This document shows positions 1 to 64,000 of a stretch of DNA of 64,000 nucleotides, in pieces (position 1 is the stretch's first letter; every line of letters begins with the position of its first letter). Made by a program: the position numbers and the translations under genes. A model generated the notes under the pieces. That model ran no database searches. It saw only the letters and a list, made by a program, of their open reading frames with translations, and was not told the DNA's origin. The stretch is from positions 248,001 to 312,000 of the forward strand of contig NZ_JAHBAY010000004.1 of the NCBI RefSeq assembly GCF_018499875.1. Reading direction: 5' to 3'. Source of the stretch: Kineosporia corallincola. GTDB lineage: Bacteria > Actinomycetota > Actinomycetes > Actinomycetales > Kineosporiaceae.

Positions 1-1
1 C

Positions 2-640
2 GTGTCGCTGAGCCGGCTCGGCGTGGACTACGTGGACCTTTACCAGATCCACCGTTTCGACCCGAACACCCCGGCCGAGGAGACGATGGAGGCCCTGCAC
101 GACGTGGTTCGGGCCGGCAAGGTGCGGTACCTGGGCGCCTCGTCGATGTGGGCCTGGCAGTTCGCCAAGCTCCAGCACACCGCCGAGCTGGGCGGCTGGA
201 CCAGGTTCGTGAGCATGCAGAACCAGTACAGCCTGGTGCAGCGCGAGGAGGAGCGGGAGATGTTCGGGCTGCTCGCCGACCAGGGCGTGGGCAGCATCCC
301 GTGGAGTCCGCTGGCCAAGGGCTGGCTGGCCCGGCCGTGGAACACCCGCACCTCGCGCACCGGCACCGACGAGCTGACCCAGCGCTACAACACCGAGCCC
401 GAGCACAAGCCGATCGTGGAGGCCGTGGAGCAGGTGGCCGCTGCGCGCGGGGTGCCGATGGCGCAGGTGGCCCTGGCCTGGCTGTTCCGCAACCCGTCGG
501 TGGCCGCGCCGATCGTCGGGCCGTCGAAGCCCGAGCACCTGGCAGACGCCGCCGCGGCCACCACCCTGGAGCTCACCGACGAGGAGGTGGCCCTGCTGGA
601 GCGGCCCTACACGCCGCGGCTGCCCAGCGGTTACGCCTGA
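2..640 (+). CDS. Aldo/keto reductase, 5'-truncated by the window edge
   Basis: C-terminal 212 residues of an NAD(P)H-dependent aldo/keto reductase, which reduces aldehydes and ketones in the cytoplasm. The reading frame is open to the left edge, so the true start and the catalytic Asp/Tyr/Lys region lie outside the window. The family signature LGVDYVDLYQIHRFD, with the active-site histidine, is at the very start, followed by the GKVRYLGAS strand and, near residues 165-185, the cofactor-binding segment APIVGPSKPEHL. The family is about 325 aa, so roughly one third is missing. The stop overlaps the convergent lipase gene by 10 bp. Family assignment is firm; substrate is unknown. Confidence 0.93.
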   Translation: MSLSRLGVDYVDLYQIHRFDPNTPAEETMEALHDVVRAGKVRYLGASSMWAWQFAKLQHTAELGGWTRFVSMQNQYSLVQREEEREMFGLLADQGVGSIPWSPLAKGWLARPWNTRTSRTGTDELTQRYNTEPEHKPIVEAVEQVAAARGVPMAQVALAWLFRNPSVAAPIVGPSKPEHLADAAAATTLELTDEEVALLERPYTPRLPSGYA

Positions 641-1629
641 ACCGGCTGAAGCACCGAGCTGTGCCGGTCCAGCCAGTCCCCGGTGACCTGGTAGGCGTGT
701 TCCCGCACCTCGGGCAGAGACAGGAACACGTCGTGCCGGGCGTCCGGAATCGGCGTCACCGTGGTCTCGGAGCCGAGACAGCCCGCCCAGCGCGCGATCT
801 GGCGCACGTCCAGCACGCCGTCGCCACGGTCGCTGGCCGGGCTGTACTCGGCCGAGAAGTGTGACTTGTCCGAGCGCAGCACGAGCGAGGGCACGCCGAC
901 GTCCAGGCCCCGGTGCAGCTGGGCATGTCCCCGGCGCACCGCGTCCAGCCAGCCCGCCGTCACGGGGAACCCCTCCAGCGGCTTCATCGCCAGGTCGAAC
1001 TCCCACTCGCCGGTGCCGCTGACGTGCAGCGTGCCGCCGTAGACACTGGGCGGCAGGCGGAACACCCGGGTCGGGGCGGTGAGACCCAGCACGCGCAGCA
1101 GCCAGGTGCCCGGGCCCCGCAGCACCGCCTTGCCCTGGAGGTCGAACCACGGGCTGTTCAGCACCAGCCCGGCCACCGGCGTGGTCAGCCCGGCCGCGCG
1201 CCGGCGGTGCAGGTAGAGCGGCGCGATCAGGCCGCCGGTGGAGTGCGCGACCAGGGTGACCGGCAGGCCGGGCCGCTCCTCGCCGACCAGCGCCAGGGCC
1301 CGGTCCAGCTCGGCGTCGTACTGCCGCAGGTCACGGGAGTAGTGCGCGGTCTGTCCCGGTCGCCGGGCCCGCCCACACTTGCGCAGGTCGAGCCCGTAGA
1401 AGGCGAAGCCGCGGGCGGCGAGGAAGTCGGCCAGGCCGGTCTGGAAGAAGTAGTCCGAGAACCCGTGCAGATACAGCACCACGCCGCGCACCTCCTCGCC
1501 CGGGCGCGGCTCCCGGCGCACCAGGACCCCGGCCACCTCTCCCTCCCCGTCCGGGTCGGGCCCGAGCTCGAAGGTGTGCTGCTGATAACCGTGCCCGAGA
1601 ACGTCCTCGGTCCAGATCGCCGTACCCAT
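631..1629 (-). CDS. Alpha/beta hydrolase (monoacylglycerol-lipase-like serine hydrolase)
   Basis: Cytoplasmic serine hydrolase of about 332 aa with no signal peptide. The oxyanion-hole segment YLHGFSDY is near residue 55. The nucleophile elbow is VAHSTGG, with Ser near 130. The acid is likely the Asp in LRSDKSHF (about 255), and the base is the His in PDARHDVF (about 300). The layout matches the serine aminopeptidase S33 / monoacylglycerol lipase group, so a lipid or other ester is a plausible but unproven substrate. The ATG at 1627-1629 begins the conserved fold. The frame stays open far upstream, but that part is antisense to the kinase gene and carries no recognisable domain. The 3' end overlaps the reductase gene. 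Confidence 0.88.
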   Translation of the reverse strand: MGTAIWTEDVLGHGYQQHTFELGPDPDGEGEVAGVLVRREPRPGEEVRGVVLYLHGFSDYFFQTGLADFLAARGFAFYGLDLRKCGRARRPGQTAHYSRDLRQYDAELDRALALVGEERPGLPVTLVAHSTGGLIAPLYLHRRRAAGLTTPVAGLVLNSPWFDLQGKAVLRGPGTWLLRVLGLTAPTRVFRLPPSVYGGTLHVSGTGEWEFDLAMKPLEGFPVTAGWLDAVRRGHAQLHRGLDVGVPSLVLRSDKSHFSAEYSPASDRGDGVLDVRQIARWAGCLGSETTVTPIPDARHDVFLSLPEVREHAYQVTGDWLDRHSSVLQPVQA

Positions 1630-1719
1630 GGCCGGATTATGCAGCTGGACGGGCGGATTCGCGCGGGCGGGACGACTCGCCCGGCCGGGGTGGGCCGGGC
1701 GAACGGTAGGGTGAGCGCG

Positions 1720-3333
1720 ATGGGCGGTACGGGACGAAGGATGGCGAGAGCGGCACACCGGGCCGGCTGGCCACGGGTGCTGTACGAGGTCGTCCTGACC
1801 GGATGCTGTGCCCTCACCAGCGCCTTGCTGTACGCGGCCTACGCCCCGTCGCAGAGCCTGGTGACGGCGGCCCTGTTCGCACTCGCCGGACTGCTCGCCA
1901 CCCTGGTCGTGCTGCCCCTGCGCCTGCTGCGCCCGGTCACGGCCCTGGTGCTCGGCGCCCTGCTGTCGCTGCCCACCTACGGCACCGGCCTGCCACTGAT
2001 CGTGCTCAGCGCCGGGGCCGGCTACCGGGCGCGCCGTCCCCGCGCCGTCGTCGCCGGGTTCGCCGTCGTGCTGGTGACGAGCGTGCTGGGGGCGATCGGC
2101 CAGGCCGGCGGAAGCATGGTGTTCGGCGGGCTGCTCGGCGTGATGCTGTTCTGCGCCACCGCGGTGTTCCCGGCCGCCGTGGCCGCGACGATCGCCCAGC
2201 GCCGGCTGCTGGTGATGACCATGCACCAGCGCAACCTGGAGCTGCACGCGGAGCGCCTGCTGGTGGCCGGGCAGGCCCAGGCCCGCGAGCGCAACCGGAT
2301 CGCGGCCGAGCTGCACGACTCGCTGGGGCACCGGCTCACCCTGATGTCGCTCTACACCGGCGGGCTCGCGCAGACGCTGACCGGGCCCGGCCCCTCGTCG
2401 TCCACCGTTGTGGCAGCCCCGCAGACCACGCAAACCATGCAGACCACGGAGGCGCTGTCGCTGCTGCGTGACACGTCGGCCCAGGCGATGTCCGAACTGC
2501 GGCAGATCCTGCGGATCCTGCACCAGGACGGGCCGGTGGAGGCCGCCGGGCGCTCGCTCGGTGAGGTGGAGCAGACGGTGGCGGCGGCCCGCGCCACCGG
2601 CACCGAGGTGGAGCTGATCCACTCCGGTGCGCCCCGCCCGCTGAGCCTGCTGGCCGAGCACGCCGCCTTCCGGGTGGTGCAGGAGGGCCTGACCAACGCG
2701 CTGCGGCACGCCGGCGGTGCGCCGGTGCGGATCGAGATCCGTTACGAGGAAGACGCTCTCGTGGTGGAGGTGGCCAACCGGCCGGGGCGCCCCTACCAGG
2801 GGGCGAGCACCGGGCAGGGCCTGCACGGCCTGGCCGAGCGGGTGCGTCTGGCGGGTGGGGTTCTGTCGCAGGGGTTCATGGACGACGAGGGCTTCCGACT
2901 GGCCGCCCTTCTTCCGTATGATTCGGAAGTGCCTGAGCCCGGCGACGATTCGGGGCAGGGCGACTTCCCGCAGCAGATCCGGCGCAGCAGCCGGCGTCAG
3001 CGCATCGGGCTGGTGGCGGTGGTCGCCGCCGTGCTGGTCTGCCTGGCCGCCGGGGTCGGGGCGTTCTTCGCGGCCGGTTCGCCGGAGCCGTTGCAGCAGA
3101 ACGTCTTCGACTCGTTCCGCACGGGTGACGACGAGACCCGCGCCCGGGAGCTCCTGCCCTCCGCCCCGCTGGCCGTGCGCACCAGCCCGGGCGGCGCCTA
3201 CTGCCAGATCTTCCTGGCCGACCTGTACGTGCAGCCGGAGAGCGGTGGCGAGGTGCGGTACGAGGTGTGCTTCAAGGACGGCGTGATGGAGAGCAAGCAG
3301 GTGCTGGACCCGCGGGCGGGGGACGTGGAGTAG
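1720..3333 (+). CDS. Orphan NarL/DesK-type sensor histidine kinase with C-terminal membrane tether
   Basis: Membrane sensor kinase of 537 aa. Residues 20-155 form about five hydrophobic segments. The dimerisation/phosphoacceptor helix reads RNRIAAELHDSLGHRL with His199. The HATPase_c domain has its N-box at QEGLTNALRHAGG (about 321-333) and a G-box at GQGLHGLAERV. Unusually, the kinase core is followed by another transmembrane helix (430-451) and an 85-residue, presumably outward-facing, tail with two cysteines (495 and 517). No response regulator lies beside it. A paralogue at 16378-17973, with the same extra tail, does have one. ATG 1720 is preceded by an in-frame GTG at 1711, so the start is uncertain by three codons. 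The neighbouring hydrolase gene is divergent. Confidence 0.9.
   Translation: MGGTGRRMARAAHRAGWPRVLYEVVLTGCCALTSALLYAAYAPSQSLVTAALFALAGLLATLVVLPLRLLRPVTALVLGALLSLPTYGTGLPLIVLSAGAGYRARRPRAVVAGFAVVLVTSVLGAIGQAGGSMVFGGLLGVMLFCATAVFPAAVAATIAQRRLLVMTMHQRNLELHAERLLVAGQAQARERNRIAAELHDSLGHRLTLMSLYTGGLAQTLTGPGPSSSTVVAAPQTTQTMQTTEALSLLRDTSAQAMSELRQILRILHQDGPVEAAGRSLGEVEQTVAAARATGTEVELIHSGAPRPLSLLAEHAAFRVVQEGLTNALRHAGGAPVRIEIRYEEDALVVEVANRPGRPYQGASTGQGLHGLAERVRLAGGVLSQGFMDDEGFRLAALLPYDSEVPEPGDDSGQGDFPQQIRRSSRRQRIGLVAVVAAVLVCLAAGVGAFFAAGSPEPLQQNVFDSFRTGDDETRARELLPSAPLAVRTSPGGAYCQIFLADLYVQPESGGEVRYEVCFKDGVMESKQVLDPRAGDVE
2190..2321 (+). repeat. 132-bp tract identical to part of the second kinase gene
   Basis: Every base from 2190 to 2321 matches the reverse complement of 17363-17494. 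It encodes the end of the membrane domain and the phosphohistidine helix. Identity falls sharply on the upstream side and continues with two mismatches for about 27 bp on the downstream side. Confidence 0.9.
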
Positions 3334-3354
3334 GGCGGATCCTTGGCTTGAGAG

Positions 3355-3415
3355 CGCTCTTATTAAAGGATCCGGCATTATCCTTTAATAAGAGCGAGGC
3401 GTGTTAAAGGATCCG
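3355..3415. promoter_or_regulatory. AT-rich inverted repeat plus third half-site before the Fic gene (putative operator)
   Basis: A perfect 17-bp inverted repeat (arms 3355-3371 and 3380-3396, 8-bp spacer) carries the word TTAAAGGAT in opposite orientations. A third copy at 3403-3411 is part of the 13-bp direct repeat TTAAAGGATCCGG (3363-3375 and 3403-3415) and ends next to the ribosome binding site. The left arm also overlaps the palindrome AGAGCGCTCT. This AT-rich block stands out in its GC-rich surroundings. It may be the operator of the Fic protein, which has a C-terminal winged helix, or a terminator for the upstream kinase; no T-run follows it. Confidence 0.6.
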
Positions 3416-3424
3416 GAGGGGGCC

Positions 3425-4627
3425 ATGGCGCGGGGATATGCGGTCGGTTACGAGGAGCGCGCCTGGGAGTCCGATGCCGCGACGATCGGTTCGTCTCGCC
3501 GCGCCCGGATGTCGGCGCGTGGGCCCTACCGGGCCGCGGTGCCCTCGTCGACGGCACGACGGGAGTTCTCCCTTCCCGCCGGGGTGGAGGCGGCCGCAGC
3601 GGATGCTCTGGCCGAGATCGTCCGTTTCGACGGAGAGCTCTCGGCCGTTGCCCTGGGCCATGACGGTGAATTCGCGCCGTTGGCAACAGTGTTGCTGCGC
3701 ACCGAGTCCGCCTCCTCCTCCCAGATCGAGAACGTGACCGCCGGGGCCGAGGCGTTGGCCATGGCGACGCTGAACGAGCGCAGCGGGCCGAACACCGCCC
3801 TGGTCGCGGCCAATGTCGCCGCCATGCAACGCGCGGTCGAGATGGCGGAGGATCTCACCGAGCAGACCGTTCTGGCAGCCCATGGCGCACTGCTGAAAGG
3901 CCACGCCTACGCCCAGCCCGGCCGGTTCCGCGACGGCCAGGTGTGGATCGGCGGCACGCTGTCGAGTCCGCACACGGCGTCCTTCGTGCCGCCCCATGCG
4001 GAGCGGGTGACCGGGGCGATGGCCGACCTGATGGCCTTCTGCCGGCGCACCGACATCCCGGTGCTGACCCACGTGGCCATCGCCCACGCGCAGTTCGAGA
4101 CGATCCATCCCTTCGCCGACGGCAACGGCAGGATCGGCCGGGTGCTGGTGCACGTCATGCTGAAACAGGCGGGCGCCACCCGGCGCCTGACCGTTCCGGT
4201 GTCGGCGGGCCTGCTGGTCGACCCGCCGGCGTACTTCGCGGCCCTGACCGCCTACCGGGACGGTGATGCGGCGCCGATCGTCGAGCGCTTCACCGAGGCG
4301 GCCTTCGCCGCCGTGGCCAACGGCCGGGCTCTGCACCAGGCCCTGGCCGAGCAGTACGCGGCCTGGGAAGGGCGGATCGGGGCGCGGCGTGACGCGGCGG
4401 TCTGGAGAGTGCTGCCACATCTGATCGGGCAGCCGGCGATCACGGTCGGATACGTCCAGGAGCAGGTGCGGGTGTCGGCCCCGGCGGCCCAGAACGCCGT
4501 CGACCAGCTGCTCGCGGCGGGAGTGGTGGTGCCCGCCACGGCAAATCGGCGCAACCGGGTCTGGCTGGCCGAGGGCGTGATCCGGGCGCTCGACGACTTC
4601 GCCGGCAGAGCCGGCCGGCGTGGCTGA
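3425..4627 (+). CDS. Fic-domain adenylyltransferase-type protein with N-terminal inhibitory motif and winged helix
   Basis: Fic-family protein of 400 aa, expected to transfer a nucleotide monophosphate (usually AMP) to a target hydroxyl. The catalytic loop HPFADGNGRIGR (228-239) matches HxFx(D/E)GNGRxxR completely, so the enzyme should be active. The motif SSQIEN at 98-103 matches the (S/T)xxxE(G/N) inhibitory helix, placed N-terminally as in class II Fic proteins. Residues 330-395 look like a winged helix. ATG 3425 has GGAGGGGG at 3415-3422. An in-frame GTG at 3401 lies inside the operator-like repeat and is less likely. The frame is intact, unlike the Fic remnant at 28913. Targets are unknown, and no antitoxin gene is adjacent. 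Confidence 0.93.
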   Translation: MARGYAVGYEERAWESDAATIGSSRRARMSARGPYRAAVPSSTARREFSLPAGVEAAAADALAEIVRFDGELSAVALGHDGEFAPLATVLLRTESASSSQIENVTAGAEALAMATLNERSGPNTALVAANVAAMQRAVEMAEDLTEQTVLAAHGALLKGHAYAQPGRFRDGQVWIGGTLSSPHTASFVPPHAERVTGAMADLMAFCRRTDIPVLTHVAIAHAQFETIHPFADGNGRIGRVLVHVMLKQAGATRRLTVPVSAGLLVDPPAYFAALTAYRDGDAAPIVERFTEAAFAAVANGRALHQALAEQYAAWEGRIGARRDAAVWRVLPHLIGQPAITVGYVQEQVRVSAPAAQNAVDQLLAAGVVVPATANRRNRVWLAEGVIRALDDFAGRAGRRG

Positions 4628-4658
4628 GAATGCCGACCCGGCGCGGGTTCGCCTGGCG

Positions 4659-5666
4659 TCAGCCGGTGGACGACGGGGCGCGGGTGACGGGTCCCGCGTC
4701 GTCCGTCATTTCGGCTCGTGCGCGCTCGCGGAACTGGCCGGGAGACAGGCCGAGGGTGCGCTTGAACGCGTGGCTGAACGAGCTCTCGGTGGCGTAGCCC
4801 AGCGAGTGCGACAGCGAGGCGATCGTGACGTCGTCCTCGCGCAGCGCTCTCTCGGCCAGGCGCATGCGCCAGTGCAGCAGGTAGGTCAGCGGGGGGACGC
4901 CCGCGGCCTCGCGGAAGCGCTCGGCGAACGTGCTGCGCGACATCGCCACCGTGCGGGCCAGGTGCTCCAGGGTCCAGGCGCGGCCCGGGTCGGCCTGCAT
5001 GGCGTGGGCGGCGGGGGCGAGGGCGGGGGTGGCCAGCACCCGCAGCCAGCTCGGCGGCCCGGCCGACGGGTCGGCCAGGAAGCCCCGCAGTACCTCGACG
5101 AACAGCAGGCCGGCGTACTGCCGGGCGGCGAAGGCCGAGCCGTTGCCCTCGGCCGACATCTCGGCGAGCAGCCGGTCGAGCAGCCAGTGCAGCACCGGCG
5201 CCTGGCCGTCCTGGGCCCGGATGTGGGTGACCGGCGGTAGCGCGGCCAGCAGCAGGTCCTCGCCGTTGCGGTCGAGCGCGATGTGGCAGCCCAGCACCGT
5301 GACGTCGGGGCTGTCACCCAGTTCGAGGGCGGCCCGGCCCTGGCGGCGGAACAGCTCCTCGCCGTCCTCGGGTTCCAGGTCGGGACGGCTGGACATGACC
5401 TGCTCCAGATCGCCGTGCACCACGGCGATGTCGCCCTCGGCCAGCAGCAGCTGCTTCCCGGATCCCGGCACGGTGAGCCAGAATTCGCCGCGCGCGGGCA
5501 CCACCAGCATCAGCGGGGCGTAGGCCCGCAGGGTGAGCGACCAGGGGTGTCCGGCCAGCACGGCCCGGGCCAGCACGCAGTGGGCGTCGATCAGCGCGAG
5601 GGCGTCGGAAAGAGGGTCACCGGACACCTCCGTACTCTCGCGCAAGAGCGCCGGACGTTCAAACAA
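4659..5666 (-). CDS. AraC-family regulator with N-terminal cupin (Cupin_6) domain
   Basis: Transcription regulator of up to 335 aa. Residues 15-175 match the AraC cupin-like sensor domain (DPLSDALALIDAHCVLARAV... then PARGEFWLTVPG). Residues 230-325 carry two helix-turn-helix motifs, ending with the typical SFSHAFKRTLGLSPGQFRERAR. The open frame begins with TTG at 5666. A GTG at 5625-5627 lies right before the conserved DPLSDAL and is an equally good start. It is divergent from the haloperoxidase-like hydrolase, with a short shared promoter region containing palindromes. This pairing usually means the regulator controls the neighbour. The convergent Fic gene ends 31 bp away. Confidence 0.92.
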   Translation of the reverse strand: MFERPALLRESTEVSGDPLSDALALIDAHCVLARAVLAGHPWSLTLRAYAPLMLVVPARGEFWLTVPGSGKQLLLAEGDIAVVHGDLEQVMSSRPDLEPEDGEELFRRQGRAALELGDSPDVTVLGCHIALDRNGEDLLLAALPPVTHIRAQDGQAPVLHWLLDRLLAEMSAEGNGSAFAARQYAGLLFVEVLRGFLADPSAGPPSWLRVLATPALAPAAHAMQADPGRAWTLEHLARTVAMSRSTFAERFREAAGVPPLTYLLHWRMRLAERALREDDVTIASLSHSLGYATESSFSHAFKRTLGLSPGQFRERARAEMTDDAGPVTRAPSSTG

Positions 5667-5673
5667 GGTATTT

Positions 5674-5712
5674 GGTCCCGGGACCTGCCAGGGTTGTCGG
5701 GACCGAACGTTC
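5674..5712. promoter_or_regulatory. Two palindromes in the AraC/hydrolase divergent promoter region
   Basis: GGTCCCGGGACC (5674-5685) and GAACGTTC (5705-5712) are perfect palindromes in the 68-bp space between the two divergent start codons. A related GGACGTTC occurs at 5653-5660, inside the regulator's 5' end. They are candidate binding sites for the AraC protein. Confidence 0.45.
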
Positions 5713-5734
5713 CTTCCCTGAAAGTCAGAGGACC

Positions 5735-6553
5735 ATGCCCACCATCACCACCCCCGACGGTGTCGAGCTCTACTACACCGAGCACGGAACCGGGCAGCCC
5801 ATCGTCTTCAGCCACGGCTGGCCGCTGAACTCCGACGCCTGGGCGCTCGAGCTCAAGGTGTTCGCCGACGCCGGCTACCGGGCCATCGCGCACGACCGCC
5901 GTGGTCACGGCCGCTCGTCCGCGACCAGCACGGGCAACGACATCGACCACTACGCCCAGGACCTGGCCGCCCTGGTCGAGGCCCTGGACCTGCGCGACGT
6001 CATCGTCGTGGGTCACTCCACCGGTGGTGGCGAGGTCGTGCGGTACGCCGCGCAGTACGCGAACGGCCGGGTGGCGCGCGTGGTCACCGTCGGCGCGGTG
6101 CCGCCGGTCATGGTGAAGAAGGACTCCAACCCGGACGGCCTGCCGATCGACGTGTTCGACGGCATCCGCTCCGCGGTGTTCAGCGACCGCTCGCAGTTCT
6201 GGAAGGACCTGTCCGAGTCGTTCTACGGCGCCAACCACGGCCGCGCCGTGTCGCAGGGGGCCAAGGACGACTTCTGGCGGATGGGCATGTCGGCGGACCT
6301 GGTCAGCGCCTACGACTGCGTGAAGGCCTTCTCCGAGACCGATTTCACCGAGGACCTGAAGGCCCTCGAGGTGCCGATCCTGATCGCCCACGGCGACGAC
6401 GACCAGGTCGTGCCGATCCACGACGCCGCGCTGAAGTCGATCGAGCTGGTCAAGCAGGGCACGCTGAAGGTGTACGAAGGCGCCCCGCACGGCATCCACG
6501 GTGACTTCCAGCTCGCGCTGCACAAGGACATCCTGGCCTGGCTCGCCGCCTGA
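5735..6553 (+). CDS. Non-heme chloroperoxidase-type alpha/beta hydrolase
   Basis: Cytoplasmic hydrolase of 272 aa in the cofactor-free haloperoxidase/esterase group. The oxyanion segment SHGWPLNSD is at 26-34. The nucleophile is Ser95 in VVGHSTGGGE, the acid is the Asp in HGDDDQVVP (about 222), and the base is the His in GAPHGIHGDF (about 252). Full family length and complete triad indicate an active enzyme. Such proteins hydrolyse esters and can form peracids that halogenate in vitro; the natural substrate is unknown. ATG 5735 follows a purine-rich AGTCAGAGG. Regulation by the divergent AraC-family protein is likely from gene order. A strong terminator follows. Confidence 0.92.
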   Translation: MPTITTPDGVELYYTEHGTGQPIVFSHGWPLNSDAWALELKVFADAGYRAIAHDRRGHGRSSATSTGNDIDHYAQDLAALVEALDLRDVIVVGHSTGGGEVVRYAAQYANGRVARVVTVGAVPPVMVKKDSNPDGLPIDVFDGIRSAVFSDRSQFWKDLSESFYGANHGRAVSQGAKDDFWRMGMSADLVSAYDCVKAFSETDFTEDLKALEVPILIAHGDDDQVVPIHDAALKSIELVKQGTLKVYEGAPHGIHGDFQLALHKDILAWLAA

Positions 6554-6570
6554 CGCCTGGAGCATGATCT

Positions 6571-6600
6571 GTGAGGGCGCCCCCGGCCGGGCGCCCTCAC
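6571..6600. terminator. Bidirectional hairpin terminator
   Basis: Perfect 12-bp stem (arms 6571-6582 and 6589-6600) with a 6-nt loop. It sits between the convergent chloroperoxidase-like and RTX-repeat genes and could end both. There is no T-run, as is common in actinomycetes. Confidence 0.8.
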
Positions 6601-6608
6601 CGGGCTCG

Positions 6609-7211
6609 TCAGCTGCGGTAGACGCCCTGGTAGAGCCGGTTCTTGCCGGTGCCGCCGAAGAGCTTGTCGGAACCCGCCTCGCCGGCCAGGAAGTCGTCAC
6701 CGCTGTTGCCGTACAGGGTGTCGTCGCCGGTGCCGCCGTAGATCATGTCCGGCCCGGTGCCCCCGCTGATCCAGTCGTCGCCGGACAGTCCCTGCACCTG
6801 GTCCACGCCGGCCTCGGCGTAGACGGTGTCGTTGCCCTTGCCGCCGCTGATGATGTCGTCGCCCGCGCCGCCGTAGATCGTGTCGTTGCCGTTCTGGCCC
6901 TCGATCCAGTCGTCACCGCCGCCCCCGTAGACGATGTCGGCGCCCTTGCCCGCGTAGATCACGTCGTGGCCGGCGCCGCCGCAGATGATGTCGTTGCCAC
7001 CCAGCCCGTCGATGTGGTCGACCCCGCCGAGCGCGACGATCACGTCGTTGCGCGGGGTTCCGACGATCTGGTCGGCGCCGTCGGTGCCCACGATCGTCGC
7101 CTTCCTGCCCCCGCACGAGGGCGTGGCGGCCTGGGCCGGAACGGCCGCGCCGAGCAGCAGGCCGCAGACCGCGACGGCGGTCGTGCCCAGGATGGTCCAG
7201 TGCTTACCCAC
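6609..7211 (-). CDS. Secreted RTX (hemolysin-type calcium-binding repeat) protein
   Basis: Small exported protein of 200 aa. A signal peptide covers about residues 1-28 (Lys/His start, then AVAVCGLLLGAAVPAQA, cleavage before ATPS). The rest is almost wholly made of glycine/aspartate nonapeptide repeats of the type GGxGxDxIY (for example GGAGHDVIY, GGGGDDWIE, GGTGDDTLY), which fold into a calcium-binding beta-roll in this family. No catalytic domain is attached, so this may be a structural or calcium-buffering surface protein. The start is GTG 7209-7211 with GAGAAAG upstream. A type I secretion signal is not evident, since a Sec-type leader is present. Confidence 0.9.
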   Translation of the reverse strand: MGKHWTILGTTAVAVCGLLLGAAVPAQAATPSCGGRKATIVGTDGADQIVGTPRNDVIVALGGVDHIDGLGGNDIICGGAGHDVIYAGKGADIVYGGGGDDWIEGQNGNDTIYGGAGDDIISGGKGNDTVYAEAGVDQVQGLSGDDWISGGTGPDMIYGGTGDDTLYGNSGDDFLAGEAGSDKLFGGTGKNRLYQGVYRS

Positions 7212-7341
7212 GAAACCCGCTTTCTCACCAGCCGGGCCCGTCCGTGGGCCCGCGTGTTCCGCTGACGGTAGCGGGGATTCGCGAGTTTTTCGGGGGAACC
7301 GTGAGACTCAGGCGATGAGTTGCCGATTCGAGAGGGTCGAC

Positions 7342-10161
7342 CTACCCCACGCCCGGCTCGGTGCCCCCGGGCGCCTCGGGCTCGCCGCCGGAGGTGTTCT
7401 CCAGTTCGCCGATCAGGCGCACCGCCTCGGCCACCAGCACCTGCTGGCCGCGGATGACGTCGGCCGCCGCCTCCACGTTGTCGTGCACCTTGTCGAGGGT
7501 GCCGCCGACCCGCTCGAACGCGGTCTCGGCCCGGCGGGCGGCCTCGTAGCCGTGGTTGATCTCCAGTTTCACGTCCTCGGCCAGCCGGGAGATCTCCAGG
7601 GCGGCCTGGTTGGAGCGGTCGGCCACGCGGCGCACCTCCTCCACGATCACCGCGACGCTGCGGTGATCCACCTGGTCGCGGTTCAGTTCCACGGTCATGC
7701 CGAACGCGGCCTGGTTGGACTGCCGGGACAGGTCGGCGAGGATCTGGGCGGCCTCGGCCACGTGGTTCACCGTGCGCTGCACCTGGCCGAACGAGAGCAG
7801 GGTGGCGGGCGCCGAGCTGCTGCCGGCCCGGGCCTCGTCGTGGGCCTGGCTGACCATCAGGTCGGAGCGGGTGCAGCGCCCGGCCGCGGTGGTGACGAGT
7901 TCGCCCAGCTTCTGAGCGGTCTCGGCCATCGCCCGGCTCTTCACCTGGAGCCGCTGCTGGAGACTGACGAAACCGGTGACGTCGTAGGCGTACTTGATCA
8001 CCCGCAGCGGCCGGCCGTCCAGGCCCGGGATCGGGCTGTAGCTGGCCTGGATCCACACGTCCCGGCCGAACTTGCCCTTGCGGTGGAAGCGGCCGGAGAT
8101 CAGCTCGCCCTTGCGCAGCCGCATCCAGAAGTCCCGGTAGGTGTCCGAGGTGACGTACTCCCGCGTGCAGAACATGCTGTGCGGCTGACCGAGGATCTCC
8201 TCCTGGGCGTAGCCCATGGTGCGCATGAAGTTCTCGTTGGCGGTCAGCAGCTTGCCGCCCAGGTCGAACTCCGCCACCGCCTGGGCCCGGTCGACGGCCC
8301 CCAGCCGCCCGGACAGCTCGGCGCTGCGCAGTTTCTCCCCGGTCACGTCGGTGGCGAACTTGACGATCTTGTAGGGCTTTCCGTCCGCCCCGAAGACCGG
8401 GTTGTAGGTGGCCCGGATCCACACCTCACTTCCGTCCTTGGTCACCCGGCGGTACTCGCCGCTGTTGAACTCGCCGCGCGCCAGCCGCTCCCAGAACAGG
8501 TCGTAGGCCGGGTCGGCGGCCTCGTCCGGGCGCACCAGCACCCGGTGGTGCTGCCCGGCCAGCTCGTCCGCGGTGTAGCCGAGCAGGTCCTGGAAATTCT
8601 GGTTGGCGCTGAGAATCGTTCCGTCGGTGGCGAACTCGATCACCAGCTGAGAACGGTCGATCGCGGTCATCTTCCCGGCGTAGTCGGCGGCCCGCATCTT
8701 CTCGGCGGTCACGTCGAGCGCGTACTTGATCACCTTCCACGGCCGCCCGTCCGGGTCGAGCACCGGGTTGTAGGTCGCCCGCAGCCACACGTCCTCACCG
8801 CTCGCGGAGCGGCGCCGGAACTCCCCGGTGACGAACTCGCCCCGCCGCAGCCGGTGCCAGAACTCCTCGTAGTCGGCCTCGTCGGTGTCGGCGGCGAGGA
8901 ACATCCGGTGGTGCCGGCCGATCACGTCGTCCAGCTCGTACCCCATCACCCGCAGGAAGTTCTGGTTCGCGGTGATCACCGTTCCGTCGAGCCCGAACTC
9001 GATCACCGCCTGGGACCGGTCGATGGCCACCACCTTGCCCTCGAACTCGGCCGTGCGGTTCTTCTCCGCGGTGATGTCGAGCGCGTACTTGATCACCTTC
9101 CACGGCCGCCCGTCCGGGTCGAGCACCGGGTTGTAGGTGGCCTGGAGCCAGATGTCACGGTCGTCGCGGCCCAGCCGGTGGAACTCGCCGGAGATGAACT
9201 CGCCGTTCCGCAGCCGGCTCCAGAACTCCTGGTAGGCAGCGGATTCGGCGTAGTCCGGGAGGACGAAGGCGCGGTGGTGGAAGCCGACCACCTCGGACCG
9301 GTCGTAGTCCATGATGCTCAGGAAGTTGTCGTTCGCCTCGAGCACGGTTCCGTCCAGGGCGAATTCGATCACCGCCTGGGAGCGGTCGATCGCGCTGACC
9401 TTCCCCTCCAGGTCGGTGCGCCGGCGCATCTCGTCGCCGGCGTCCTCGGCGATCAGCACGATCCGCGCGACCCGGCCGTCGATGCCCGGGATCGGGATGT
9501 AGTGCCCCCGCAGCCAGACCGGCTCGCCGTCGGCCGTGCGGCGCCGGAAGACGCCGTCGACCGGTTCGCCCGGCACCTGCGTCCACAGCTCGCGCAGCCC
9601 GGCGTCGTCGCCGGCCTGCGGGTCGCACAGCGTGTCGTGCGGCCGGCCGACCAGATCGGCCTCCGCGTGACCGAACAGCTCCAGCGCCCGTTCGTCGGCC
9701 TGGGTGATCTCTCCTGACGGGGTGAACTCGATCCGCAGCGACCTCGCCGTCAGCGCGCCCAGCTCGGCCTGCCACCCGGCCATCATCTCCACCGTCTCGC
9801 TGAGGTCGCGCAGCACCAGCAGGGTGCGCTCACCGGCCTGGGCCCGGTGCACCAGCCGCACGGCCAGCGTGGTGCCGCCGGCGGTCAGGGCCAGGGGTGG
9901 TTCGGCCGTGGACCAGCCGCCGGGTTGCGGCCGCGGGCCGGGCAGCTCGATCAGCCGCCGGTCGAGCACCTGCTCCACGGTGCGGCCGGTGAGCTCGTCG
10001 TCGCCCAGGCCCAGGGCCCGGGCGGTGCCGGGGGTGACCGAGACGATCGACTCGCTCCCGGCGTCCACGACCAGCACCAGGAAACCGGACGTCACGATGT
10101 CCACACAGGCGGCCGTCAGGAGGTCCTCGTCGACGCCGAGGGCGAGTGTGTCGTCGGTCAC
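7342..10161 (-). CDS. Soluble chemoreceptor with about six tandem PAS domains
   Basis: Cytoplasmic sensor of about 939 aa with no membrane segment. After two diverged PAS domains come four closely related PAS/PAC units of about 121 residues (roughly 255-745), each with an IDRSQxVIEF start, DGTxLxAN core and ATYNPV...DGRPxKVIKYALDVT end. A 63-bp stretch of two units is identical (8713-8775 and 9076-9138). The last 190 residues are an MCP-like helical hairpin ending in SVAVIVEEVRRVADRSNQAA, but the usual tip EAARAGE is replaced by VELNRDQVDHRS. The family signals to CheA or acts as a PAS sensor hub. Start options are GTG 10161 (chosen, AGAGA upstream), GTG 10212 and further upstream. The flavin reductase gene is divergent. 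Confidence 0.88.
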   Translation of the reverse strand: MTDDTLALGVDEDLLTAACVDIVTSGFLVLVVDAGSESIVSVTPGTARALGLGDDELTGRTVEQVLDRRLIELPGPRPQPGGWSTAEPPLALTAGGTTLAVRLVHRAQAGERTLLVLRDLSETVEMMAGWQAELGALTARSLRIEFTPSGEITQADERALELFGHAEADLVGRPHDTLCDPQAGDDAGLRELWTQVPGEPVDGVFRRRTADGEPVWLRGHYIPIPGIDGRVARIVLIAEDAGDEMRRRTDLEGKVSAIDRSQAVIEFALDGTVLEANDNFLSIMDYDRSEVVGFHHRAFVLPDYAESAAYQEFWSRLRNGEFISGEFHRLGRDDRDIWLQATYNPVLDPDGRPWKVIKYALDITAEKNRTAEFEGKVVAIDRSQAVIEFGLDGTVITANQNFLRVMGYELDDVIGRHHRMFLAADTDEADYEEFWHRLRRGEFVTGEFRRRSASGEDVWLRATYNPVLDPDGRPWKVIKYALDVTAEKMRAADYAGKMTAIDRSQLVIEFATDGTILSANQNFQDLLGYTADELAGQHHRVLVRPDEAADPAYDLFWERLARGEFNSGEYRRVTKDGSEVWIRATYNPVFGADGKPYKIVKFATDVTGEKLRSAELSGRLGAVDRAQAVAEFDLGGKLLTANENFMRTMGYAQEEILGQPHSMFCTREYVTSDTYRDFWMRLRKGELISGRFHRKGKFGRDVWIQASYSPIPGLDGRPLRVIKYAYDVTGFVSLQQRLQVKSRAMAETAQKLGELVTTAAGRCTRSDLMVSQAHDEARAGSSSAPATLLSFGQVQRTVNHVAEAAQILADLSRQSNQAAFGMTVELNRDQVDHRSVAVIVEEVRRVADRSNQAALEISRLAEDVKLEINHGYEAARRAETAFERVGGTLDKVHDNVEAAADVIRGQQVLVAEAVRLIGELENTSGGEPEAPGGTEPGVG

Positions 10162-10292
10162 CCGATCTCTGTCGACCGGTGGGCGCGGATGGTTGAGAGT
10201 GGTCGTGAGCACAGGACGATTCGGCGCCCCCTGCTTGACCTGAACTCGACTTGAGGTCCTAGCGTGCTGTCGCACGCCCCTGATCGACTGGA

Positions 10293-10826
10293 ATGAAGGC
10301 CTTGATGACGTCTGTGACCCCCGATCCTGCGGGCGAATCGCTCAACGAGCGCTTCCGGGCGGGCTTCCGCCGGCACGCCGCGGGGGTGAGCCTGGTGACG
10401 TGTGCCACCCCGGACGGGCCGGTGGGCCTGACCGCGTCGAGCGTGGCCTCGGTCAGTGCCACACCGCCCATGCTCTCGTTCTCCGTGTTGCGGTCGAGCG
10501 AGTCCGGCGCGGTGCTGGTGTCGAGCGAGCGGCTGAGCGTGACCGTTCTGGGGGAGGACGACGCGGAGGTGGCCGCGGCCTTCGCCCGGCGCGGTGCCGA
10601 GAGGTTCACACCGGACCAGGGATGGGTGGACGGCGACGGCGGCCTGCCCGTGCTGAAGACCGCCCCGGTGGTGATGTGGGGCCGGACCGCACGGGTGATC
10701 CCGGCCGGTGAGTCGTGGCTGGTGCTGGTCGAGGTGACCGACGTGGAGCTCGGTCCGGCCGCCGGGCCGCTGGTGTACTGGAACCGCGGCTACCGGCGGG
10801 CGACCGACCCTCTGCCGGGCCGTTAG
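10293..10826 (+). CDS. Flavin reductase (FMN-binding split-barrel, HpaC/ActVB-like)
   Basis: Protein of 177 aa of the flavin reductase-like domain family, which uses NAD(P)H to reduce free FMN or FAD for partner monooxygenases. Characteristic stretches are FRAGFRRHAAGVSLVTC near residue 20, the flavin-contact region GLTASSVASVSATPPMLSFSV near 50-70, and a C-terminal PLVYWNRGYR. ATG 10293 and ATG 10305 are both possible; AAGG lies 5 nt before the second. No two-component monooxygenase lies next to it, so the electron acceptor is unknown. The stop overlaps the convergent VOC gene by 4 bp. Confidence 0.9.
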   Translation: MKALMTSVTPDPAGESLNERFRAGFRRHAAGVSLVTCATPDGPVGLTASSVASVSATPPMLSFSVLRSSESGAVLVSSERLSVTVLGEDDAEVAAAFARRGAERFTPDQGWVDGDGGLPVLKTAPVVMWGRTARVIPAGESWLVLVEVTDVELGPAAGPLVYWNRGYRRATDPLPGR

Positions 10827-11188
10827 TCGAGCGGCGACACCCGGATCAGGTTGCCGTCGGGGTCGGCGATCACGAACGTGCGGCCGAACACCTCGTCGTG
10901 CGGTTCCTCGATCACGGTGACGCCCTTGGCCGTCCACTCCTGATAGGTGCGGTCGACGGCCTCGCCGGAGCCGGGCAGCATGAGCCCGACCTCGGAGGTG
11001 CGCGGTGTGGCCGGGCCGACCTGCTCGGCGCGCCCGCTCCAGAGCGAGAACAGCACGCCCGGCGCGACCTCGAAGGGCACGTAGCGCGGGGTGATCATGC
11101 TCGGCTCGATGGCGAACAGGTCGCGGTAGAACGCGGTGGCCCGCTCGACGTCGGTGACGTAGATCAGGAACAGGTTCGGGGCTGCCAC
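10823..11188 (-). CDS. VOC-superfamily (glyoxalase/bleomycin-resistance-like) protein
   Basis: Single-domain protein of 121 aa. It opens with the VOC strand LFLIYVTDVERATAFYRDLF and closes with the second module's FGRTFVIADPDGNLIRV. The first module has lost the usual metal-binding His near the start, while an Asp/Glu-rich end is kept, so catalysis cannot be assumed. GTG 11186-11188 has GGAGAGGAG about 8 nt upstream, which favours this start over longer frames. Members bind or detoxify small molecules, and no specific substrate can be named. It ends convergently on the flavin reductase gene. Confidence 0.86.
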   Translation of the reverse strand: MAAPNLFLIYVTDVERATAFYRDLFAIEPSMITPRYVPFEVAPGVLFSLWSGRAEQVGPATPRTSEVGLMLPGSGEAVDRTYQEWTAKGVTVIEEPHDEVFGRTFVIADPDGNLIRVSPLD

Positions 11189-11288
11189 GGTGGTGCTCCT
11201 CTCCGGCAGGCCGCGGGCCGGCCGCCGGGAGACAGCATGGCGCGGGGGTCCGACAGTCTTGGCGGCACGTTGCTCGGGCGGCGGGTTC

Positions 11289-12314
11289 TCAGGCCGCCGC
11301 TCCTCGGGCTGCCGCCTGCTCGGCGAGCCGCCGGGAGAGCTCCGCCGGGTCCACGTCGAGCTGACGCAGCAGGCGCACGCAGCGGTTACCCGGCTCGGCC
11401 AGCAGGCGGCGCAGCAACTCCCCGGTGCCGACCGGGAAGCCCTTGAGCTGTTTCCGCAGGGGTACCGCGTCCTTGCCCAGGTCACCTTCCGCGCCCAGGT
11501 CACCGGCCACGATCGCGGCCCGTACCCGGACATGGTCGAGGCCGGCGTCCGTCAGTACCGGTCCGGCGTCGGAGTCCTCCTGGGTGTCGCGGGTCGTCCG
11601 GGGGTGGGCCTGCGCCACCGCGTGGGTGGTCAGTACGGCGAGCAGCAGGTCGTCGCTGCGCACGCGGCCACCGTGCCGGGCGGCGATCTCCCCGGCCTCC
11701 AGGCGGGCCCACAGTCCCGGGTGCTGCGCCGGGTTCAGCGGCAGCACCCGCACCATCAGCGTGGTCCAGAACTGGCCCAGCTCGCGCGGCCGGTAGCGAC
11801 GGCGCCCGAGCAGGGCGTCGCGCGTGGCCCGCAGTTCGGGCGGCATCGGGTCGTCACGCACCAGCGGCCTGCCCTCCCGCAACGACTCGCGCAACTCCGG
11901 CACGGAGACCCCGGACTCGGTGAGGTAGCGCACCGCCCGGCAGTCCGGGTCGTCGAGCAGAGCGGCCAGAAGATCGACGGCGGACCGCTCCTGACCCACA
12001 CCGGCGAGCGGAGGCCGCAGCCGGCACCGCTCCAGGGCCTGCGCCGTCGGGGCGCTGCACGGCATCTCGTCGTCGTGCACGGTGACCGTGACCGAGCCCG
12101 GCTCGGTCAGTTCCCCGGTGTCGTCCAGCACCTCGCGGTGGGCGTCCCGGGTGACCACCTGGTAGGTCAGGTCGTACGGGGCCAGAAAAGCCTCCACCCG
12201 CTCGTCTTTCAGCAGGCGGGACAGCAGGCGGTGGGTACCGGCCGGACGGCTGTAGGCGAAGAACGGGCGGAGCACGCGGCGCAGGGCCCGGTCGGCGGGG
12301 AAGGTCGGGGTCAT
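11289..12314 (-). CDS. Stand-alone Clp N-domain protein, paralogue A
   Basis: Cytoplasmic protein of 341 aa without an AAA+ module. Segments such as CSAPTAQALERCRLRPP, SAVDLLAALLDDPDCRAVRYL and RVRSDDLLLAVLTTHAVAQAHP resemble the paired helical repeats of the ClpA/ClpC N-domain, here in two or more degenerate copies. The same layout recurs in the gene at 14703-15686 (LRATRDALLGRRRYR versus LRRTRDALLGRTRYR). Free N-domains can bind adaptor or substrate surfaces, so an adaptor or decoy role is a guess. ATG 12312-12314 has only a weak ribosome site, and the frame is open upstream, so the start is uncertain. The neighbour upstream is divergent. Confidence 0.72.
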   Translation of the reverse strand: MTPTFPADRALRRVLRPFFAYSRPAGTHRLLSRLLKDERVEAFLAPYDLTYQVVTRDAHREVLDDTGELTEPGSVTVTVHDDEMPCSAPTAQALERCRLRPPLAGVGQERSAVDLLAALLDDPDCRAVRYLTESGVSVPELRESLREGRPLVRDDPMPPELRATRDALLGRRRYRPRELGQFWTTLMVRVLPLNPAQHPGLWARLEAGEIAARHGGRVRSDDLLLAVLTTHAVAQAHPRTTRDTQEDSDAGPVLTDAGLDHVRVRAAIVAGDLGAEGDLGKDAVPLRKQLKGFPVGTGELLRRLLAEPGNRCVRLLRQLDVDPAELSRRLAEQAAARGAAA

Positions 12315-12477
12315 GCCGAAGAGCCTGGCCGAGAAGGCGCGGCCCGGCGTCGTCCTCAGGTAGTGATCCGGCCGGAGGCCGTTGCGACGAAAGTCGCATG
12401 CGGCGAGAACGCTTCGGGTCTGGGTGGGTGTGACGCACCCGGTGTGCCGCCACCGCACCGCGCCTAGGGTCGGAGCC

Positions 12478-13119
12478 ATGAGTGGCATGAGTACTGACCT
12501 GCTGATCACCGGCGTCTCGATCCTCACCCTGACCGGCCCGGCCGGCCCGGCGGCCACGGACGTGAGCGTGACCGGGGGCCGGGTGACCGCCGTCGGCGGC
12601 CCGCGCGAACCTGCCCGCCGCACGATCGACGGCGCCGGGGCGGTGCTGGTACCCCTGGCCGACCGGACCGTGGAGGAGGGGCGCCCGGCCGCAGAACGCT
12701 TCCGCGACAAGGAGATCGCGGCCGGGAACGCGGCCACGTTCGTTCTGGTGGACCGCCCGGTGAGCCGGGGCGAGGCACTCGACCAGCTGGTGGTGCGCCC
12801 GGCGGGTCTGCGCGCCGTGGTGCTGGCGGGAGAGGTGGTGGTCGGGCCCGGTGGGGAGCCGGTGACCGGTATCGGCCCCCTGGCCCCGGCCGACCCGCGG
12901 CTGGGCACCTGGATCGACCGCTCCGGGTACCTGCACCAGGCCCTCGACGCGCAGGGTCGTTACGACGAGACCCGCGCCGGGCGCCGGCACGCCTGGCAGG
13001 GCCGCTACTGGGTGGGTGGGGACCGCATCGTCTATCTGGACGACACCGGGTTCTGGGCGTTCGGTGAGTTCGTGCGCGGCGAACTGCATCACGCGGGCTA
13101 CGTGATGCGCCAGGGGTGA
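12478..13119 (+). CDS. Atu4866-like domain fused to amidohydrolase framing strands (barrel missing)
   Basis: Protein of 213 aa in three parts. Residues 7-58 look like the N-terminal beta-sandwich of metal-dependent amidohydrolases (LLITGVSILTLTG, DVSVTGGRVTAVG, IDGAGAVLVP). Residues 78-122 look like the C-terminal closing part of the same fold (EIAAGNAATFVLVD, RAVVLAGEVVV). The roughly 280-residue catalytic barrel that normally lies between them, with its HxH metal ligands, is absent. Residues 142-213 match the Atu4866-type lipocalin-like domain (GRYDETRAGRRHAWQGRYWV, DDTGFWAFGEF, HHAGYVM). It is intact in frame, so it appears to be a selected fusion rather than a pseudogene. Function is unknown. 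ATG 12478 is chosen; ATG 12487 is possible. Confidence 0.75.
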   Translation: MSGMSTDLLITGVSILTLTGPAGPAATDVSVTGGRVTAVGGPREPARRTIDGAGAVLVPLADRTVEEGRPAAERFRDKEIAAGNAATFVLVDRPVSRGEALDQLVVRPAGLRAVVLAGEVVVGPGGEPVTGIGPLAPADPRLGTWIDRSGYLHQALDAQGRYDETRAGRRHAWQGRYWVGGDRIVYLDDTGFWAFGEFVRGELHHAGYVMRQG

Positions 13120-13269
13120 ACGGGGCACGGGCCGTCCGCCGTCCACACGCGGTTTCGTGAACGGTGCATCTCGCGGTTACCGTGATCCTCCCGGAAAGTG
13201 GTCGCAGGGTTGACTACTGTTCCCGGGAGATGGATCCGACGTCGGGGCTCGCCGACAACGGGAGGTGCA

Positions 13270-13581
13270 GTGGCGGTGAAAGACCTGAACCGGGCCATCA
13301 CCGGAACGGTCGACGAATTCTCCATGGCCTACGACAGATCGGCCCGCGCACTCGAATTGGCCCAGGTCGGGCGGCATGACGAGGCGGAGCGCGACATGGC
13401 CGTGGCCCTCGCGGTCACGCCCAACAGCGCCTGGGCCCACCTGCGCCTGGCCCGCCTGTACCTGTTACGTGGCGACGTGGCCGGCATGGGCGCGGCGTTG
13501 CGGCAGGCGATGGAGACCAGCGAGCCCCCGCTCACCGACCAGCAACGGGCGATGGCGGAGGCCCTGCTGCGTCTGGGCTGA
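13270..13581 (+). CDS. Small TPR-like protein
   Basis: Protein of 103 aa with helical repeats resembling two tetratricopeptide units (ARALELAQVGRHDEAERDMAVALAV and AWAHLRLARLYLLRGDVAGM). TPR units mediate protein-protein contact; no partner is apparent. The start is set by GGAGG at 13261-13265: GTG 13270 (4 nt) or GTG 13276 (10 nt). There is no signal peptide or membrane segment. It ends 50 bp before the convergent TerC gene. Confidence 0.7.
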   Translation: MAVKDLNRAITGTVDEFSMAYDRSARALELAQVGRHDEAERDMAVALAVTPNSAWAHLRLARLYLLRGDVAGMGAALRQAMETSEPPLTDQQRAMAEALLRLG

Positions 13582-13631
13582 AAGCCTCGAAACGGTTACG
13601 AAGTGCAGATTCCGAGGAGACACCGGACGTC

Positions 13632-14603
13632 CTAGGGCGTGTGCCGGCGTGCCGACACGGCCAGGCTCGCGACCGTGGTGATGACCAGGGTGCCGATGAT
13701 GACGGTGAGCGAGAGCCAGATCGGGATCTCACCGCCGAACGGAGCCCAGTCCGCCCAGTGGTACTCGTGCAGGGCGTGCAGCACCAGCTTCACGCCGATG
13801 AAGGCCAGGATGAACGACAGGCCCAGCGACAGGTAGACCAGCTTCTGGAGCAGGCCGCCGATCAGGAAGTAGAGCTGCCGCAGTCCCATCAGGGCGAACA
13901 CGTTGGCGGTGAACACCAGGTAGGCCTCCTGGGTCAGGCCGTAGATCGCCGGGATCGAGTCCAGCGCGAACAGCAGGTCGGTGCTGCCCAGGGCGATGAT
14001 GACGAACAGCATCGGGGTGATGTGCCGGCGGCCGTCACGCACCACGGTCAGGGCGCTGCCCTGGAACTCCCCGGTGGAGGGGAAGCGCCGCCCGACGAAT
14101 CGCATCAGGGCGTTCTCCGGCACCTCCTCCTCGTCGTCCCCGTGGTTGCGGTAGTCGGCCACCAGTTTCGCGGCGGTGTACACCAGGAAGGCGCCGAAGA
14201 TGAAGAACACCCAGGAGAACCGGTCGATGGCGGCGGCCCCGACGGCGATGAACACGGCCCGGAAGATCAGGGCCAGGATGATGCCGACGGTCAGGGCGTA
14301 CTGCTGAAGCTGGCGTGGCACAGCCAGTTTCGACATGATGATGAGGAAGATGAACAGGTTGTCCACCGACAGGCTGTACTCGGTCAGCCAGCCGGCGAAG
14401 AACTCCCCGGCGTACCGTGAGCCGGCGGTGGCCCACACCCCCAGGCCGAACACCACGGCCAGTGCGACGAACACGCCGACGAAGGTCCCCGCCTCCTTCA
14501 TCGACGGCTCGTGCACGTTGTGCCCGATCACGAACACGTCGACGGCGAGCAGCGCGACGAGCACCGCCGCGGTGATCAGCCAGGTGTACAGATGGACGTT
14601 CAC
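13632..14603 (-). CDS. TerC/Alx-family integral membrane protein
   Basis: Polytopic membrane protein of 323 aa with about eight hydrophobic helices. Family hallmarks are FFAGWLTEYSLSVDNLFIF near residue 70-90 and the matching ALGSTDLLFALDSIPAIYGL near 210; the acidic residues in these helices are thought to carry metal. The family is linked to tellurite resistance and manganese export or homeostasis, so a metal exporter role is likely. The start is GTG 14601-14603 with a weak ribosome site. I see no convincing manganese riboswitch in the 99 bp to the divergent Clp-N gene. Confidence 0.92.
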   Translation of the reverse strand: MNVHLYTWLITAAVLVALLAVDVFVIGHNVHEPSMKEAGTFVGVFVALAVVFGLGVWATAGSRYAGEFFAGWLTEYSLSVDNLFIFLIIMSKLAVPRQLQQYALTVGIILALIFRAVFIAVGAAAIDRFSWVFFIFGAFLVYTAAKLVADYRNHGDDEEEVPENALMRFVGRRFPSTGEFQGSALTVVRDGRRHITPMLFVIIALGSTDLLFALDSIPAIYGLTQEAYLVFTANVFALMGLRQLYFLIGGLLQKLVYLSLGLSFILAFIGVKLVLHALHEYHWADWAPFGGEIPIWLSLTVIIGTLVITTVASLAVSARRHTP

Positions 14604-14702
14604 GAACGGAGCAATCGGCAGGTCCGGAGTACGACTTCAGTAGTACGCGATCTCAGACCGGTGGACGACGCGGGCGCGGCGTCACCGCAGCAGGATCAGG
14701 AC

Positions 14703-15686
14703 ATGACCACGACGCCGTTCCCCGGCAGCGACGAGTTCGACCGGGTCTGGGCCCGGGCCTGTTTCCACGCCGGTGAGGTCGTCGGCACCCACCACCTGCT
14801 GCGCGGCCTGCTGCACGTGCCCCGGATCGAGCAGGCGCTCGACGTCTACGGGGTGACTCCGCTGGTGCTGCGTGAGCTGGTCGCCCGGGAGGCCCCGGAA
14901 CCCGGTTCGGTGGAACGTCTGCTGGGCGTCACGGTGCGGCCGGCCCGGTTCAGCAACGCGGCGGCGGCTGCGCTGGACCGCTGCCAGGCCCGGCCCCCGG
15001 TCGAGGGCTTCGCGGCCGGGGCCGGCGGGGGTCGCGACGAGCGGGGTGCCGTCGACCTGCTGCTGGCGGTGCTCGGCGACTCGCAGTGCCGGGCGGTGGG
15101 CATCCTGGCCGAGTGCGGTGTGGAGATCGAGGAACTGAAGACGGCGCTGCGCGAGCACCGCACCCCGATCCACCCCGACTCCACGCCCGTCGACCTGCGC
15201 CGCACCCGCGACGCGCTGCTCGGCCGCACCCGCTACCGGGTGCAGGGGCGTGGCCTGCCGGCCTGGCTGCGCAACCTGGTGGCGGGGTCGGCGTCGCTGA
15301 ACTACGCCACCCAGCCGGTGCTCTGGGTGCGGCTGGAGGCCGGCGAGCTGGCCCGCCGGCAGGGCCGCCGGATGCGCTCGGACGACGTGCTGCTGGCCCT
15401 GCTCACCACCTACGAGGTGGCGCTCGCCCATCCGCACCTGGTCGGCCCGCAACGGCACCGGTACGGCGGCGGGCGGACACTGCTGGCCGCCGGGATCGAC
15501 CACGACCGGGTACGGGCGGCCATGGCCGGCCCGGCCGGCCCCGACCGGGTGCCGCTGCCCGGCCCGCCCGGCGACTGGCCGCAGGACACCTCGCAGATCC
15601 TGGAGCGGCTGGTCTGCGTGGAGGGCAACCACGGCGCCCGCGTGCTGCGGTCGCTCGGGGTGGACCCGAGCGAGCTGACGGTCTAG
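14703..15686 (+). CDS. Stand-alone Clp N-domain protein, paralogue B
   Basis: Protein of 327 aa that matches the ClpC/ClpB N-domain more clearly than its paralogue at 11289. Residues 8-150 contain ARACFHAGEVVGTHHLLRGL, SNAAAAALDRCQARPP and AVDLLLAVLGDSQCRAVGIL. A second, diverged copy follows (ARRQGRRMRSDDVLLALLTT, GIDHDRVRAAMAG). There is no ATPase or protease domain. It resembles ClpC-associated accessory proteins, and a role in substrate selection is inferred only. ATG 14703 starts just before the domain. The gene is divergent from TerC and its stop overlaps the convergent response regulator by 4 bp. Confidence 0.85.
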   Translation: MTTTPFPGSDEFDRVWARACFHAGEVVGTHHLLRGLLHVPRIEQALDVYGVTPLVLRELVAREAPEPGSVERLLGVTVRPARFSNAAAAALDRCQARPPVEGFAAGAGGGRDERGAVDLLLAVLGDSQCRAVGILAECGVEIEELKTALREHRTPIHPDSTPVDLRRTRDALLGRTRYRVQGRGLPAWLRNLVAGSASLNYATQPVLWVRLEAGELARRQGRRMRSDDVLLALLTTYEVALAHPHLVGPQRHRYGGGRTLLAAGIDHDRVRAAMAGPAGPDRVPLPGPPGDWPQDTSQILERLVCVEGNHGARVLRSLGVDPSELTV

Positions 15687-16381
15687 TTCTGCACGAGCCC
15701 GAAGCGGTGCGCGATCAGCGCCGCCTGCACCCGGTTGTCGCAGCCCAGCTTGGTCAGCACCCGGCTGACATGGGTCTTCACCGTGGCCTCGCTGATCCAC
15801 AGCTGCGTGCTGATCGCCGCGTTCGACAGGCCCTGCGCCACCAGCACCAGCACCTCGCGCTCGCGGGCGCTGAGCTCCTCCAGCCCGCGGGCGGCGAACT
15901 CCGGCACGGCGATGCCGGGGGCCGGGGTGCCGGCCGGAACCGCCCGGGGCGCGGTCGTGTTCATCCCGTCGAGCAACTGCCGGGTGACGGCGGGGGAGAG
16001 GAACGCGTCACCGTTCGCCGCCGCCCGGATCGCCCGCCCCAGGTCGTCCGGCGCCGCGTCCTTCAGCAGGAACCCGGCCGCGCCGCCGGCCAGCGCGCGG
16101 GTGACGTAGTCGCTCTCGCCGAACGTGGTCAGGATGATGACCACCGCCTCCGGCCACTGCGCCCGCAGCGAGGTCAGGGCGGTGAGGCCGTCGGTGCCGG
16201 GCATCTGCACGTCCATCAGCACCACGTCGGGCCGGTGCCGCAGGGCGGTGTCCACGGCCTCCGCGCCGTCACCGGCCTCCCACAGCACCTCGATGCCCTG
16301 CACCATCGACAGCACGAACTTGATGCCCCCGCGGACCAGCGCGTCGTCGTCGGCGATCAGCACGCGGATCGGGTCGCTCAT
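15683..16381 (-). CDS. NarL/FixJ-family response regulator
   Basis: Response regulator of 232 aa. The receiver domain has the acidic pocket DDD at 11-13, phospho-acceptor Asp57 in VVLMDVQMPG, the switch Thr in IILTTFGE and the Lys in GFLLKDA. A roughly 25-residue linker leads to a LuxR-type DNA-binding helix-turn-helix (LSAREREVLVLVAQGLSNAA... ATVKTHVSRVLTKLG). The start ATG overlaps the stop of the upstream kinase (ATGA, 16378-16381), so the two are translationally coupled. It probably also serves the orphan paralogous kinase at 1720-3333, since the phosphorylation helices are identical; that is inference. Target genes are unknown. Confidence 0.95.
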   Translation of the reverse strand: MSDPIRVLIADDDALVRGGIKFVLSMVQGIEVLWEAGDGAEAVDTALRHRPDVVLMDVQMPGTDGLTALTSLRAQWPEAVVIILTTFGESDYVTRALAGGAAGFLLKDAAPDDLGRAIRAAANGDAFLSPAVTRQLLDGMNTTAPRAVPAGTPAPGIAVPEFAARGLEELSAREREVLVLVAQGLSNAAISTQLWISEATVKTHVSRVLTKLGCDNRVQAALIAHRFGLVQN

Positions 16382-17973
16382 TCGGTGTCCTCCGTCTGGA
16401 TCTTCTTCTTGCCGACGACCACGTCGTCGCGGTAACAGATGCGATAGGTGAGGGTGGAGAAGTCGTCCCAGTCCTGGTCGGCCACGTCGCCCTCGTAGGT
16501 CTCGCAACGGGTTCCGTCCGGATCGGTGGTCACCCCCAGCGGCTCGGCGGGCAGCAGGTGACGCAGCCGGTCGCGTTCGTCGCCCACCTGGACCGACTGG
16601 AAAACGTTGGCCTGCAACGGTTCCACGTACTCCGTCACGGCGAACGCCCCGACGCACGACGACAGTGCCACCAGCAGCGACGCGCACACCGCCACCAGGC
16701 CGATCTTCTGGCGACGGCTGTTGCGCCGGATGTCCTGCGGGAAATCTCCCGGCCCGTCGGTACTTCCGGGACCGGGCACCTCGGCTCGGTAGGGCAGCAC
16801 CGCGCCGAGCCGGAACCCGCCGTCGTCCGTGGCACCGTGCGACAGCACCCCACCCGCGAGCCGCACCCGCTCGGCCAGGCCGTGCAGCCCCTGCCCGCTT
16901 CCCTGGCCACTCAGCGGACCGGAACCGTTCTGCGCCGGGCCGTTACGCACCTCCAGCAGCAGGGCGTCGTCCTCGTAGCGCACCTCGACCCGCACCGCCG
17001 CGCCGTGGGCGTGCTTGAGGGCGTTCGTGATGCCCTCCTGCACCACCCGGAATCCGGCGTGCCCGGCCATCAGCCCGAGCGGCCGCGGTTCGCCCACCCG
17101 CTCCAGCCCGATCGAGGTGCCGGTGCGCCGCGCCGCCGCCACCGTCGGCTCCACCTCGTCCATCGACCGCCCGGCCGGCGCGCCGTCGTCGTCCTGGTGC
17201 AGCACCTTCAGAATCTGCCGCAGCTCGGACATCGCCTGCACCGAGGTGTCGCGCAGCAGTCCCATCGCCTGCTCACGGGCCGCCGGTTCCAGAACGGTGG
17301 ACGACGAGGGCCCGGACAGCCCACCCGCGTACATCGACATCAGCGTGAGCCGGTGCCCCAGTGAGTCGTGCAGCTCGGCCGCGATCCGGTTGCGCTCGCG
17401 GGCCTGGGCCTGCCCGGCCACCAGCAGGCGCTCCGCGTGCAGCTCCAGGTTGCGCTGGTGCATGGTCATCACCAGCAGCCGGCGCTGGGCGATCATCGCG
17501 CCGATCGCGCCGGGCAGCGCGCAGAAGCAGGCGAACAGGGTCACGGCCAGCAGCGCCCCGAACACGCCCCGGCCGTCTTCCTGGAGCATCACCCCGGGGA
17601 AGCAGCAGAGCGCGGCGACCAGATAGCCCAGGGTGATGGCCACCGGGTTCTTCGCCCGGTAGCCGGTGCCGAAGCTGAGCAGCGCCAGCATCACCGAGGC
17701 CCCGCCGCCGGGAACGGTGACGACCGACCCGAGGGCCATCGCGGTCACCGGCCGCACCAGGCGTAGCGGGATCAGCACCAGCGTGGCCAGGGTGGCCGTG
17801 ATCGTGACGGCGATCTGCACCGGCAGCGGCCACTCGGGGCCGAAGGCGATGCTCCCGAGCAGGGTGAGCAGCGTGCAGAACAGGGCGAGCACGCACTCGT
17901 ACACGAGTCGGCCGCGGTTCGCCGTGCGCACGGCGAACCACCAGGTGGCAGCCGTTCGGGTCAGGGAGCTCAT
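16378..17973 (-). CDS. NarL/DesK-type sensor histidine kinase with C-terminal membrane tether
   Basis: Membrane kinase of 531 aa that pairs with the following response regulator gene. About five membrane helices (25-165) precede the phosphoacceptor helix ERNRIAAELHDSLGHRL (His202). The ATPase N-box is QEGITNALKHAHG and the G-box is GQGLHGLAERV. As in its paralogue at 1720-3333, a further helix (near 430-450) and a roughly 80-residue tail with two cysteines follow the kinase core, so the C-terminus should face outside. The linker holds GPSSSTV (17293-17313), a word also found in the MinD-like protein. The signal sensed is unknown. ATG 17971-17973. Confidence 0.93.
   Translation of the reverse strand: MSSLTRTAATWWFAVRTANRGRLVYECVLALFCTLLTLLGSIAFGPEWPLPVQIAVTITATLATLVLIPLRLVRPVTAMALGSVVTVPGGGASVMLALLSFGTGYRAKNPVAITLGYLVAALCCFPGVMLQEDGRGVFGALLAVTLFACFCALPGAIGAMIAQRRLLVMTMHQRNLELHAERLLVAGQAQARERNRIAAELHDSLGHRLTLMSMYAGGLSGPSSSTVLEPAAREQAMGLLRDTSVQAMSELRQILKVLHQDDDGAPAGRSMDEVEPTVAAARRTGTSIGLERVGEPRPLGLMAGHAGFRVVQEGITNALKHAHGAAVRVEVRYEDDALLLEVRNGPAQNGSGPLSGQGSGQGLHGLAERVRLAGGVLSHGATDDGGFRLGAVLPYRAEVPGPGSTDGPGDFPQDIRRNSRRQKIGLVAVCASLLVALSSCVGAFAVTEYVEPLQANVFQSVQVGDERDRLRHLLPAEPLGVTTDPDGTRCETYEGDVADQDWDDFSTLTYRICYRDDVVVGKKKIQTEDTE
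17363..17494 (-). repeat. 132-bp tract identical to 2190-2321 (inverted copy)
   Basis: Inverted second copy of the identical block described at 2190-2321, lying about 15 kb away. It covers the end of the membrane domain and the phosphohistidine helix of this kinase. Confidence 0.9.
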
Positions 17974-18016
17974 CGGGCGAACAGCTTAGGGCCTGCCCTG
18001 TGCGGCGATGAGGTGT

Positions 18017-18069
18017 GCGCGCCGCGGACCCGGTGACTCGAGGAGGATCGTCACCGGGCCGCGGCGCGC
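18017..18069 (-). terminator. Long hairpin terminator after the GH42 gene
   Basis: Arms 18017-18037 and 18050-18069 form a 20-bp stem with one bulged A (18028) and a 12-nt loop. It lies 45 bp past the GH42 stop and upstream of the kinase start, so it most likely ends the GH42 transcript. Confidence 0.75.
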
Positions 18070-18113
18070 GCCGGTCGGGAGCGCTTCCGCGGCCGAACTG
18101 AGGGGGTGAGCGC

Positions 18114-20111
18114 TCAGCGGCGGAAGATCCGGACGCCCCCGGCCGGGATCTTGGCGCTGCCGGCGCAGGTCTCGCCGGTCAGCAGGTCGGTGCCGTCGAT
18201 GGTCAGGTCGACCGGGGTGACGGCGTGGTTGACGGCGAAAACGTACTCGGCGCCGTCGGTCCCGTGCCGCGAGACCAGCTCCAGGTCCCACGGGAGGTCC
18301 CGCTCCACGGTGATCCCGGCCAGGTCGAGCACCGGGTCGGTCACCGCCGCCAGAACGGTGTGGTCGAGCACCGTGGACACGTAGGTGGCGGTACCCGCGC
18401 CCAGGGTGCGGCGGGTCACCGCGGCCCGGCCGGCGGCCGGCCCGTCCAGGTAGGCCAGCACCGTCTCCGCCCCAAGGGGCAGCAGGTCCTCGGCCCAGAC
18501 CCGCCCGCGCACGTCGCCGGTCAGGGTCACCGTGCCCTCGGCCGGCAGCGGCAGCACCTCCTCCACGCTCACCTGGAGCAGCTCGCGCAGCGCACCGTTC
18601 CAGCCGCCCGGGTGCACGGCGTCGTCCTGGTCCACCACACCGGAGAACGGACCCACCACCAGGTGCCCGCCCGCCTCCACGTAGGCCGTCAGGTTGGCCA
18701 CCGCCTCCGCGGTGAGCAGGTAGGACGCCGGCGCGAACACCGCCGCGTACTGGCTGAGATCGCCTGCCGGACGGGCGAAGTCGACCGTGACCTTGTCACG
18801 CCACAGCCGCTCGTAGTACTCCCGCACCTGGGCCCGCGGGGCCAGGTCGACGCTGGGCCGCCAGTCCAGGTCCTGCGCCCACAGGCTCTCCCAGTCCCAG
18901 AGGATCGCCGCCCGGGCCCGCACCGTGGAGCCGCGCACCACATCCAGGTCGCCCAGGGTGGAACCGAGCCGCACGACCTCCTCGAACACCCGGCTCTTCG
19001 CCCCGGCGTGCGGAAGCATGGCGGAGTGGAACTTCTCGGCGCCGCGCCGGGACGCCCGCCACTGGAAGAACAGGATGGCGTCCGCACCGCGCGCCAGATG
19101 GCTCAGCGAGTTACGGGCCATCTCGCCCGGCCGCTTGGCCAGGTTGCGGGGCTGCCAGTTCACCGCCGACGACGAGTGTTCCATCAGGATCCACGGACGC
19201 CCGCCCGCCAGGGAGCGGGTCAGGTCGGCGTCGAGCGCGAGACCGACCTGACTGCGCGGGTCGGCCGCGGTCAGGTAGTGGTCGTTCGCCACCACGTCGA
19301 CCTCCCGCGACCACTTCCACAGATCCATCGACGGGCAGTTGGTGGCCATGAAGTTGGTGGTCACCGGGATGCCGGGGGACAGCTCGTGCAGGATGTCGCG
19401 CTCGCGGGTGAAGCAGCCCAGCAGCTCGTCGTTGGAGAAGCGGGCGAAGTCGAGGCGGTGGGCCGGGTTCGAGGTGGTGGCCGACAGTGCGGGCACGCCG
19501 ACCTGGCTCCACTCGCCGTAGGTCTGGCCCCAGAAGGCCGTTCCCCAGGCGGTGTTCAGCGCGTCCAGGGTGCCGTACCGCTGCTTCAGCCACTCCCGGA
19601 ACGCCGCGGCGCTCACCTCGCAGTAGCACTCGGAAACCGGTGCGCCGTACTCGTTGTGCACGTGCCAGAGAGAGACGGCCGGGTGATTCCCGTAGCGTTT
19701 CGCCAACTCGGTGGTGATTCTGCCCGCGGCATCGGCATATTCGGGGGACGACGGGCAGCAGATGCCGCGCGATCCGGTGGCCTGCACCGAGCCGTCCCGG
19801 TTGACCACGCGCACGTGCGGGTTCTGCTGCCAGAACCAGGCCGGCGGCACCACGGTGGGTGTGCCCAGGTCGACCCGGATGCCGGCGCCGTGCAGGCCCT
19901 CGATCACCCGGTCGAGCCAGCCGAAGTCGAACTCGCCCGGCCGCGGCTCCAGCAGCGCCCAGGAGAAGATGCCGATGCTGACCAGGTTGACCCCGGCCCG
20001 GCGCATCAGTTCCAGGTCCTCGGTCCAGACCTCTTCCGGCCACTGCTCGGGGTTGTAGTCACCACCGAAGCTGAGTGCCTGCACTCCGGGCAACCAGCTC
20101 TGGTCGCTCAT
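18114..20111 (-). CDS. GH42 beta-galactosidase
   Basis: Glycoside hydrolase family 42 enzyme of 665 aa, cytoplasmic, releasing galactose from beta-galactosides. The N-terminal motif FGGDYNPEQWPEEVW begins the catalytic barrel. Glu154 in WHVHNEYG is the predicted acid/base and Glu311 in WILMEHSSSAVNW the predicted nucleophile. Cysteines at 119, 162 and 164 resemble the GH42 zinc cluster. The trimerisation domain (about 400-600) and a small C-terminal beta domain are present, so the protein is full length. It is divergent from a sugar-binding lipoprotein, with a 251-bp shared promoter region, which implies import of the galactoside by that transporter. Confidence 0.95.
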   Translation of the reverse strand: MSDQSWLPGVQALSFGGDYNPEQWPEEVWTEDLELMRRAGVNLVSIGIFSWALLEPRPGEFDFGWLDRVIEGLHGAGIRVDLGTPTVVPPAWFWQQNPHVRVVNRDGSVQATGSRGICCPSSPEYADAAGRITTELAKRYGNHPAVSLWHVHNEYGAPVSECYCEVSAAAFREWLKQRYGTLDALNTAWGTAFWGQTYGEWSQVGVPALSATTSNPAHRLDFARFSNDELLGCFTRERDILHELSPGIPVTTNFMATNCPSMDLWKWSREVDVVANDHYLTAADPRSQVGLALDADLTRSLAGGRPWILMEHSSSAVNWQPRNLAKRPGEMARNSLSHLARGADAILFFQWRASRRGAEKFHSAMLPHAGAKSRVFEEVVRLGSTLGDLDVVRGSTVRARAAILWDWESLWAQDLDWRPSVDLAPRAQVREYYERLWRDKVTVDFARPAGDLSQYAAVFAPASYLLTAEAVANLTAYVEAGGHLVVGPFSGVVDQDDAVHPGGWNGALRELLQVSVEEVLPLPAEGTVTLTGDVRGRVWAEDLLPLGAETVLAYLDGPAAGRAAVTRRTLGAGTATYVSTVLDHTVLAAVTDPVLDLAGITVERDLPWDLELVSRHGTDGAEYVFAVNHAVTPVDLTIDGTDLLTGETCAGSAKIPAGGVRIFRR

Positions 20112-20254
20112 GGACTCACACCCTTACTGACGAACGGCATCGCGCCGACCGGACAGATCGGCGAGGCGGTGTGTGCACGGTCCCACAGCTTCGCCCGATC
20201 GCCAACCCCCTGATCCGGCTGCATATCGACTGGTGTCGGGTTCATGGCAAAGCG

Positions 20255-20286
20255 TTGACAAGTGCGTTTCTGGGTGCCACGTTGTG
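20255..20286 (+). promoter_or_regulatory. Candidate promoter for the sugar ABC operon
   Basis: TTGACA at 20255-20260 matches a -35 hexamer about 100 bp before the lipoprotein gene. The best -10 choices near 20279-20286 are weak. No clean LacI-type palindrome was found by eye in 20112-20362. Confidence 0.3.
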
Positions 20287-20362
20287 ACCGGTCCCACGCG
20301 GCGTCGCATGATGACGCTGCCTCGCTTCAACGACGAAGCTGATGCTTCGCAAGGAGGACGTC

Positions 20363-21688
20363 ATGCGGCGATCGCTGCGCGGCAGTCTCGTCACCCTCGC
20401 TGTCTCCGCCCTGCTGCTGTCCGCCTGTGGCGGATCGTCCGACTCGGACAGTGCGTCCGGTGACGAGGCGGTCAAGCCCGGTGAGAAGGTCGAGCTCAAC
20501 TTCTGGTCCTGGGCTCCGGAGATGGACAAGACCGTCGAGGCCTGGAACGACACCCACCCCGACATCCACGTCACGGTCAACAAGCAGGACGGCGGCGACA
20601 CCGCCGTCACCAAGCTGCTCACCGCGATCAAGGCCGGCAGTGGTGCCCCCGACCTGATGCAGGCCGAGTACCAGGCTCTGCCCACGCTGGTCGGCTCCGG
20701 CGCGCTGGCCGACATCAAGGACGACATCGGTGACGACGTGCAGGGGCACTTCGCCGAAGGTGTCTGGAGCGCGGTCACTCTCGGCACCGACGCGGTGTAC
20801 GCGGTGCCGCAGGACTCGGCCCCGCTGATGTTCTTCTACCGCGCCGACGTGTTCGAGAAGTACGACATCGACGTGCCCACCACCTGGGACGAGTACGCCG
20901 CTGCCGCCAAGAAGATCCACGACGAGGACTCCAAGCAGTTCCTGGGCACCTTCTCCTCCAACGACGCCGGGCTGTTCGCCGGCCTCACCCAGCAGGCCGG
21001 GGCCAGCTGGTGGGGCATCGACGGTGACGCCTGGAGCGTGGCCATCGACTCGGACGCCTCGAAGAAGGTCGCCTCGTTCTGGGGCGGGCTGGTCGAGGAC
21101 GGCGTCATCGACAACACCCCGATGTACACCCCGGCCTGGAACTCCGCGCTGAACAAGGGAACCCAGGTGGGCTGGGTCAGCGCCGTGTGGGCGCCGGGAG
21201 TGCTGGCGGGCAACGCCGGCGACACCGCGGGCAAGTGGAAGGTCGCTCCGCTGCCGCAGTGGAACGCCGGTGAGAACGTGACCGGGGCCTGGGGCGGATC
21301 GTCCACCGCCGTCACCTCGCAGTCCAAGCACAAGGCCGCCGCCGCGCAGTTCGCCGCCTGGCTGAACACCAGCGCCGAGGGCGTCAAGGCCCTGGCCACC
21401 GTCTCCAACGTGTACCCGGCCGACCAGCAGAACTCCGCCGCCGCCCTGACCGAGTCGCCGGAGTTCTTCGAGAACCAGGACGACTTCTACGACGTCGCCG
21501 CGTCGGTGGCGGGCACGGTGAACAGCTTCACCTACGGCCCCAACACCAACGTCGCCTACAGCGCCTTCAACGACGCGTTCGGCAAGGCGGCGCAGTCGAA
21601 GAAGGCGTCCTCGTTCACCGAGGCCCTGGCCACGATGCAGAGCCAGACCGTCGAGGACCTGAAGAGCAACGGGTTCACCGTCAAGTAG
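20363..21688 (+). CDS. Sugar ABC transporter substrate-binding lipoprotein
   Basis: Extracellular solute-binding protein (family 1) of 441 aa. The leader MRRSLRGSLVTLAVSALLL ends in the lipobox LSAC (Cys22), so it is anchored to the outer face of the membrane. The mature part carries the family features NFWSWAPEMDKTVEAWN, GSGAPDLMQAEY and VPTTWDEYAAAAKKI. AAGGAGG at 20351-20357 sets ATG 20363. Together with the next two genes it forms the importer, probably for galactosides or galacto-oligosaccharides given the divergent GH42. A stem-loop follows the stop, which often lets the binding protein be made in excess. Confidence 0.95.
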   Translation: MRRSLRGSLVTLAVSALLLSACGGSSDSDSASGDEAVKPGEKVELNFWSWAPEMDKTVEAWNDTHPDIHVTVNKQDGGDTAVTKLLTAIKAGSGAPDLMQAEYQALPTLVGSGALADIKDDIGDDVQGHFAEGVWSAVTLGTDAVYAVPQDSAPLMFFYRADVFEKYDIDVPTTWDEYAAAAKKIHDEDSKQFLGTFSSNDAGLFAGLTQQAGASWWGIDGDAWSVAIDSDASKKVASFWGGLVEDGVIDNTPMYTPAWNSALNKGTQVGWVSAVWAPGVLAGNAGDTAGKWKVAPLPQWNAGENVTGAWGGSSTAVTSQSKHKAAAAQFAAWLNTSAEGVKALATVSNVYPADQQNSAAALTESPEFFENQDDFYDVAASVAGTVNSFTYGPNTNVAYSAFNDAFGKAAQSKKASSFTEALATMQSQTVEDLKSNGFTVK

Positions 21689-21699
21689 ACCCCCTCTCG

Positions 21700-21738
21700 G
21701 CCGTGCTTCCCCCGACCTCGGGCCAGGGGAAGCACGGC
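21700..21738 (+). terminator. Intercistronic stem-loop (partial terminator / 3' stabiliser)
   Basis: Perfect 13-bp stem (21700-21712 with 21726-21738) and a 13-nt loop between the binding-protein and first permease genes. In binding-protein operons this arrangement commonly lowers downstream expression relative to the first gene. Confidence 0.7.
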
Positions 21739-21760
21739 GGATTCTCGGTAGGAGCCATCG

Positions 21761-22735
21761 ATGACCAGCATCACCAGCGAGCCGAACAGCGGCACGGTGC
21801 GCCGTGTTCCGGATCAGACCCCGCCACGCAGACGGTCCCGCGTGCCGAAGGCGCCGTACGCGTTCGTGCTCCCCGCCGTCTTCCTGTTCGTGTTCTCGAT
21901 CGCGATCCCCATCCTCTACACCGCCTATCTCAGCCTGCGCACGGTGAAGGTGGAGGGCCTGGGGCTGGGGCCGGGGGCGCGCACCGAGGTCTGGGCGGGC
22001 CTGGAGAACTACGCCGGCACCCTGACCGACCGCGACTTCCTGTCCAGCGTGCTGCGGGTGCTCGGCTACGGGCTCGTGGTGATCCCGGTGATGCTGGGCC
22101 TGGCCTTGCTTTTCGCCCTGCTGCTGGACTCGGTGCGGGTGCGGGCCCGGCGGTTCTCCCGGCTGGTCATCTTCATGCCGTACGCGGTGCCGGCCGTGAT
22201 CTCCTCGCTGCTGTGGGGTTTCCTCTACCTGCCCGCCGTCAGCCCGTTCACCTACGCCGCCGACCAGGTCGGTGTGACTCTGCCGCAGCCGATGGCGCCG
22301 GGCCTGGTGCTGTTCGGCATCGCCAACATCGCGGTCTGGGGCGGCGTCGGGTTCAACATGATCGTGCTCTACACCGCGCTGCGCTCGATCCCCACCGAGC
22401 TCTACGAGGCGGCCCGCATCGACGGCTGCTCGGAGGTTCAGATCGCTTGGCGGATCAAGGTTCCCATCGTCATCCCGTCGCTGATCATGACGTCGGTGTT
22501 CGGCATGATCACCACCCTCCAGGTGTTCGCCGAGCCGACCGTGCTGCGGCCGCTGACCAACAACATCTCCACCAGCTGGAGCCCGCTGATGATGATCTAC
22601 CGGGACGCCTTCACCCGCAACGACATCTACTCCGCCTCCGCCACCTCGGTGGTGCTGGCCGTGGCCACGTTCGTGCTGTCCTTCGGGTTCCTGCGCCTGG
22701 TGCAGAACCGAGCCTTCGCCCAGGAGAACCGATGA
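21761..22735 (+). CDS. Sugar ABC transporter permease (MalF-like)
   Basis: Inner-membrane permease of 324 aa with six main transmembrane helices after a charged N-terminus (RRRSRVPKAPYAFVLPAVFL). The EAA loop that docks the ATPase reads EAARIDGCSEVQIAWRIKVP, near residue 220. It pairs with the next gene to form the channel. Ribosome site TAGGAG precedes ATG 21761. The stop overlaps the next start (ATGA). No ATP-binding subunit is encoded in this cluster, so a shared MsiK/MsmK-type ATPase elsewhere is needed. Confidence 0.95.
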   Translation: MTSITSEPNSGTVRRVPDQTPPRRRSRVPKAPYAFVLPAVFLFVFSIAIPILYTAYLSLRTVKVEGLGLGPGARTEVWAGLENYAGTLTDRDFLSSVLRVLGYGLVVIPVMLGLALLFALLLDSVRVRARRFSRLVIFMPYAVPAVISSLLWGFLYLPAVSPFTYAADQVGVTLPQPMAPGLVLFGIANIAVWGGVGFNMIVLYTALRSIPTELYEAARIDGCSEVQIAWRIKVPIVIPSLIMTSVFGMITTLQVFAEPTVLRPLTNNISTSWSPLMMIYRDAFTRNDIYSASATSVVLAVATFVLSFGFLRLVQNRAFAQENR

Positions 22736-23613
22736 GCACCGCGACCCTTCCGGACCGCACCACCGGCACGTCCGGAACCGCCCGGCAGAGGCCGAGTTTC
22801 GTCGGCACCGGTCTTCTGGTGGTCGGCGCCGTCTACTGTCTCGTGCCGGTGGTCTGGGTGTTCATGGCCTCCACCAAGAGTTCGAGCGAGTTGTTCTCCA
22901 CCTTCACCTACGCGCCCAGCGGCAACCTGTTCAGCAACATCTCCGACCTGAGCAGCTACCGGGACGGGCTGTTCTGGCGCTGGATGGTGAACACCGCGCT
23001 CTACGCCGGTGTCGGGGCGGGCCTGTCCACCGTGGTGTCGGCGATGGCCGGCTACGCGATGGCGAAGTTCCGCTTCCCGGGGCGCGGCGTGCTGTTCAAC
23101 GTGCTACTCGCCGGGGTGCTGGTGCCCGGCGTGGTGCTGGCCGTGCCGCAGTACCTGCTGTTCGCGAAACTCGGCCTGACCAACACCTACTGGGCTGTTC
23201 TGCTGCCGAGCCTGATCAGCCCCTACGGCATCTACCTGGCCCGGATCTACGTGTCCGCGGCGGTGCCCGACGAGGTGATCGAGGCGGCCCGTACCGACGG
23301 CGCCAAGGACCTGCGGGTGTTCTCGTCGATCGTGATGCCGATGATGGTGCCCGGGCTGGTGACGATCTTCCTGTTCCAGTTCGTCGCGATCTGGAACAAC
23401 TTCATGCTGCCGTTCGTGATGCTCGGCGACGACAAGCTGTTCCCGGTCACGGTGGGCCTGTCCGGCCTGCTGAACCAGGGCTCGCAGCAACCGGCCATGT
23501 ACACGCTGGTGATCACCGGTGCGCTGCTGTCGATCCTGCCGCTGCTCGCGCTGTTCCTGTTGCTCCAGCGGTTCTGGCAGGTCGATCTGGCCGCCGGGGC
23601 CGTGAAGAGCTGA
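22732..23613 (+). CDS. Sugar ABC transporter permease (MalG-like)
   Basis: Second permease, 293 aa, six transmembrane helices. The EAA loop is EAARTDGAKDLRVFSSIVMP, near residue 190, and the segment WNNFMLPFVML is typical of MalG-type subunits. The start ATG overlaps the previous stop by 4 bp, so synthesis is coupled. It forms a heterodimer with the previous permease. A LacI-family regulator gene begins 17 bp after its stop, in the same operon. Confidence 0.95.
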   Translation: MSTATLPDRTTGTSGTARQRPSFVGTGLLVVGAVYCLVPVVWVFMASTKSSSELFSTFTYAPSGNLFSNISDLSSYRDGLFWRWMVNTALYAGVGAGLSTVVSAMAGYAMAKFRFPGRGVLFNVLLAGVLVPGVVLAVPQYLLFAKLGLTNTYWAVLLPSLISPYGIYLARIYVSAAVPDEVIEAARTDGAKDLRVFSSIVMPMMVPGLVTIFLFQFVAIWNNFMLPFVMLGDDKLFPVTVGLSGLLNQGSQQPAMYTLVITGALLSILPLLALFLLLQRFWQVDLAAGAVKS

Positions 23614-23630
23614 CGAGATAGCCTTCCGAC

Positions 23631-24653
23631 GTGCAGCTTCGAGGAGGGGACAAGCGTCCCACCATCCGTGACGTGGCCAGCGTCGCGGGGGTCTCCAGGG
23701 GAACCGTCTCGCGGGTGCTCAACGGCGGTGAGCGGGTCAGCCGCCAGGCACGGGACGCGGTGGCCCGGGCGATCGCCGAGACCGGGTACACCGCCAACCA
23801 CGCCGCGCGCACACTCGCCCTGGGCCGCTCCAACACGGTGGCGTTCCTGCTCAGCGAGCCGCAGCACATCCTGTTCGAGGACCCGACGTTCGCCCGGCTG
23901 ATGGGTGGCTGCACGCGTGCCCTGGCCGAGCACGGCATGCTGCTCACCCTGGTCACCGCCGGCACCCCGGCCGACCGGGAGCGGGCCGTGGGCTACGTGG
24001 CGGCGCGGCACGTGGACGGGGTGCTGCTGGTCTCCAGCCACGCCGTCGACCCGGTGGCCGAGGAACTGATCGCCACCGGCGTGCCGACCGTGGTGTGCGG
24101 CCGGTTCCCCGGCCTGGAGTCGCGGATCAGCATGGTCGGCGCCGACGACCTGGACGGCGGCCGGCAGATGACCGGCCACCTGCTGGATCAGGGCGCCTGC
24201 ACGATCGCGCACATCACCGGGCAGATGGACACACCCGGTGGGTTCGGCCGGCTGGAGGGGTACAAGGAGGCGCTGGCCGCGGCCGGGCTGCCGGTGCGGC
24301 CGGAGCTGATCGTGCACGGCGACTACTCCCGGGAGAGCGGGGCCGAGGGCATGCGGGCCCTGCTGGAGCGGGTGCCCGACCTGGACGGGGTGTTCGTGGC
24401 CTCCGACCTGATGGCGGCCGGGGCCTGTGCGGTGCTGCGGGAGGCGGGCCGGCGGATTCCGGACGACGTGCGGGTGGGCGGGTTCGACGACGCCGGGGTG
24501 GCCGAGCACCTCGACCCCGAGCTGACCACGATGCGGCAGCCGTTCGAGCGGATCAGCCGGGAGATGGTGCGCCTGCTGCTGTCGCGCATCGACGGCGAGG
24601 GCGACGCCTCGGTGTTCCTGCCCTCCACCCTGATCCGGCGGGCCTCGACCTGA
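23631..24653 (+). CDS. LacI-family transcriptional regulator of the galactoside operon
   Basis: Repressor of 340 aa. The DNA-binding head reads TIRDVASVAGVSRGTVSRVLNGGERVS from residue 11, followed by the hinge NHAARTLALGRSNTVAFLL. The periplasmic-binding-protein-like sensor domain ends with RVGGFDDAGVAEHLDPELTT. It lies directly behind the transporter genes and probably controls them and the divergent GH42 gene in response to a galactoside. GTG 23631 has only a weak ribosome site, but the head domain would be cut by later starts. Confidence 0.93.
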   Translation: MQLRGGDKRPTIRDVASVAGVSRGTVSRVLNGGERVSRQARDAVARAIAETGYTANHAARTLALGRSNTVAFLLSEPQHILFEDPTFARLMGGCTRALAEHGMLLTLVTAGTPADRERAVGYVAARHVDGVLLVSSHAVDPVAEELIATGVPTVVCGRFPGLESRISMVGADDLDGGRQMTGHLLDQGACTIAHITGQMDTPGGFGRLEGYKEALAAAGLPVRPELIVHGDYSRESGAEGMRALLERVPDLDGVFVASDLMAAGACAVLREAGRRIPDDVRVGGFDDAGVAEHLDPELTTMRQPFERISREMVRLLLSRIDGEGDASVFLPSTLIRRAST

Positions 24654-24681
24654 AAGCCCGCACCCCGTAGGGTGATCCGTT

Positions 24682-25878
24682 GTGAGTACCGCCCTGACCG
24701 AGCCCGGCGTGATCGCCCGCCGGGCCCGGATCGCCGTCGCCGTCCTGTTTTTCACCAATGGTGCGCTTTTCGCCAACCTGCTGCCACGCTATCCGGAGAT
24801 CAAGGCCGACCTGGGCCTGTCCAACGCCGCGTTCGGCAGCGCGGTGGCGGCCTATCCGCTGGGTGCGCTGGTGGCCGGGCTCAGCGCCGGGGTGCTGATC
24901 CGGCGGTTCCGCTCGTCGCGGGTGGCGATCGTCGCGACCTGGCTGGCGGCAGCCGGTTTCGTCGCCGCCGGGCTGGCACCGGCCTGGATCGCCCTGGCCG
25001 GTGCGCTGTTCGTGGCCGGGGCGATGGACTCGATCACCGACGTCGCGCAGAACTCGCACGGCCTGCGGGTGCAGCGGCTGTACGGCCGTTCCGTCCTCAA
25101 CTCCTTCCACGCGGTCTGGAGCATGGGAGCGGTGCTCGGCGGGGCGATGGGGGCAGGGCTGGCCGCCCTCGGGCTGGCCACCTCCACCCACATGATCGTG
25201 TCCGGCGTGCTGTTCAGCGCGATGTCGGCCGCCTCGTACCGCTGGTTGCTGCCCGGCGCCGAGCCGGTCGAGACGGTGGACGACGAGGAGGCTGCGCCCG
25301 CCCGGCGCGGTTCTTTCGGCCCGGCCGTGGTCGGACTGCTGCTGGCCCTGGTCGTGATCGCGGCCGGCGGGGCCGTGGTGGAAGACGCCGGTGCCTCGTG
25401 GGCGGCCATCTACCTGTCCGGTTCGCTCGGGGCCAGCACGTTCGTGGCTGGGCTGGGCTTCATCGCGTTGCAGGGGTTGCAGTTCGTCGGCCGGCTGCTC
25501 GGCGACCCGCTGGTGGACCGGTTCGGCCAGCGCGCGGTGGCCCGGGCCGGGGGAGTGGTGGTGCTGCTCGGCATGGGCTCGGCCCTGCTGGTGCCCACCG
25601 TGATCGGCACGATCGCCGGTTTCGGCCTGGCCGGGCTGGGGATCGCCACGCTGATCCCGGCAGCCATGCACGGCGCCGACGAGATCCCGGGCCTGGCACC
25701 GGGAGTCGGGCTGACCGTGGTCAGCTGGCTACTGCGCGTGGGGTTCCTGGCAGCCCCGCCGATCGTCGGGGCGGTGGCCGACGCCACCTCGCTGCGGGCC
25801 GGGCTGCTGGTGGTGCCGGTGGCCGGGATGCTGGTGATCCTCTTCTCGGGGGTGCTCTCCACCCAGCGCCGCGGCTGA
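24682..25878 (+). CDS. Major facilitator superfamily transporter
   Basis: Twelve-helix MFS permease of 398 aa. It begins RRARIAVAVLFFTNGALFAN and resembles the sugar/drug efflux-type group (YPLGALVAGLSAGVLIRRFRSS in loop 2-3). The central cytoplasmic loop (about 195-212) holds VETVDDEEA, encoded by a 16-bp word that recurs in reverse orientation elsewhere in the window. Substrate is unknown. It starts 28 bp after the LacI gene on the same strand and may be co-transcribed. GTG 24682. It ends convergently 6 bp from the PucR-type gene. Confidence 0.9.
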   Translation: MSTALTEPGVIARRARIAVAVLFFTNGALFANLLPRYPEIKADLGLSNAAFGSAVAAYPLGALVAGLSAGVLIRRFRSSRVAIVATWLAAAGFVAAGLAPAWIALAGALFVAGAMDSITDVAQNSHGLRVQRLYGRSVLNSFHAVWSMGAVLGGAMGAGLAALGLATSTHMIVSGVLFSAMSAASYRWLLPGAEPVETVDDEEAAPARRGSFGPAVVGLLLALVVIAAGGAVVEDAGASWAAIYLSGSLGASTFVAGLGFIALQGLQFVGRLLGDPLVDRFGQRAVARAGGVVVLLGMGSALLVPTVIGTIAGFGLAGLGIATLIPAAMHGADEIPGLAPGVGLTVVSWLLRVGFLAAPPIVGAVADATSLRAGLLVVPVAGMLVILFSGVLSTQRRG

Positions 25879-25884
25879 ACGGCT

Positions 25885-26877
25885 TCAGGCGGTCCGGTGC
25901 AGCCGGAGCAGGGCGATCGCCAGGGCCAGCCGGGTCTGGCCGGTGCGGTCGCGAGTGTTCCAGCCCAGCAGGGTCTCCGCGTGCCGGAGCCGGTCCTGGA
26001 GCGTGGAGTGGTGCACCCCGAGCGCGCGGGCGGCGTCGCGCAGGCTGACGGCCTGGTTCACCGCCACCAGGCTGGGCAGAACCCAGGCGGCCGTGGCGGC
26101 GGCCCGGTCCAGCGTGAGCACGTCCGGGTGCGGAGCGGGTGCCTCCTCGGCCGCCCGCAGCAGGAGCAGCAGCGCACCCAGCTCGTCGGCGTGCACCACC
26201 CGCGGCCCCGGATCCCGCTCGTCGCCGTCGGCGCTCAGCCGCAGCGCCAGGCGGGCCTGCTCCCACGACCGGGGCAGCTCGGCGACCGTGCCCGCCGCGC
26301 CGATCCCGGCCCGGGCGCCGCTCCCGGCCGGCGCCCCGGCCGCCACCACCCGGGGCGGGGCGCCGAGTTCGGCCACGGCGCGCACGGTCTCGGGCAGGTG
26401 CAGACGGCGGGCGGCGGCCACCCGCTCCGCCTCGGGCACCGACGCGTCCACCAGCAGCCCGACGGCCGTGGCCGGTGAGGGACCGAGCACGATGCGGGCC
26501 GCCGCGCCCGCCCGCTCCAGCACCACGGCCGGCAGGGTGCCGGGCCGGCCGGGCAGTTCCAGCCACAGCGCCGCCCCCGCGTCGTCCAGCACGGCGCACG
26601 GCCAGGCCGGGTCGACGTCAGGCCGGCCCGGGGCGAGGTGGTGCGGGGCCGGGCCGGGTCCGGCCGGTGAGGCCGCGCCGTTCGCCAGCACCCGCACGTC
26701 CAGCCCGCGCGAGGGCACCCGCAGCCGGGCCGGCACCCCGGCCAGGTGCGCGGCGGCCCGCACGATGGAGTGCAGCCCGGCGCCGGACTCGGTGAGCGCG
26801 TCGAAGTGCCGGACCACCCGCACGGCACTGCCCGCCTCGGGGTCGAGCCGGGCCAGGCGCAGCGCCAGATTCTCCAT
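25885..26877 (-). CDS. PucR/CdaR-type transcriptional regulator
   Basis: Protein of 330 aa with a C-terminal PucR helix-turn-helix (NQAVSLRDAARALGVHHSTLQDRLRHAETLLGW, about 275-310), the hallmark of this family, and an Ala/Pro-rich N-terminal region of unknown ligand. It starts 21 bp after the esterase gene on the same strand, so the two form an operon, and it may autoregulate that operon through the 10-bp iterons at 27889-27916 (inference). ATG 26875-26877. Confidence 0.88.
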   Translation of the reverse strand: MENLALRLARLDPEAGSAVRVVRHFDALTESGAGLHSIVRAAAHLAGVPARLRVPSRGLDVRVLANGAASPAGPGPAPHHLAPGRPDVDPAWPCAVLDDAGAALWLELPGRPGTLPAVVLERAGAAARIVLGPSPATAVGLLVDASVPEAERVAAARRLHLPETVRAVAELGAPPRVVAAGAPAGSGARAGIGAAGTVAELPRSWEQARLALRLSADGDERDPGPRVVHADELGALLLLLRAAEEAPAPHPDVLTLDRAAATAAWVLPSLVAVNQAVSLRDAARALGVHHSTLQDRLRHAETLLGWNTRDRTGQTRLALAIALLRLHRTA

Positions 26878-26898
26878 ACCCCATCATAGGAACCGGTT

Positions 26899-27876
26899 TC
26901 AGGGCTCCAGCAGCCGTCGCAGCCAGCCCAGCCGGGCCGTGGTGGTGTCGCGGGTCAGCTGCGCGTGCGGCGCCAGCACCGGGTAGCCGTGGTAGCCGCC
27001 GGGCCAGACGTGCAGCTCGGCCACCCCACCGGCCTGCCAGATCGCCATCGCGTAGGCCACGTCCTCGTCGCGGAAGATCTCCGCGGAACCGACGTCCACG
27101 AATGCCGGCGGCAGGCCGGACAGATCGGTGGCCCGCGCCGGGGCGGCGTACGGCGACACCTCCGGCCCGCCCCGGGCGTCGCCGAGCAGCGCCGTCCACC
27201 CGGTCTCGTTGCTGTCCTGTCGCCAGGTGCCGCTGGTGGACATCTGCCGGGCCGAGAAGGAGTCGTTGCGGTCGTCGAGCATCGGGCACAGCAGCATCTG
27301 GCCGAGCAGGGCGGGCCCGCCCCGGTCGCGGCACAGCAGGGCGACGGCCGCGGCCAGCCCACCCCCGGCGCTGCCCCCGGCACAGACGATGCGGGCCGGG
27401 TCGATGCCCAGCCCGGCGGCCTGGCCGGCCAGCCAGACCAGCGCGGCGTAGCAGTCCTCGACCGGCGTGGGATGCGGGTGCTCGGGCGCCAGCCGGTAGC
27501 CCACCGACACCACCGCGAGACCGAATTCCTCGGCGCAGGCGAAGGGTTCGCCGAGACCGGTGCGGTGGTCGCCCATGATCATGCCGCCGCCGTGGATCCA
27601 GTAGATCGCCCCGACCGGCGTCTGCACCCCGGCCGGCCGGCAGATCAGCAGCGGCACGCCCGCCGCCACCTCGACCTCCTGCACGTCGAAACGCCCACCG
27701 CGGGAGAGCTCCTCGGCGGTGACCGCGGTCATCTCGTCCCGGCTGGTCCGCAGCATCGGAATGGCCTTGATCGTCACGGGTTTCGCCAGCATGTCGGCGA
27801 TCGGGGCCAGGGCGGCGGCGCACTCGGCGTCGAACGGCGGCACGGCCTGGGATGTCTGCGGTGACGTCGTCATCAT
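26899..27876 (-). CDS. HSL-family alpha/beta hydrolase (esterase)
   Basis: Cytoplasmic esterase of 325 aa in the hormone-sensitive-lipase-like group. The oxyanion motif HGGG is at 95-98 (YWIHGGGMIMG), nucleophile Ser169 in CAGGSAGGGLA, acid Asp in the VGSAEIFRDEDV segment, base His in WPGGYHGYPV. All are present, so it should be active on short acyl esters; the true substrate is unknown. AGGAG precedes ATG 27876. It is first in a two-gene operon with the PucR-type regulator. Confidence 0.92.
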   Translation of the reverse strand: MMTTSPQTSQAVPPFDAECAAALAPIADMLAKPVTIKAIPMLRTSRDEMTAVTAEELSRGGRFDVQEVEVAAGVPLLICRPAGVQTPVGAIYWIHGGGMIMGDHRTGLGEPFACAEEFGLAVVSVGYRLAPEHPHPTPVEDCYAALVWLAGQAAGLGIDPARIVCAGGSAGGGLAAAVALLCRDRGGPALLGQMLLCPMLDDRNDSFSARQMSTSGTWRQDSNETGWTALLGDARGGPEVSPYAAPARATDLSGLPPAFVDVGSAEIFRDEDVAYAMAIWQAGGVAELHVWPGGYHGYPVLAPHAQLTRDTTTARLGWLRRLLEP

Positions 27877-27888
27877 CGGTCTCCTGCT

Positions 27889-27916
27889 GATCGGGCCTGA
27901 TCGGGCGGGATCGGGC
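27889..27916. repeat. Three GATCGGGC iterons with exact 10-bp period
   Basis: GATCGGGC occurs at 27889-27896, 27899-27906 and 27909-27916, on one face of the helix, 13-40 bp upstream of the esterase start. It is a candidate operator for the PucR-type regulator of the same operon. Confidence 0.5.
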
Positions 27917-27927
27917 GGTTCGATCCC

Positions 27928-28875
27928 TCAGCCTGCCCCGCCCGGCGAGGCCGGACCAGCCGCCACCCGTCCCGTGTCGTCCGCCGTCCGGCGGTCGTCC
28001 CGGTCGTCCTGGTCATGGCCGGCGCCGAACATGCCGTCCAGTGCCCAGGTGAGCGCGTAGCCCACGCAGACCACGGCGTGCAGCACCCACAACCACAGCA
28101 GCAGCGCGGTGGTCACACCGACCAGGCCGAGCCCGCCGAACGGCCGCCCGAGATCCACCGGCAGGGCCAGGAACAGGGTGAAGCCCTGGAGGAACCCGGA
28201 CACGAAGGCCGCCGTCACCACCGCGGCCACCCAGGCCGCCCGCCAGTCCGGCCGCCCCGGCGCCACCACCCGGAACATCCAGGCCAGCGGCGCCCACAGG
28301 ATCACCCAGACCAGGTTGAGCCCCAGGTACGACGCCGCGACCACCCCGGGCAGGCCGTTCTCCGTCTCCAGGTTCTCCACGGTCGGGGTGATCACCAGCA
28401 GCGCCAGCAGCATCAGCGGCGCCAGTCCGAGCAACGGCAGGGTGAGCAGACGAGCCTTCAGGGACGGCGGGGGTGCGGCCCGGTGCGGTGTGGGCACCAG
28501 CCTCACCAGCGCCCGGCTCAGCCCTCGGCCGTACGCGGAGGCCATGAAGACCGCGAACAGCACCGACAGCGGCGACAGCGACAGACCGGAGGAGAACAGC
28601 GCCCGTACCCACGACCCGGCGCCCTGCTGATCCGGGATGGCGACGGCCAGGCTGCCGCCGAGCCCGGCGATCCGCTCCCGCCCGAACAGCACCCCGGCCA
28701 GGGCGACGGCCACCAGCAACGTGGGCACGGCGGCCAGCGCTCCGTACAGCGTGGCCCCGGCCGACAGCAGGGCGGTGTCGGTGCCCGCCAGCCCGGCCCG
28801 GGTGTCACGCACAGCCCGCCCCACCGCCCACCGCACCCGGGACCACACGCTCAGCACCCGCCCAGCATCATGCAC
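27928..28875 (-). CDS. YihY/BrkB-family membrane protein
   Basis: Integral membrane protein of 315 aa with about six helices and a charged, disordered C-terminal tail rich in Asp and Arg. The N-terminal part (DTALLSAGATLYGALAAVPTLLVAVAL) and the last helical pair (LGLVGVTTALLLWLWVLHAVVCVGYAL) fit the family once called ribonuclease BN. Its role is unknown; proposals include transport or envelope integrity. ATG 28873-28875. It stands alone, with the esterase operon downstream on the same strand. Confidence 0.87.
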   Translation of the reverse strand: MHDAGRVLSVWSRVRWAVGRAVRDTRAGLAGTDTALLSAGATLYGALAAVPTLLVAVALAGVLFGRERIAGLGGSLAVAIPDQQGAGSWVRALFSSGLSLSPLSVLFAVFMASAYGRGLSRALVRLVPTPHRAAPPPSLKARLLTLPLLGLAPLMLLALLVITPTVENLETENGLPGVVAASYLGLNLVWVILWAPLAWMFRVVAPGRPDWRAAWVAAVVTAAFVSGFLQGFTLFLALPVDLGRPFGGLGLVGVTTALLLWLWVLHAVVCVGYALTWALDGMFGAGHDQDDRDDRRTADDTGRVAAGPASPGGAG

Positions 28876-28912
28876 CGGGCCGGGTTCGGCACGACGGGGG
28901 CGGGAGGACGGA

Positions 28913-29137
28913 TCAGGCGAAGGGATCGGTGTCGTCGCGCGGGTCCCGTTCCCGCACGATGCGGCGGCGCAGCCGGAGTAGATCCTCGCCCGCCGTGCAG
29001 GCGCGGGTGCGCCGCTCGCCGACAGGGACCAGCAGGCCGGCGTCGACCATCTGTTTCAGGTCCCGGCCCGCGGTCTGGAAGCTGATCTCCTCCTCGCCGC
29101 TGTCTGCCGGTCCGCTGCGGTAGGTGGCGTTGCGAAC
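28913..29137 (-). pseudogene. Remnant of a Fic-family protein (C-terminal winged helix only)
   Basis: The last 75 codons before the stop at 28913 read like the C-terminal winged helix of a Fic/DUF4172-type protein: VRNATYRS, then QTAGRDLKQMVDAGLLVPVGERR and a final LLRLRRRIVRERD. The Fic core with HPFxxGNGR is absent. Upstream codons become low-complexity Arg/Pro without a domain, so most of the gene has been lost. It may be non-functional or a short residual DNA-binding protein. The intact Fic gene at 3425 belongs to a different subgroup. Confidence 0.6.
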
Positions 29138-29451
29138 CCGTGGACCCGAGGCGGCATCAGGGGCGGTGCGCGCCCGGCCCCGAGGGGCCTCCCACGGGGG
29201 CCCGAACCGGGCGCGCACCTTGCACCGCGACCGCGACGGAGGGATGTCTGCGGGACGCGGTGCCTTCAGCCGTGGCACGCCCCAGGTGGAGGGTGGGCCA
29301 CGGCCGCTTCTGGGCCGCGCTCCCAGTTAGCCCTGCCGGAGCTCCGGAGCCAATCGGGTGGAAGCGGACATCCCACTTGTCTTCTTGATCCACGACCGAT
29401 GTCGCCCGTGCGTGACGGTGCGACTGCGGTGCGGCTTCGGTGCAGGTCAGG

Positions 29452-29505
29452 ACCACCGGGAGCGGTGGTTCAAAAATAATTCCCGGAAAGCGGCAACCTT
29501 TCGGG
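29452..29505 (+). promoter_or_regulatory. Hairpins and AT-rich segment at the head of the pectate lyase leader
   Basis: ACCACCG-GGAG-CGGTGGT (29452-29469) is a perfect 7-bp palindrome followed by an AT-rich run (TTCAAAAATAATT). A second hairpin, 29482-29505, pairs CCC and GAAAG with CTTTC and GGG around a CGGCAAC loop, with one bulged G. These may be promoter, operator or the start of a structured 5' leader. The 29138-29451 stretch shows no gene or repeat I can support. Confidence 0.4.
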
Positions 29506-29527
29506 CCTCTCGACTGACTTAGGGGCG

Positions 29528-29634
29528 TCAGAAGCGCGGGGCCCGGTGAGGCCTCCCGGCCCATTCAGGGTGGGCCCGGAGGGAAATCAGGCCTATTCAG
29601 GGTAGGCCTGCCTACTCACCGGCCCTGCGTCTGG
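29528..29634 (+). ncRNA. Three-way-junction leader RNA candidate with twin UUCAGGG loops
   Basis: Predicted by eye. P1 pairs 29529-29550 with 29615-29633 (19 bp, a bulged C at 29542 and two bulged bases at 29533-29534). P2 is 29552-29582 (11 bp, one C-C mismatch). P3 is 29588-29610 (8 bp). P2 and P3 both close on the heptaloop UUCAGGG (29564-29570 and 29596-29602), while their stems differ by matched changes (CCCA/TGGG versus CCTA/TAGG). It ends about 60 nt before the pectate lyase start, so it probably lies in its 5' untranslated region. It could instead act on the other strand. It matches no riboswitch class that I recognise. Confidence 0.6.
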
Positions 29635-29650
29635 ATTTTCGTCCAATGCC

Positions 29651-29694
29651 GACTCGAAGCCGAGTCCTGGCAACCCTCCCGGAAAGGGAATCGC
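29651..29694 (+). promoter_or_regulatory. Hairpin and occluded ribosome-binding site before the pectate lyase
   Basis: GACTCG-AAGC-CGAGTC (29651-29666) is a perfect hairpin. Next, CCCT (29674-29677) can pair with AGGG (29085+600, i.e. 29685-29688), or TCCC with GGGA, either of which hides the AAAGGGA ribosome site that lies 5 nt before ATG 29695. This would suit translational control by the upstream fold. Confidence 0.4.
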
Positions 29695-30570
29695 ATGAAA
29701 AGCCCCTCGCGCGGCGGTTTGAAGAGCGCCTTCAGCACGAAACGCCGGGTCTGGACCGGCGTGATCGCCGCGGTCGTCCTGGCGGCCGCCGCCGGTACGG
29801 TTGCCTCGGCTGCGAACAGCAGCTCCTCGTCGACCAGCGCGACGACGGCGAGTTCCTCGTACCCGACCGCGATCCCGACCAAGGCGTCCGCGCTGAGCCT
29901 GACCTGGCCGACCGCGACGGGCACCACCAACCTCACCGCCACCAAGACGGTGAGCAGCTACGACGGTGGCATGAAGCGCGTCCAGGGCTGGGGCGGTAGC
30001 CAGGACGAGGACCAGGACCCGCTGTTCATCGTCAAGGACGGTGGCACGATCCAGAACGTCATCATCGGCAACAAGGCCGGCGACGGGATCCACTGCGAAG
30101 GCACGTGTTTGATCAAGAACGTCTGGTGGGAGGACGTGGGCGAGGACGCCGCCACCCAGAAGGGCAAGGTCTCCGGCCAGGTCATGCAGATCGACGGCGG
30201 CGGCGCGAAGAAGGCCGACGACAAGGTCTTCCAGCAGAACGGCCCCGGCAAGCTGGTCGTGCAGAACTTCGTGATCCAGGACTTCGGCAAGCTGTACCGC
30301 TCCTGCGGTAACTGCTCCACGCAGTACCAGCGCTCGGCCGAGTTCTACAACGTGATTGTCGTCGACCCGGGTAAGTCCCTGGCCGGCATCAACACCAACT
30401 ACAAGGACACCGCCACGTTCAAGTGGATCCGTCTGTACGACGACGACAAGAGCATCTCGATCTGCGACAAGTACACGGGTAACAGCAGTGGCAAGGAGCC
30501 GACCAAGACCGGTTCCGGTGCGGACGGCACCTACTGCAAGTACTCGTCCTCGGACATCACCTACAAGTAA
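29695..30570 (+). CDS. Secreted pectate lyase, polysaccharide lyase family 3
   Basis: Extracellular enzyme of 291 aa that would cleave polygalacturonate by beta-elimination, calcium-dependent. An Arg/Lys-rich N-terminus and hydrophobic stretch (RVWTGVIAAVVLAAAAGTVASA, about 18-40) form the export signal, followed by a Ser/Thr-rich linker. The catalytic part (about 75-291) shows the PL3 right-handed helix motifs IVKDGGTIQNVIIGNKAGDG, GPGKLVVQNFVIQDFGKLYR and SCGNC, with disulphide cysteines. Length fits the family. It is preceded by an unusually long structured leader and followed by a clear terminator, so it is a single-gene unit. It suggests life on plant material. Confidence 0.93.
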   Translation: MKSPSRGGLKSAFSTKRRVWTGVIAAVVLAAAAGTVASAANSSSSSTSATTASSSYPTAIPTKASALSLTWPTATGTTNLTATKTVSSYDGGMKRVQGWGGSQDEDQDPLFIVKDGGTIQNVIIGNKAGDGIHCEGTCLIKNVWWEDVGEDAATQKGKVSGQVMQIDGGGAKKADDKVFQQNGPGKLVVQNFVIQDFGKLYRSCGNCSTQYQRSAEFYNVIVVDPGKSLAGINTNYKDTATFKWIRLYDDDKSISICDKYTGNSSGKEPTKTGSGADGTYCKYSSSDITYK

Positions 30571-30616
30571 TCAGGTGAGAGTCGCTGCCGGACAGCGACA
30601 TTACAGGGGATGACAG

Positions 30617-30656
30617 AGCCGGCCCGGCCCCGCGAGGGGACGGGCCGGCTTTCTCG
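30617..30656 (+). terminator. Rho-independent terminator after the pectate lyase
   Basis: AGCCGGCCCG (30617-30626) pairs with CGGGCCGGCT (30641-30650), followed by TTTCTC. The stem starts 47 bp after the pectate lyase stop. Confidence 0.85.
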
Positions 30657-30749
30657 TGCCCACGGGCGTCCTCTGGAATCGCCGGAACTGCCGCTTCCGC
30701 GCATAGTGGTCCGGGCAACGCCACCGGGCGCGAGGGGAGCTGTCGTATC

Positions 30750-32009
30750 GTGAGCACGACCACCCAGGCACCACCCCGCGCCGACCGGGGCCGGCTGATC
30801 CGCTCCGTCGGGCTGTGCGTGCTGCTGGCCCTGCCGGCTCTGGTGATCCGCCTGTCCGGAGCGGAGATTCAGCCGGTCGTGGCCATGCTGGTCTACGGTG
30901 CAGCGGTTTTCGCCGCTTCATTCGTGCTGGCCTGGGCCGCCGAGGCGGCACAGGTGGACATCTCCGGGGGCCTGGCCATCGCGATCCTGGCGCTGATCGC
31001 GGTGCTTCCGGAATACGCGGTGGACCTGTTCTACGCCTGGTCGGCGGGCAGCGACCCGGAGTACGTGCAGTACGCTGCGGCGAACATGACCGGCTCGAAC
31101 CGTCTTCTGCTCGGGCTGGGCTGGCCGGTGGTGGTGCTGGTCGGGCTGTGGGGTCTGCGGCGGGCGGGCGAACTGCGCGGGCACGTGCTGCCGCTCGACG
31201 CCGGCAACCGGCTGGAGCTCGGATTCCTGCTGTTCGCCGGGATCTTCGCCTTCCTGATGCCGCTGGCCGGGCAGATCCACGTGTGGATGGGCGTGGTGCT
31301 GTTCGTCTGGTTCGGCTACTACGCCTACCGGCTCGCCCACGGCCCGGTGGAGGAACCGAGGCTGCGGGGCACCTCGGCCGCGATCGGGGCGCTGCCGCGC
31401 ACGGCCCGCCGCTGCACGCTGGCCGGGCTGTTCCTGTTCGCCGCCGCCGTGGTGATGGCGTCGGCCGAACCCTTCGCGCACAGCCTGGTCGAGGGCGGGC
31501 AGCAGCTGGGCGTGGACGAATTCCTGCTGGTGCAGTGGGTGGCCCCGCTGGCCTCCGAGGCGCCGGAGTTCATCATCGCGATCATGTTCGCGGCCCGGGG
31601 CAACGCGACCGCCGCGATCGGCACGCTGATCTCGTCGAAGGTCAACCAGTGGACGCTGCTGGTCGGGTCGCTGCCGATGGCCTACTGGGCGGGTGGCGGC
31701 GAACCGGCGCTGCCGCTCGACCACCGGCAGGCCGAGGAGATGCTGCTGACCTCCGCGCAGACCGTGCTCGGCATCGCGCTGATCCTGGGTCTGCGGTTCC
31801 ACCGCTGGTCGGCGTGGGTCCTGCTGTTGCTGTTCGCGGTGCAGTTCCCGGTCACCGGCACGACCGGCCGGCTGATCCTGTCGGCGGTCTACGGGGTGCT
31901 GGCTCTGGTCGCCCTCGGCCTGAACGCCCGGCACCTGCTGCCCACACTGCGGGCGCCGTTCACGAAGGACCTGATCCCGGAGTCCGAGTACGCCGACCGC
32001 GCGCCCTAG
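30750..32009 (+). CDS. Sodium/calcium-type cation antiporter (CaCA superfamily)
   Basis: Membrane antiporter of 419 aa with about ten helices in two inverted halves. The alpha-repeat signatures, which form the ion path, are ALIAVLPEYAVDLFYA near residue 88 and LASEAPEFIIAIMFAARGNA near residue 270, followed by GTLISSKVNQWTLLVGSLPM. It exchanges Ca2+ or another cation against Na+ or H+. GTG 30750 has GAGGGGAG upstream. The stop overlaps the convergent ABC exporter by 4 bp. The pectate lyase upstream needs calcium, but a functional link is speculative. Confidence 0.92.
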   Translation: MSTTTQAPPRADRGRLIRSVGLCVLLALPALVIRLSGAEIQPVVAMLVYGAAVFAASFVLAWAAEAAQVDISGGLAIAILALIAVLPEYAVDLFYAWSAGSDPEYVQYAAANMTGSNRLLLGLGWPVVVLVGLWGLRRAGELRGHVLPLDAGNRLELGFLLFAGIFAFLMPLAGQIHVWMGVVLFVWFGYYAYRLAHGPVEEPRLRGTSAAIGALPRTARRCTLAGLFLFAAAVVMASAEPFAHSLVEGGQQLGVDEFLLVQWVAPLASEAPEFIIAIMFAARGNATAAIGTLISSKVNQWTLLVGSLPMAYWAGGGEPALPLDHRQAEEMLLTSAQTVLGIALILGLRFHRWSAWVLLLLFAVQFPVTGTTGRLILSAVYGVLALVALGLNARHLLPTLRAPFTKDLIPESEYADRAP

Positions 32010-33946
32010 GGCTCGTCGGCCCGATAACCGCTGGCCTGCAACGAGAACAGCTCACAGTAGCGCCCCCGCAGGGCCATCAGCTGGGCGTGCGTGCCGGTCT
32101 CGGTCACCACGCCCTCGTGCATCACGAAGATCCGGTCGGCGTGCATCACGTTGGCCAGGCGGTGGGTGACGAGGATCGTGGTGAGCACGCCCTGCCGCGC
32201 CCGCAGGTCCTGGAACAGGGCGTCCTCGGCGCGCGGGTCGAGGGCGGACGATGGCTCGTCCATGATCAGCAGGTCGGCGTCGCGATAGAAGCCGCGGGCG
32301 GCGGTGATCCGCTGCCACTGCCCGCCGGACAGGTCCTGACCGTCCTTGAAGGTGCGGTCGAGCAGCGTGTCGTAGCCGTGCGGCAGATCGAGCACCATCT
32401 CGTGGGCCAGTGCCCGGCGTGCCGCCAGCTCGATGCGGGCCCGGTCGGGCGGGGCGTCGATGGCGCCCATCGCGATGTTGGCCGCGGCCGAGTAGGGCCA
32501 CCGGTGGTGCTCCTGGAGGACCACCCCGGTGCGAGCCCGCAGCAGCTCCGGATCCCAGTCGTCATAGGGCTTTCCGTTCCAGTGGAGGACGCCGCCGGTG
32601 GGCCGGCGCAACCCCGCGATCATGGCCGCCAGCGTGGACTTGCCGGAGCCGTTCTCCCCGACGAGCGCGATCGTCTCGCCTGCCGTGACGGTGAACGTGA
32701 CCCGGTCGACGGCGGGGGAGTGACGATCCGGGTATTGCAGGCTGACGCCGCGCACCTCCAGCTGCCGTAGCGGCCCGGGGTGGGGGCGGGGCTCCTCGTC
32801 GTCCTGCGTCATGGGTGTGGCCGGGAGGTGATGACCGGCGCGCTCCAGGAAGGTGAGGTAGTCGCGCACGTACTGGCCCTCGTTGTAGACCCGCTCGATC
32901 TGCCAGGTCATGGCCATCAGCCCGGCCTGTGCGGCCTGCACCGCCACCACGCAGGTGACCGCGGCCGACAACGGGATGCGTCCGGTGGCGAGCAGCACCC
33001 CGAGCAGCACCCAGACGCCCGCCAGGCCGATGCCGCCGATCATGGTGCCCACCGCGGTGTTGACGGTGACCCTGCGGGCCAGACGCAGTTCCTCCACGGT
33101 CTGGATGCGCATCACCATGTCGTACTGCTTCAGCAGGAATCCGCGCAGACCGTAGGAACGCAGTTCCGCCGCGGACTTTCGTTCGGCCATCTGGTGGTGC
33201 AGCACCCAGAGCCGTCGCCGGCGCACCGACCCGGCCAGGAAGTGCGCGTAGCGCAGATGACCTGAGCGCAGCGCGGCGTAGGCCTTGGGCAGGGTGGCCA
33301 CGACCAGGGCGAGCAGCAGCAGCGGATTGATCACCAGCACGGCCACCCCCACCGCCAGCAGGTTGACCAGCCCGGCCAGGGTGTCGGCGGTGCCGCGCAC
33401 CAGCTCGTTGACGTCTTCCCCGCAGGTTTTGGCGCGCTCCATGTCGTCGGCGAAGGCGTCGCCGTCGAACGCCTCCAGTCGCACGCCGGTGGTGGCCTCG
33501 AAATAGCGCCGCTCGGTGGTCTGTTTCACCCGCGGGGCCAGACCGATCTGCGCGTAGCCGGTGACGATGGCGAGTGTGCCGCGCACCGCGGCGATGCAGC
33601 CGAGCAGGACCAGGGCCGGGAACGCGGCGCGCACCCGGTCGGCGGTGGGACCGTTGCCGAACAGCTCCACCAGTACCTGCTGGGTGGACAGCAACCCGAA
33701 CGTGGACAGCACGCCGCCACCGATCGTGGCCACCCCGATCAGCACGGTGCGCAGGCGGTCGGCCCGCCAGGCCACCAGGACGGCGTGCCTGACCAGGGAG
33801 GGCAACTCGGCGAACACCCCGGTGAGCGCGGTGCCGGCCCGGCGGCGAGCACCGGTTTCCCACCACGCGTCACGCAGCTCGGGAAGCACTGCCTGATGTA
33901 CGTTTTCGGCCAGGGATTCGTCCGGGCGGGTCGCCGTCACATCCAT
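32006..33946 (-). CDS. ABC exporter, fused membrane and ATPase domains
   Basis: Half-transporter of 646 aa. Residues 65-360 hold about six membrane helices of the type I exporter fold. The ATPase follows: Walker A GENGSGKST, signature LSGGQWQRI (Trp replaces the more usual Gln/Arg), Walker B LLIMDEPSSALD, and the switch His in VTHRLANVM. It should work as a homodimer exporting a lipid, peptide or drug; the cargo cannot be told from sequence. No partner half-transporter or biosynthetic gene is adjacent. ATG 33944-33946. Confidence 0.93.
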   Translation of the reverse strand: MDVTATRPDESLAENVHQAVLPELRDAWWETGARRRAGTALTGVFAELPSLVRHAVLVAWRADRLRTVLIGVATIGGGVLSTFGLLSTQQVLVELFGNGPTADRVRAAFPALVLLGCIAAVRGTLAIVTGYAQIGLAPRVKQTTERRYFEATTGVRLEAFDGDAFADDMERAKTCGEDVNELVRGTADTLAGLVNLLAVGVAVLVINPLLLLALVVATLPKAYAALRSGHLRYAHFLAGSVRRRRLWVLHHQMAERKSAAELRSYGLRGFLLKQYDMVMRIQTVEELRLARRVTVNTAVGTMIGGIGLAGVWVLLGVLLATGRIPLSAAVTCVVAVQAAQAGLMAMTWQIERVYNEGQYVRDYLTFLERAGHHLPATPMTQDDEEPRPHPGPLRQLEVRGVSLQYPDRHSPAVDRVTFTVTAGETIALVGENGSGKSTLAAMIAGLRRPTGGVLHWNGKPYDDWDPELLRARTGVVLQEHHRWPYSAAANIAMGAIDAPPDRARIELAARRALAHEMVLDLPHGYDTLLDRTFKDGQDLSGGQWQRITAARGFYRDADLLIMDEPSSALDPRAEDALFQDLRARQGVLTTILVTHRLANVMHADRIFVMHEGVVTETGTHAQLMALRGRYCELFSLQASGYRADEP

Positions 33947-34000
33947 CGGGCCACTGTCGGGAGGTACCCGGAGGTAGTCGATGGCGGATGCAGCGGGAGG

Positions 34001-34618
34001 TCAGTACCCGCCGCCCGAGGAGCCGCTGTCCGAGTGGCCGGCGTCGTGGGTGTGGTGCCACGACGTGTCGACGGCGGTGTAGCCGTGGTCGGTGAGGCGA
34101 GCGCCGTTGCCCACCGGCCGGTCGTCGAAACCCGAGCCGGCCCGGGACACGTCGATGCGCATGCCGGGCACCGCGTGCCGGCCGGGTGGCGGGTTCAGCC
34201 GGGTCTGGAGCAGGTGCCGCAGCCGGTCGTCGTAGCCCGGGCCGCGGCGGGTGGCCCGGGCGATCGTCGTCACCGAGGTGGACAGATGACCGTGCAGGTC
34301 GGTGACGGCCAGCGTGCGGCGGGTCTCCGCCACGGCCACGGGATCGAAGACGGTGCAGCGGAACTCGGCCCGCAGCGGCACGCCGAGCGACAACCGGCGT
34401 TCCTTGAGCCGGGCGCGCACGGCCAGCGGCACGTCGGTGCGCACGTCCACCTCGGTGACCGCCCGCACCGCCGCGTCGGCGGGCACCGGCCCGGAACCGG
34501 CCAGCAGGTGCCGGCCGTCGGCGAGGTGAAGCACCAGGGCCCGGCCCGGTCGTGGCCGGCCGACCGTCTCGCCGGGCTGGAGTTCGTGGTGACTGATGAT
34601 GGGATAACGGCTCGTCAT
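34001..34618 (-). CDS. Unknown protein, tandem paralogue A (RYPIISH family)
   Basis: Protein of 205 aa that I cannot assign to a named family. It shares with the next gene the opening RYPIISH, the core TEVDVRTDVPLAVRARL, a FRCTVFDPVAVAE-like strand and a late VPGMRIDVSRA strand. The alternating strand pattern faintly recalls SPFH/Band-7 domains (low confidence). The C-terminus is Gly/Ser/His-rich (HHTHDAGHSDSGSSGGGY). There is no signal peptide or membrane segment. GAAGGAGG sits before ATG 34618. A 21-bp element upstream is shared with the paralogue. Confidence 0.75.
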   Translation of the reverse strand: MTSRYPIISHHELQPGETVGRPRPGRALVLHLADGRHLLAGSGPVPADAAVRAVTEVDVRTDVPLAVRARLKERRLSLGVPLRAEFRCTVFDPVAVAETRRTLAVTDLHGHLSTSVTTIARATRRGPGYDDRLRHLLQTRLNPPPGRHAVPGMRIDVSRAGSGFDDRPVGNGARLTDHGYTAVDTSWHHTHDAGHSDSGSSGGGY

Positions 34619-34697
34619 GAGACCCCTCCTTCTCGAGGATCCGCCGTTCGCAACGATTCTGAGTCGGCTTCCGGGCTACCACCGCGTCCGCTCCGCC

Positions 34698-34718
34698 GAG
34701 GGTGCAGTGCGGGTGCGC
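34698..34718 (-). promoter_or_regulatory. Shared upstream element, copy A
   Basis: 21-bp element matching 35461-35481 at 19 positions (core GCGCACCCGCAC on the minus strand), 80 bp before the paralogue A start. It is probably a common promoter or operator site retained after duplication. Confidence 0.45.
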
Positions 34719-34791
34719 GGTGCACCCCTGGCGTCCGGGACGGGGTGGTTCAAAGGCGGACGTAGGCGGCCGACGGGGCGGATCGTGCCGG

Positions 34792-35397
34792 TCAGTCCCC
34801 GTCCGATGACTGCGGTGTGGGCCAGGGGAAACCGCCGAAGTCGGGGAACAGGTCGTCGTCCACCAGTTTTTCGGGGTGCGACACGGTGGGGCGGCTGCCG
34901 GCCGCCCGCACCGCGGAGGTGCTGCTGATCTTGCCGACCTCGATCCGCATGCCGAACACCGGATGGGTGCCGGTCAGCGGGTCGAGCTGCCGTTGCAGCT
35001 CGCGCACCAGGCAGGCGTCGAGGTCCGCCTCCAGGGGGAGCGGCTCACCGATGGCCTGCACCAGACCGGCCAGGAATCCGGGCAGGTCGGCGACGGCCGG
35101 GTGGCGGCGGTTCTGCGCCACGGTGACCGGGTTGAGCACCGAGCAGACGAAATCCACCTGGATCGTGGTGACGAAGCGGCGGGGCAGGTAGCGCGTCACC
35201 TCGGTGAGCACGGCCAGACCGACGTGCGGCCGGGCGTCCACCTCGGTGGCGGCCTGCGGCACCTGACCCCCGGGCAGCGGCCCGGGCAGGAACGTCCCGT
35301 CGCCGGACCGGTGCACCACCACGACGTCGGTGCCGGACGGCGGCGGGCCGACGAGGCCCGGCTCACGGTGACTGATGATCGGATAGCGGTTCGGCAT
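34792..35397 (-). CDS. Unknown protein, tandem paralogue B (RYPIISH family)
   Basis: Protein of 201 aa, homologous along its length to the 205-aa gene downstream: NRYPIISHREPG, TEVDARPHVGLAVLTEV, FVCSVLNPVTVAQNRR and HPVFGMRIEVGKI. The C-terminal tails differ fully; here it is acidic and Pro/Trp-containing (DDDLFPDFGGFPWP). Function is unknown and no motif indicates catalysis. GGGAGGG precedes ATG 35395-35397. The 173-bp gap between the paralogues contains its partner's own upstream element, so they are separately controlled copies rather than one operon. Confidence 0.75.
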   Translation of the reverse strand: MPNRYPIISHREPGLVGPPPSGTDVVVVHRSGDGTFLPGPLPGGQVPQAATEVDARPHVGLAVLTEVTRYLPRRFVTTIQVDFVCSVLNPVTVAQNRRHPAVADLPGFLAGLVQAIGEPLPLEADLDACLVRELQRQLDPLTGTHPVFGMRIEVGKISSTSAVRAAGSRPTVSHPEKLVDDDLFPDFGGFPWPTPQSSDGD

Positions 35398-35460
35398 GTG
35401 CCCTCCCTGGTGCCCGCGATATCAACGCGAGCAGAGGGCCGCTCGGTACAGGGAACTGGT

Positions 35461-35481
35461 GAGAGTGCGGTGCGGGTGCGC
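35461..35481 (-). promoter_or_regulatory. Shared upstream element, copy B
   Basis: Second copy of the 21-bp element (see 34698-34718), 64 bp before the paralogue B start. Confidence 0.45.
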
Positions 35482-35510
35482 ATGGGCGATGCCGGTGCGA
35501 GGGTCGGGAG

Positions 35511-35798
35511 ATGGCGAACAAGGACACGGACAACCTGGTGGAACAGCAGGGCGTGAACGCGGGGGAGCCGAACCCGGGCGCGGCACCGGACCAGAAGCCG
35601 GACCCGGCGCAGGACTCAGCGCAGGACTCAGCGCAGCACGACGGGCCTGCTCAGCGACCCGACCCGCGGCAGGGCCTGATCGGCTACCCCGCGCTGAAGA
35701 CCGACGAGCAGCTCACCGGTGGCCCGGTGCCGGAGCACCAGGAGGACCCGGGCACCAAGGACGGCTCGTCCGGCCAGGACGAGGGACTGATGGACTAG
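35511..35798 (+). CDS. Small acidic disordered protein
   Basis: Hydrophilic 95-aa protein rich in Asp, Gln, Pro and Gly with no predicted fold. AQDSAQDSAQ in the middle comes from a 12-bp tandem duplication near 35611-35634. ATG 35511 follows GGTCGGGAG. Such proteins in actinomycetes are often stress-related, but nothing in the sequence proves a role. It overlaps the convergent NmrA-like gene by 4 bp, and codon use is normal for the window, so I accept it as a gene. Confidence 0.65.
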   Translation: MANKDTDNLVEQQGVNAGEPNPGAAPDQKPDPAQDSAQDSAQHDGPAQRPDPRQGLIGYPALKTDEQLTGGPVPEHQEDPGTKDGSSGQDEGLMD

Positions 35799-36643
35799 TC
35801 CTTCGCCCGCAACAGCTGCTCGAGGCTCGTGGCCGGGTGCCCGGTCAGGTCGGCCACGGCGCTGCTGACCTGTGCCAGCTCACCCGCCGCGATCGCCGTG
35901 TAGGTGGAGATCCAGGCCTCGACCTCCCAGTCCGGGGCGCCGTACCCGGCCCGTGAGGCCCGGGCCTCGGCCATGGTCTCCCGGTGGTAGGTGACCTCGC
36001 GCCCGGTGACGGCGGTCAGCGTGGCCGCCACCTGGTCGAGCGTGAGGGCCTGAGGGCCGGTCAGGTCGTAGGTGGCCCCGGCGTGTGCGGCCGGGTCGCG
36101 CAGCACCACCTCGGCCACCTCGGCGATGTCGTCCTGGGTCACGGCGGCCACCTGCCCGTCCCCGGCCGGGCCCCGGATCACTCCGTCGTCACCGGCCAGG
36201 CCGGGCAGGAAGTCGGCGTACAGGTTGTCGCGCAGGAAGGTGAAGGCCGGACCGCTGCCGCGCAGGTGCTGCTCGGTGTGCCAGTGGTCGCGGGCGTGGG
36301 TGAAGGTGGCGTCGGGCGCGGCCCCGGCGAACGACACGTAGACCACGTGCCGCACCCCGGCCGCCACCGCGGCGTCGACGAATCCCCGGTGCGCCGTGAC
36401 CCGGTCCGGCGACTCGGTGCCGGACACCATGAACAGCGTGCTGACCCCCGTCAGCGCCGCGCGCACGGCCGGGGTGTCGGCGTAGGTGATGGCCTGGGCC
36501 TGCGCACCGGGCAGCTGCGGGGCCCGGGCCGGATCGCGCACCAGCAGACGCTGGGCGACTCCGGCAGCGGCCAGGCGGCGGGCCACCCGGCCGCCGAGAC
36601 GGCCTGTGGACCCGGTGATCCCGAGGAGCTCGGTGCTGGTCAT
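35795..36643 (-). CDS. NmrA/SDR-type NAD(P)-binding protein
   Basis: Atypical short-chain dehydrogenase-like protein of 282 aa. The N-terminal dinucleotide motif is GITGSTGRLGGRVARRLAAAG, followed by the strand RLLVRDPARAP. The usual catalytic Tyr-x-x-x-Lys is not evident at the expected place, as in NmrA and quinone-oxidoreductase-like (QOR2/YtfG) members, which may act as redox sensors or quinone reductases. The C-terminal half has the LTGPQALTLDQVAATLTAVTG motif typical of this group. ATG 36641-36643. Substrate is unknown. Confidence 0.88.
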   Translation of the reverse strand: MTSTELLGITGSTGRLGGRVARRLAAAGVAQRLLVRDPARAPQLPGAQAQAITYADTPAVRAALTGVSTLFMVSGTESPDRVTAHRGFVDAAVAAGVRHVVYVSFAGAAPDATFTHARDHWHTEQHLRGSGPAFTFLRDNLYADFLPGLAGDDGVIRGPAGDGQVAAVTQDDIAEVAEVVLRDPAAHAGATYDLTGPQALTLDQVAATLTAVTGREVTYHRETMAEARASRAGYGAPDWEVEAWISTYTAIAAGELAQVSSAVADLTGHPATSLEQLLRAKD

Positions 36644-36757
36644 GCTGTCCTTCCGCCGACGACGCGGTTGACTCTAGAACGTCGCGGGGCGGCCGCAAAA
36701 ACGGCTCGCGCCGGGCGGAATCGCGGGATTCGGCCGGCGCGGGAGACGTGTTCGCGG

Positions 36758-36793
36758 CGGGACTGCTGGCCGTGCTGGTGGCCGGCAGTCCCG
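36758..36793 (-). terminator. Hairpin terminator after dps
   Basis: 14-bp stem (36758-36771 with 36780-36793, one G-T pair) and an 8-nt loop, starting 37 bp past the dps stop on the minus strand. Confidence 0.75.
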
Positions 36794-36830
36794 GGCCGCA
36801 AGCGGTGGGACGTGGTGGAACAGGGGTGGA

Positions 36831-37328
36831 TCAGGCCTTGCGCGGGGTGCGGTTCTCCGACGAGATCATCCAGGCCTGCTTCTCCAGGTCGTGGATGATG
36901 CTGTGCAGCAGGTCGGCGGTGGTGGGGTCTTCGTTGTCGGTGTCGTCGTGCACGGCGCGCACGGTGGCCGCGGTCTCGCGCAGCATCAGCGTGATCTTGT
37001 CGACGGCCTCGGTGGTGTCCACCTCGTCGGCGCCGAAGTCGGTCAGGCTGGCCTGGGCGCAGACCGTCTTGGGGCCGGCGTCGGGCACCACGTCGAGGGC
37101 GCGCATGCGCTCGGCGATGGTGTCGCTGTGCTCGCGGGCCAGGTCGACGATCTCGTCGAGCTGGAGGTGCAGGTCGCGGAAGTTCTTGCCCACGATGTTC
37201 CAGTGCGCCTGCTTGCCGTAGAGGTGCAGGGCCACCAGGTCGACCAGGACGCGCTGAAGGTTCGCGCCGAGGATCGGGGAGGCGTGGAAGCCGGTGCTGC
37301 CGGTGTTCTGGGAGGCGACGGTGGTCAT
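36831..37328 (-). CDS. dps: Dps-family ferritin-like DNA-protection protein
   Basis: Protein of 165 aa that would form a dodecamer, oxidise Fe(II) with peroxide and store it. The family ferroxidase motif is seen as [45 protein letters not shown] written in parts: HWNIVGKNF, then [19 protein letters not shown], with the conserved His, Asp and Glu. AAGGAGC lies 8 nt before ATG 37326-37328, and the longer upstream frame is not used. Its promoter region holds a 25-bp inverted repeat and an iron box, so control by an IdeR/DtxR-type protein is likely. A terminator follows. Confidence 0.95.
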
Positions 37329-37371
37329 GGGGAAGCTCCTTCGTCCGGGGTCTTGAGTCCCACCATGACCC

Positions 37372-37396
37372 CTTCTTTTGAATCTGTCAAAAGAAG
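37372..37396 (-). promoter_or_regulatory. 25-bp inverted repeat at the dps promoter, containing a -35 match
   Basis: Arms CTTCTTTTGA (37372-37381) and TCAAAAGAAG (37387-37396) flank 5 bp. The minus strand reads TTGACA at 37390-37385, a -35 match for dps. The palindrome resembles Fur/PerR-type operators and could bind an oxidative-stress regulator. Confidence 0.6.
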
Positions 37397-37414
37397 TAGG
37401 TGAGCCTAACCTAC
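37396..37414. promoter_or_regulatory. IdeR/DtxR iron box upstream of dps
   Basis: Matches TWAGGTWAGSCTWACCTWA at 16 of 19 positions (core TAGGTGAGCCTAACCTA). It lies upstream of the -35 match, a position that would allow activation by iron-loaded regulator, as known for IdeR at mycobacterial bfrA. Confidence 0.75.
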
Positions 37415-37456
37415 CTTCATCGTTGCAGGTCAGGGCCATGATCAGGTGAGGCTTGG

Positions 37457-37492
37457 CTTACTGGAGGCTTGCCGGAGGCCTTACTGGAGGCT
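37457..37492 (+). repeat. Direct repeat CTTACTGGAGGCT in the dps-glgX gap
   Basis: Copies at 37457-37469 and 37480-37492, 23-bp spacing, with a related GCCGGAGGCC between them. The rest of the 314-bp gap (37329-37642) holds only the dps control sites. Its role for the downstream glgX gene is unknown. Confidence 0.45.
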
Positions 37493-37642
37493 GACCGGAA
37501 GGGTCGCCGGGGGCGCCTCCGGTGGCAGGGCGGCGGCCGGCGTGGTGCAGTTGCTCGCCGTCCCGGCCGGGCCCCGAGGGGCTTCGCCAGGGATGCGGCT
37601 CCCGTCCGCCGGATCCGGAGAAATCCGTCAGAAAGAGGCCCC

Positions 37643-39790
<2,148 letters not shown>

Positions 39791-39812
39791 ACGACCAGCT
39801 GAACGACACGCC

Positions 39813-40949
39813 CTAGCGGGGGGTCCAGACCACGTCGAGCCACAGCCGGTCGCCGCTGACCAGCCGGCTGACCTCGACCACGCCCGAACGGGGGCCCGGC
39901 ACCTCGCGTCTGCCGTCGCTGACGTCGTCCACCATTTGTTCTTGCAGATCGGTGACCACGCTCAGGGTGACCTGATCGGCGCGGCCCACGACGGTGACCC
40001 GGGCACTCGTGCGGGTGCTCGCGAGCACGGCGATGACCGGCTCGGTCAGGGCCCGCCGGGCGGGCAGCGGCACCGCGGGCAGGCTTCCACGCATGGACGC
40101 CTGCACCGCGGTGCCCTGCCGCTCGGCCACGTCGATGCAGGCGTAGATCTCGTGCTCCAGCGGATCGGCCACGTCGTCGCTCTCGGCGAACAGCCGCCGC
40201 ATACGGGCGGCCTCGACCGAGCAGGCCCGCCGCACCTGCGGGTCGGCCGGGTCGTGCCGGCCGTCGGCGATGCCCTCCAGCAGCGGCGCCGTGGTGGCGG
40301 CCAGGTCGGTGTAGCGGGTCTGCCGGTCGCTGTGCAGCTGCTCGGCCACCCGCTCGGACAGCCGCAGCCGTTCCTCCTCGGCGGCGGTCTGCCGGGCCAC
40401 CGCCCCGGACTGCTGGAGGGCGACCGCGGCCACCGCCACAGCGCCCTGCCAGCTGGCCACCAGCAGGCTGGTCACGCCCATCTCGACCAGCGTGGACCGG
40501 TCGCCCTGCCCGGCCACCAGCACCTGCCCCAGGCTGATCAGCTGCTGGAGGCCGAGCGCCCCGAAGAACCAGCCCAGCGGCAGGTCCATCAGCAGCAGCA
40601 CGGCGAACCAGCCGAAGATCTTCCACGACCAGTGCGGGGCCACGATCAGCTGCTCGGGCTCCACCGCGGCGGTCGCGACGACCGTGCTGACCAGGGCGAC
40701 CGCCACCATCGGCCAGCGCCAGCGACCCCACGGCCGGTCCACCACGACCATGGCGGCAGCCGTCAGCAGCACCACCACCAGCACGGCCAGGGCGGCATAT
40801 TCGACCTGCGGCGAGCTGTAGGCATCGGGCGTGATCAGGGCGGTGGGCATGAACCACAGGCACAGCACCGCCGTGGTCACGCCGAGCGTGGCGATGCGCA
40901 GGCCGCGCAGGAACTCGTCGGCGATGACCGCACGGGCCGGATCAGACAT
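39813..40949 (-). CDS. Membrane protein resembling a degenerate sensor kinase
   Basis: Protein of 378 aa with five or six membrane helices (about 15-190), a helical linker (AAEEERLRLSERVAEQLH) and a C-terminal domain whose strands (SARVTVVGRADQVTLSVVTD, RLWLDVVWT) mimic an HATPase but without an N-box or a phosphoacceptor His that I can identify. It overlaps the preceding true kinase gene by 8 bp, so the two are made together. It may be a pseudokinase partner or allosteric subunit of that kinase; this is inference. No response regulator gene is nearby. Confidence 0.75.
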   Translation of the reverse strand: MSDPARAVIADEFLRGLRIATLGVTTAVLCLWFMPTALITPDAYSSPQVEYAALAVLVVVLLTAAAMVVVDRPWGRWRWPMVAVALVSTVVATAAVEPEQLIVAPHWSWKIFGWFAVLLLMDLPLGWFFGALGLQQLISLGQVLVAGQGDRSTLVEMGVTSLLVASWQGAVAVAAVALQQSGAVARQTAAEEERLRLSERVAEQLHSDRQTRYTDLAATTAPLLEGIADGRHDPADPQVRRACSVEAARMRRLFAESDDVADPLEHEIYACIDVAERQGTAVQASMRGSLPAVPLPARRALTEPVIAVLASTRTSARVTVVGRADQVTLSVVTDLQEQMVDDVSDGRREVPGPRSGVVEVSRLVSGDRLWLDVVWTPR

Positions 40950-42087
40950 CGGCCCACTCCAGACGCACCGTGGTGCCCTGCCCGGGGATCGAGCTGACCG
41001 AGGCGTCGCCGCCGGCCCGGCCCATCCGGGCGGTGATCGACTCGGCGATGCCGCGCCGCGTCGGCGGCACCCGTTCGGGTACGAAACCGACTCCGTCGTC
41101 GTGGATCTCGACCACCAGACGGCTTCCCTCCTGCTGCACCGACAAGGTCGCCTCCTGCACCCCGGCGTGCCGGGCCACGTTGGTCAGCGCCTCACGCACG
41201 CTGTCGCGGATCGCCATGGCCGGCCCGGCGGGCAGCAGGAGCGAGCCCAGCGGCGGCTGCCGCACCGTCACCTGCCCGGCGGCGGTGGTCTCGGCGAGCA
41301 TGACGGCCAGGTCCACCACCGGTTCCGGCCGCACGGCGCGGATACCCGGGTCGAGCACCGCCAGGTCGCGCCGGGCCTGCTGCTGGAGCCAGCCGTGCCG
41401 GCTCTCCACCGTGCCCAGCCCCACCATCAGCAGGGTGGCCGCTGCGGTGTCGTGCAGGGTGGCCAGGTACTCGCGCTCGTCGGACCGCCGGGCCCGGCTG
41501 ACCTCGGCCGCCGCCCGTTCCCGGTCACCGGCGGCCAGGTACTCGTCGGCGCGGCGCCCACCCCGGCGCAACATCACGAACAGGCCCCGGGACAGCACGC
41601 CGTCGGCCAGCACCCACAAGGCCGGGGCCGGCCAGCCCCCGCCGTCCCCACCGATCGAGGTCTCGATGCCCACCCAGTAGGCCGCCACGAACAGCACCGC
41701 GGCGAGCGCCCCGACCTTCGGCGGGGTGTGCCACTGATAGGTCACCACGGTCATCGCGACCAGGGCGTTCATCCAGCCGGTGCCGTCCGGCACGCCGACC
41801 GGCGGGATGGTCCAGTGCTGGCTGAGCAGGACGGCGCAGGTGATCGCGATGTCGGCGGTGAGCCAGCCGGCGCCCACCCGGTCGCCGCCCTTCAGGCGCA
41901 GCATGCGACCGCAGAACAGCAGGGTCCAGGCGATCAGCACGGCGGTGACCAGCGACGCGGCCAGCAGCCGGGTGCCGGACAGCAGGAACAGCCCGAGACA
42001 GCCGCAGCCCACGGCCACGACCATCCGGCTGGCGGCAGCCCAGGCCAGGCTGATGCGCAGCATCGAGCGTTCGATGGGATGTGGCAC
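40942..42087 (-). CDS. Sensor histidine kinase (HisKA_3 type), orphan
   Basis: Membrane kinase of 381 aa. Five or so helices (about 10-165) precede a coiled segment and the phosphoacceptor helix DEREYLATLHDTAAATLLMV. The ATPase domain has N-box VREALTNVARHAGV, D-box IHDDGVGFVP and a GIAESITARMGRAGG lid region, ending SSIPGQGTTVRLEW, so it should be active. GTG 42085-42087 lacks a good ribosome site; ATG 42061-42063 is an alternative. It is coupled to the degenerate partner downstream. The signal and the response regulator are unknown. Confidence 0.85.
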   Translation of the reverse strand: MPHPIERSMLRISLAWAAASRMVVAVGCGCLGLFLLSGTRLLAASLVTAVLIAWTLLFCGRMLRLKGGDRVGAGWLTADIAITCAVLLSQHWTIPPVGVPDGTGWMNALVAMTVVTYQWHTPPKVGALAAVLFVAAYWVGIETSIGGDGGGWPAPALWVLADGVLSRGLFVMLRRGGRRADEYLAAGDRERAAAEVSRARRSDEREYLATLHDTAAATLLMVGLGTVESRHGWLQQQARRDLAVLDPGIRAVRPEPVVDLAVMLAETTAAGQVTVRQPPLGSLLLPAGPAMAIRDSVREALTNVARHAGVQEATLSVQQEGSRLVVEIHDDGVGFVPERVPPTRRGIAESITARMGRAGGDASVSSIPGQGTTVRLEWADV

Positions 42088-42200
42088 GACCGACGATGCT
42101 ACGGCAGCGGTGTCCGTTTCGGGTCGGGTGCCCGGGCGGCCTCCGGGCTGCCGCTGGTCACGGTGCCGGATTAGCTGAGTGAACACTGACGAAATTGTCC

Positions 42201-42219
42201 GTTCACCGACTGTACGCAC
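42201..42219 (+). promoter_or_regulatory. PHO-box-like site before the PhoX gene
   Basis: GTTCACC (42201-42207) equals the conserved half-site of actinobacterial PhoP boxes. The expected second half-site, 11 bp on, is only a partial match (GTACGCA). GTGAAC at 42179-42184 gives an inverted partner. Control by phosphate starvation is therefore plausible, not shown. Confidence 0.4.
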
Positions 42220-42311
42220 CACAACGGGTGTTGTCCGCCGGCGGCTTCCGTACGTTCCGAGGGAGCCCACGGTTGACCAGCACCCGTGGACACACGTACG
42301 GGAGAATCCAG

Positions 42312-44306
42312 ATGAGAAACCTGCCGATGCTCGGGCTGACGCACGGCACCCGCAGCGCTGTCACCTGTCATCTGAAATGTGACGACGCGTGCTCCCGCCC
42401 GGCGCCGAACTCCAGCTGCGAGCCCACTTTCCAGAGCATCGCCTCGTCGGCGCTGAGCCGCCGGGCGATGCTGGCCGGCAGCGGTGTGGTGGCCGCCGCC
42501 GCGGCCCTGCCGCTGGTGCGTGCCCAGGAGGCCGAGGCGGCCTCGCTGAAGCCGGGGCTGTCGTTCAGCCCGATCACCTCGGTCGCGGCCGACCAGGACG
42601 CCTTCACGGTGCCGAAGGGCTTCCGCTGGGACCCGATCATCCGCTGGGGCGACCCGCTGTTCCGCAACTCCCCGGCGTTCGACCCGTCGAAGCCGAGCGC
42701 GAAGGCCCAGGCCCTCCAGTTCGGTTACAACAACGACTATCTCGACATCATCGAGACGAACGGCCGTGGTACGGAAGCGCTCCTGGTGTGCAACCACGAG
42801 TACACCAACCGGGCGATCATGTTCCCGCCGACCGAGACCGCCGAGGCCGAGGCCGAGGTGCTGCGCACGCTGAAGGCCGCGCACGGTTTCGCCGTGGTCG
42901 AGCTGGAGCGCCGCCGGCGCGGCGACGTCTGGTCGTACGTGCAGGGCGCCCCGCTGAACCGCCGGATCACCGCCGACACCCCGTTCCGGTTCACCGGCCC
43001 GGCCGCCGGTTCCGACCTGCTGAAGACGCAGGACGACGAGCACGGCGCCCTGGCGCTGGGCACGTTCGGCAACTGCTCCGGCGGCACGACCCCCTGGGGC
43101 ACGGTGCTTTCCGGCGAGGAGAACTTCAACGGCTACTTCAAGGCCGACCCGGCCGCCCGGGGCAGCAAGCGCTACGGCCTGACCAACGCGGCCAGCACCT
43201 ACGGCTGGGAGAAGATCGACCCGCGGTTCGACGCCACCGCCGCCGGTTACGCCAACGAACCGCACCGGTTCGGCTGGATCGTCGAGATCGACCCGACCGA
43301 CCCGAGGTCCACGCCGGTCAAGCACACCGCCATGGGCCGGATGAAGCACGAGGGCGCGAACATCCGCGTCGACGGCGACGGCACCGTGGTGGCGTACATG
43401 GGGGACGACGAGAAGTTCGACTACCTGTACAAGTTCGTCGCGAAGAACAAGTTCCGCAAGGGCGACTCGAAGGCCGCGCGCAAGCACAACAAGCAGCTGC
43501 TCGACGAGGGCGACCTTTACGTGGCCAAGTTCACCGGTGAGGCCCAGGACGACAACGCGAATCTTGGCTCCGGCCAGTGGATCCCGCTGACGAAGAACGG
43601 TGCTTCGGTGGTGGACGGCTTCACCCTGGAAGAGGTGCTGGTGTTCACCCGGGAGGCCGCCGACGCGGTCAAGGCCACCCCGATGGACCGCTGCGAGGAC
43701 GTCCAGCCCGACCCGAAAACCGGCAAACTGTACGTGGTCTGCACCAACAACGACGCCCGGGGCACCACCGGCAAGCCGGCCACCGACGCCGCCAACCCGC
43801 GCGCCGTGAACAAGAACGGCCACATCATCGAGATCACCGAGCGCAGGGGCAGGGCCGACGCCACGAAGTTCACCTGGGACCTGTTCATGGTCTGCGGTGA
43901 CGAGGGCCAGGCCGGCACCTACTTCGGCGGCTGGGACGGGCCGGTGGCGCCGATCTCCTGCCCCGACAACATCGCCTTCGACTCGGCCGGCAACCTGTGG
44001 ATCGCCACCGACGGCCAGCCCAGCTCGATCGACAGGAACGACGCCCTGTTCCGGGTTCCGTTGCACGGCAGGGAACGTGGGCACCTGGTGCAGTTCCTCG
44101 CGGTGCCGGTGGAGGCCGAGACCTGCGGTCCGGTGGTGCACGACCAGGACGGCTCGGTGTTCGTGGCGGTGCAGCACCCGGGTGAGGACGGCAGCTGGGC
44201 CACCCAGAACTCCTACTTCCCGGACTACGTCAAGGCCGGCGCCAAGCCGGGCAAGGGCGACTGGCGGGGGCCGCGCCCGGCCGTGGTGCAGGTCACCCGC
44301 AAGTAG
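42312..44306 (+). CDS. PhoX-family (DUF839) alkaline phosphatase, Tat-exported
   Basis: Secreted phosphatase of 664 aa. A long N-terminal region (CHLKCDDACSRPAPNSS) precedes the twin-arginine signal SRRAMLAGSGVVAAAAALPL and cleavage after AQEAEAA. The beta-propeller body contains the calcium/iron-ligand regions CNHEYTN, LSGEENFNGYF, MGRMKHEGANI, RCEDVQPDP and CPDNIAFD, as in PhoX from other bacteria; these enzymes release phosphate from many esters using Ca and Fe(III). GGGAG lies before ATG 42312. A PHO-box-like site is upstream. Confidence 0.92.
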   Translation: MRNLPMLGLTHGTRSAVTCHLKCDDACSRPAPNSSCEPTFQSIASSALSRRAMLAGSGVVAAAAALPLVRAQEAEAASLKPGLSFSPITSVAADQDAFTVPKGFRWDPIIRWGDPLFRNSPAFDPSKPSAKAQALQFGYNNDYLDIIETNGRGTEALLVCNHEYTNRAIMFPPTETAEAEAEVLRTLKAAHGFAVVELERRRRGDVWSYVQGAPLNRRITADTPFRFTGPAAGSDLLKTQDDEHGALALGTFGNCSGGTTPWGTVLSGEENFNGYFKADPAARGSKRYGLTNAASTYGWEKIDPRFDATAAGYANEPHRFGWIVEIDPTDPRSTPVKHTAMGRMKHEGANIRVDGDGTVVAYMGDDEKFDYLYKFVAKNKFRKGDSKAARKHNKQLLDEGDLYVAKFTGEAQDDNANLGSGQWIPLTKNGASVVDGFTLEEVLVFTREAADAVKATPMDRCEDVQPDPKTGKLYVVCTNNDARGTTGKPATDAANPRAVNKNGHIIEITERRGRADATKFTWDLFMVCGDEGQAGTYFGGWDGPVAPISCPDNIAFDSAGNLWIATDGQPSSIDRNDALFRVPLHGRERGHLVQFLAVPVEAETCGPVVHDQDGSVFVAVQHPGEDGSWATQNSYFPDYVKAGAKPGKGDWRGPRPAVVQVTRK

Positions 44307-44514
44307 GTCACCGATCCCGGCGGCACGGTTGCCGTGGCGGTGAATCGGGAGTTGCCGCACCTGATGCGTCTGGTGTTCGGCAATGTGGGGACGACGAGGG
44401 TCGACAACGCGCTGGTGTTCCACCGGCCCCAACCGCTGGCGGCGTTCGCCGTGGCCTGCCGACGTCCTCGGCGGGTGGAGTGGCAGTGGCCGGGGATTGC
44501 GGCATCCTGTCGGG

Positions 44515-44694
44515 ATGTCTCAGCCAGAGCCGGAACTGGACCCCGAGGTCTACCCGCCGATCGACCCGAAGGAACCGGTGCCCGACGATCCGGGCGAGCT
44601 GCTGCCCGACACGCCCGACACCCTGCCCCCGGCTCCGGCCGAACCAGGCCCGGGCGATCCGGAGGACCCGGACGGCGTGCCCGATCCCGCCTGA
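44515..44694 (+). CDS. Small acidic Pro/Asp-rich protein
   Basis: Possible 59-aa protein (MSQPEPELDPEVYPPIDPKE, then PDDPGELLPDTPDTLPPA) with no fold and no known family. ATG 44515 follows a weak GGGATG context. It may be a real small protein or chance, and expression data would decide. The 208-bp gap before it (44307-44514) holds one stretch, 44337-44450, whose translation resembles the tail of a methyltransferase (LVFHRPQPLAAFAVACRR), but this is too short to call. Confidence 0.45.
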   Translation: MSQPEPELDPEVYPPIDPKEPVPDDPGELLPDTPDTLPPAPAEPGPGDPEDPDGVPDPA

Positions 44695-44843
44695 CTCCCG
44701 ACCCCGCCCGGGCAGACCTGGCTCAGCTCGACGTGCCTGGTCGTCGCCCGGTCCTCGCCTGATCTCACCCTGTTCCGAGGGACCCGGGGGCACTGTCCGA
44801 CGGTGCCGCCCGGGCCCCGGCTCCAGGTTCCCCGGCCAGGGTG

Positions 44844-44862
44844 TTAGGGTCCCCTTACTTTC
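44844..44862. promoter_or_regulatory. Weak iron box before the siderophore permease operon
   Basis: Starts TTAGGGTCCCCTTAC and matches 14 of 19 positions of TWAGGTWAGSCTWACCTWA, about 45-60 bp before the permease start. On its own this is weak; context (siderophore uptake genes) makes it plausible. Confidence 0.4.
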
Positions 44863-44905
44863 TTCGCCGCAGCGGCGACGGGTGACCTGACAGGAGATGA
44901 GAGCG

Positions 44906-45982
44906 GTGACGCCCGCGATCGACGCGCCGCCGGGCGGGACCCCCGCGACCGGCCCGCGCAACCGTGAGCGTCCCACCGGAGTCCGTCCCGCCGCCGGGCT
45001 GGCCACCTTCGCCGGGCTGCTGGTGCTGCTGGCCCTCTCGGTCCTGCTCAGCCTGCTGATCGGCTCGGGCCACGTCGCTTTCGGTGACGTGTGGCGGGGC
45101 GTGTTCCACCCGGACCGGTCCGTCGAGGGCCAGCTGATCATGCAGGAGGTGCGCCTGCCGCGCACCGTCGCCGGGCTGCTGGCCGGCGCCGCGCTGGGCC
45201 TGGCCGGCGCCGTCATCCAGGGTGTCACCCGCAACCCGCTGGCCGACCCGGGCCTGCTCGGCATCAACGCCGGGGCGTCCACCGCCGTCGTGCTGGCGAT
45301 CAGCTGGCTCGGCATCACCGCGGCCGACGGCTACATCTGGTTCGGTTTCGTCGGGGCCGCGGTGGCCGCCACCCTGGTCTACGGCGTCGGTTCGCTCGGC
45401 CGCGAGGGTGCCACCCCGGTCAAGCTGGCCCTGGCCGGTCAGGCCACCAGCGCCGCCCTGCTCGCCCTGACCACGGCGATGCTGCTGAAAGACACCAAGA
45501 CCTATGACCGCTACCGGTTCTGGCAGGTCGGCTCGCTGACCGGCCGGGAGCCCGAGGTGCTCTGGCAGGCCGCGCCGTTCGTCGGCGTCGGGGTGCTGCT
45601 CGCCCTGACCCTGGGCCCGCAGCTGAACGCGCTGGCCCTGGGCGACGACCTGGCCCGCGGCCTGGGGCAGAAGGTCGGAACGGTCCGGCTGCTGAGCGCC
45701 GCCACGGTGGTGCTGCTGACCGGCGCCGCCACCGTCGTGGCCGGGCCGATCGCGTTCGTCGGGCTGGTGGTGCCGCACGCCGTGCGCACGGTCACCGGCG
45801 CCGACTACCGCTGGACGCTGCCGCTGAGCATGCTGCTGGCTCCCTCGCTGCTGCTGGTCTCCGACGTGGTCGGCCGGCTGATCGCCCGGCCCGGCGAACT
45901 CCAGGTGGGCATCCTCACCGCCGCGATCGGCGCGGTGCCGTTCGTGCTGCTGGTGCGGCGCCGGAAGATGGCCGAGCTGTGA
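44906..45982 (+). CDS. Iron-siderophore ABC permease 1 (FecCD family)
   Basis: Membrane permease of 358 aa with about ten helices. Family motifs include LPRTVAGLLAGAALGLAGAVIQGVTRNPLADPGLLG written in parts: LPRTVAGLLAGAALGLAG and TRNPLADPGLLGINAG, then FVGLVVPHAVR. It forms a heterodimer with the next gene for ferric-siderophore import. GGAG at 44893-44896 touches ATG 44897 but sits 9 nt from GTG 44906, so GTG 44906 is chosen. The stop overlaps the next start (GTGA). Confidence 0.94.
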   Translation: MTPAIDAPPGGTPATGPRNRERPTGVRPAAGLATFAGLLVLLALSVLLSLLIGSGHVAFGDVWRGVFHPDRSVEGQLIMQEVRLPRTVAGLLAGAALGLAGAVIQGVTRNPLADPGLLGINAGASTAVVLAISWLGITAADGYIWFGFVGAAVAATLVYGVGSLGREGATPVKLALAGQATSAALLALTTAMLLKDTKTYDRYRFWQVGSLTGREPEVLWQAAPFVGVGVLLALTLGPQLNALALGDDLARGLGQKVGTVRLLSAATVVLLTGAATVVAGPIAFVGLVVPHAVRTVTGADYRWTLPLSMLLAPSLLLVSDVVGRLIARPGELQVGILTAAIGAVPFVLLVRRRKMAEL

Positions 45983-47028
45983 GCATCGCCGAGGTCGCGC
46001 CCGGCGACACCGCCGCCGTGCAGCACGCCCGTCGCAGCGGGTGGGGCCGCGAGGTCGTCGTCACCCTGGTTCTGCTGTTCGGCATCCTGGCCACCGTGGC
46101 GCTCGGGCTGTCGTTCGGCGACTTCCGCATCCCGCTCGCCGACGTGATCGCCACGCTGTCCGGCCGGGGCGACACCGCGAACCACTTCATCATCATCGAG
46201 CTGCGGCTGCCGCGGGTGGTGACCGGCCTGTGCGTCGGGCTCGCGCTCGGCCTGGCCGGGGCCATCTTCCAGGCGCTGCTGCGTAATCCGCTGGCCAGCC
46301 CGGACATGATCGGCGTGACCCAGGGCGCCGGCGTCGGGGCGGTCGTGGCCTCGATCAGCTTCGGGCTCAGCGGTTTCGCGCTCTCCGCCAGCGCGCTGGG
46401 CGGCGCCGTGGTCACCTCCAGCCTGATCTACGCCCTGGCCTGGCAGCGCGGGGTGGCCGGCTACCGGCTGATCCTGGTCGGCATCGGCGTGGCCTTCGGC
46501 CTGGCCTCGCTGATCTCCTACGTGATGACCAGCGCCGACGTCACCCAGGCGCAGGAGGCGCTGGTCTGGCTCACCGGATCGCTGAACGGCTCGTCGCTGG
46601 AGGCCTTCTGGCCGCTGCTGATCTGCCTGGTGGTGCTGGTGCCGCTGACCGTGCTGGCGGCTCTGCCGCTGCCCGCGCTGCAACTGGGCGACGACACCGC
46701 GGCCGGGCTCGGCGTGCCGGTCGAGCGCAGCCGCCGGCTGCTGCTGGCCTGCGCCGTCGGGCTGACCGGCGTGGCGGTGGCCGCGGCCGGGCCGGTCTCG
46801 TTCGTCGCCTTCGTGGCCGGGCCGGTGGCCCGTCGCCTGCTGCCCGCCAAGGGCGCCGCGCTGCTCCAGGCGTCGCTGGTCGGGGCGCTGATCGTGCTGG
46901 TGGCGGACTTCGTGGCGCAGCACCTGCTCTGGGCCCAGATGCCGGTCGGGGTGGTCACCAGCCTGATCGGCGCCCCGTTCCTGCTGTACCTGCTGGCGCG
47001 GGCCAACCGGATCGGCAAGGGTGGATAG
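45979..47028 (+). CDS. Iron-siderophore ABC permease 2 (FecCD family)
   Basis: Second permease, 349 aa, about ten helices: LRLPRVVTGLCVGLALGLAG, LLRNPLASPDMIGVTQGAG and VSFVAFVAGPVARRLLP are the FecCD hallmarks. GTG 45979 overlaps the previous stop by 4 bp, and the ATPase gene starts 3 bp after its stop, so the three are tightly coupled. It lies between the first permease and the ATPase, the usual order for catecholate or hydroxamate importers. Confidence 0.95.
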   Translation: MSIAEVAPGDTAAVQHARRSGWGREVVVTLVLLFGILATVALGLSFGDFRIPLADVIATLSGRGDTANHFIIIELRLPRVVTGLCVGLALGLAGAIFQALLRNPLASPDMIGVTQGAGVGAVVASISFGLSGFALSASALGGAVVTSSLIYALAWQRGVAGYRLILVGIGVAFGLASLISYVMTSADVTQAQEALVWLTGSLNGSSLEAFWPLLICLVVLVPLTVLAALPLPALQLGDDTAAGLGVPVERSRRLLLACAVGLTGVAVAAAGPVSFVAFVAGPVARRLLPAKGAALLQASLVGALIVLVADFVAQHLLWAQMPVGVVTSLIGAPFLLYLLARANRIGKGG

Positions 47029-47031
47029 AAC

Positions 47032-47850
47032 ATGACGGCCGAACACACGCTCACCGCGCGGGATCTCGATCTCGGGTACGACGGGCGGCCGGTGGTGGAG
47101 GGGCTGAACCTGGCCGTGCCGCCGGGCCGGGTGACGATGATCGTGGGCCCCAACGCCTGCGGAAAGTCCACCACGCTGCGCGCGATGGCCCGGCTGCTGG
47201 CCCCCGCCTCCGGCGCGATCCTGCTGGACGGCAAGGACATCCAGAAGACACCGACCAGGGACGTCGCGAGCGTGCTCGGCATCCTGCCGCAGACCCCGGT
47301 CGCCCCCGACGGCATCGTCGTCAGCGACCTGGTCGGCCGCGGCCGCTACCCGCACCAGGGCTGGTTGCGGCGCTGGACGCGGGAGGACGACGAGGCGGTG
47401 GCCGAGGCGATGCGCGCCACCGACGTGCTGGAACTGGCCGGGCGGCCGGTGGATTCGCTGTCCGGAGGGCAGCGCCAGCGGGTCTGGATCGCGATGGCAC
47501 TGGCCCAGCGCACCGACCTGCTGCTGCTCGACGAGCCCACCACCTACCTCGACGTGGCGCACCAGCTCGAGGTTCTCGACCTGCTGATCGACCTGAACGA
47601 CCGGCGTGGCACCACCGTGGTGGTGGTGCTGCACGACCTGAATCTGGCCTGCCGGTACGCGGATCACCTGGTGGCGATGCGCGCGGGCCGGGTGATGGCC
47701 GAGGGCGCGCCGGCCGAGGTGGTCACCGCCGACCTGATCGGCGAGATCTTCGGGATGCGGTGTTCCGTTGTGCCGGACCCGATCTCGGGCACCCCGATGA
47801 TCGTGCCGATCGGGCGGCACCGCTCCGGTGGCAGCCCGGCCGTTGCCTGA
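47032..47850 (+). CDS. Iron-siderophore ABC transporter ATPase (FepC-like)
   Basis: ATP-binding subunit of 272 aa. Walker A is GPNACGKST (39-47, with the Ala-Cys seen in FepC-type proteins), Q-loop in LGILPQTPVAPDG, signature LSGGQRQRVWIA, Walker B LLLLDEPTTYLD, switch His in VVLHDLNLACRYADH. It powers the two preceding permeases. It is the only siderophore-type ATPase in the window and could also serve the second importer at 57513-60589, which has none (inference). The C-terminus is the normal FepC length. Confidence 0.96.
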   Translation: MTAEHTLTARDLDLGYDGRPVVEGLNLAVPPGRVTMIVGPNACGKSTTLRAMARLLAPASGAILLDGKDIQKTPTRDVASVLGILPQTPVAPDGIVVSDLVGRGRYPHQGWLRRWTREDDEAVAEAMRATDVLELAGRPVDSLSGGQRQRVWIAMALAQRTDLLLLDEPTTYLDVAHQLEVLDLLIDLNDRRGTTVVVVLHDLNLACRYADHLVAMRAGRVMAEGAPAEVVTADLIGEIFGMRCSVVPDPISGTPMIVPIGRHRSGGSPAVA

Positions 47851-47868
47851 CCGAAACCTGTTGTGAGG

Positions 47869-47887
47869 TTAGGCAATGCTAAGCTAA
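47869..47887. promoter_or_regulatory. IdeR/DtxR iron box over a leaderless-type promoter
   Basis: The 19-bp site TTAGGCAATGCTAAGCTAA matches the TWAGGTWAGSCTWACCTWA consensus at 16 positions. It contains an extended -10 (TGC then TAAGCT, 47880-47885) that lies 7 nt before ATG 47893. A repressor here would block the promoter itself. Confidence 0.8.
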
Positions 47888-47892
47888 CTCAC

Positions 47893-48915
47893 ATGAGTTC
47901 CCTCCTGCCCCGGCGGCGTTCGTTCCGCTCCGTCACTGTCGCCGTCGCCGTGGCGGCCCTGGCCACCCTCACCGCCTGCGGCGGCTCCAGCTCGGGCGGC
48001 GACGCCGCGTCCTCCGACTCGGAAAGCAGCTCCAGCAGCGCCTTCCCGGCCACCGTCAGCACCAAGTTCGGTGACGTGACGATCGACGCCAAGCCCGAGC
48101 GCGTGGTCGCCCTGGGCTGGTCCGACGCCGAGGTGGCGCTCGCGCTGGGCGTGCAGCCGGTCGGGGCGAGCGACTGGCTGGGCTTCGGCGGCGAGGGCGT
48201 GGGCCCGTGGGCCGAGGGGAAATACACCACCGCTCCCGAGATCATCGGCACGCTGGAGCCGGAGTACGAGAAGATCGCGGCGCTCAAGCCCGACCTGATC
48301 CTCGACACCAAGTCGAGCGGTGACCAGGAGCGCTACGACACGCTCAGCAAGATCGCCCCGACCGTCGGCATCCCCGAGGGCGCCGATGCGTACCTCACCT
48401 CCTGGGAAGACCAGACCACGCTGATCGCAACGGCTCTGGGCGAGAAGGAGCAGGGCGAGGAGCTCGTCTCCTCGATCACCGCCGAGTTCAAGAAGTACGC
48501 CGACGCCAACCCCGACTTCGCCGGCAAGACCATCACGGTCGGCTCGAAGACCAGTGAGGGCTACGGCGCCTACGTCGAGGGTGCGGGCCGCGTCGACTTC
48601 GCCGAGTCGCTCGGCTTCAAGAACAACCCCACCATCCAGGCCGAGGCCAAGGAGGGTGAGTTCTCGGTGAGCGTCTCCAAGGAGAACATGAAGATGCTCG
48701 ACGCCGACCTGGTGGTCATGATGCCGATCTACATCGACGCCACCGAGATCAGTGACGACGACCTGTTCAAGGCCGTTCCCGCGGTCAAGGCCGGGCACGA
48801 CGTGGTGATCGACGACAAGAACATCAGCAGCGCGTTCTCCGCCGAGTCGCCGCTGTCGATCCCCTACGCGCTGGAGAAGGTCGTCCCGCTGTTCCAGGAC
48901 GCCCTCGCCCAGTAA
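47893..48915 (+). CDS. Iron-siderophore substrate-binding lipoprotein 1
   Basis: FecB/FepB-type binding protein of 340 aa. The leader ends at lipobox LTAC (Cys29), followed by a Ser-rich tether. The mature protein has PERVVALGWSDAEVALALGV, PEYEKIAALKPDLIL and YDTLSKIAPTV, as in the periplasmic-binding fold TroA/FhuD. No Shine-Dalgarno sequence precedes ATG 47893, while a TANNNT box lies 7 nt upstream, so the mRNA is probably leaderless. The iron box over this promoter gives it its own control, separate from the three transporter genes before it. A strong terminator follows. Confidence 0.95.
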   Translation: MSSLLPRRRSFRSVTVAVAVAALATLTACGGSSSGGDAASSDSESSSSSAFPATVSTKFGDVTIDAKPERVVALGWSDAEVALALGVQPVGASDWLGFGGEGVGPWAEGKYTTAPEIIGTLEPEYEKIAALKPDLILDTKSSGDQERYDTLSKIAPTVGIPEGADAYLTSWEDQTTLIATALGEKEQGEELVSSITAEFKKYADANPDFAGKTITVGSKTSEGYGAYVEGAGRVDFAESLGFKNNPTIQAEAKEGEFSVSVSKENMKMLDADLVVMMPIYIDATEISDDDLFKAVPAVKAGHDVVIDDKNISSAFSAESPLSIPYALEKVVPLFQDALAQ

Positions 48916-48927
48916 TCCACGTCCGCC

Positions 48928-48971
48928 GAGCCCTGGTTCCGCCGATCCTCGCGATCGGTGGGCCGGGGCTC
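48928..48971 (+). terminator. Hairpin terminator after binding protein 1
   Basis: About 19-bp imperfect stem between 48928-48947 and 48953-48971 (three G-T pairs, one bulged T), 5-nt loop, then TTCGTCG, starting 13 bp past the stop. Confidence 0.75.
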
Positions 48972-49020
48972 TTCGTCGTGAAAATGGCGATAAACAGTGA
49001 CGCCTTCGCGCGAGCGCGCG

Positions 49021-49953
49021 ATGATGGGAGTCATGTCTACGGGGGACGACGGGGCGGCGCGGCACTTCCCGCCGGACGAGGGTGGCGCGTCCGAGGCCGA
49101 GCGGCCGCCACCGCGACCGGAACCACCATCGGCAGGTCATCCGGCTCCGGCGGACCCGGCGGACCCGGCGGACCCGGCGGACCCGGCCCCTCCGGCCCCT
49201 CCGGCCCCGGCCGGGTTCCGGCTGCGGGCGCCCTCGAACGCGGTGGTGGCCTGGGCCTCGCTGGTGGCCACCGGGGCGGCGCTGGTGGCGCTCTTCCCGG
49301 TGTTCTTCCCGGCCGAGTCGGCCGTGCCCGAGCGGGTGGCCGGGCTGGAGGCGGTGAAGGTCGGTCTGGAGCAGGTGCGCCCGGTGCCGGCGGTCGGGCA
49401 GCTCGGGGAGGAGATCGAGCAGACCTCGGTGGACGCCCTCGACCTGGACATCCGGGTGCGCAACACCGGGCAGGCCTCGGCGTCGCTGACCGATCTGGGG
49501 GTGCGGGTGCTCGACGTGACCGAGTTCGGCACCTGCGAGCCGATCGGCGGGTTCCAGAAGATCACCGCCACCTATGCGCTGAACCTCCCGGAGACGGCCC
49601 GGGCCGGTGACGAGATCACCGTGCCGGTCGCCCAGACCGTCGGGCCGGGCGGCACCGACCGCTTCGCCCTGACCCTGGGCTCGGAGCTGGCGGCCGCGGC
49701 CTACTCGCTGGAGGTGTTCGTGCGGGAGGGTGAGCAGCGCACCAGCCTGGGCACGGTGGGCGTGGTGCTGCCGCCGGGCACCGGCGACATGTTCGAGGCC
49801 GTCGACCCGAAGTCGACCACCCTCGACCGCGCGTGCGTGGCCGAGACCCGGTCCGCCCTGAAACGGGTCTCCGGCAGCGCGCGTTCGCTGAGCTCCGCGC
49901 TGGAGACCGCTCTGGCCGGGGTGGCGGCTTTGGACACCGGTCGCCGTGCCTGA
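49021..49953 (+). CDS. Membrane-anchored protein of unknown function with Pro/Ala/Asp repeats
   Basis: Protein of about 310 aa that I do not recognise. A disordered, Pro-rich cytoplasmic part contains PADPADPADPADP from a 9-bp tandem repeat. One membrane helix follows (VVAWASLVATGAALVALFPVFF, about 75-96), then an extracytoplasmic domain with an Ig-like strand pattern (ALDLDIRVRNTGQASASLTD, DRFALTLGSELAAAAYSLEVFV) and a C-terminal helical tail. ATG 49021, 49024 and 49033 are all possible. It overlaps the next gene by 8 bp, so the two probably work together at the envelope. Confidence 0.75.
   Translation: MMGVMSTGDDGAARHFPPDEGGASEAERPPPRPEPPSAGHPAPADPADPADPADPAPPAPPAPAGFRLRAPSNAVVAWASLVATGAALVALFPVFFPAESAVPERVAGLEAVKVGLEQVRPVPAVGQLGEEIEQTSVDALDLDIRVRNTGQASASLTDLGVRVLDVTEFGTCEPIGGFQKITATYALNLPETARAGDEITVPVAQTVGPGGTDRFALTLGSELAAAAYSLEVFVREGEQRTSLGTVGVVLPPGTGDMFEAVDPKSTTLDRACVAETRSALKRVSGSARSLSSALETALAGVAALDTGRRA
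49149..49184 (+). repeat. 9-bp tandem repeat GGCGGACCC, four units
   Basis: Four exact copies within the preceding gene, encoding repeated Pro-Ala-Asp. They are in frame, so unit number can change without a frameshift. Confidence 0.9.
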
Positions 49954-51430
49954 GCCGGCGGAGGGCCCGGAGCGGGCGGAGGGTCTGGAGCGGGCGGAGG
50001 GTCTGGAGCGGGCGGAGGGTCTGGAGCCGGCAGACGGCCCCGTACCGGCAGACGGCCCCGGACCGGCAGACGGCCCCGGACCGGCAGACGGCCCCGGACC
50101 GGTCGTCCGGCGTCGGTCGGTGCTGTTCGTGGCGAGCGGTCTGGCCACCGGTGCCCTGGCCGCCGCCGTGGCGCGGAAGTCCCTGTCCGGCAGCGCGGAA
50201 CCGGCCGCCACCCGGATCCCCGAGCCGGCCCTCACCGTGCCCACCACCCGCTCGGTGCCGGCCACCACCACGGTCGCCTCGCTGCCCGGTTTCACCGCCG
50301 ACGTCACGGCCGGCGAGGGCCCGGCCAACGGCCCGGTGCTGTTCGACGGTGTGCTGCTGGCCAGTTCACGCGACACGCTCTACGCGATCGACCTGACTCA
50401 GGAGCGGATCGCCTGGTCGTACGCCTCCGGTGGCGGCATCCAGTGCCGGCCCACGGTGGCTGGGCAGTCCGTGTACCAGCCCTGCACCTCGGGCGATGTC
50501 GAGGTGGAAACCGGTAGCCTGCAAGCGCTCTCGGCCGACGGCACGCCGCGCTGGTCGTTCCCCACCCTGGGCTGGGCGAAGACGCCGGTGGTGACGCGGG
50601 ACGGCGTGGTGTTCGCCGGGTCGCACGGCGAGGTGGGGGCACAGGACACCTCGGTGGGACGGGTCTACGCGGTGGCGGACGGGCACGCGCGGTGGGAGGC
50701 ACGGATCGTCGGGCAGGTCTGGCAGACCGTGCTCGGCCCGGAGCTGCTCTACGTGCGGGCGATGCACGGCCTGCACGAGGGAAAGGTGTACCCCGGCACG
50801 GTCACCGCCCTGGACCCGGCCGACGGGCGCGAGGTCTGGCGGCGCGACTACGCCGGGGCCGTCCACTTCATCGCGGTGATCGACTCCGGCGTGGTGGTTC
50901 TCACCGACACGACGCTGGAGGTGCTGGCCCACGACGACGGCGCGCCGCGCTGGGGCGACGACCAGCACGTGGTGTGCGTGTATCCCGCGGTGTTCGGCGA
51001 CCGGCTGCTGATGCCCACCCGCAAGGCCCTGCGGTGTCTGGAAGGTGCTACGGGGCAACAGGTCTGGGCCCAGAAGTGGGACGACGAGCTGCCGGCCGAC
51101 TTCGCCTGGATGACGGTGGCCGTGGGTGACTCGATCGTGGTGACGCACGACCAGTTCCACGGTATGCAGGCGTTCTCGCTGGCCGACGGGCGGCGGCTGT
51201 GGCGCAGCACCGACTTCTCGCTGAACCAGCTCACGCTGGACTGGGCCTTCGACGGCGACGAGACCCTGGTGGTCTGCCTCCCCTCGCCCGAGCGGGTGCA
51301 GAGCCTCGACCCGGTCACCGGAGAGCGGCTGACCAGCCAGGCCGCCTCCCCCGGATCAGGGGTGGCGGCGCTGGCCGGACTGGTCGTGGTGCGGTCGCCG
51401 GTGTTTCTCACGGTGCTGCGGCCGGAGTGA
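49946..51430 (+). CDS. PQQ-like beta-propeller envelope protein with repeat-rich N-terminus
   Basis: Protein of 494 aa. The first 52 residues are two kinds of hexapeptide repeat (GLERAE and ADGPGP). Then VVRRRSVLFVASGLATGALAAAV forms a membrane anchor or possible Tat signal. Residues 110-490 hold beta-propeller blades of the PQQ/quinoprotein-like type (DTLYAIDLTQERIAWSY, GTVTALDPADGREVWRRDY, MQAFSLADGRRLWRSTDF). Cofactor residues are not evident, so a scaffold or sensing role is more likely than dehydrogenase activity. GTG 49946 overlaps the upstream stop. Confidence 0.82.
   Translation: MPEPAEGPERAEGLERAEGLERAEGLEPADGPVPADGPGPADGPGPADGPGPVVRRRSVLFVASGLATGALAAAVARKSLSGSAEPAATRIPEPALTVPTTRSVPATTTVASLPGFTADVTAGEGPANGPVLFDGVLLASSRDTLYAIDLTQERIAWSYASGGGIQCRPTVAGQSVYQPCTSGDVEVETGSLQALSADGTPRWSFPTLGWAKTPVVTRDGVVFAGSHGEVGAQDTSVGRVYAVADGHARWEARIVGQVWQTVLGPELLYVRAMHGLHEGKVYPGTVTALDPADGREVWRRDYAGAVHFIAVIDSGVVVLTDTTLEVLAHDDGAPRWGDDQHVVCVYPAVFGDRLLMPTRKALRCLEGATGQQVWAQKWDDELPADFAWMTVAVGDSIVVTHDQFHGMQAFSLADGRRLWRSTDFSLNQLTLDWAFDGDETLVVCLPSPERVQSLDPVTGERLTSQAASPGSGVAALAGLVVVRSPVFLTVLRPE
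49971..50098 (+). repeat. Two 18-bp tandem repeat arrays (3 and 4 units)
   Basis: Three units of AGCGGGCGGAGGGTCTGG (49971-50024), then four of CCGGCAGACGGCCCCGGA (50027-50098, first unit one base different). All keep frame inside the propeller gene. Confidence 0.92.
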
Positions 51431-51457
51431 CGAGGAGCCCGGCGCGGGCTCCTCGTC
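51429..51457. terminator. Bidirectional hairpin terminator
   Basis: Perfect 13-bp stem (51429-51441 with 51445-51457) and 3-nt loop, starting on the stop codon of the propeller gene and 25 bp before the end of the convergent MinD-like gene. Confidence 0.8.
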
Positions 51458-51481
51458 GTCCATGATTGTGACCGGAAACCC

Positions 51482-53113
51482 TTACAGGCCGTCGGCGATC
51501 GCCGCGGTGACCCGCAGCCAGGCGGTACGGCTGGCGGGGGAGAGGGCGTCGTAGGTGATCGGGCCGCCGGACACCAGCGCCGGGTCGTGCGGCACGTCGA
51601 GCACGGTGCGGGTGAGGCTGCCGAAGTGCCCGTGCAACCGGTCGCGCAGCTGCGGATCCGCCTTCTTGCCAGGGGCACTCAGCACCGTGACGGCGTTGCG
51701 CACCACGTCTTCCTTGCCCGCGGCGGCCAGGCCGTCGGCGAGCCAGGCGGCGGAGGCGGCGGTGTCCTCACGGATGGTGGAGACGATCACCAGCTGGTCG
51801 GCGTGGTTCACCGCGGCCTGCCAGTTGGAGGCCCGCATGTTGTTGCCGGTGTCGATGACCAGCACCCGGTAGAAGCGGGCGAGTGCCTTGTGCAGCTGCT
51901 CGAAGGCGGTCTCGTCGATACTGGCGGCCGAGGCGGCGTCTTCGTCGCTGGCCAGCACGTCGAACTGGGCGCTGCCCTGCGAGCGCACGTAGTTGTCCAG
52001 GTCGCCGACCCGCGACGAGCGGATGTCGGTGAACCGGTCGAGGTCACGCAGCAGGTCCACGGCGGTGTTGCTGTGCCGGGCCGGGTTGGCCCGCCAGCCG
52101 AGCGTGCCCCGGGTCTCGTTGTTGTCCCAGGCCAGCGTGTAGCCGCCGCGGTGCATGCCGAACGTGGACGCGATCAGCAGGCTGGCGGTGGTCTTGTGCG
52201 CGCCGCCCTTCGGGTTCACCACGACGACCGTCTTCGGCCCGCGCAGGCTGCGCTGCACCGACGCGACCGCCTCGCGGTACTCCAGCTCGCGGGCGCCCGG
52301 GGCGGGCGAGATCAGCCCGCCGCTGAGCCGGCGCACGGCGCCCTGCCAGCCGTCCTGGGCCGGGCCGGTGGGCGCCGGGGGGCGCGTGGCCAGCAGGTCG
52401 GGGAGAGTCGGTTTGGGCTGCGGCACACCGAGTTCCTTCGCCATGCGGTTGGTCGCCGAGGGGACGGCCGGGATCGCGCCGGTCACCGGCTTCGCCACCG
52501 GGCCGGCCGCCTTGGTGTCGGCGACCGGGTTGGCGGCCGGGTGGGCGGCCGGGGTCACGGGGGACGCCGGTTCGTGCGCGGTGGGCCGGATCGGCAGACC
52601 CGCCGCCGTGGTGGTGGGGCCGGCCGGTGCGGCGTCGGGCTCAGGGGCGGCCTCGGCCGGGCTGTCCGGAACGGTGGACGACGAGGGGCCCGGCACCTCG
52701 CCGCCGGCGGTCCGCGCACCCAGCGCGTCGCGCAGCGGGCCGTGCTTGGACCGGCCGAGTTTCGAGCGCCGGGCCGAGCCGGGCAGCGGGCCCGGGGCGA
52801 CCTGCTCCCAGGCGCGCGCCGTGCTGTCCGGCGGCTGCTCGTCGAGCGGCAGCACCCGGCCGTCCGGATGCACCACCAGATGCGAATGGCCCTCGGGGTC
52901 GACGGTCTCGACGCGCAGCGGACGGCCCAGCCCGGCGGTCTGCGCACTCAGGTGCTCCAGCACCGCGGCGCGGGCCTGGTCGACGTCGCCGCCGCCGGTG
53001 AGCACGGTCCGCGGGGAGCCGTTGATCGTGACTTCGGCGGTGCCGTCCGCGCTGATGTTCGCGCTGACCTTGGGCCAGTCGGGTACGGCGCCGTACGGAT
53101 CGGTGATGCTCAC
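51482..53113 (-). CDS. MinD/ParA-like ATPase with long disordered N-terminal region
   Basis: Protein of 543 aa. Residues 1-110 form a small alpha/beta domain and 111-265 a Pro/Ala-rich linker containing GPSSSTV. A MinD-type P-loop ATPase follows from 290, with VVVVNPKGGAHKTTASLL (deviant Walker A, KGGAHKTT at 302-309, both lysines kept), YTLAWDNNETRGTLGW and RVLVIDTGNNMRASNW (Walker B region). This pattern is common in actinobacterial proteins linked to type VII secretion (EspI-like). No other secretion gene is in the window, so the role is open. GTG 53111-53113. Confidence 0.87.
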   Translation of the reverse strand: MSITDPYGAVPDWPKVSANISADGTAEVTINGSPRTVLTGGGDVDQARAAVLEHLSAQTAGLGRPLRVETVDPEGHSHLVVHPDGRVLPLDEQPPDSTARAWEQVAPGPLPGSARRSKLGRSKHGPLRDALGARTAGGEVPGPSSSTVPDSPAEAAPEPDAAPAGPTTTAAGLPIRPTAHEPASPVTPAAHPAANPVADTKAAGPVAKPVTGAIPAVPSATNRMAKELGVPQPKPTLPDLLATRPPAPTGPAQDGWQGAVRRLSGGLISPAPGARELEYREAVASVQRSLRGPKTVVVVNPKGGAHKTTASLLIASTFGMHRGGYTLAWDNNETRGTLGWRANPARHSNTAVDLLRDLDRFTDIRSSRVGDLDNYVRSQGSAQFDVLASDEDAASAASIDETAFEQLHKALARFYRVLVIDTGNNMRASNWQAAVNHADQLVIVSTIREDTAASAAWLADGLAAAGKEDVVRNAVTVLSAPGKKADPQLRDRLHGHFGSLTRTVLDVPHDPALVSGGPITYDALSPASRTAWLRVTAAIADGL

Positions 53114-53283
53114 GCGGCTGCCTCTCTAGGTACGGGGTGTTGGTGGCTGCCGATCGAGGAGGGGGAATCGGGCTCGCACGTCACGGAACATACGGGATGA
53201 CTCCACGGAAAGTCACCATACTGCCGAAACGTGACACAAACGTTTGGCGGGATGGTGTCGGGGTGAGCGAAATTCCGGCTGTT

Positions 53284-53289
53284 TACGCT
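53284..53289 (+). promoter_or_regulatory. -10 element for a leaderless pirin transcript
   Basis: TACGCT fits TANNNT and lies 6 nt before GTG 53296, which has no Shine-Dalgarno sequence. Confidence 0.45.
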
Positions 53290-53295
53290 GGACAC

Positions 53296-54285
53296 GTGAG
53301 CAACGTGGAGCAGTCCCCGGCCGAGGTGGTGTGTGACCCCGTACCCGGTGCCGGGGTCGAGGTTCTCGACCCGCGTGACGTGCCGCTGGGCGGGCCGCGG
53401 GCGATGTCGGTGCGGCGCACCCTGCCGCAGCGCGGGCGCTCGCTGATCGGTGCCTGGTGCTTCCTCGACCACTACGGCCCGGACGACGTGGAGGTCACCG
53501 GCGGGATGCGGGTGGCCCGGCATCCGCACACCGGCCTGGCCACGGTGAGCTGGCTGTTCACCGGCGAGATCGATCATCTCGACTCGGCCGGGTTCGCGGC
53601 CCGGGTGCGGCCGGGCGAGGTCAACCTGATGGTGGCCGGGCACGGCATCTCGCACCAGGAGATCTCCACCCCGGCCACGCGCACGCTGCACGGCGCGCAG
53701 CTCTGGTACGCCCTGCCGGAGGCGACCCGGGACATGCCGCCGACCTTCCACCACTACGCGCCCGACCCGATCGTGGACAACGAGACCGAGATCCGGGTGT
53801 TCCTCGGATCACTCGCCGGCAGCACCTCGCCGGTGCCCACGTACACCCCTCCACTGCTCGGCGCGGAGATCCTGCTGCCCGCCGGCGTGCATCTGGATCT
53901 TGAGCTGGAGGCCGGTTTTGAACACGGCGTGCTGGCCGACGGCGGTTCGGTCAGCGTCGACGGAACCGCCGTTGCACCGGACCATCTGGCCTACCTGCCG
54001 ACCGGCCGGGAGCGGGTGCGCCTGCTGGCCGGGGCCACGCCGGTGCGGTTGCTGCTGATCGGCGGCGAGCCGCTGGGCGAGAGGATCGTGATGTGGTGGA
54101 ACTTCGTCGGTCGCGACCACGACGAGATCGTCGCGTTCCGCGCGGCCTGGCAGGCTGAGATCGGTGCCGACGCAGGTGTTTCCGAAGCTGCTGGTCAGCC
54201 GCGCTTCGGCCGGTTCCCGGCGGGGCAGCCGGGCGCTCTGCCGGCGCCGGCGCTGCCACCGCTGCGGTTGCGGCCGCGCGGGTGA
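53296..54285 (+). CDS. Pirin-family protein
   Basis: Double-cupin protein of 329 aa. The metal ligands of pirins are kept: RHPHTGLATVSWLF, and GHGISHQE with the downstream Glu. Pirins bind Fe(II)/Fe(III); some act as quercetinases, others as redox-sensing cofactors. C-terminal cupin from about 190, then a Pro-rich tail. GTG 53296 is chosen because a -10 box sits right before it; GTG 53263 is an alternative. Divergent from the MinD-like gene with a 182-bp gap. Confidence 0.93.
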   Translation: MSNVEQSPAEVVCDPVPGAGVEVLDPRDVPLGGPRAMSVRRTLPQRGRSLIGAWCFLDHYGPDDVEVTGGMRVARHPHTGLATVSWLFTGEIDHLDSAGFAARVRPGEVNLMVAGHGISHQEISTPATRTLHGAQLWYALPEATRDMPPTFHHYAPDPIVDNETEIRVFLGSLAGSTSPVPTYTPPLLGAEILLPAGVHLDLELEAGFEHGVLADGGSVSVDGTAVAPDHLAYLPTGRERVRLLAGATPVRLLLIGGEPLGERIVMWWNFVGRDHDEIVAFRAAWQAEIGADAGVSEAAGQPRFGRFPAGQPGALPAPALPPLRLRPRG

Positions 54286-54328
54286 TCGGGGCCCGGCCGG
54301 TACTTTTCGCCGTCCCCCGTTAAAAGTG

Positions 54329-54356
54329 ACCGAAAGCATTGCCCGGTTACCGAAAG
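54329..54356 (+). repeat. Direct repeat ACCGAAAG in the gap before the acyltransferase
   Basis: ACCGAAAG at 54329-54336 and 54349-54356 (20-bp period), followed by a -35-like TTGACG at 54361-54366. The 238-bp gap (54286-54523) is less GC-rich than its surroundings and probably carries the acyltransferase promoter. Confidence 0.4.
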
Positions 54357-54523
54357 TCGATTGACGGCAACGGGCAGTCATCGCCAAAGCTCTTGCATCG
54401 TGGGGCTAATCGGATGCATCACGGCCATATCGCGGGCAGCTGTGGTTTACGTGTGCAAGACTCCGTGACCAGGGGGACACTTATCCGTTTCGCGCGTATA
54501 TCAGGACAAGGACGCAACCACAC

Positions 54524-55123
54524 GTGGCAGAGCTTCAACTCGAGGTCCAGGGCGAGTACCACGACATCCAGATCTCGCCCGAGGCGCAGCTCAACGGCTC
54601 CTCGATCAAGGTGCGCAACAACGGTGGCCCGTGTTCGGTGCACGTCGGCGCCGGGGTGAAGGGCAAGTGGAGCATCTCGGTGTCGGGCGGCGCCAGCGTC
54701 GTCATCGGCGAGGGGTCCACCTGTGAGAGCGCCATGATCGTGGCCCACGGGGGCGACATCACGATCGGCAAGGACTGCATGTTCTCGTTCTCCGTCGAGA
54801 TGCGGGCCACAGACACGCACGCGATCTACGACATCGACTCCGGCAACCGGATCAACCCCGACAAGCCCATCGTCATCGGCGACCACGTGTGGCTGGGCAA
54901 GCAGGTGATGATCATGAAGGGCGCCAACATCGGCTCGGGCAGCGTGGTCGGCGCCCGGGCCGTGGTGTCCGGGCAGGTGCCGCCGCTGTCGGTCAGCGCG
55001 GGCATCCCGGCCCGGGTGCTGCGCACCAACGTGGTCTGGACGCGTCGCATCGGCAAGGGCCAGCTCGACGCCGACCCGGCCGCCCTGGGCATCGTCGAGG
55101 CCGTGCGCAGCGCCTCAGCCTGA
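54524..55123 (+). CDS. Left-handed beta-helix (hexapeptide) acyltransferase
   Basis: Protein of 199 aa in the LbH acyltransferase superfamily (cysE/WbbJ-like). The hexapeptide turns run through VVIGEGSTCESAMIVAHGG, the likely catalytic His is in ATDTHAIYD, and the C-terminal coils read IVIGDHVWLGKQVMIMKGAN and GSGSVVGARAVVSG, followed by PARVLRTNVVW. It transfers an acetyl or other acyl group to a sugar or small molecule, probably for surface glycans; no glycan cluster is adjacent. GTG 54524 follows AAGGA. It overlaps the convergent regulator gene by 9 bp. Confidence 0.92.
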   Translation: MAELQLEVQGEYHDIQISPEAQLNGSSIKVRNNGGPCSVHVGAGVKGKWSISVSGGASVVIGEGSTCESAMIVAHGGDITIGKDCMFSFSVEMRATDTHAIYDIDSGNRINPDKPIVIGDHVWLGKQVMIMKGANIGSGSVVGARAVVSGQVPPLSVSAGIPARVLRTNVVWTRRIGKGQLDADPAALGIVEAVRSASA

Positions 55124-56026
55124 CAGCTCCGAACCTGACGACCGCGGCGCGGGACCTTCGAGGTCCCGCGCCGCAGTCGTGTCCGGGTGCTGGCCGGCCC
55201 ACAGCGAGAGCAGCCGCAGGTTGTCGGCCGAGCTGCTGCCCGGGTCGGTGCCGTACACGAACATCGTCTGGTCCGGGTCGCCCGGCAGGGTCAGCGCCTC
55301 GAAATGCAGTGTGATCGGCCCCACCTCGGGATGCGTCAGGCGTTTGGTGCCGTGGGTGCGCTCGTGCACACGATGGTCGCCCCAGGCCGCCCGGAACTCC
55401 GGACTCTTGATCGTCAGCTCGCCCACCAGCTCGTTCAGCGCCGGGTCGTCGGGATGCCGGCCCGCGTCCAGCCGCAGGGTGCCCACCGCGTCGGCGGCCA
55501 CCAGGGACCACTGCACGAACCGCTCCCGGGCCACCGGGTCGAGCAGCACCCAGCGGGTGTAGTTGCGCTCGCGCGCCGGTAGCCGGCGCCAGTCCGTCAG
55601 CAGCGCCGTGGCCAGGGCGTTGGACGCCAGCACGTCGGTGCGGCGGCCGAGGATCAGGACCGGGTGGTCGGTCATCGAGGCCAGCAGCTGTTGCATCGCC
55701 GGACGTACCCGCTGCACCGGCTGCACGCCGCCCGGCCGGGCACGACCCGGCCGGGCCAGATCGGCCAGGTGCGCGCTCGCCGCGTCGTCCATGCGCAGGG
55801 CCCGGGCCAGCGACCGCACCACCGCGTCGGACGGGGTGCTGTGCCGGCCCTGTTCCAGGCGGGTGTAGTAGTCCACGCTGACCCCGGCCAGCCGCGCCAC
55901 CTCCTCGCGGCGCAGTCCCCGCACCCGCCGCGGGGCGCCGTCCGGGTCGTCGAGCCCGACCTCCGCCGGGGTCAGCCCGGACCGGCAGGTGCGCAGGAAC
56001 TCGCCCAGAGCGTTCATGCCCTCCAT
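55115..56026 (-). CDS. XRE-type regulator with MmyB-like ligand-binding domain
   Basis: Regulator of 303 aa. The N-terminal helix-turn-helix (VRGLRREEVARLAGVSVDYYTRLEQGR) is followed by an MmyB/MltR-type PAS-like domain (RNYTRWVLLDPVARERF, HFEALTLPGDPDQTMFVYGT), which binds lipid-like ligands in known structures. It lies divergent to the SDR gene and probably controls it, a very frequent pairing in actinomycetes. ATG 56024-56026 or ATG 56015-56017. Confidence 0.93.
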   Translation of the reverse strand: MEGMNALGEFLRTCRSGLTPAEVGLDDPDGAPRRVRGLRREEVARLAGVSVDYYTRLEQGRHSTPSDAVVRSLARALRMDDAASAHLADLARPGRARPGGVQPVQRVRPAMQQLLASMTDHPVLILGRRTDVLASNALATALLTDWRRLPARERNYTRWVLLDPVARERFVQWSLVAADAVGTLRLDAGRHPDDPALNELVGELTIKSPEFRAAWGDHRVHERTHGTKRLTHPEVGPITLHFEALTLPGDPDQTMFVYGTDPGSSSADNLRLLSLWAGQHPDTTAARDLEGPAPRSSGSELSG

Positions 56027-56169
56027 GGTCGCGCGCCGTCCCGCCGCGCGGAACGGTGAAGGGGGGCACGCCGTTCCCGGGCAGCGCCGGGCCCGGAACC
56101 CGCTGGTGGCCGGCCGGCCCGCCGGGGAATCTGGAAGTCGTTCCCCCACGACATCTTCGGAGTGATCAC

Positions 56170-57009
56170 ATGTCCACCTGGTTCGTCACCGGCACCTCCC
56201 GCGGCCTCGGCCTGGAACTCGTGCGGCAACTGCTGGAACGCGGCGACAACGTGGCCGCCACCACCCGATCTGCCGCCCGGCTCGGCGAGGCACTCGACGG
56301 CGCCGACCAGCAGCGGCTGCTCGTGCTGGAGGTCGACCTGACCGACGAGAAGCAGGTCGGCGCGGCCGTGAACGCCACCGTGGAGCGCTTCGGCGCTCTC
56401 GACGTGGTGGTCAACAACGCCGGTTACGGTTTTCTCGGGGCGGTCGAGGAGATCACCGACGCCGAGGCCCGCACGATGTTCGACGTGCAGATCTTCGGCG
56501 TCTGGAACGTGCTGCGCGCGGTGCTGCCGGTGATGCGCCGGCAGGGCGGCGGCCACGTCGTCAACGTCTCCTCGATCCTCGGCCTCACCGCCTTCCCGGG
56601 CTGGGGCCTCTACGTGGCCGGAAAGTACGCCCTGGAGGGCCTGACCGAGTCGCTGGCCGCCGAGGTGGCCAAGTTCGGGATCAAGGTCAACCTGGTCGAG
56701 CCCGGTTATCTGCGCACCGATTTCCTGCGCCCGGTCTCCCTCGGCCTGCCGTCCGGGGCGATCGACGGGTACGAGGCGGTGCGGGAGATGACCGACCAGC
56801 ACCTGGCCATGCCCGGCACCCAGCTCGGTGACCCGGTGCGGGCCGCCACCGCGATCGTCCGGGTGGTCGACCGCGGCGACGCGCCTCTGCACCAGCTGCT
56901 CGGCTCGGACTCCTACGACCTGGCCACCGCGCACGTCGACGCCCTGCGGGCCGACATCGAGGCGGGCCGGGAACTGGCTCTGACCACCGACATCCCGGCC
57001 ACGCTCTGA
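56170..57009 (+). CDS. Short-chain dehydrogenase/reductase
   Basis: Classical SDR of 279 aa, cytoplasmic, NAD(P)-dependent. Cofactor motif TGTSRGLGLEL (8-18), VVVNNAGYGF, catalytic Ser in VNVSSILGL and YVAGK as the Tyr-x-x-x-Lys pair. Arg after the first strand (TTRSAAR) suggests NADPH. Substrate is unknown. ATG 56170 begins the cofactor fold directly. Divergent from the MmyB-type regulator (143-bp gap). Confidence 0.94.
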   Translation: MSTWFVTGTSRGLGLELVRQLLERGDNVAATTRSAARLGEALDGADQQRLLVLEVDLTDEKQVGAAVNATVERFGALDVVVNNAGYGFLGAVEEITDAEARTMFDVQIFGVWNVLRAVLPVMRRQGGGHVVNVSSILGLTAFPGWGLYVAGKYALEGLTESLAAEVAKFGIKVNLVEPGYLRTDFLRPVSLGLPSGAIDGYEAVREMTDQHLAMPGTQLGDPVRAATAIVRVVDRGDAPLHQLLGSDSYDLATAHVDALRADIEAGRELALTTDIPATL

Positions 57010-57164
57010 TCCGGACCGGCCTCGCCACGGTCCCGGCCCTGACCCTGTCTCCGGCCATTCCCCTCCGGGCCGGCGGGACTGCCGCTGTGGTGGTGGCAGG
57101 GTTCGCCCGGGCGCCGGACGAGATTGACGACATCGCGATCTCGGGCTGAGCGGGCGGCGGACCC

Positions 57165-57230
57165 CTTCTCGTTCTTCACACCGGCCTGGGGTGGTTGGTG
57201 GTGTCAAGAACGGAAGGGTGTCTGCCGTGT
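57165..57230. repeat. Hairpin repeat element, copy 1
   Basis: 66 bp matching 57341-57406 with four differences. It contains a 13-bp stem (57170-57182 with 57200-57212, one C-C mismatch) and a 17-nt loop. Just past it, GTCTGCC/GGCAGAC (57220-57238) and GACGGCGG/CCGCCGTC (57236-57255) form two mutually exclusive hairpins. The surrounding gap 57010-57512 has no gene that I can support. Confidence 0.8.
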
Positions 57231-57340
57231 CGGCAGACGGCGGTCGTCCGCCGTCCGAGCGTGGTGGGCAGGTGGGGCGAGGTGAGGCAGACAGGGTTGC
57301 TCATGCTTCGTGATGGCGGGTGCGGGGCGGTGGGCGAGGC

Positions 57341-57406
57341 CTTTTCGTTTTTCACACCGGCCTGGGCTGGTTGGTGGTGTCAAAAACGGAAGGGTGTCTG
57401 CCGTGT
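57341..57406. repeat. Hairpin repeat element, copy 2
   Basis: Second copy, 176 bp on. The stem (57346-57358 with 57376-57388) keeps pairing although C-G in copy 1 is T-A here (57350 with 57384), a compensatory change. Confidence 0.8.
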
Positions 57407-57455
57407 TGACCGGAGGCGTGATCGAGGTCGCACGACCGGAATTGTCAGATGATAG

Positions 57456-57474
57456 TTAGGTAAGCCTAAACTTC
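57456..57474. promoter_or_regulatory. IdeR/DtxR iron box before binding protein 2
   Basis: The site starting TTAGGTAAGCCTAAACT matches TWAGGTWAGSCTWACCTWA at 17 of 19 positions, 39 bp before ATG 57513. This is the best iron box in the window; iron-dependent repression of the operon is expected. Confidence 0.85.
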
Positions 57475-57512
57475 TCGTCGTTTCCCCCGAGCTTCGCGAG
57501 GAGTAGTTCCCG

Positions 57513-58520
57513 ATGTCAGCTGGCCGTTCGCCGTCCCTCACCGTTGCCGTTCTGGCTGCCACCGTGCTTGCGGTGGGGGCCTGTTCGTCGGGTTCCTCGG
57601 GTGAGGGCGGGGATTCGGGTGGGGAGGGGAGCACCCGCAGCGTCACGGACGTGCAGGGCACCGAGGTCGAGGTGCCGGTGGCGCCGGAGCGGGTGGTGGC
57701 TCTCAGCGAGCCCACGCTCGACGGGGTGCTGGCGCTCGGGGTCACGCCCGTCGGCGCCACCAGTGGGCGCGGCCAGTCGACGGTTCCGGGCTACCTGAGC
57801 GAGAAGGCCGACCGGGTACCGATCGTCGGGGCGGTCGGTGAGCCCGACCTGGAGGCGATCGGCAAGGCCGACCCGGACCTGATCCTGGTCGACGGCACCA
57901 CGATCAGCCAGGACGACAGCGTGCTGGCCACGCTGCGCAAGATCGCCCCGACCGTGGTGGCCGGGGAGGCCGGTGGCGACTGGCGAACCACCTTCACCAA
58001 CGTGGCGGGTGCGCTGAACCGGAGCGACGAGGGCGAGCAGGTGGTGGCCGACTACGAGGACCACGTGGCGCAGGTCAACGGTGAGCTCGGCGACCGGCTG
58101 GACGACACGTACTCGATCGTGCGCTGGCAGGGCTCCTCGGCGTCCCTGATTCTGAAGGAACTCCCGGCCGGGGTGGCCCTGACCGACCTGGGCATGAAGC
58201 GGCCCGACAGCCAGGACCGCGAGGGCGAGGGCCACAGCGAGCCGGTGTCGCAGGAGAACATCGCCGACATCGACGCCGACTACATCTTCTTCGGCACCCT
58301 CGGCGGCTCGTCGGTGTCCAACCCCTCGGCCACCGGCTCGACCGACGCCGACGCCGCCGAAAGTGCGCTCAAGGAGGCCGAGGAGGTGCCCGGCTTCACG
58401 AAACTCCAGGCCTACCAAGACGATCACATCATCGCGGTGGACGGTTCGGTGTGGACCTCCACCGGCGGGCCGCTGCTGATGAACGCGATCGTGGACGACG
58501 TGGAAGCGTCACTCACGTAA
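57513..58520 (+). CDS. Iron-siderophore substrate-binding lipoprotein 2
   Basis: FecB/FepB-like binding protein of 335 aa. Lipobox VGAC (Cys24), then a Gly/Ser/Glu-rich tether. Mature fold: PERVVALSEPTLDGVLALGV, DLEAIGKADPDLILVDG, LRKIAPTVVAG and the C-terminal DDHIIAVDGSVWTSTGGPLL. GAGGAG precedes ATG 57513. With the two following permeases it makes a second importer, under an iron box. It is not closely similar to the first binding protein, so a different siderophore is likely. Confidence 0.95.
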   Translation: MSAGRSPSLTVAVLAATVLAVGACSSGSSGEGGDSGGEGSTRSVTDVQGTEVEVPVAPERVVALSEPTLDGVLALGVTPVGATSGRGQSTVPGYLSEKADRVPIVGAVGEPDLEAIGKADPDLILVDGTTISQDDSVLATLRKIAPTVVAGEAGGDWRTTFTNVAGALNRSDEGEQVVADYEDHVAQVNGELGDRLDDTYSIVRWQGSSASLILKELPAGVALTDLGMKRPDSQDREGEGHSEPVSQENIADIDADYIFFGTLGGSSVSNPSATGSTDADAAESALKEAEEVPGFTKLQAYQDDHIIAVDGSVWTSTGGPLLMNAIVDDVEASLT

Positions 58521-59564
58521 GTGGTTCCGAAAAACAGAGGACGACGACACGGTGCTCTCGTGCTCGCCGCCGGCGCGGTGCTGCTGTGCGTCTGCTGCGC
58601 GGCCAGTCTCGTGCTGGGCTCGCGGCCGGTCGCCCCGCACGCCGTGTGGACCGCCCTGACCACACCCGACGACTCCTGGGCCACCGCCGTCGTGCGCGGG
58701 CAGCGGATGCCCCGCACCGTGCTGGCCGTGCTGGTCGGGGCGGCGCTCGGCGTGGCCGGGGCGCTGATGCAGTCGCTGACCCGAAACCCACTGGCGGAAC
58801 CAGGAATTCTCGGTGTCAACGCCGGTGCCGGGCTGGCTGTGGTGCTGGCCGTGGCGGTGGCCGGGGTCACCGGTGTCCGGTCCTACGTCTGGTTCGCGCT
58901 GGGCGGCGCCGGGCTGGCGGTGCTCGGGGTGTTCCTGCTCGGGGCCGGCGGCCGGGGCAGCCGGGGAGGCTGGGGTGTTCGGGGTGGTCACGGTGGGCCG
59001 GTGCAGATCGCGCTCAGTGGGGTCGCGGTGAGCGCGGCGGCGTCGTCACTGATCCAGACCGTGATCCTCTCCGACCAGCGGGCCTTCGACGAGTTCCGCT
59101 ACTGGTCGGCGGGGTCGATCGAAGGACGGCGCTGGCCGGTGCTTTTCGCGGTACTGCCGTTCGCCGCGCTCGGCCTGGTGCTGGCGGCGTCGGTGACCCG
59201 GGCGCTGAACGTGCTGGCGCTGGGCGAGGAGAGCGCCCGGGCGATGGGCGTGCCGGTGCGGCTGGTGCAGGGCTCGGCGATGGCCGCGGTGGCCCTGCTC
59301 AGCGGTGCCGCCACGGCCGCGGCCGGGCCGGTGGCGTTCGTCGGGCTGGGTGCGCCGTTCCTCGTGCGCCGCCTGGTCGGGCCGGACCAGCGCTGGGTGG
59401 TCGCCGCGTCGGTGGTGCTGGCCCCGTCGCTGGTGCTGCTGTCCGACATCGCCGGGCGGCTGGTGGTTCCCGGCAGTGAGGTGCCGGTGGGGATCATGAC
59501 CGCGCTGATCGGTGGCCCGCTGTTCATGGCCATCGCCCGGGGCCGGCGGCTGGAGGCGGTGTGA
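58521..59564 (+). CDS. Iron-siderophore ABC permease (FecCD family), cluster 2 first subunit
   Basis: Membrane permease of 347 aa with about ten helices. Motifs MPRTVLAVLVGAALGVAGAL, TRNPLAEPGILGVNAGAG, ALGEESARAMGVPV and VAFVGLGAPFLVRRL are typical. A Gly-rich loop (GAGGRGSRGGWGVRGGHGG, about 140-158) is longer than usual. GTG 58521 follows the previous stop with no gap and no clear ribosome site, so translation may be coupled. It pairs with the next gene. Confidence 0.93.
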   Translation: MVPKNRGRRHGALVLAAGAVLLCVCCAASLVLGSRPVAPHAVWTALTTPDDSWATAVVRGQRMPRTVLAVLVGAALGVAGALMQSLTRNPLAEPGILGVNAGAGLAVVLAVAVAGVTGVRSYVWFALGGAGLAVLGVFLLGAGGRGSRGGWGVRGGHGGPVQIALSGVAVSAAASSLIQTVILSDQRAFDEFRYWSAGSIEGRRWPVLFAVLPFAALGLVLAASVTRALNVLALGEESARAMGVPVRLVQGSAMAAVALLSGAATAAAGPVAFVGLGAPFLVRRLVGPDQRWVVAASVVLAPSLVLLSDIAGRLVVPGSEVPVGIMTALIGGPLFMAIARGRRLEAV

Positions 59565-60589
59565 CGCTCGACCTCGGCCTCGGGAAACCGGGCCCGGCCG
59601 TGCGGATCGGCCGCCGGTCGCTGGGTGTGGCCGGTGTTCTCGTCGTCCTTCTGTTGGGTTTCGCGACGGCCGGCATCGTGCTGGGGGACTATCCGGACTC
59701 ACCCGCGCAGGCCCTGAGGGCCCTGTTCGGTGCCGGTGACGACCGTCTGGCCACGATTTTCGTGCGTGACCTGCGCCTGCCCCGGGTGCTGGCCGCGATC
59801 GGCGTCGGGGTGGCGCTCGGCACCTCCGGCGGGCTGCTCCAGGCCGCCTCGGACAACGTGCTGAGCAGCCCCGACCTGATCGGGTTCACGGCCGGCTCGG
59901 CGACCGGTGCGATCGTGGTGATCATCCTGCTGGCGGGCGGCCCGGCCGAGATCTCGGCCGGGGCACTGGTCGGCGGCACCGGCGCGGCGGCGGTGATGTA
60001 TCTGCTCGGTTTCCGGCGCGGGGCGGTCACCCAGCAGCTGGTGCTGGTCGGGGTCGGGCTGGGGGCGGTGCTGTCGGCCGTGAACCACCTGCTGCTGACC
60101 CGCTCGTCGCTCGACGCCGCGCAGACCGCGGCGCAGTGGCTGGCCGGGTCGCTGAACGCGGTGACCTGGGCCGAGGTGGATCTGCTCGGGCCGGTGCTGC
60201 TGGTGCTCGTGCCGTCGGCGCTGGTGCTGTCCCGGCCGTTGTCGCTGCTGGCCCTCGGTCAGGAGACCAGTCTGGTGCTGGGATCGCGGCCGGTCCTCAC
60301 CCGCAACCTGGCCGTGCTGCTGTCGGTGGCGCTGGCCTCGGTGGCCACCGCGACCACCGGGCCGGTCGCCTTCGTGGCCCTGGCCTCGGCGCAGATCGCC
60401 CGGCGGCTGACCCGGGCTCCCGGGCCGAACCTCGCCGTGTCGGCACTGACCGGGGCGGTGCTGGTGCTGGGCTGCGACGTGATCGGCCGGCACCTGACCG
60501 GGTCGGACCTGCCGGTGGGGGTGGTCACCGGCACGCTCGGCGGGGTGTACCTGGTGTGGCTGCTGCGCCGCGAAAGAGGCCTGCGGTGA
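59561..60589 (+). CDS. Iron-siderophore ABC permease (FecCD family), cluster 2 second subunit
   Basis: Second permease, 342 aa. LRLPRVLAAIGVGVALGTSG, VLSSPDLIGFTAGSATG and GPVAFVALASAQIARRL fit FecCD. GTG 59561 overlaps the previous stop (GTGA). The expected ATPase gene does not follow; the next gene is a GntR regulator on the other strand, so the importer must borrow an ATPase, perhaps the one at 47032-47850. Confidence 0.94.
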   Translation: MTLDLGLGKPGPAVRIGRRSLGVAGVLVVLLLGFATAGIVLGDYPDSPAQALRALFGAGDDRLATIFVRDLRLPRVLAAIGVGVALGTSGGLLQAASDNVLSSPDLIGFTAGSATGAIVVIILLAGGPAEISAGALVGGTGAAAVMYLLGFRRGAVTQQLVLVGVGLGAVLSAVNHLLLTRSSLDAAQTAAQWLAGSLNAVTWAEVDLLGPVLLVLVPSALVLSRPLSLLALGQETSLVLGSRPVLTRNLAVLLSVALASVATATTGPVAFVALASAQIARRLTRAPGPNLAVSALTGAVLVLGCDVIGRHLTGSDLPVGVVTGTLGGVYLVWLLRRERGLR

Positions 60590-60594
60590 ACAGT

Positions 60595-61257
60595 TCAGCG
60601 CACGGTGAAGTCTCGGTCACAGTGCTCGGACGCCGCCTGCCGGGCGGCGTGGGCGTCGCCCGCGCGCACCGCCTCGAGGATGCGCCGGTGGTCGGCCTCC
60701 CGGTCGGCCGCCGGGGCCGCGACCAGCCGCCCGAGCAGCTGCGCCCGCCGGATCGAGGCGATGGCGCACTGGTACAGCTCGGTGAGCATCGGGCTGCCGG
60801 CGGCGGCGAACAGGTCGGCGTGGAAATTGCCCGGCGACGGGATGCTCTCGGGCAGCGGATCGCCGGAACCCGCGGGCGGGCGCGACATCCGGGCGAGCTG
60901 CTCGTCGGTGCGGGCCAGCGCGGCCAGGGCCGCGGCCTCGCCCTCCAGCGCCCGGCGCAGCACCAGGACCTCGTGCAGCGGCTGCTGTTTCAGGTAGTCG
61001 CTGAGCACCGTGTTGACGGCGCTGCGGGCACGCACGAAGGTGCCCCGCCCGGCCGCGCTCTCCAGCATGCCGGAGTTGGCCAGCGTGCGGGTGGCCTCGC
61101 GCACCGTGCTGCGCCCCACGCCGAGGGCGGCGGTGAGCTCGGCCTCGGTGGGAATCTGGGTGTTCAGCGGCCAGGTGCCGTCGTGGATGCGGGACTCCAT
61201 CCAGCGCAGTGCCTCGTCAAAGCGTTTGCCGGCCAACCGGTTCCCTCCCCGTTCCAT
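60595..61257 (-). CDS. GntR/FadR-family transcriptional regulator
   Basis: Regulator of 220 aa. The N-terminal winged helix reads LNTQIPTEAELTAALGVGRSTVREATRTLANSGML. A FadR-type (FCD) all-helical ligand domain follows (VLVLRRALEGEAAALAALA, FHADLFAAAGSPMLTELY, DHRRILEAVRAGDAHAAR). ATG 61255-61257 is the longest sensible start, but GGGAGGG lies 6 nt before TTG 61234-61236, which may be the true one. It lies between the second importer and the esterase. FadR-type regulators usually sense organic acids, so a link to siderophore breakdown products is speculative. Confidence 0.9.
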   Translation of the reverse strand: MERGGNRLAGKRFDEALRWMESRIHDGTWPLNTQIPTEAELTAALGVGRSTVREATRTLANSGMLESAAGRGTFVRARSAVNTVLSDYLKQQPLHEVLVLRRALEGEAAALAALARTDEQLARMSRPPAGSGDPLPESIPSPGNFHADLFAAAGSPMLTELYQCAIASIRRAQLLGRLVAAPAADREADHRRILEAVRAGDAHAARQAASEHCDRDFTVR

Positions 61258-61293
61258 GATCGATCCGAGCCGCGACCAGGATAGGGGCCGACG

Positions 61294-62544
61294 ATGCACC
61301 ACCACGACCACGAGCGGGGTCATTCGCGTCTCATGCGCAGGCCGGTGCTGCGTCGTGACCAGCCGGTCACCCGGCTCGCGCTCCCGCCCGGTCCCGTCCT
61401 GGCACACCGGGTGGCTGCGGAGGGCGCGCCACTGATCGACCCGGACCCGCACGGTGACCCGGCCCACCGCAGGGCCACTTTCGTCTGGAACGAGCGGGGA
61501 ACCCGGCCGGGCAGCGTGATTCTGCACGCGAACAAGTTCACCGACTACGACGACCCGGCGAGCTGCGCGCTGGAGCCGGTGCCCGGTACCGGCCTGTGGG
61601 CGGCCGCGTTCCGGGTGCCGGCCGGCTGGCGATCGAGCTACCGGATCGGCCCGCTGCCGCAGACCCTCGACCGGCTCGGCGAGCTCGGCACCGGCCGGGC
61701 GGCTCGCGCGGCGCTGCTGCGCCACGCCCAGGCCGATCCGCACGCCCGCGCGGGCATGCGCGACCACCAGGACGGCTCGCTCTGGTCGGTGGCCGAGATG
61801 CCGCGGGCGCCGGGGCAGACCTGGGTGGACGCCGCGGCGCCCGGGTTCCTGGCGGAACTCACGGTGGGTGGCACACCGGTCTGGGTGCACGCGACCGGCG
61901 CACCGGTGGGCGCGATCCTGGTGCTGCTCGACGGCGACCTGTGGGCGCGGCGTCATCCGGTCACGCCCACCCTCGACGAGCTGACCCGCCGGAATCTGCT
62001 GCCCGGTCTGCTCACCGTGCTGGTCGGGCCGTCCGGGGCCGGCCGGGCCGCCGACCTGACGGCGAACGAGGCCTACCCGCACCGGCTGGCCGACGAGGTG
62101 CTGCCCGCGGTGCTGGACCACGAGCGGGTGCGGGGGCTGGGGGTGCGGCCATCGCCGGGCACCACGGCGGTGGCGGGCCAGAGCCTGGGCGGGCTGGCGG
62201 CGGTGCACGCGGCCTGGCGCCGGCCGGAGGTGTTCGGCAACGTGCTGGCCCAGTCCGGGTCGTTCTGGGTGCAGGGTGCGCAAGACGGCGAAATGCCCTG
62301 GATGCACCGGCAGCTGGAGGTGCCGGCAGACGGCCCGGTGCGGTTCAGGTTCCAGGTCGGCACGATGGAGTGGGGTATGCCGGCGATCACCCGCGATCTG
62401 TGTGACCGGTTGCGGCGCAAGGGGTACGACGCGCGACTGGAGGAGTTCTGCGGCGGGCACGACCGGGCCTGCTGGCGGGGCGGTCTGGGGGCCGGGCTGG
62501 TGGACCTGCTCGGCTCGGGATGCCTTCCGCGGGGTGACAACTAG
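61294..62544 (+). CDS. Enterochelin-esterase-like hydrolase (Fes family)
   Basis: Protein of 416 aa. An N-terminal Ig-like domain (PAHRRATFVWNERGTRPGS, VPAGWRSSYRIGPLP) precedes an esterase-D-type alpha/beta hydrolase: nucleophile Ser in TAVAGQSLGGLAAVH, His in CGGHDRACWRGGL near the end. This is the domain pair of cytoplasmic enterobactin esterase Fes, which cleaves ferric catecholate siderophores to free iron. The position beside a siderophore importer supports that role. ATG 61294 is chosen; the His-rich start MHHHDHERGH may bind metal. ATG 61333 is an alternative. Divergent from the GntR gene (36-bp gap). Confidence 0.92.
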   Translation: MHHHDHERGHSRLMRRPVLRRDQPVTRLALPPGPVLAHRVAAEGAPLIDPDPHGDPAHRRATFVWNERGTRPGSVILHANKFTDYDDPASCALEPVPGTGLWAAAFRVPAGWRSSYRIGPLPQTLDRLGELGTGRAARAALLRHAQADPHARAGMRDHQDGSLWSVAEMPRAPGQTWVDAAAPGFLAELTVGGTPVWVHATGAPVGAILVLLDGDLWARRHPVTPTLDELTRRNLLPGLLTVLVGPSGAGRAADLTANEAYPHRLADEVLPAVLDHERVRGLGVRPSPGTTAVAGQSLGGLAAVHAAWRRPEVFGNVLAQSGSFWVQGAQDGEMPWMHRQLEVPADGPVRFRFQVGTMEWGMPAITRDLCDRLRRKGYDARLEEFCGGHDRACWRGGLGAGLVDLLGSGCLPRGDN

Positions 62545-62547
62545 CGT
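62542..62547 (+). promoter_or_regulatory. -10 element for a leaderless HAD transcript
   Basis: TAGCGT fits TANNNT and lies 7 nt before ATG 62555, which lacks a clear Shine-Dalgarno sequence. Confidence 0.4.
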
Positions 62548-62554
62548 GGGAAAC

Positions 62555-63214
62555 ATGGCCGACACCGCGATCTTCGACGTCGACGGCACCCTCGTCGACA
62601 CCAACTACCAGCACGCCCTGGCCTGGTTCCGGGCTTTCCGTCAGCACGACGTCACGCTGCCGCTGTGGCGGTTGCACCGGGCGATCGGGATGGGTGGCGA
62701 CAAACTGGTCGCCGCCGTGGCCGGGGCCGAGGTGGAGCGGACGCTCGGCGACGAGGTGCGCACGGCCTGGGAGCGCGAGTTCGACACGATGGTCGGCGAG
62801 ATCCGGCCGTTCGAGGGGGTGCGTGACCTGCTCGGCGAGGTGAAGGACCGCGGTTTCCGGCTGGTGCTGGCCAGTTCCGGCAAGGCCAAGCACGTGGAAC
62901 ACTTCCTCGACCTGTTCGGGGGCCGTGACCTGGCGGACGCCTGGACCACCTCGGAGGACGCGCAGGAGAGCAAGCCCGCCCCCGACCTGGTGCAGGTGGC
63001 GATGGAGAAGGTGACCGGGGCGCACGGGGTGATGGTGGGCGACTCCACCTGGGACGCGATCGCCGCCGGCCGGGCCGGGCTGCCCGCCGTGGCGGTGCGC
63101 ACCGGCGGGTTCTCCGAGCAGGAACTGCGCGAGGCCGGGGCGGTGGCCGTGCACGACTCCCTGGTCGATCTGCGCGAGCACCTCGACGGGACCCCGCTGG
63201 GCCGGGTTGGGTGA
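62555..63214 (+). CDS. HAD-superfamily phosphatase (beta-phosphoglucomutase-like subfamily)
   Basis: Cytoplasmic hydrolase of 219 aa. Motif I FDVDGTLVDTN (nucleophile Asp8, acid Asp10), a helical cap (about 18-80), motif II LASSGK, motif III Lys in SKPAPDL and motif IV MVGDSTWDAIAAGRAG are all present, so it should dephosphorylate a small phosphate ester. Substrate is unknown. ATG 62555 is chosen; GTG 62546 is in frame upstream. It starts 10 bp after the esterase stop and may be partly co-transcribed. Confidence 0.94.
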   Translation: MADTAIFDVDGTLVDTNYQHALAWFRAFRQHDVTLPLWRLHRAIGMGGDKLVAAVAGAEVERTLGDEVRTAWEREFDTMVGEIRPFEGVRDLLGEVKDRGFRLVLASSGKAKHVEHFLDLFGGRDLADAWTTSEDAQESKPAPDLVQVAMEKVTGAHGVMVGDSTWDAIAAGRAGLPAVAVRTGGFSEQELREAGAVAVHDSLVDLREHLDGTPLGRVG

Positions 63215-63226
63215 GGGCGGGGGCTC

Positions 63227-64000
63227 ATGAGACTGCGGCGCAGCACCCCGGACCGGCCCGGCTGGACCCGCCGGCGCAGCGGCAGGGGTTTCGTCTACCT
63301 GGATGCCGACGGTCAGCGGCTGACCGACGCCGAGCAGGTGCGGCGCATCCGCGAGCTGGTGATTCCGCCTGCCTGGCAGGAGGTCTGGATCTGCCCGTGG
63401 CCGAACGGTCACCTCCAGGCCGTCGGCACCGACGTCAAGGGGCGCAGGCAGTACCTCTACCACCCGCGCTGGCGGGAGGACCGCGATCACGACAAACACC
63501 GTCGCATGCTGGATTTCGCCCATGACCTGCCGGCGGCCCGGGTGCGGGTGGCGGAACACCTGGAACTGCCCGGAATGCCCCGGGAAAGGGTGCTGGCGGC
63601 CGCCTTCCGCATGCTCGACCTGGGCCTGTTCCGGATCGGCGGGGAGGCTTATGCCCAGGAGAACAACAGTTTCGGCCTGGCCACCCTGCGCAAGGACCAT
63701 GCGCGGGTCCGCTCCGGGAGCGTGGTCGACTTCGCCTACCCGGCCAAGTCCGGTGTGCGGCGGGTGTTCTCGATCGACGACGAGCCGATCGTGGACGTCG
63801 TCCGTACGCTCAGGCGCCGCAGGGGTGGCGGCGACGAGCTGCTGGCCTGGCGGCGGGGCCGCGCCTGGGTCGATCTGGCCAGCAGTGACATCAGCGCCTA
63901 TGTGAAGGAAGTGGTCTCGCCGGGCGCCTCGGCCAAGGACTTCCGCACCTGGCACGCCACCGTGCTGGCCGCGATCGCCTTCGCCGGGCGTCCGGGCGCG
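63227..64000 (+). CDS. DNA topoisomerase IB (poxvirus-type), 3'-truncated by the window edge
   Basis: First 258 codons of a type IB topoisomerase, which relaxes supercoils through a 3'-phosphotyrosine link. Seen are the N-terminal domain IPPAWQEVWICPWPNGHLQA with GTDVKGRRQYLYHPRWR, and the core LLDxGLFRIG-type segment MLDLGLFRIGGEAYAQENNS with GLATLRKDHARV, then SAKDFRTWHATVLAA (KDFRTWH motif). The catalytic Tyr should lie 20-60 codons beyond the edge. ATG 63227 starts 13 bp after the HAD stop. Frame is intact to the edge. Confidence 0.95.
   Translation, partial: MRLRRSTPDRPGWTRRRSGRGFVYLDADGQRLTDAEQVRRIRELVIPPAWQEVWICPWPNGHLQAVGTDVKGRRQYLYHPRWREDRDHDKHRRMLDFAHDLPAARVRVAEHLELPGMPRERVLAAAFRMLDLGLFRIGGEAYAQENNSFGLATLRKDHARVRSGSVVDFAYPAKSGVRRVFSIDDEPIVDVVRTLRRRRGGGDELLAWRRGRAWVDLASSDISAYVKEVVSPGASAKDFRTWHATVLAAIAFAGRPGA

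Follow-up and report, generated by a model that had tools for sequence, protein, structure and literature searches.

What kind of element stands in front of the gene for a secreted PL3 pectate lyase in Kineosporia corallincola? The gene (29695..30570 on the plus strand, 291 aa; PF03211, E 3.5e-70) lies in the window, by which we mean the whole 64-kb stretch of DNA that was analysed, and upstream of it, on the same strand, positions 29528-29634 can be folded into a closing stem which carries two hairpins. A preliminary description had drawn these two adjacent hairpins with the same UUCAGGG loop and took the whole for a candidate structured RNA that fits no known riboswitch class. In this work we asked whether the structure is conserved, on which strand and from which start it would be transcribed, and how it might act.

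The fold and its conservation in the genus

The coordinates and the overall drawing, a closing stem around two adjacent UUCAGGG hairpins, agree with the preliminary description. At the predicted 5' end of the RNA lies a conserved, mostly unpaired segment, GGGGCGTCAGAA (29522..29533). The closing stem pairs 29534..29550 with 29615..29630 and encloses hairpin 1 (29552..29582, with an internal mismatch; loop at 29564..29570) and hairpin 2 (29588..29610; loop at 29596..29602), which are joined by a linker of 5 nt. The remaining leader (29631..29694), with a Shine-Dalgarno-like GGAAAGGG at 29681-29688, is poorly conserved. Folding energy was a point on which the proposal could have failed, and here the result was clear: the minimum free energy of 29528-29634 is -70.7 kcal/mol (z -4.97, thus about -5), equalled by none of 200 dinucleotide shuffles, and a larger region of 261 nt gave a z of -4.92. 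When the whole 64-kb window was searched, this was the sole pair of twin hairpins with an identical 7-nt loop, and ten Markov-shuffled windows used as a control yielded 0-1 twin pairs with loops of at least 6.

BLASTN recovered the region in each of the five further genomes of the genus that were examined (G001-G005). Every copy lies immediately ahead of the gene for the orthologous PL3 pectate lyase, once per genome in 6/6 genomes, and the lyases of the other five are 75-84% identical to the window protein. In the 8.2-Mb genome from which the window comes the element is single-copy, neither BLAST nor the covariance model having found a further one. The idea that it might also precede other plant-polymer genes was not borne out, the one copy per genome being found only ahead of the PL3 ortholog. 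The structure, its conservation, the loops and this unique place all come from the comparison of six genomes, two of which (G002 and G005) are near-identical at the element.

The alignment of these six genomes supports 36 pairs, with 93.4% of cells paired and two-sided changes in 11 pairs, and its covariation exceeds all 500 shuffles and every slid control. Two-sided changes were seen in 8 of the 12 pairs of hairpin 1 and in three pairs of hairpin 2 (95.8% paired). We also superimposed the 13 UUCAGGG hairpins in a single alignment, those from one genome being non-independent observations; here 93.8% of cells are paired, 6/8 pairs change on both sides and the covariation again surpasses every shuffle and every slid control. 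The loop columns are invariant (7/7), in contrast to 2/16 stem columns (Fisher p 0.00015). The earlier proposal that structure and loop sequence both matter is therefore upheld, UUCAGGG standing on covarying stems before the PL3 gene in 6/6 genomes. The closing stem behaves differently: 97.9% of its cells are paired, and five of its pairs vary through one-sided G-U changes. It was first described as a 19-bp stem; the stem itself is present, but it has 16 conserved pairs, and the CAG/CTG extension is optional and occurs in only two genomes. In the 5' segment 29522-29533, CGTCAGAAG is invariant in the six genomes, even though just two of them retain the 3' partner with which it pairs. A separate observation concerns the pair which closes the loop: it is A-U in both window hairpins (29564-29602) and G-C in 11/11 hairpins of the other genomes. 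This shared pair suggests a concerted change or a local duplication, and it is possible that the two window hairpins reflect concerted evolution of copies.

How far does the element extend beyond the genus? When 58 genomes were searched by BLASTN, all that appeared outside it were short matches attributable to chance; a family-level search with the covariance model detected no homologue beyond it, and the same model, run with stricter filters and reduced sensitivity on 395 genomes of the class, had no match but the copy in the window. With the invariant 24-nt 5' block, other genomes gave only three-mismatch matches, not clearly above a reversed-pattern control, and such hairpins were absent upstream of 29 PL3 loci of other actinobacteria. 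We also looked for two spaced UUCAGGG motifs in about 85,000 species genomes. Among the matches listed, the flanks were unpaired in the majority, and the loci with the best pairing resembled tandem sequence repeats; the covariance model, applied to 80 of these loci, reached a best E of 0.005. A search of actinobacteria for covarying relatives, as first proposed, thus succeeded within the genus, where covarying UUCAGGG copies precede PL3, and found none in the other genomes searched. The preliminary view that no known class fits was also borne out, because Rfam 15 gave 0 matches in the window at the gathering threshold and none that was credible at a relaxed threshold. The likeness to Rhodo-rpoB is weak (15.8 bits, E 4, against a gathering score of 33.6) and on the wrong strand. 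As judged from the comparison of sequences, 29528-29634 is very probably a conserved sense-strand RNA element; so read, it is a structured 5' leader RNA of the pectate lyase mRNA with a repeated and invariant loop, restricted to the genus as far as these searches reach.

Strand, predicted promoter and transcript start

The minus strand of 29528-29634 folds comparably (z -5.7), so the strand is not decidable from folding energy alone. The non-Watson-Crick cells of the alignment are more telling. Twelve of them are G-U on the plus strand, compared with 3 A-C cells, which would be G-U on the minus strand. This count favours the sense strand, as do the predicted promoter and the gene, which both lie on the plus strand, and an RNA on this strand can be regarded as well supported by the sequences. 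The predicted promoter is of the ECF type and occupies 29492..29520 on the plus strand, with GGCAACC (29492-29498) as its -35 box, a 16-nt spacer and TGACTT (29515-29520) as its -10 box. In 6/6 genomes the promoter-like site consists of GGCAACCTTTCGG followed by 17 nt between the end of GGCAACC and GACT, and in all six the closing stem begins 18-19 nt past the start of GACT. Since the promoter-like site ends just before the element, the latter is probably the 5' terminus of the mRNA. From this predicted promoter we infer the start, which would probably fall at about 29524-29529. A 5'-terminal place behind a shared promoter favours a leader which acts in cis. Beyond the other end of the gene, just past the lyase stop codon, a 26-nt inverted repeat (30606-30661) is a possible terminator.

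The same GGCAACC-N17-GACT pattern also precedes the gene for a SigE-family ECF sigma factor in G000 (the window genome), G002 and G005; the protein of G000 matches TIGR02983 with 159.5 bits, compared with a cut-off of 141.6. It was found as well upstream of a second PL3 gene of G000 and of secreted proteins with lectin-like domains in G002 and G005. In total there are 21 matches in the six genomes and 2 for the reversed control, some of the 21 probably being chance occurrences within genes. Listed targets of Streptomyces sigma-E share this geometry, e.g. hrdD with GGCAACC-N16-CGTCTT (PMC6767563). A motif GGCAACCTTT...NGACT (29492-29520 in the window; L282, L287, L283, L288, L280, L293) is common to the window PL3 gene, the second PL3 gene, the secreted lectin-domain proteins and the SigE-family sigma gene, which is followed by a possible anti-sigma gene, and the genes sharing it are candidates for a pectin ECF regulon. 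We also observed GGCAACC-N16-CGACT/CGACC upstream of PL3 genes in other actinobacterial families (L242, L243, L244, L254, L258, L261). This occurrence suggests that the promoter may predate the RNA leader.

Two other leaders in this group of genes deserve mention. Between the ECF-like promoter and the second PL3 gene (G000:C15:10588-11394; L282) there is a strong G+C-rich hairpin with TTTTTCTT after it, about 165-205 nt past GGCAACC, which is a candidate for attenuation or for a small RNA made from this promoter. The leader of the ECF sigma gene mRNA (L287, L288, L280) opens with a long inverted repeat, which reads CGTACGG...CCTTTCGTACG in G000 and has altered forms in G002 and G005.

How the leader may act

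The copies differ in ways that bear on function. They carry two or three UUCAGGG hairpins (L003 has three, while L007 has two and one hairpin with a different loop), and the loop-to-loop spacing in the six genomes ranges over 32-39 nt. The three-way junction of the preliminary description is present in the window copy, but it is not an essential shape, since the junction is four-way in 2/6 genomes. The unpaired letters kept across the genus are those of the loops and the 5' tail; the junction linkers differ, and the stretch from the stem to the start codon (59-84 nt) is unalignable. A hairpin number, spacing and junction type that vary in this way disfavour a rigid ligand pocket and suggest repeated, modular docking sites. 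We therefore lean, with moderate confidence, towards a cis-acting 5' leader whose loops are read by a trans-acting factor, and this factor, probably a protein, would set how stable the lyase mRNA is or how well it is translated. According to this model, the mRNA would be made from the predicted ECF-sigma promoter, with the element as its 5' end on the sense strand. The conserved stem would then display two or three independent hairpins, and each UUCAGGG loop would be a place at which one trans-acting partner docks. This partner would most likely be an RNA-binding protein, multivalent or dimeric, and its binding would alter the stability or translation of the message. The leader part of this explanation is strong, and it is the binding partner and the direction of its effect that we infer.

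Known systems offer partial parallels. ANTAR target RNAs, widespread in actinobacteria, are tandem hairpins with a conserved loop located in leaders; their linkers measure 2-25 nt and their hexanucleotide loops have A1 and G4 (PMC8164766). The element is similar in having two hairpins in a leader, a conserved loop and a 5-nt linker which falls within that range. However, its loops are 7-nt UUCAGGG in 13/13 cases, it has a closing stem and it overlaps neither a terminator nor an RBS; lacking a hexaloop with A1 and G4, it is not a canonical ANTAR target. A conserved peptide was rejected too, as the hairpins fall in different frames and their spacings are non-multiples of 3.

Could the stem simply protect the message? 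In other bacteria, mRNAs last longer when they carry stable 5' hairpins, and our element, very stable in six genomes (plus-strand z -4 to -6), lies at the predicted 5' end, where it could guard against decay with its loops unread by any specific factor. Such a passive stabiliser leaves unexplained why seven loop letters are invariant in 13 hairpins while the stems drift, and why the unpaired CGUCAGAAG is invariant as well. As a full account we consider it unlikely; some of the conservation could nevertheless come from the passive protection that the stable stem gives to the 5' end.

Another possibility is that processing of the leader yields a trans-acting small RNA or sponge, or that the leader itself is one, titrating an RNA-binding protein through its repeated loops. 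CsrB and RsmZ titrate their protein in this way, and identical repeated loops in varying number are a hallmark of sponges. The element shares with these RNAs and with the targets of CsrA/RsmA the presence of several hairpins with the same short loop, and pectate lyases of soft-rot bacteria are known to be under control of the CsrA type. The window genome encodes a CsrA (G000:C8:361948-362100, PF02599) whose gene adjoins that of FliW. This CsrA (L102) has a long proline-rich C-terminal extension, and in this actinobacterium its gene adjoins those of FliW and a flagellar protein. GGA, however, is 100% conserved in CsrA SELEX ligands (PMC7652899) and occurs in 0/13 loops of the element, whose stems are also longer than CsrA prefers, and on the missing GGA a canonical CsrA target was ruled out. 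With no terminator seen in the sequence 3' of the element, and with its constant cis position ahead of one gene, we give the sponge little credence.

We think it improbable to a still greater degree that the leader is a metabolite riboswitch sensing a pectin breakdown product. A structured leader ahead of a catabolic secreted enzyme would suit such a role, and ligand binding had been suggested at the outset; the differing linkers, hairpin spacing, hairpin number and junction type speak against this, as do the unconserved downstream leader and the same lack of a visible terminator, and this evidence makes it unlikely that a rigid pocket is combined here with an expression platform.

Perhaps the loops imitate something else that is read in the cell. 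In the leader of the E. coli thrS mRNA, two anticodon-like 7-nt hairpins form an operator bound by dimeric ThrRS. The present element differs in that it precedes a secreted enzyme and its loop resembles that of tRNA-Leu(CAG); bacterial LeuRS is not known to read the anticodon. UUCAGGG shares 6/7 letters with UUCAGGU, the anticodon loop of the organism's own tRNA-Leu(CAG), on a G-C-closed stem, and with U at position 2 and GG at positions 5-6 it offers the G36G37 read by TrmD (PMC5372744). Recruitment of a tRNA-binding enzyme such as TrmD by anticodon-arm mimicry is nonetheless very doubtful. As many as 3.7% of all 7-mers are equally close to one of the 38 G000 anticodon loops, so the likeness may be due to chance; TrmD requires the D stem as well, and a pectate lyase has no link to leucine. 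A broader form of this idea, in which the hairpins are either anticodon-arm mimics read by TrmD or another anticodon-loop enzyme, or are bound by an undescribed actinobacterial loop-binding regulator, is a long shot, though a less distant one. If the mimics were indeed read, tRNA status would control pectin degradation. Finally, a feature of the DNA itself, such as a set of operator repeats bound by a transcription factor, or the remnant of a mobile element, would suit repeats near a promoter and a minus strand that folds too, but it is scarcely credible given the compensatory stem changes around an asymmetric invariant centre, the G-U asymmetry and the one copy per genome.

A proposed control of the pectate lyase message

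What is known of the control of plant-cell-wall enzymes after transcription comes mainly from the RsmA/CsrA system of soft-rot gammaproteobacteria. A structured pectate lyase leader which is found throughout a genus of high-GC actinobacteria, carries a repeated invariant loop and lies outside the catalogued families points to a separate solution. The cis-acting leader that we favour also offers a way to its partner, for which the UUCAGGG hairpin would be a specific bait. Together, the leader and the shared ECF promoter outline a testable pectin regulon.
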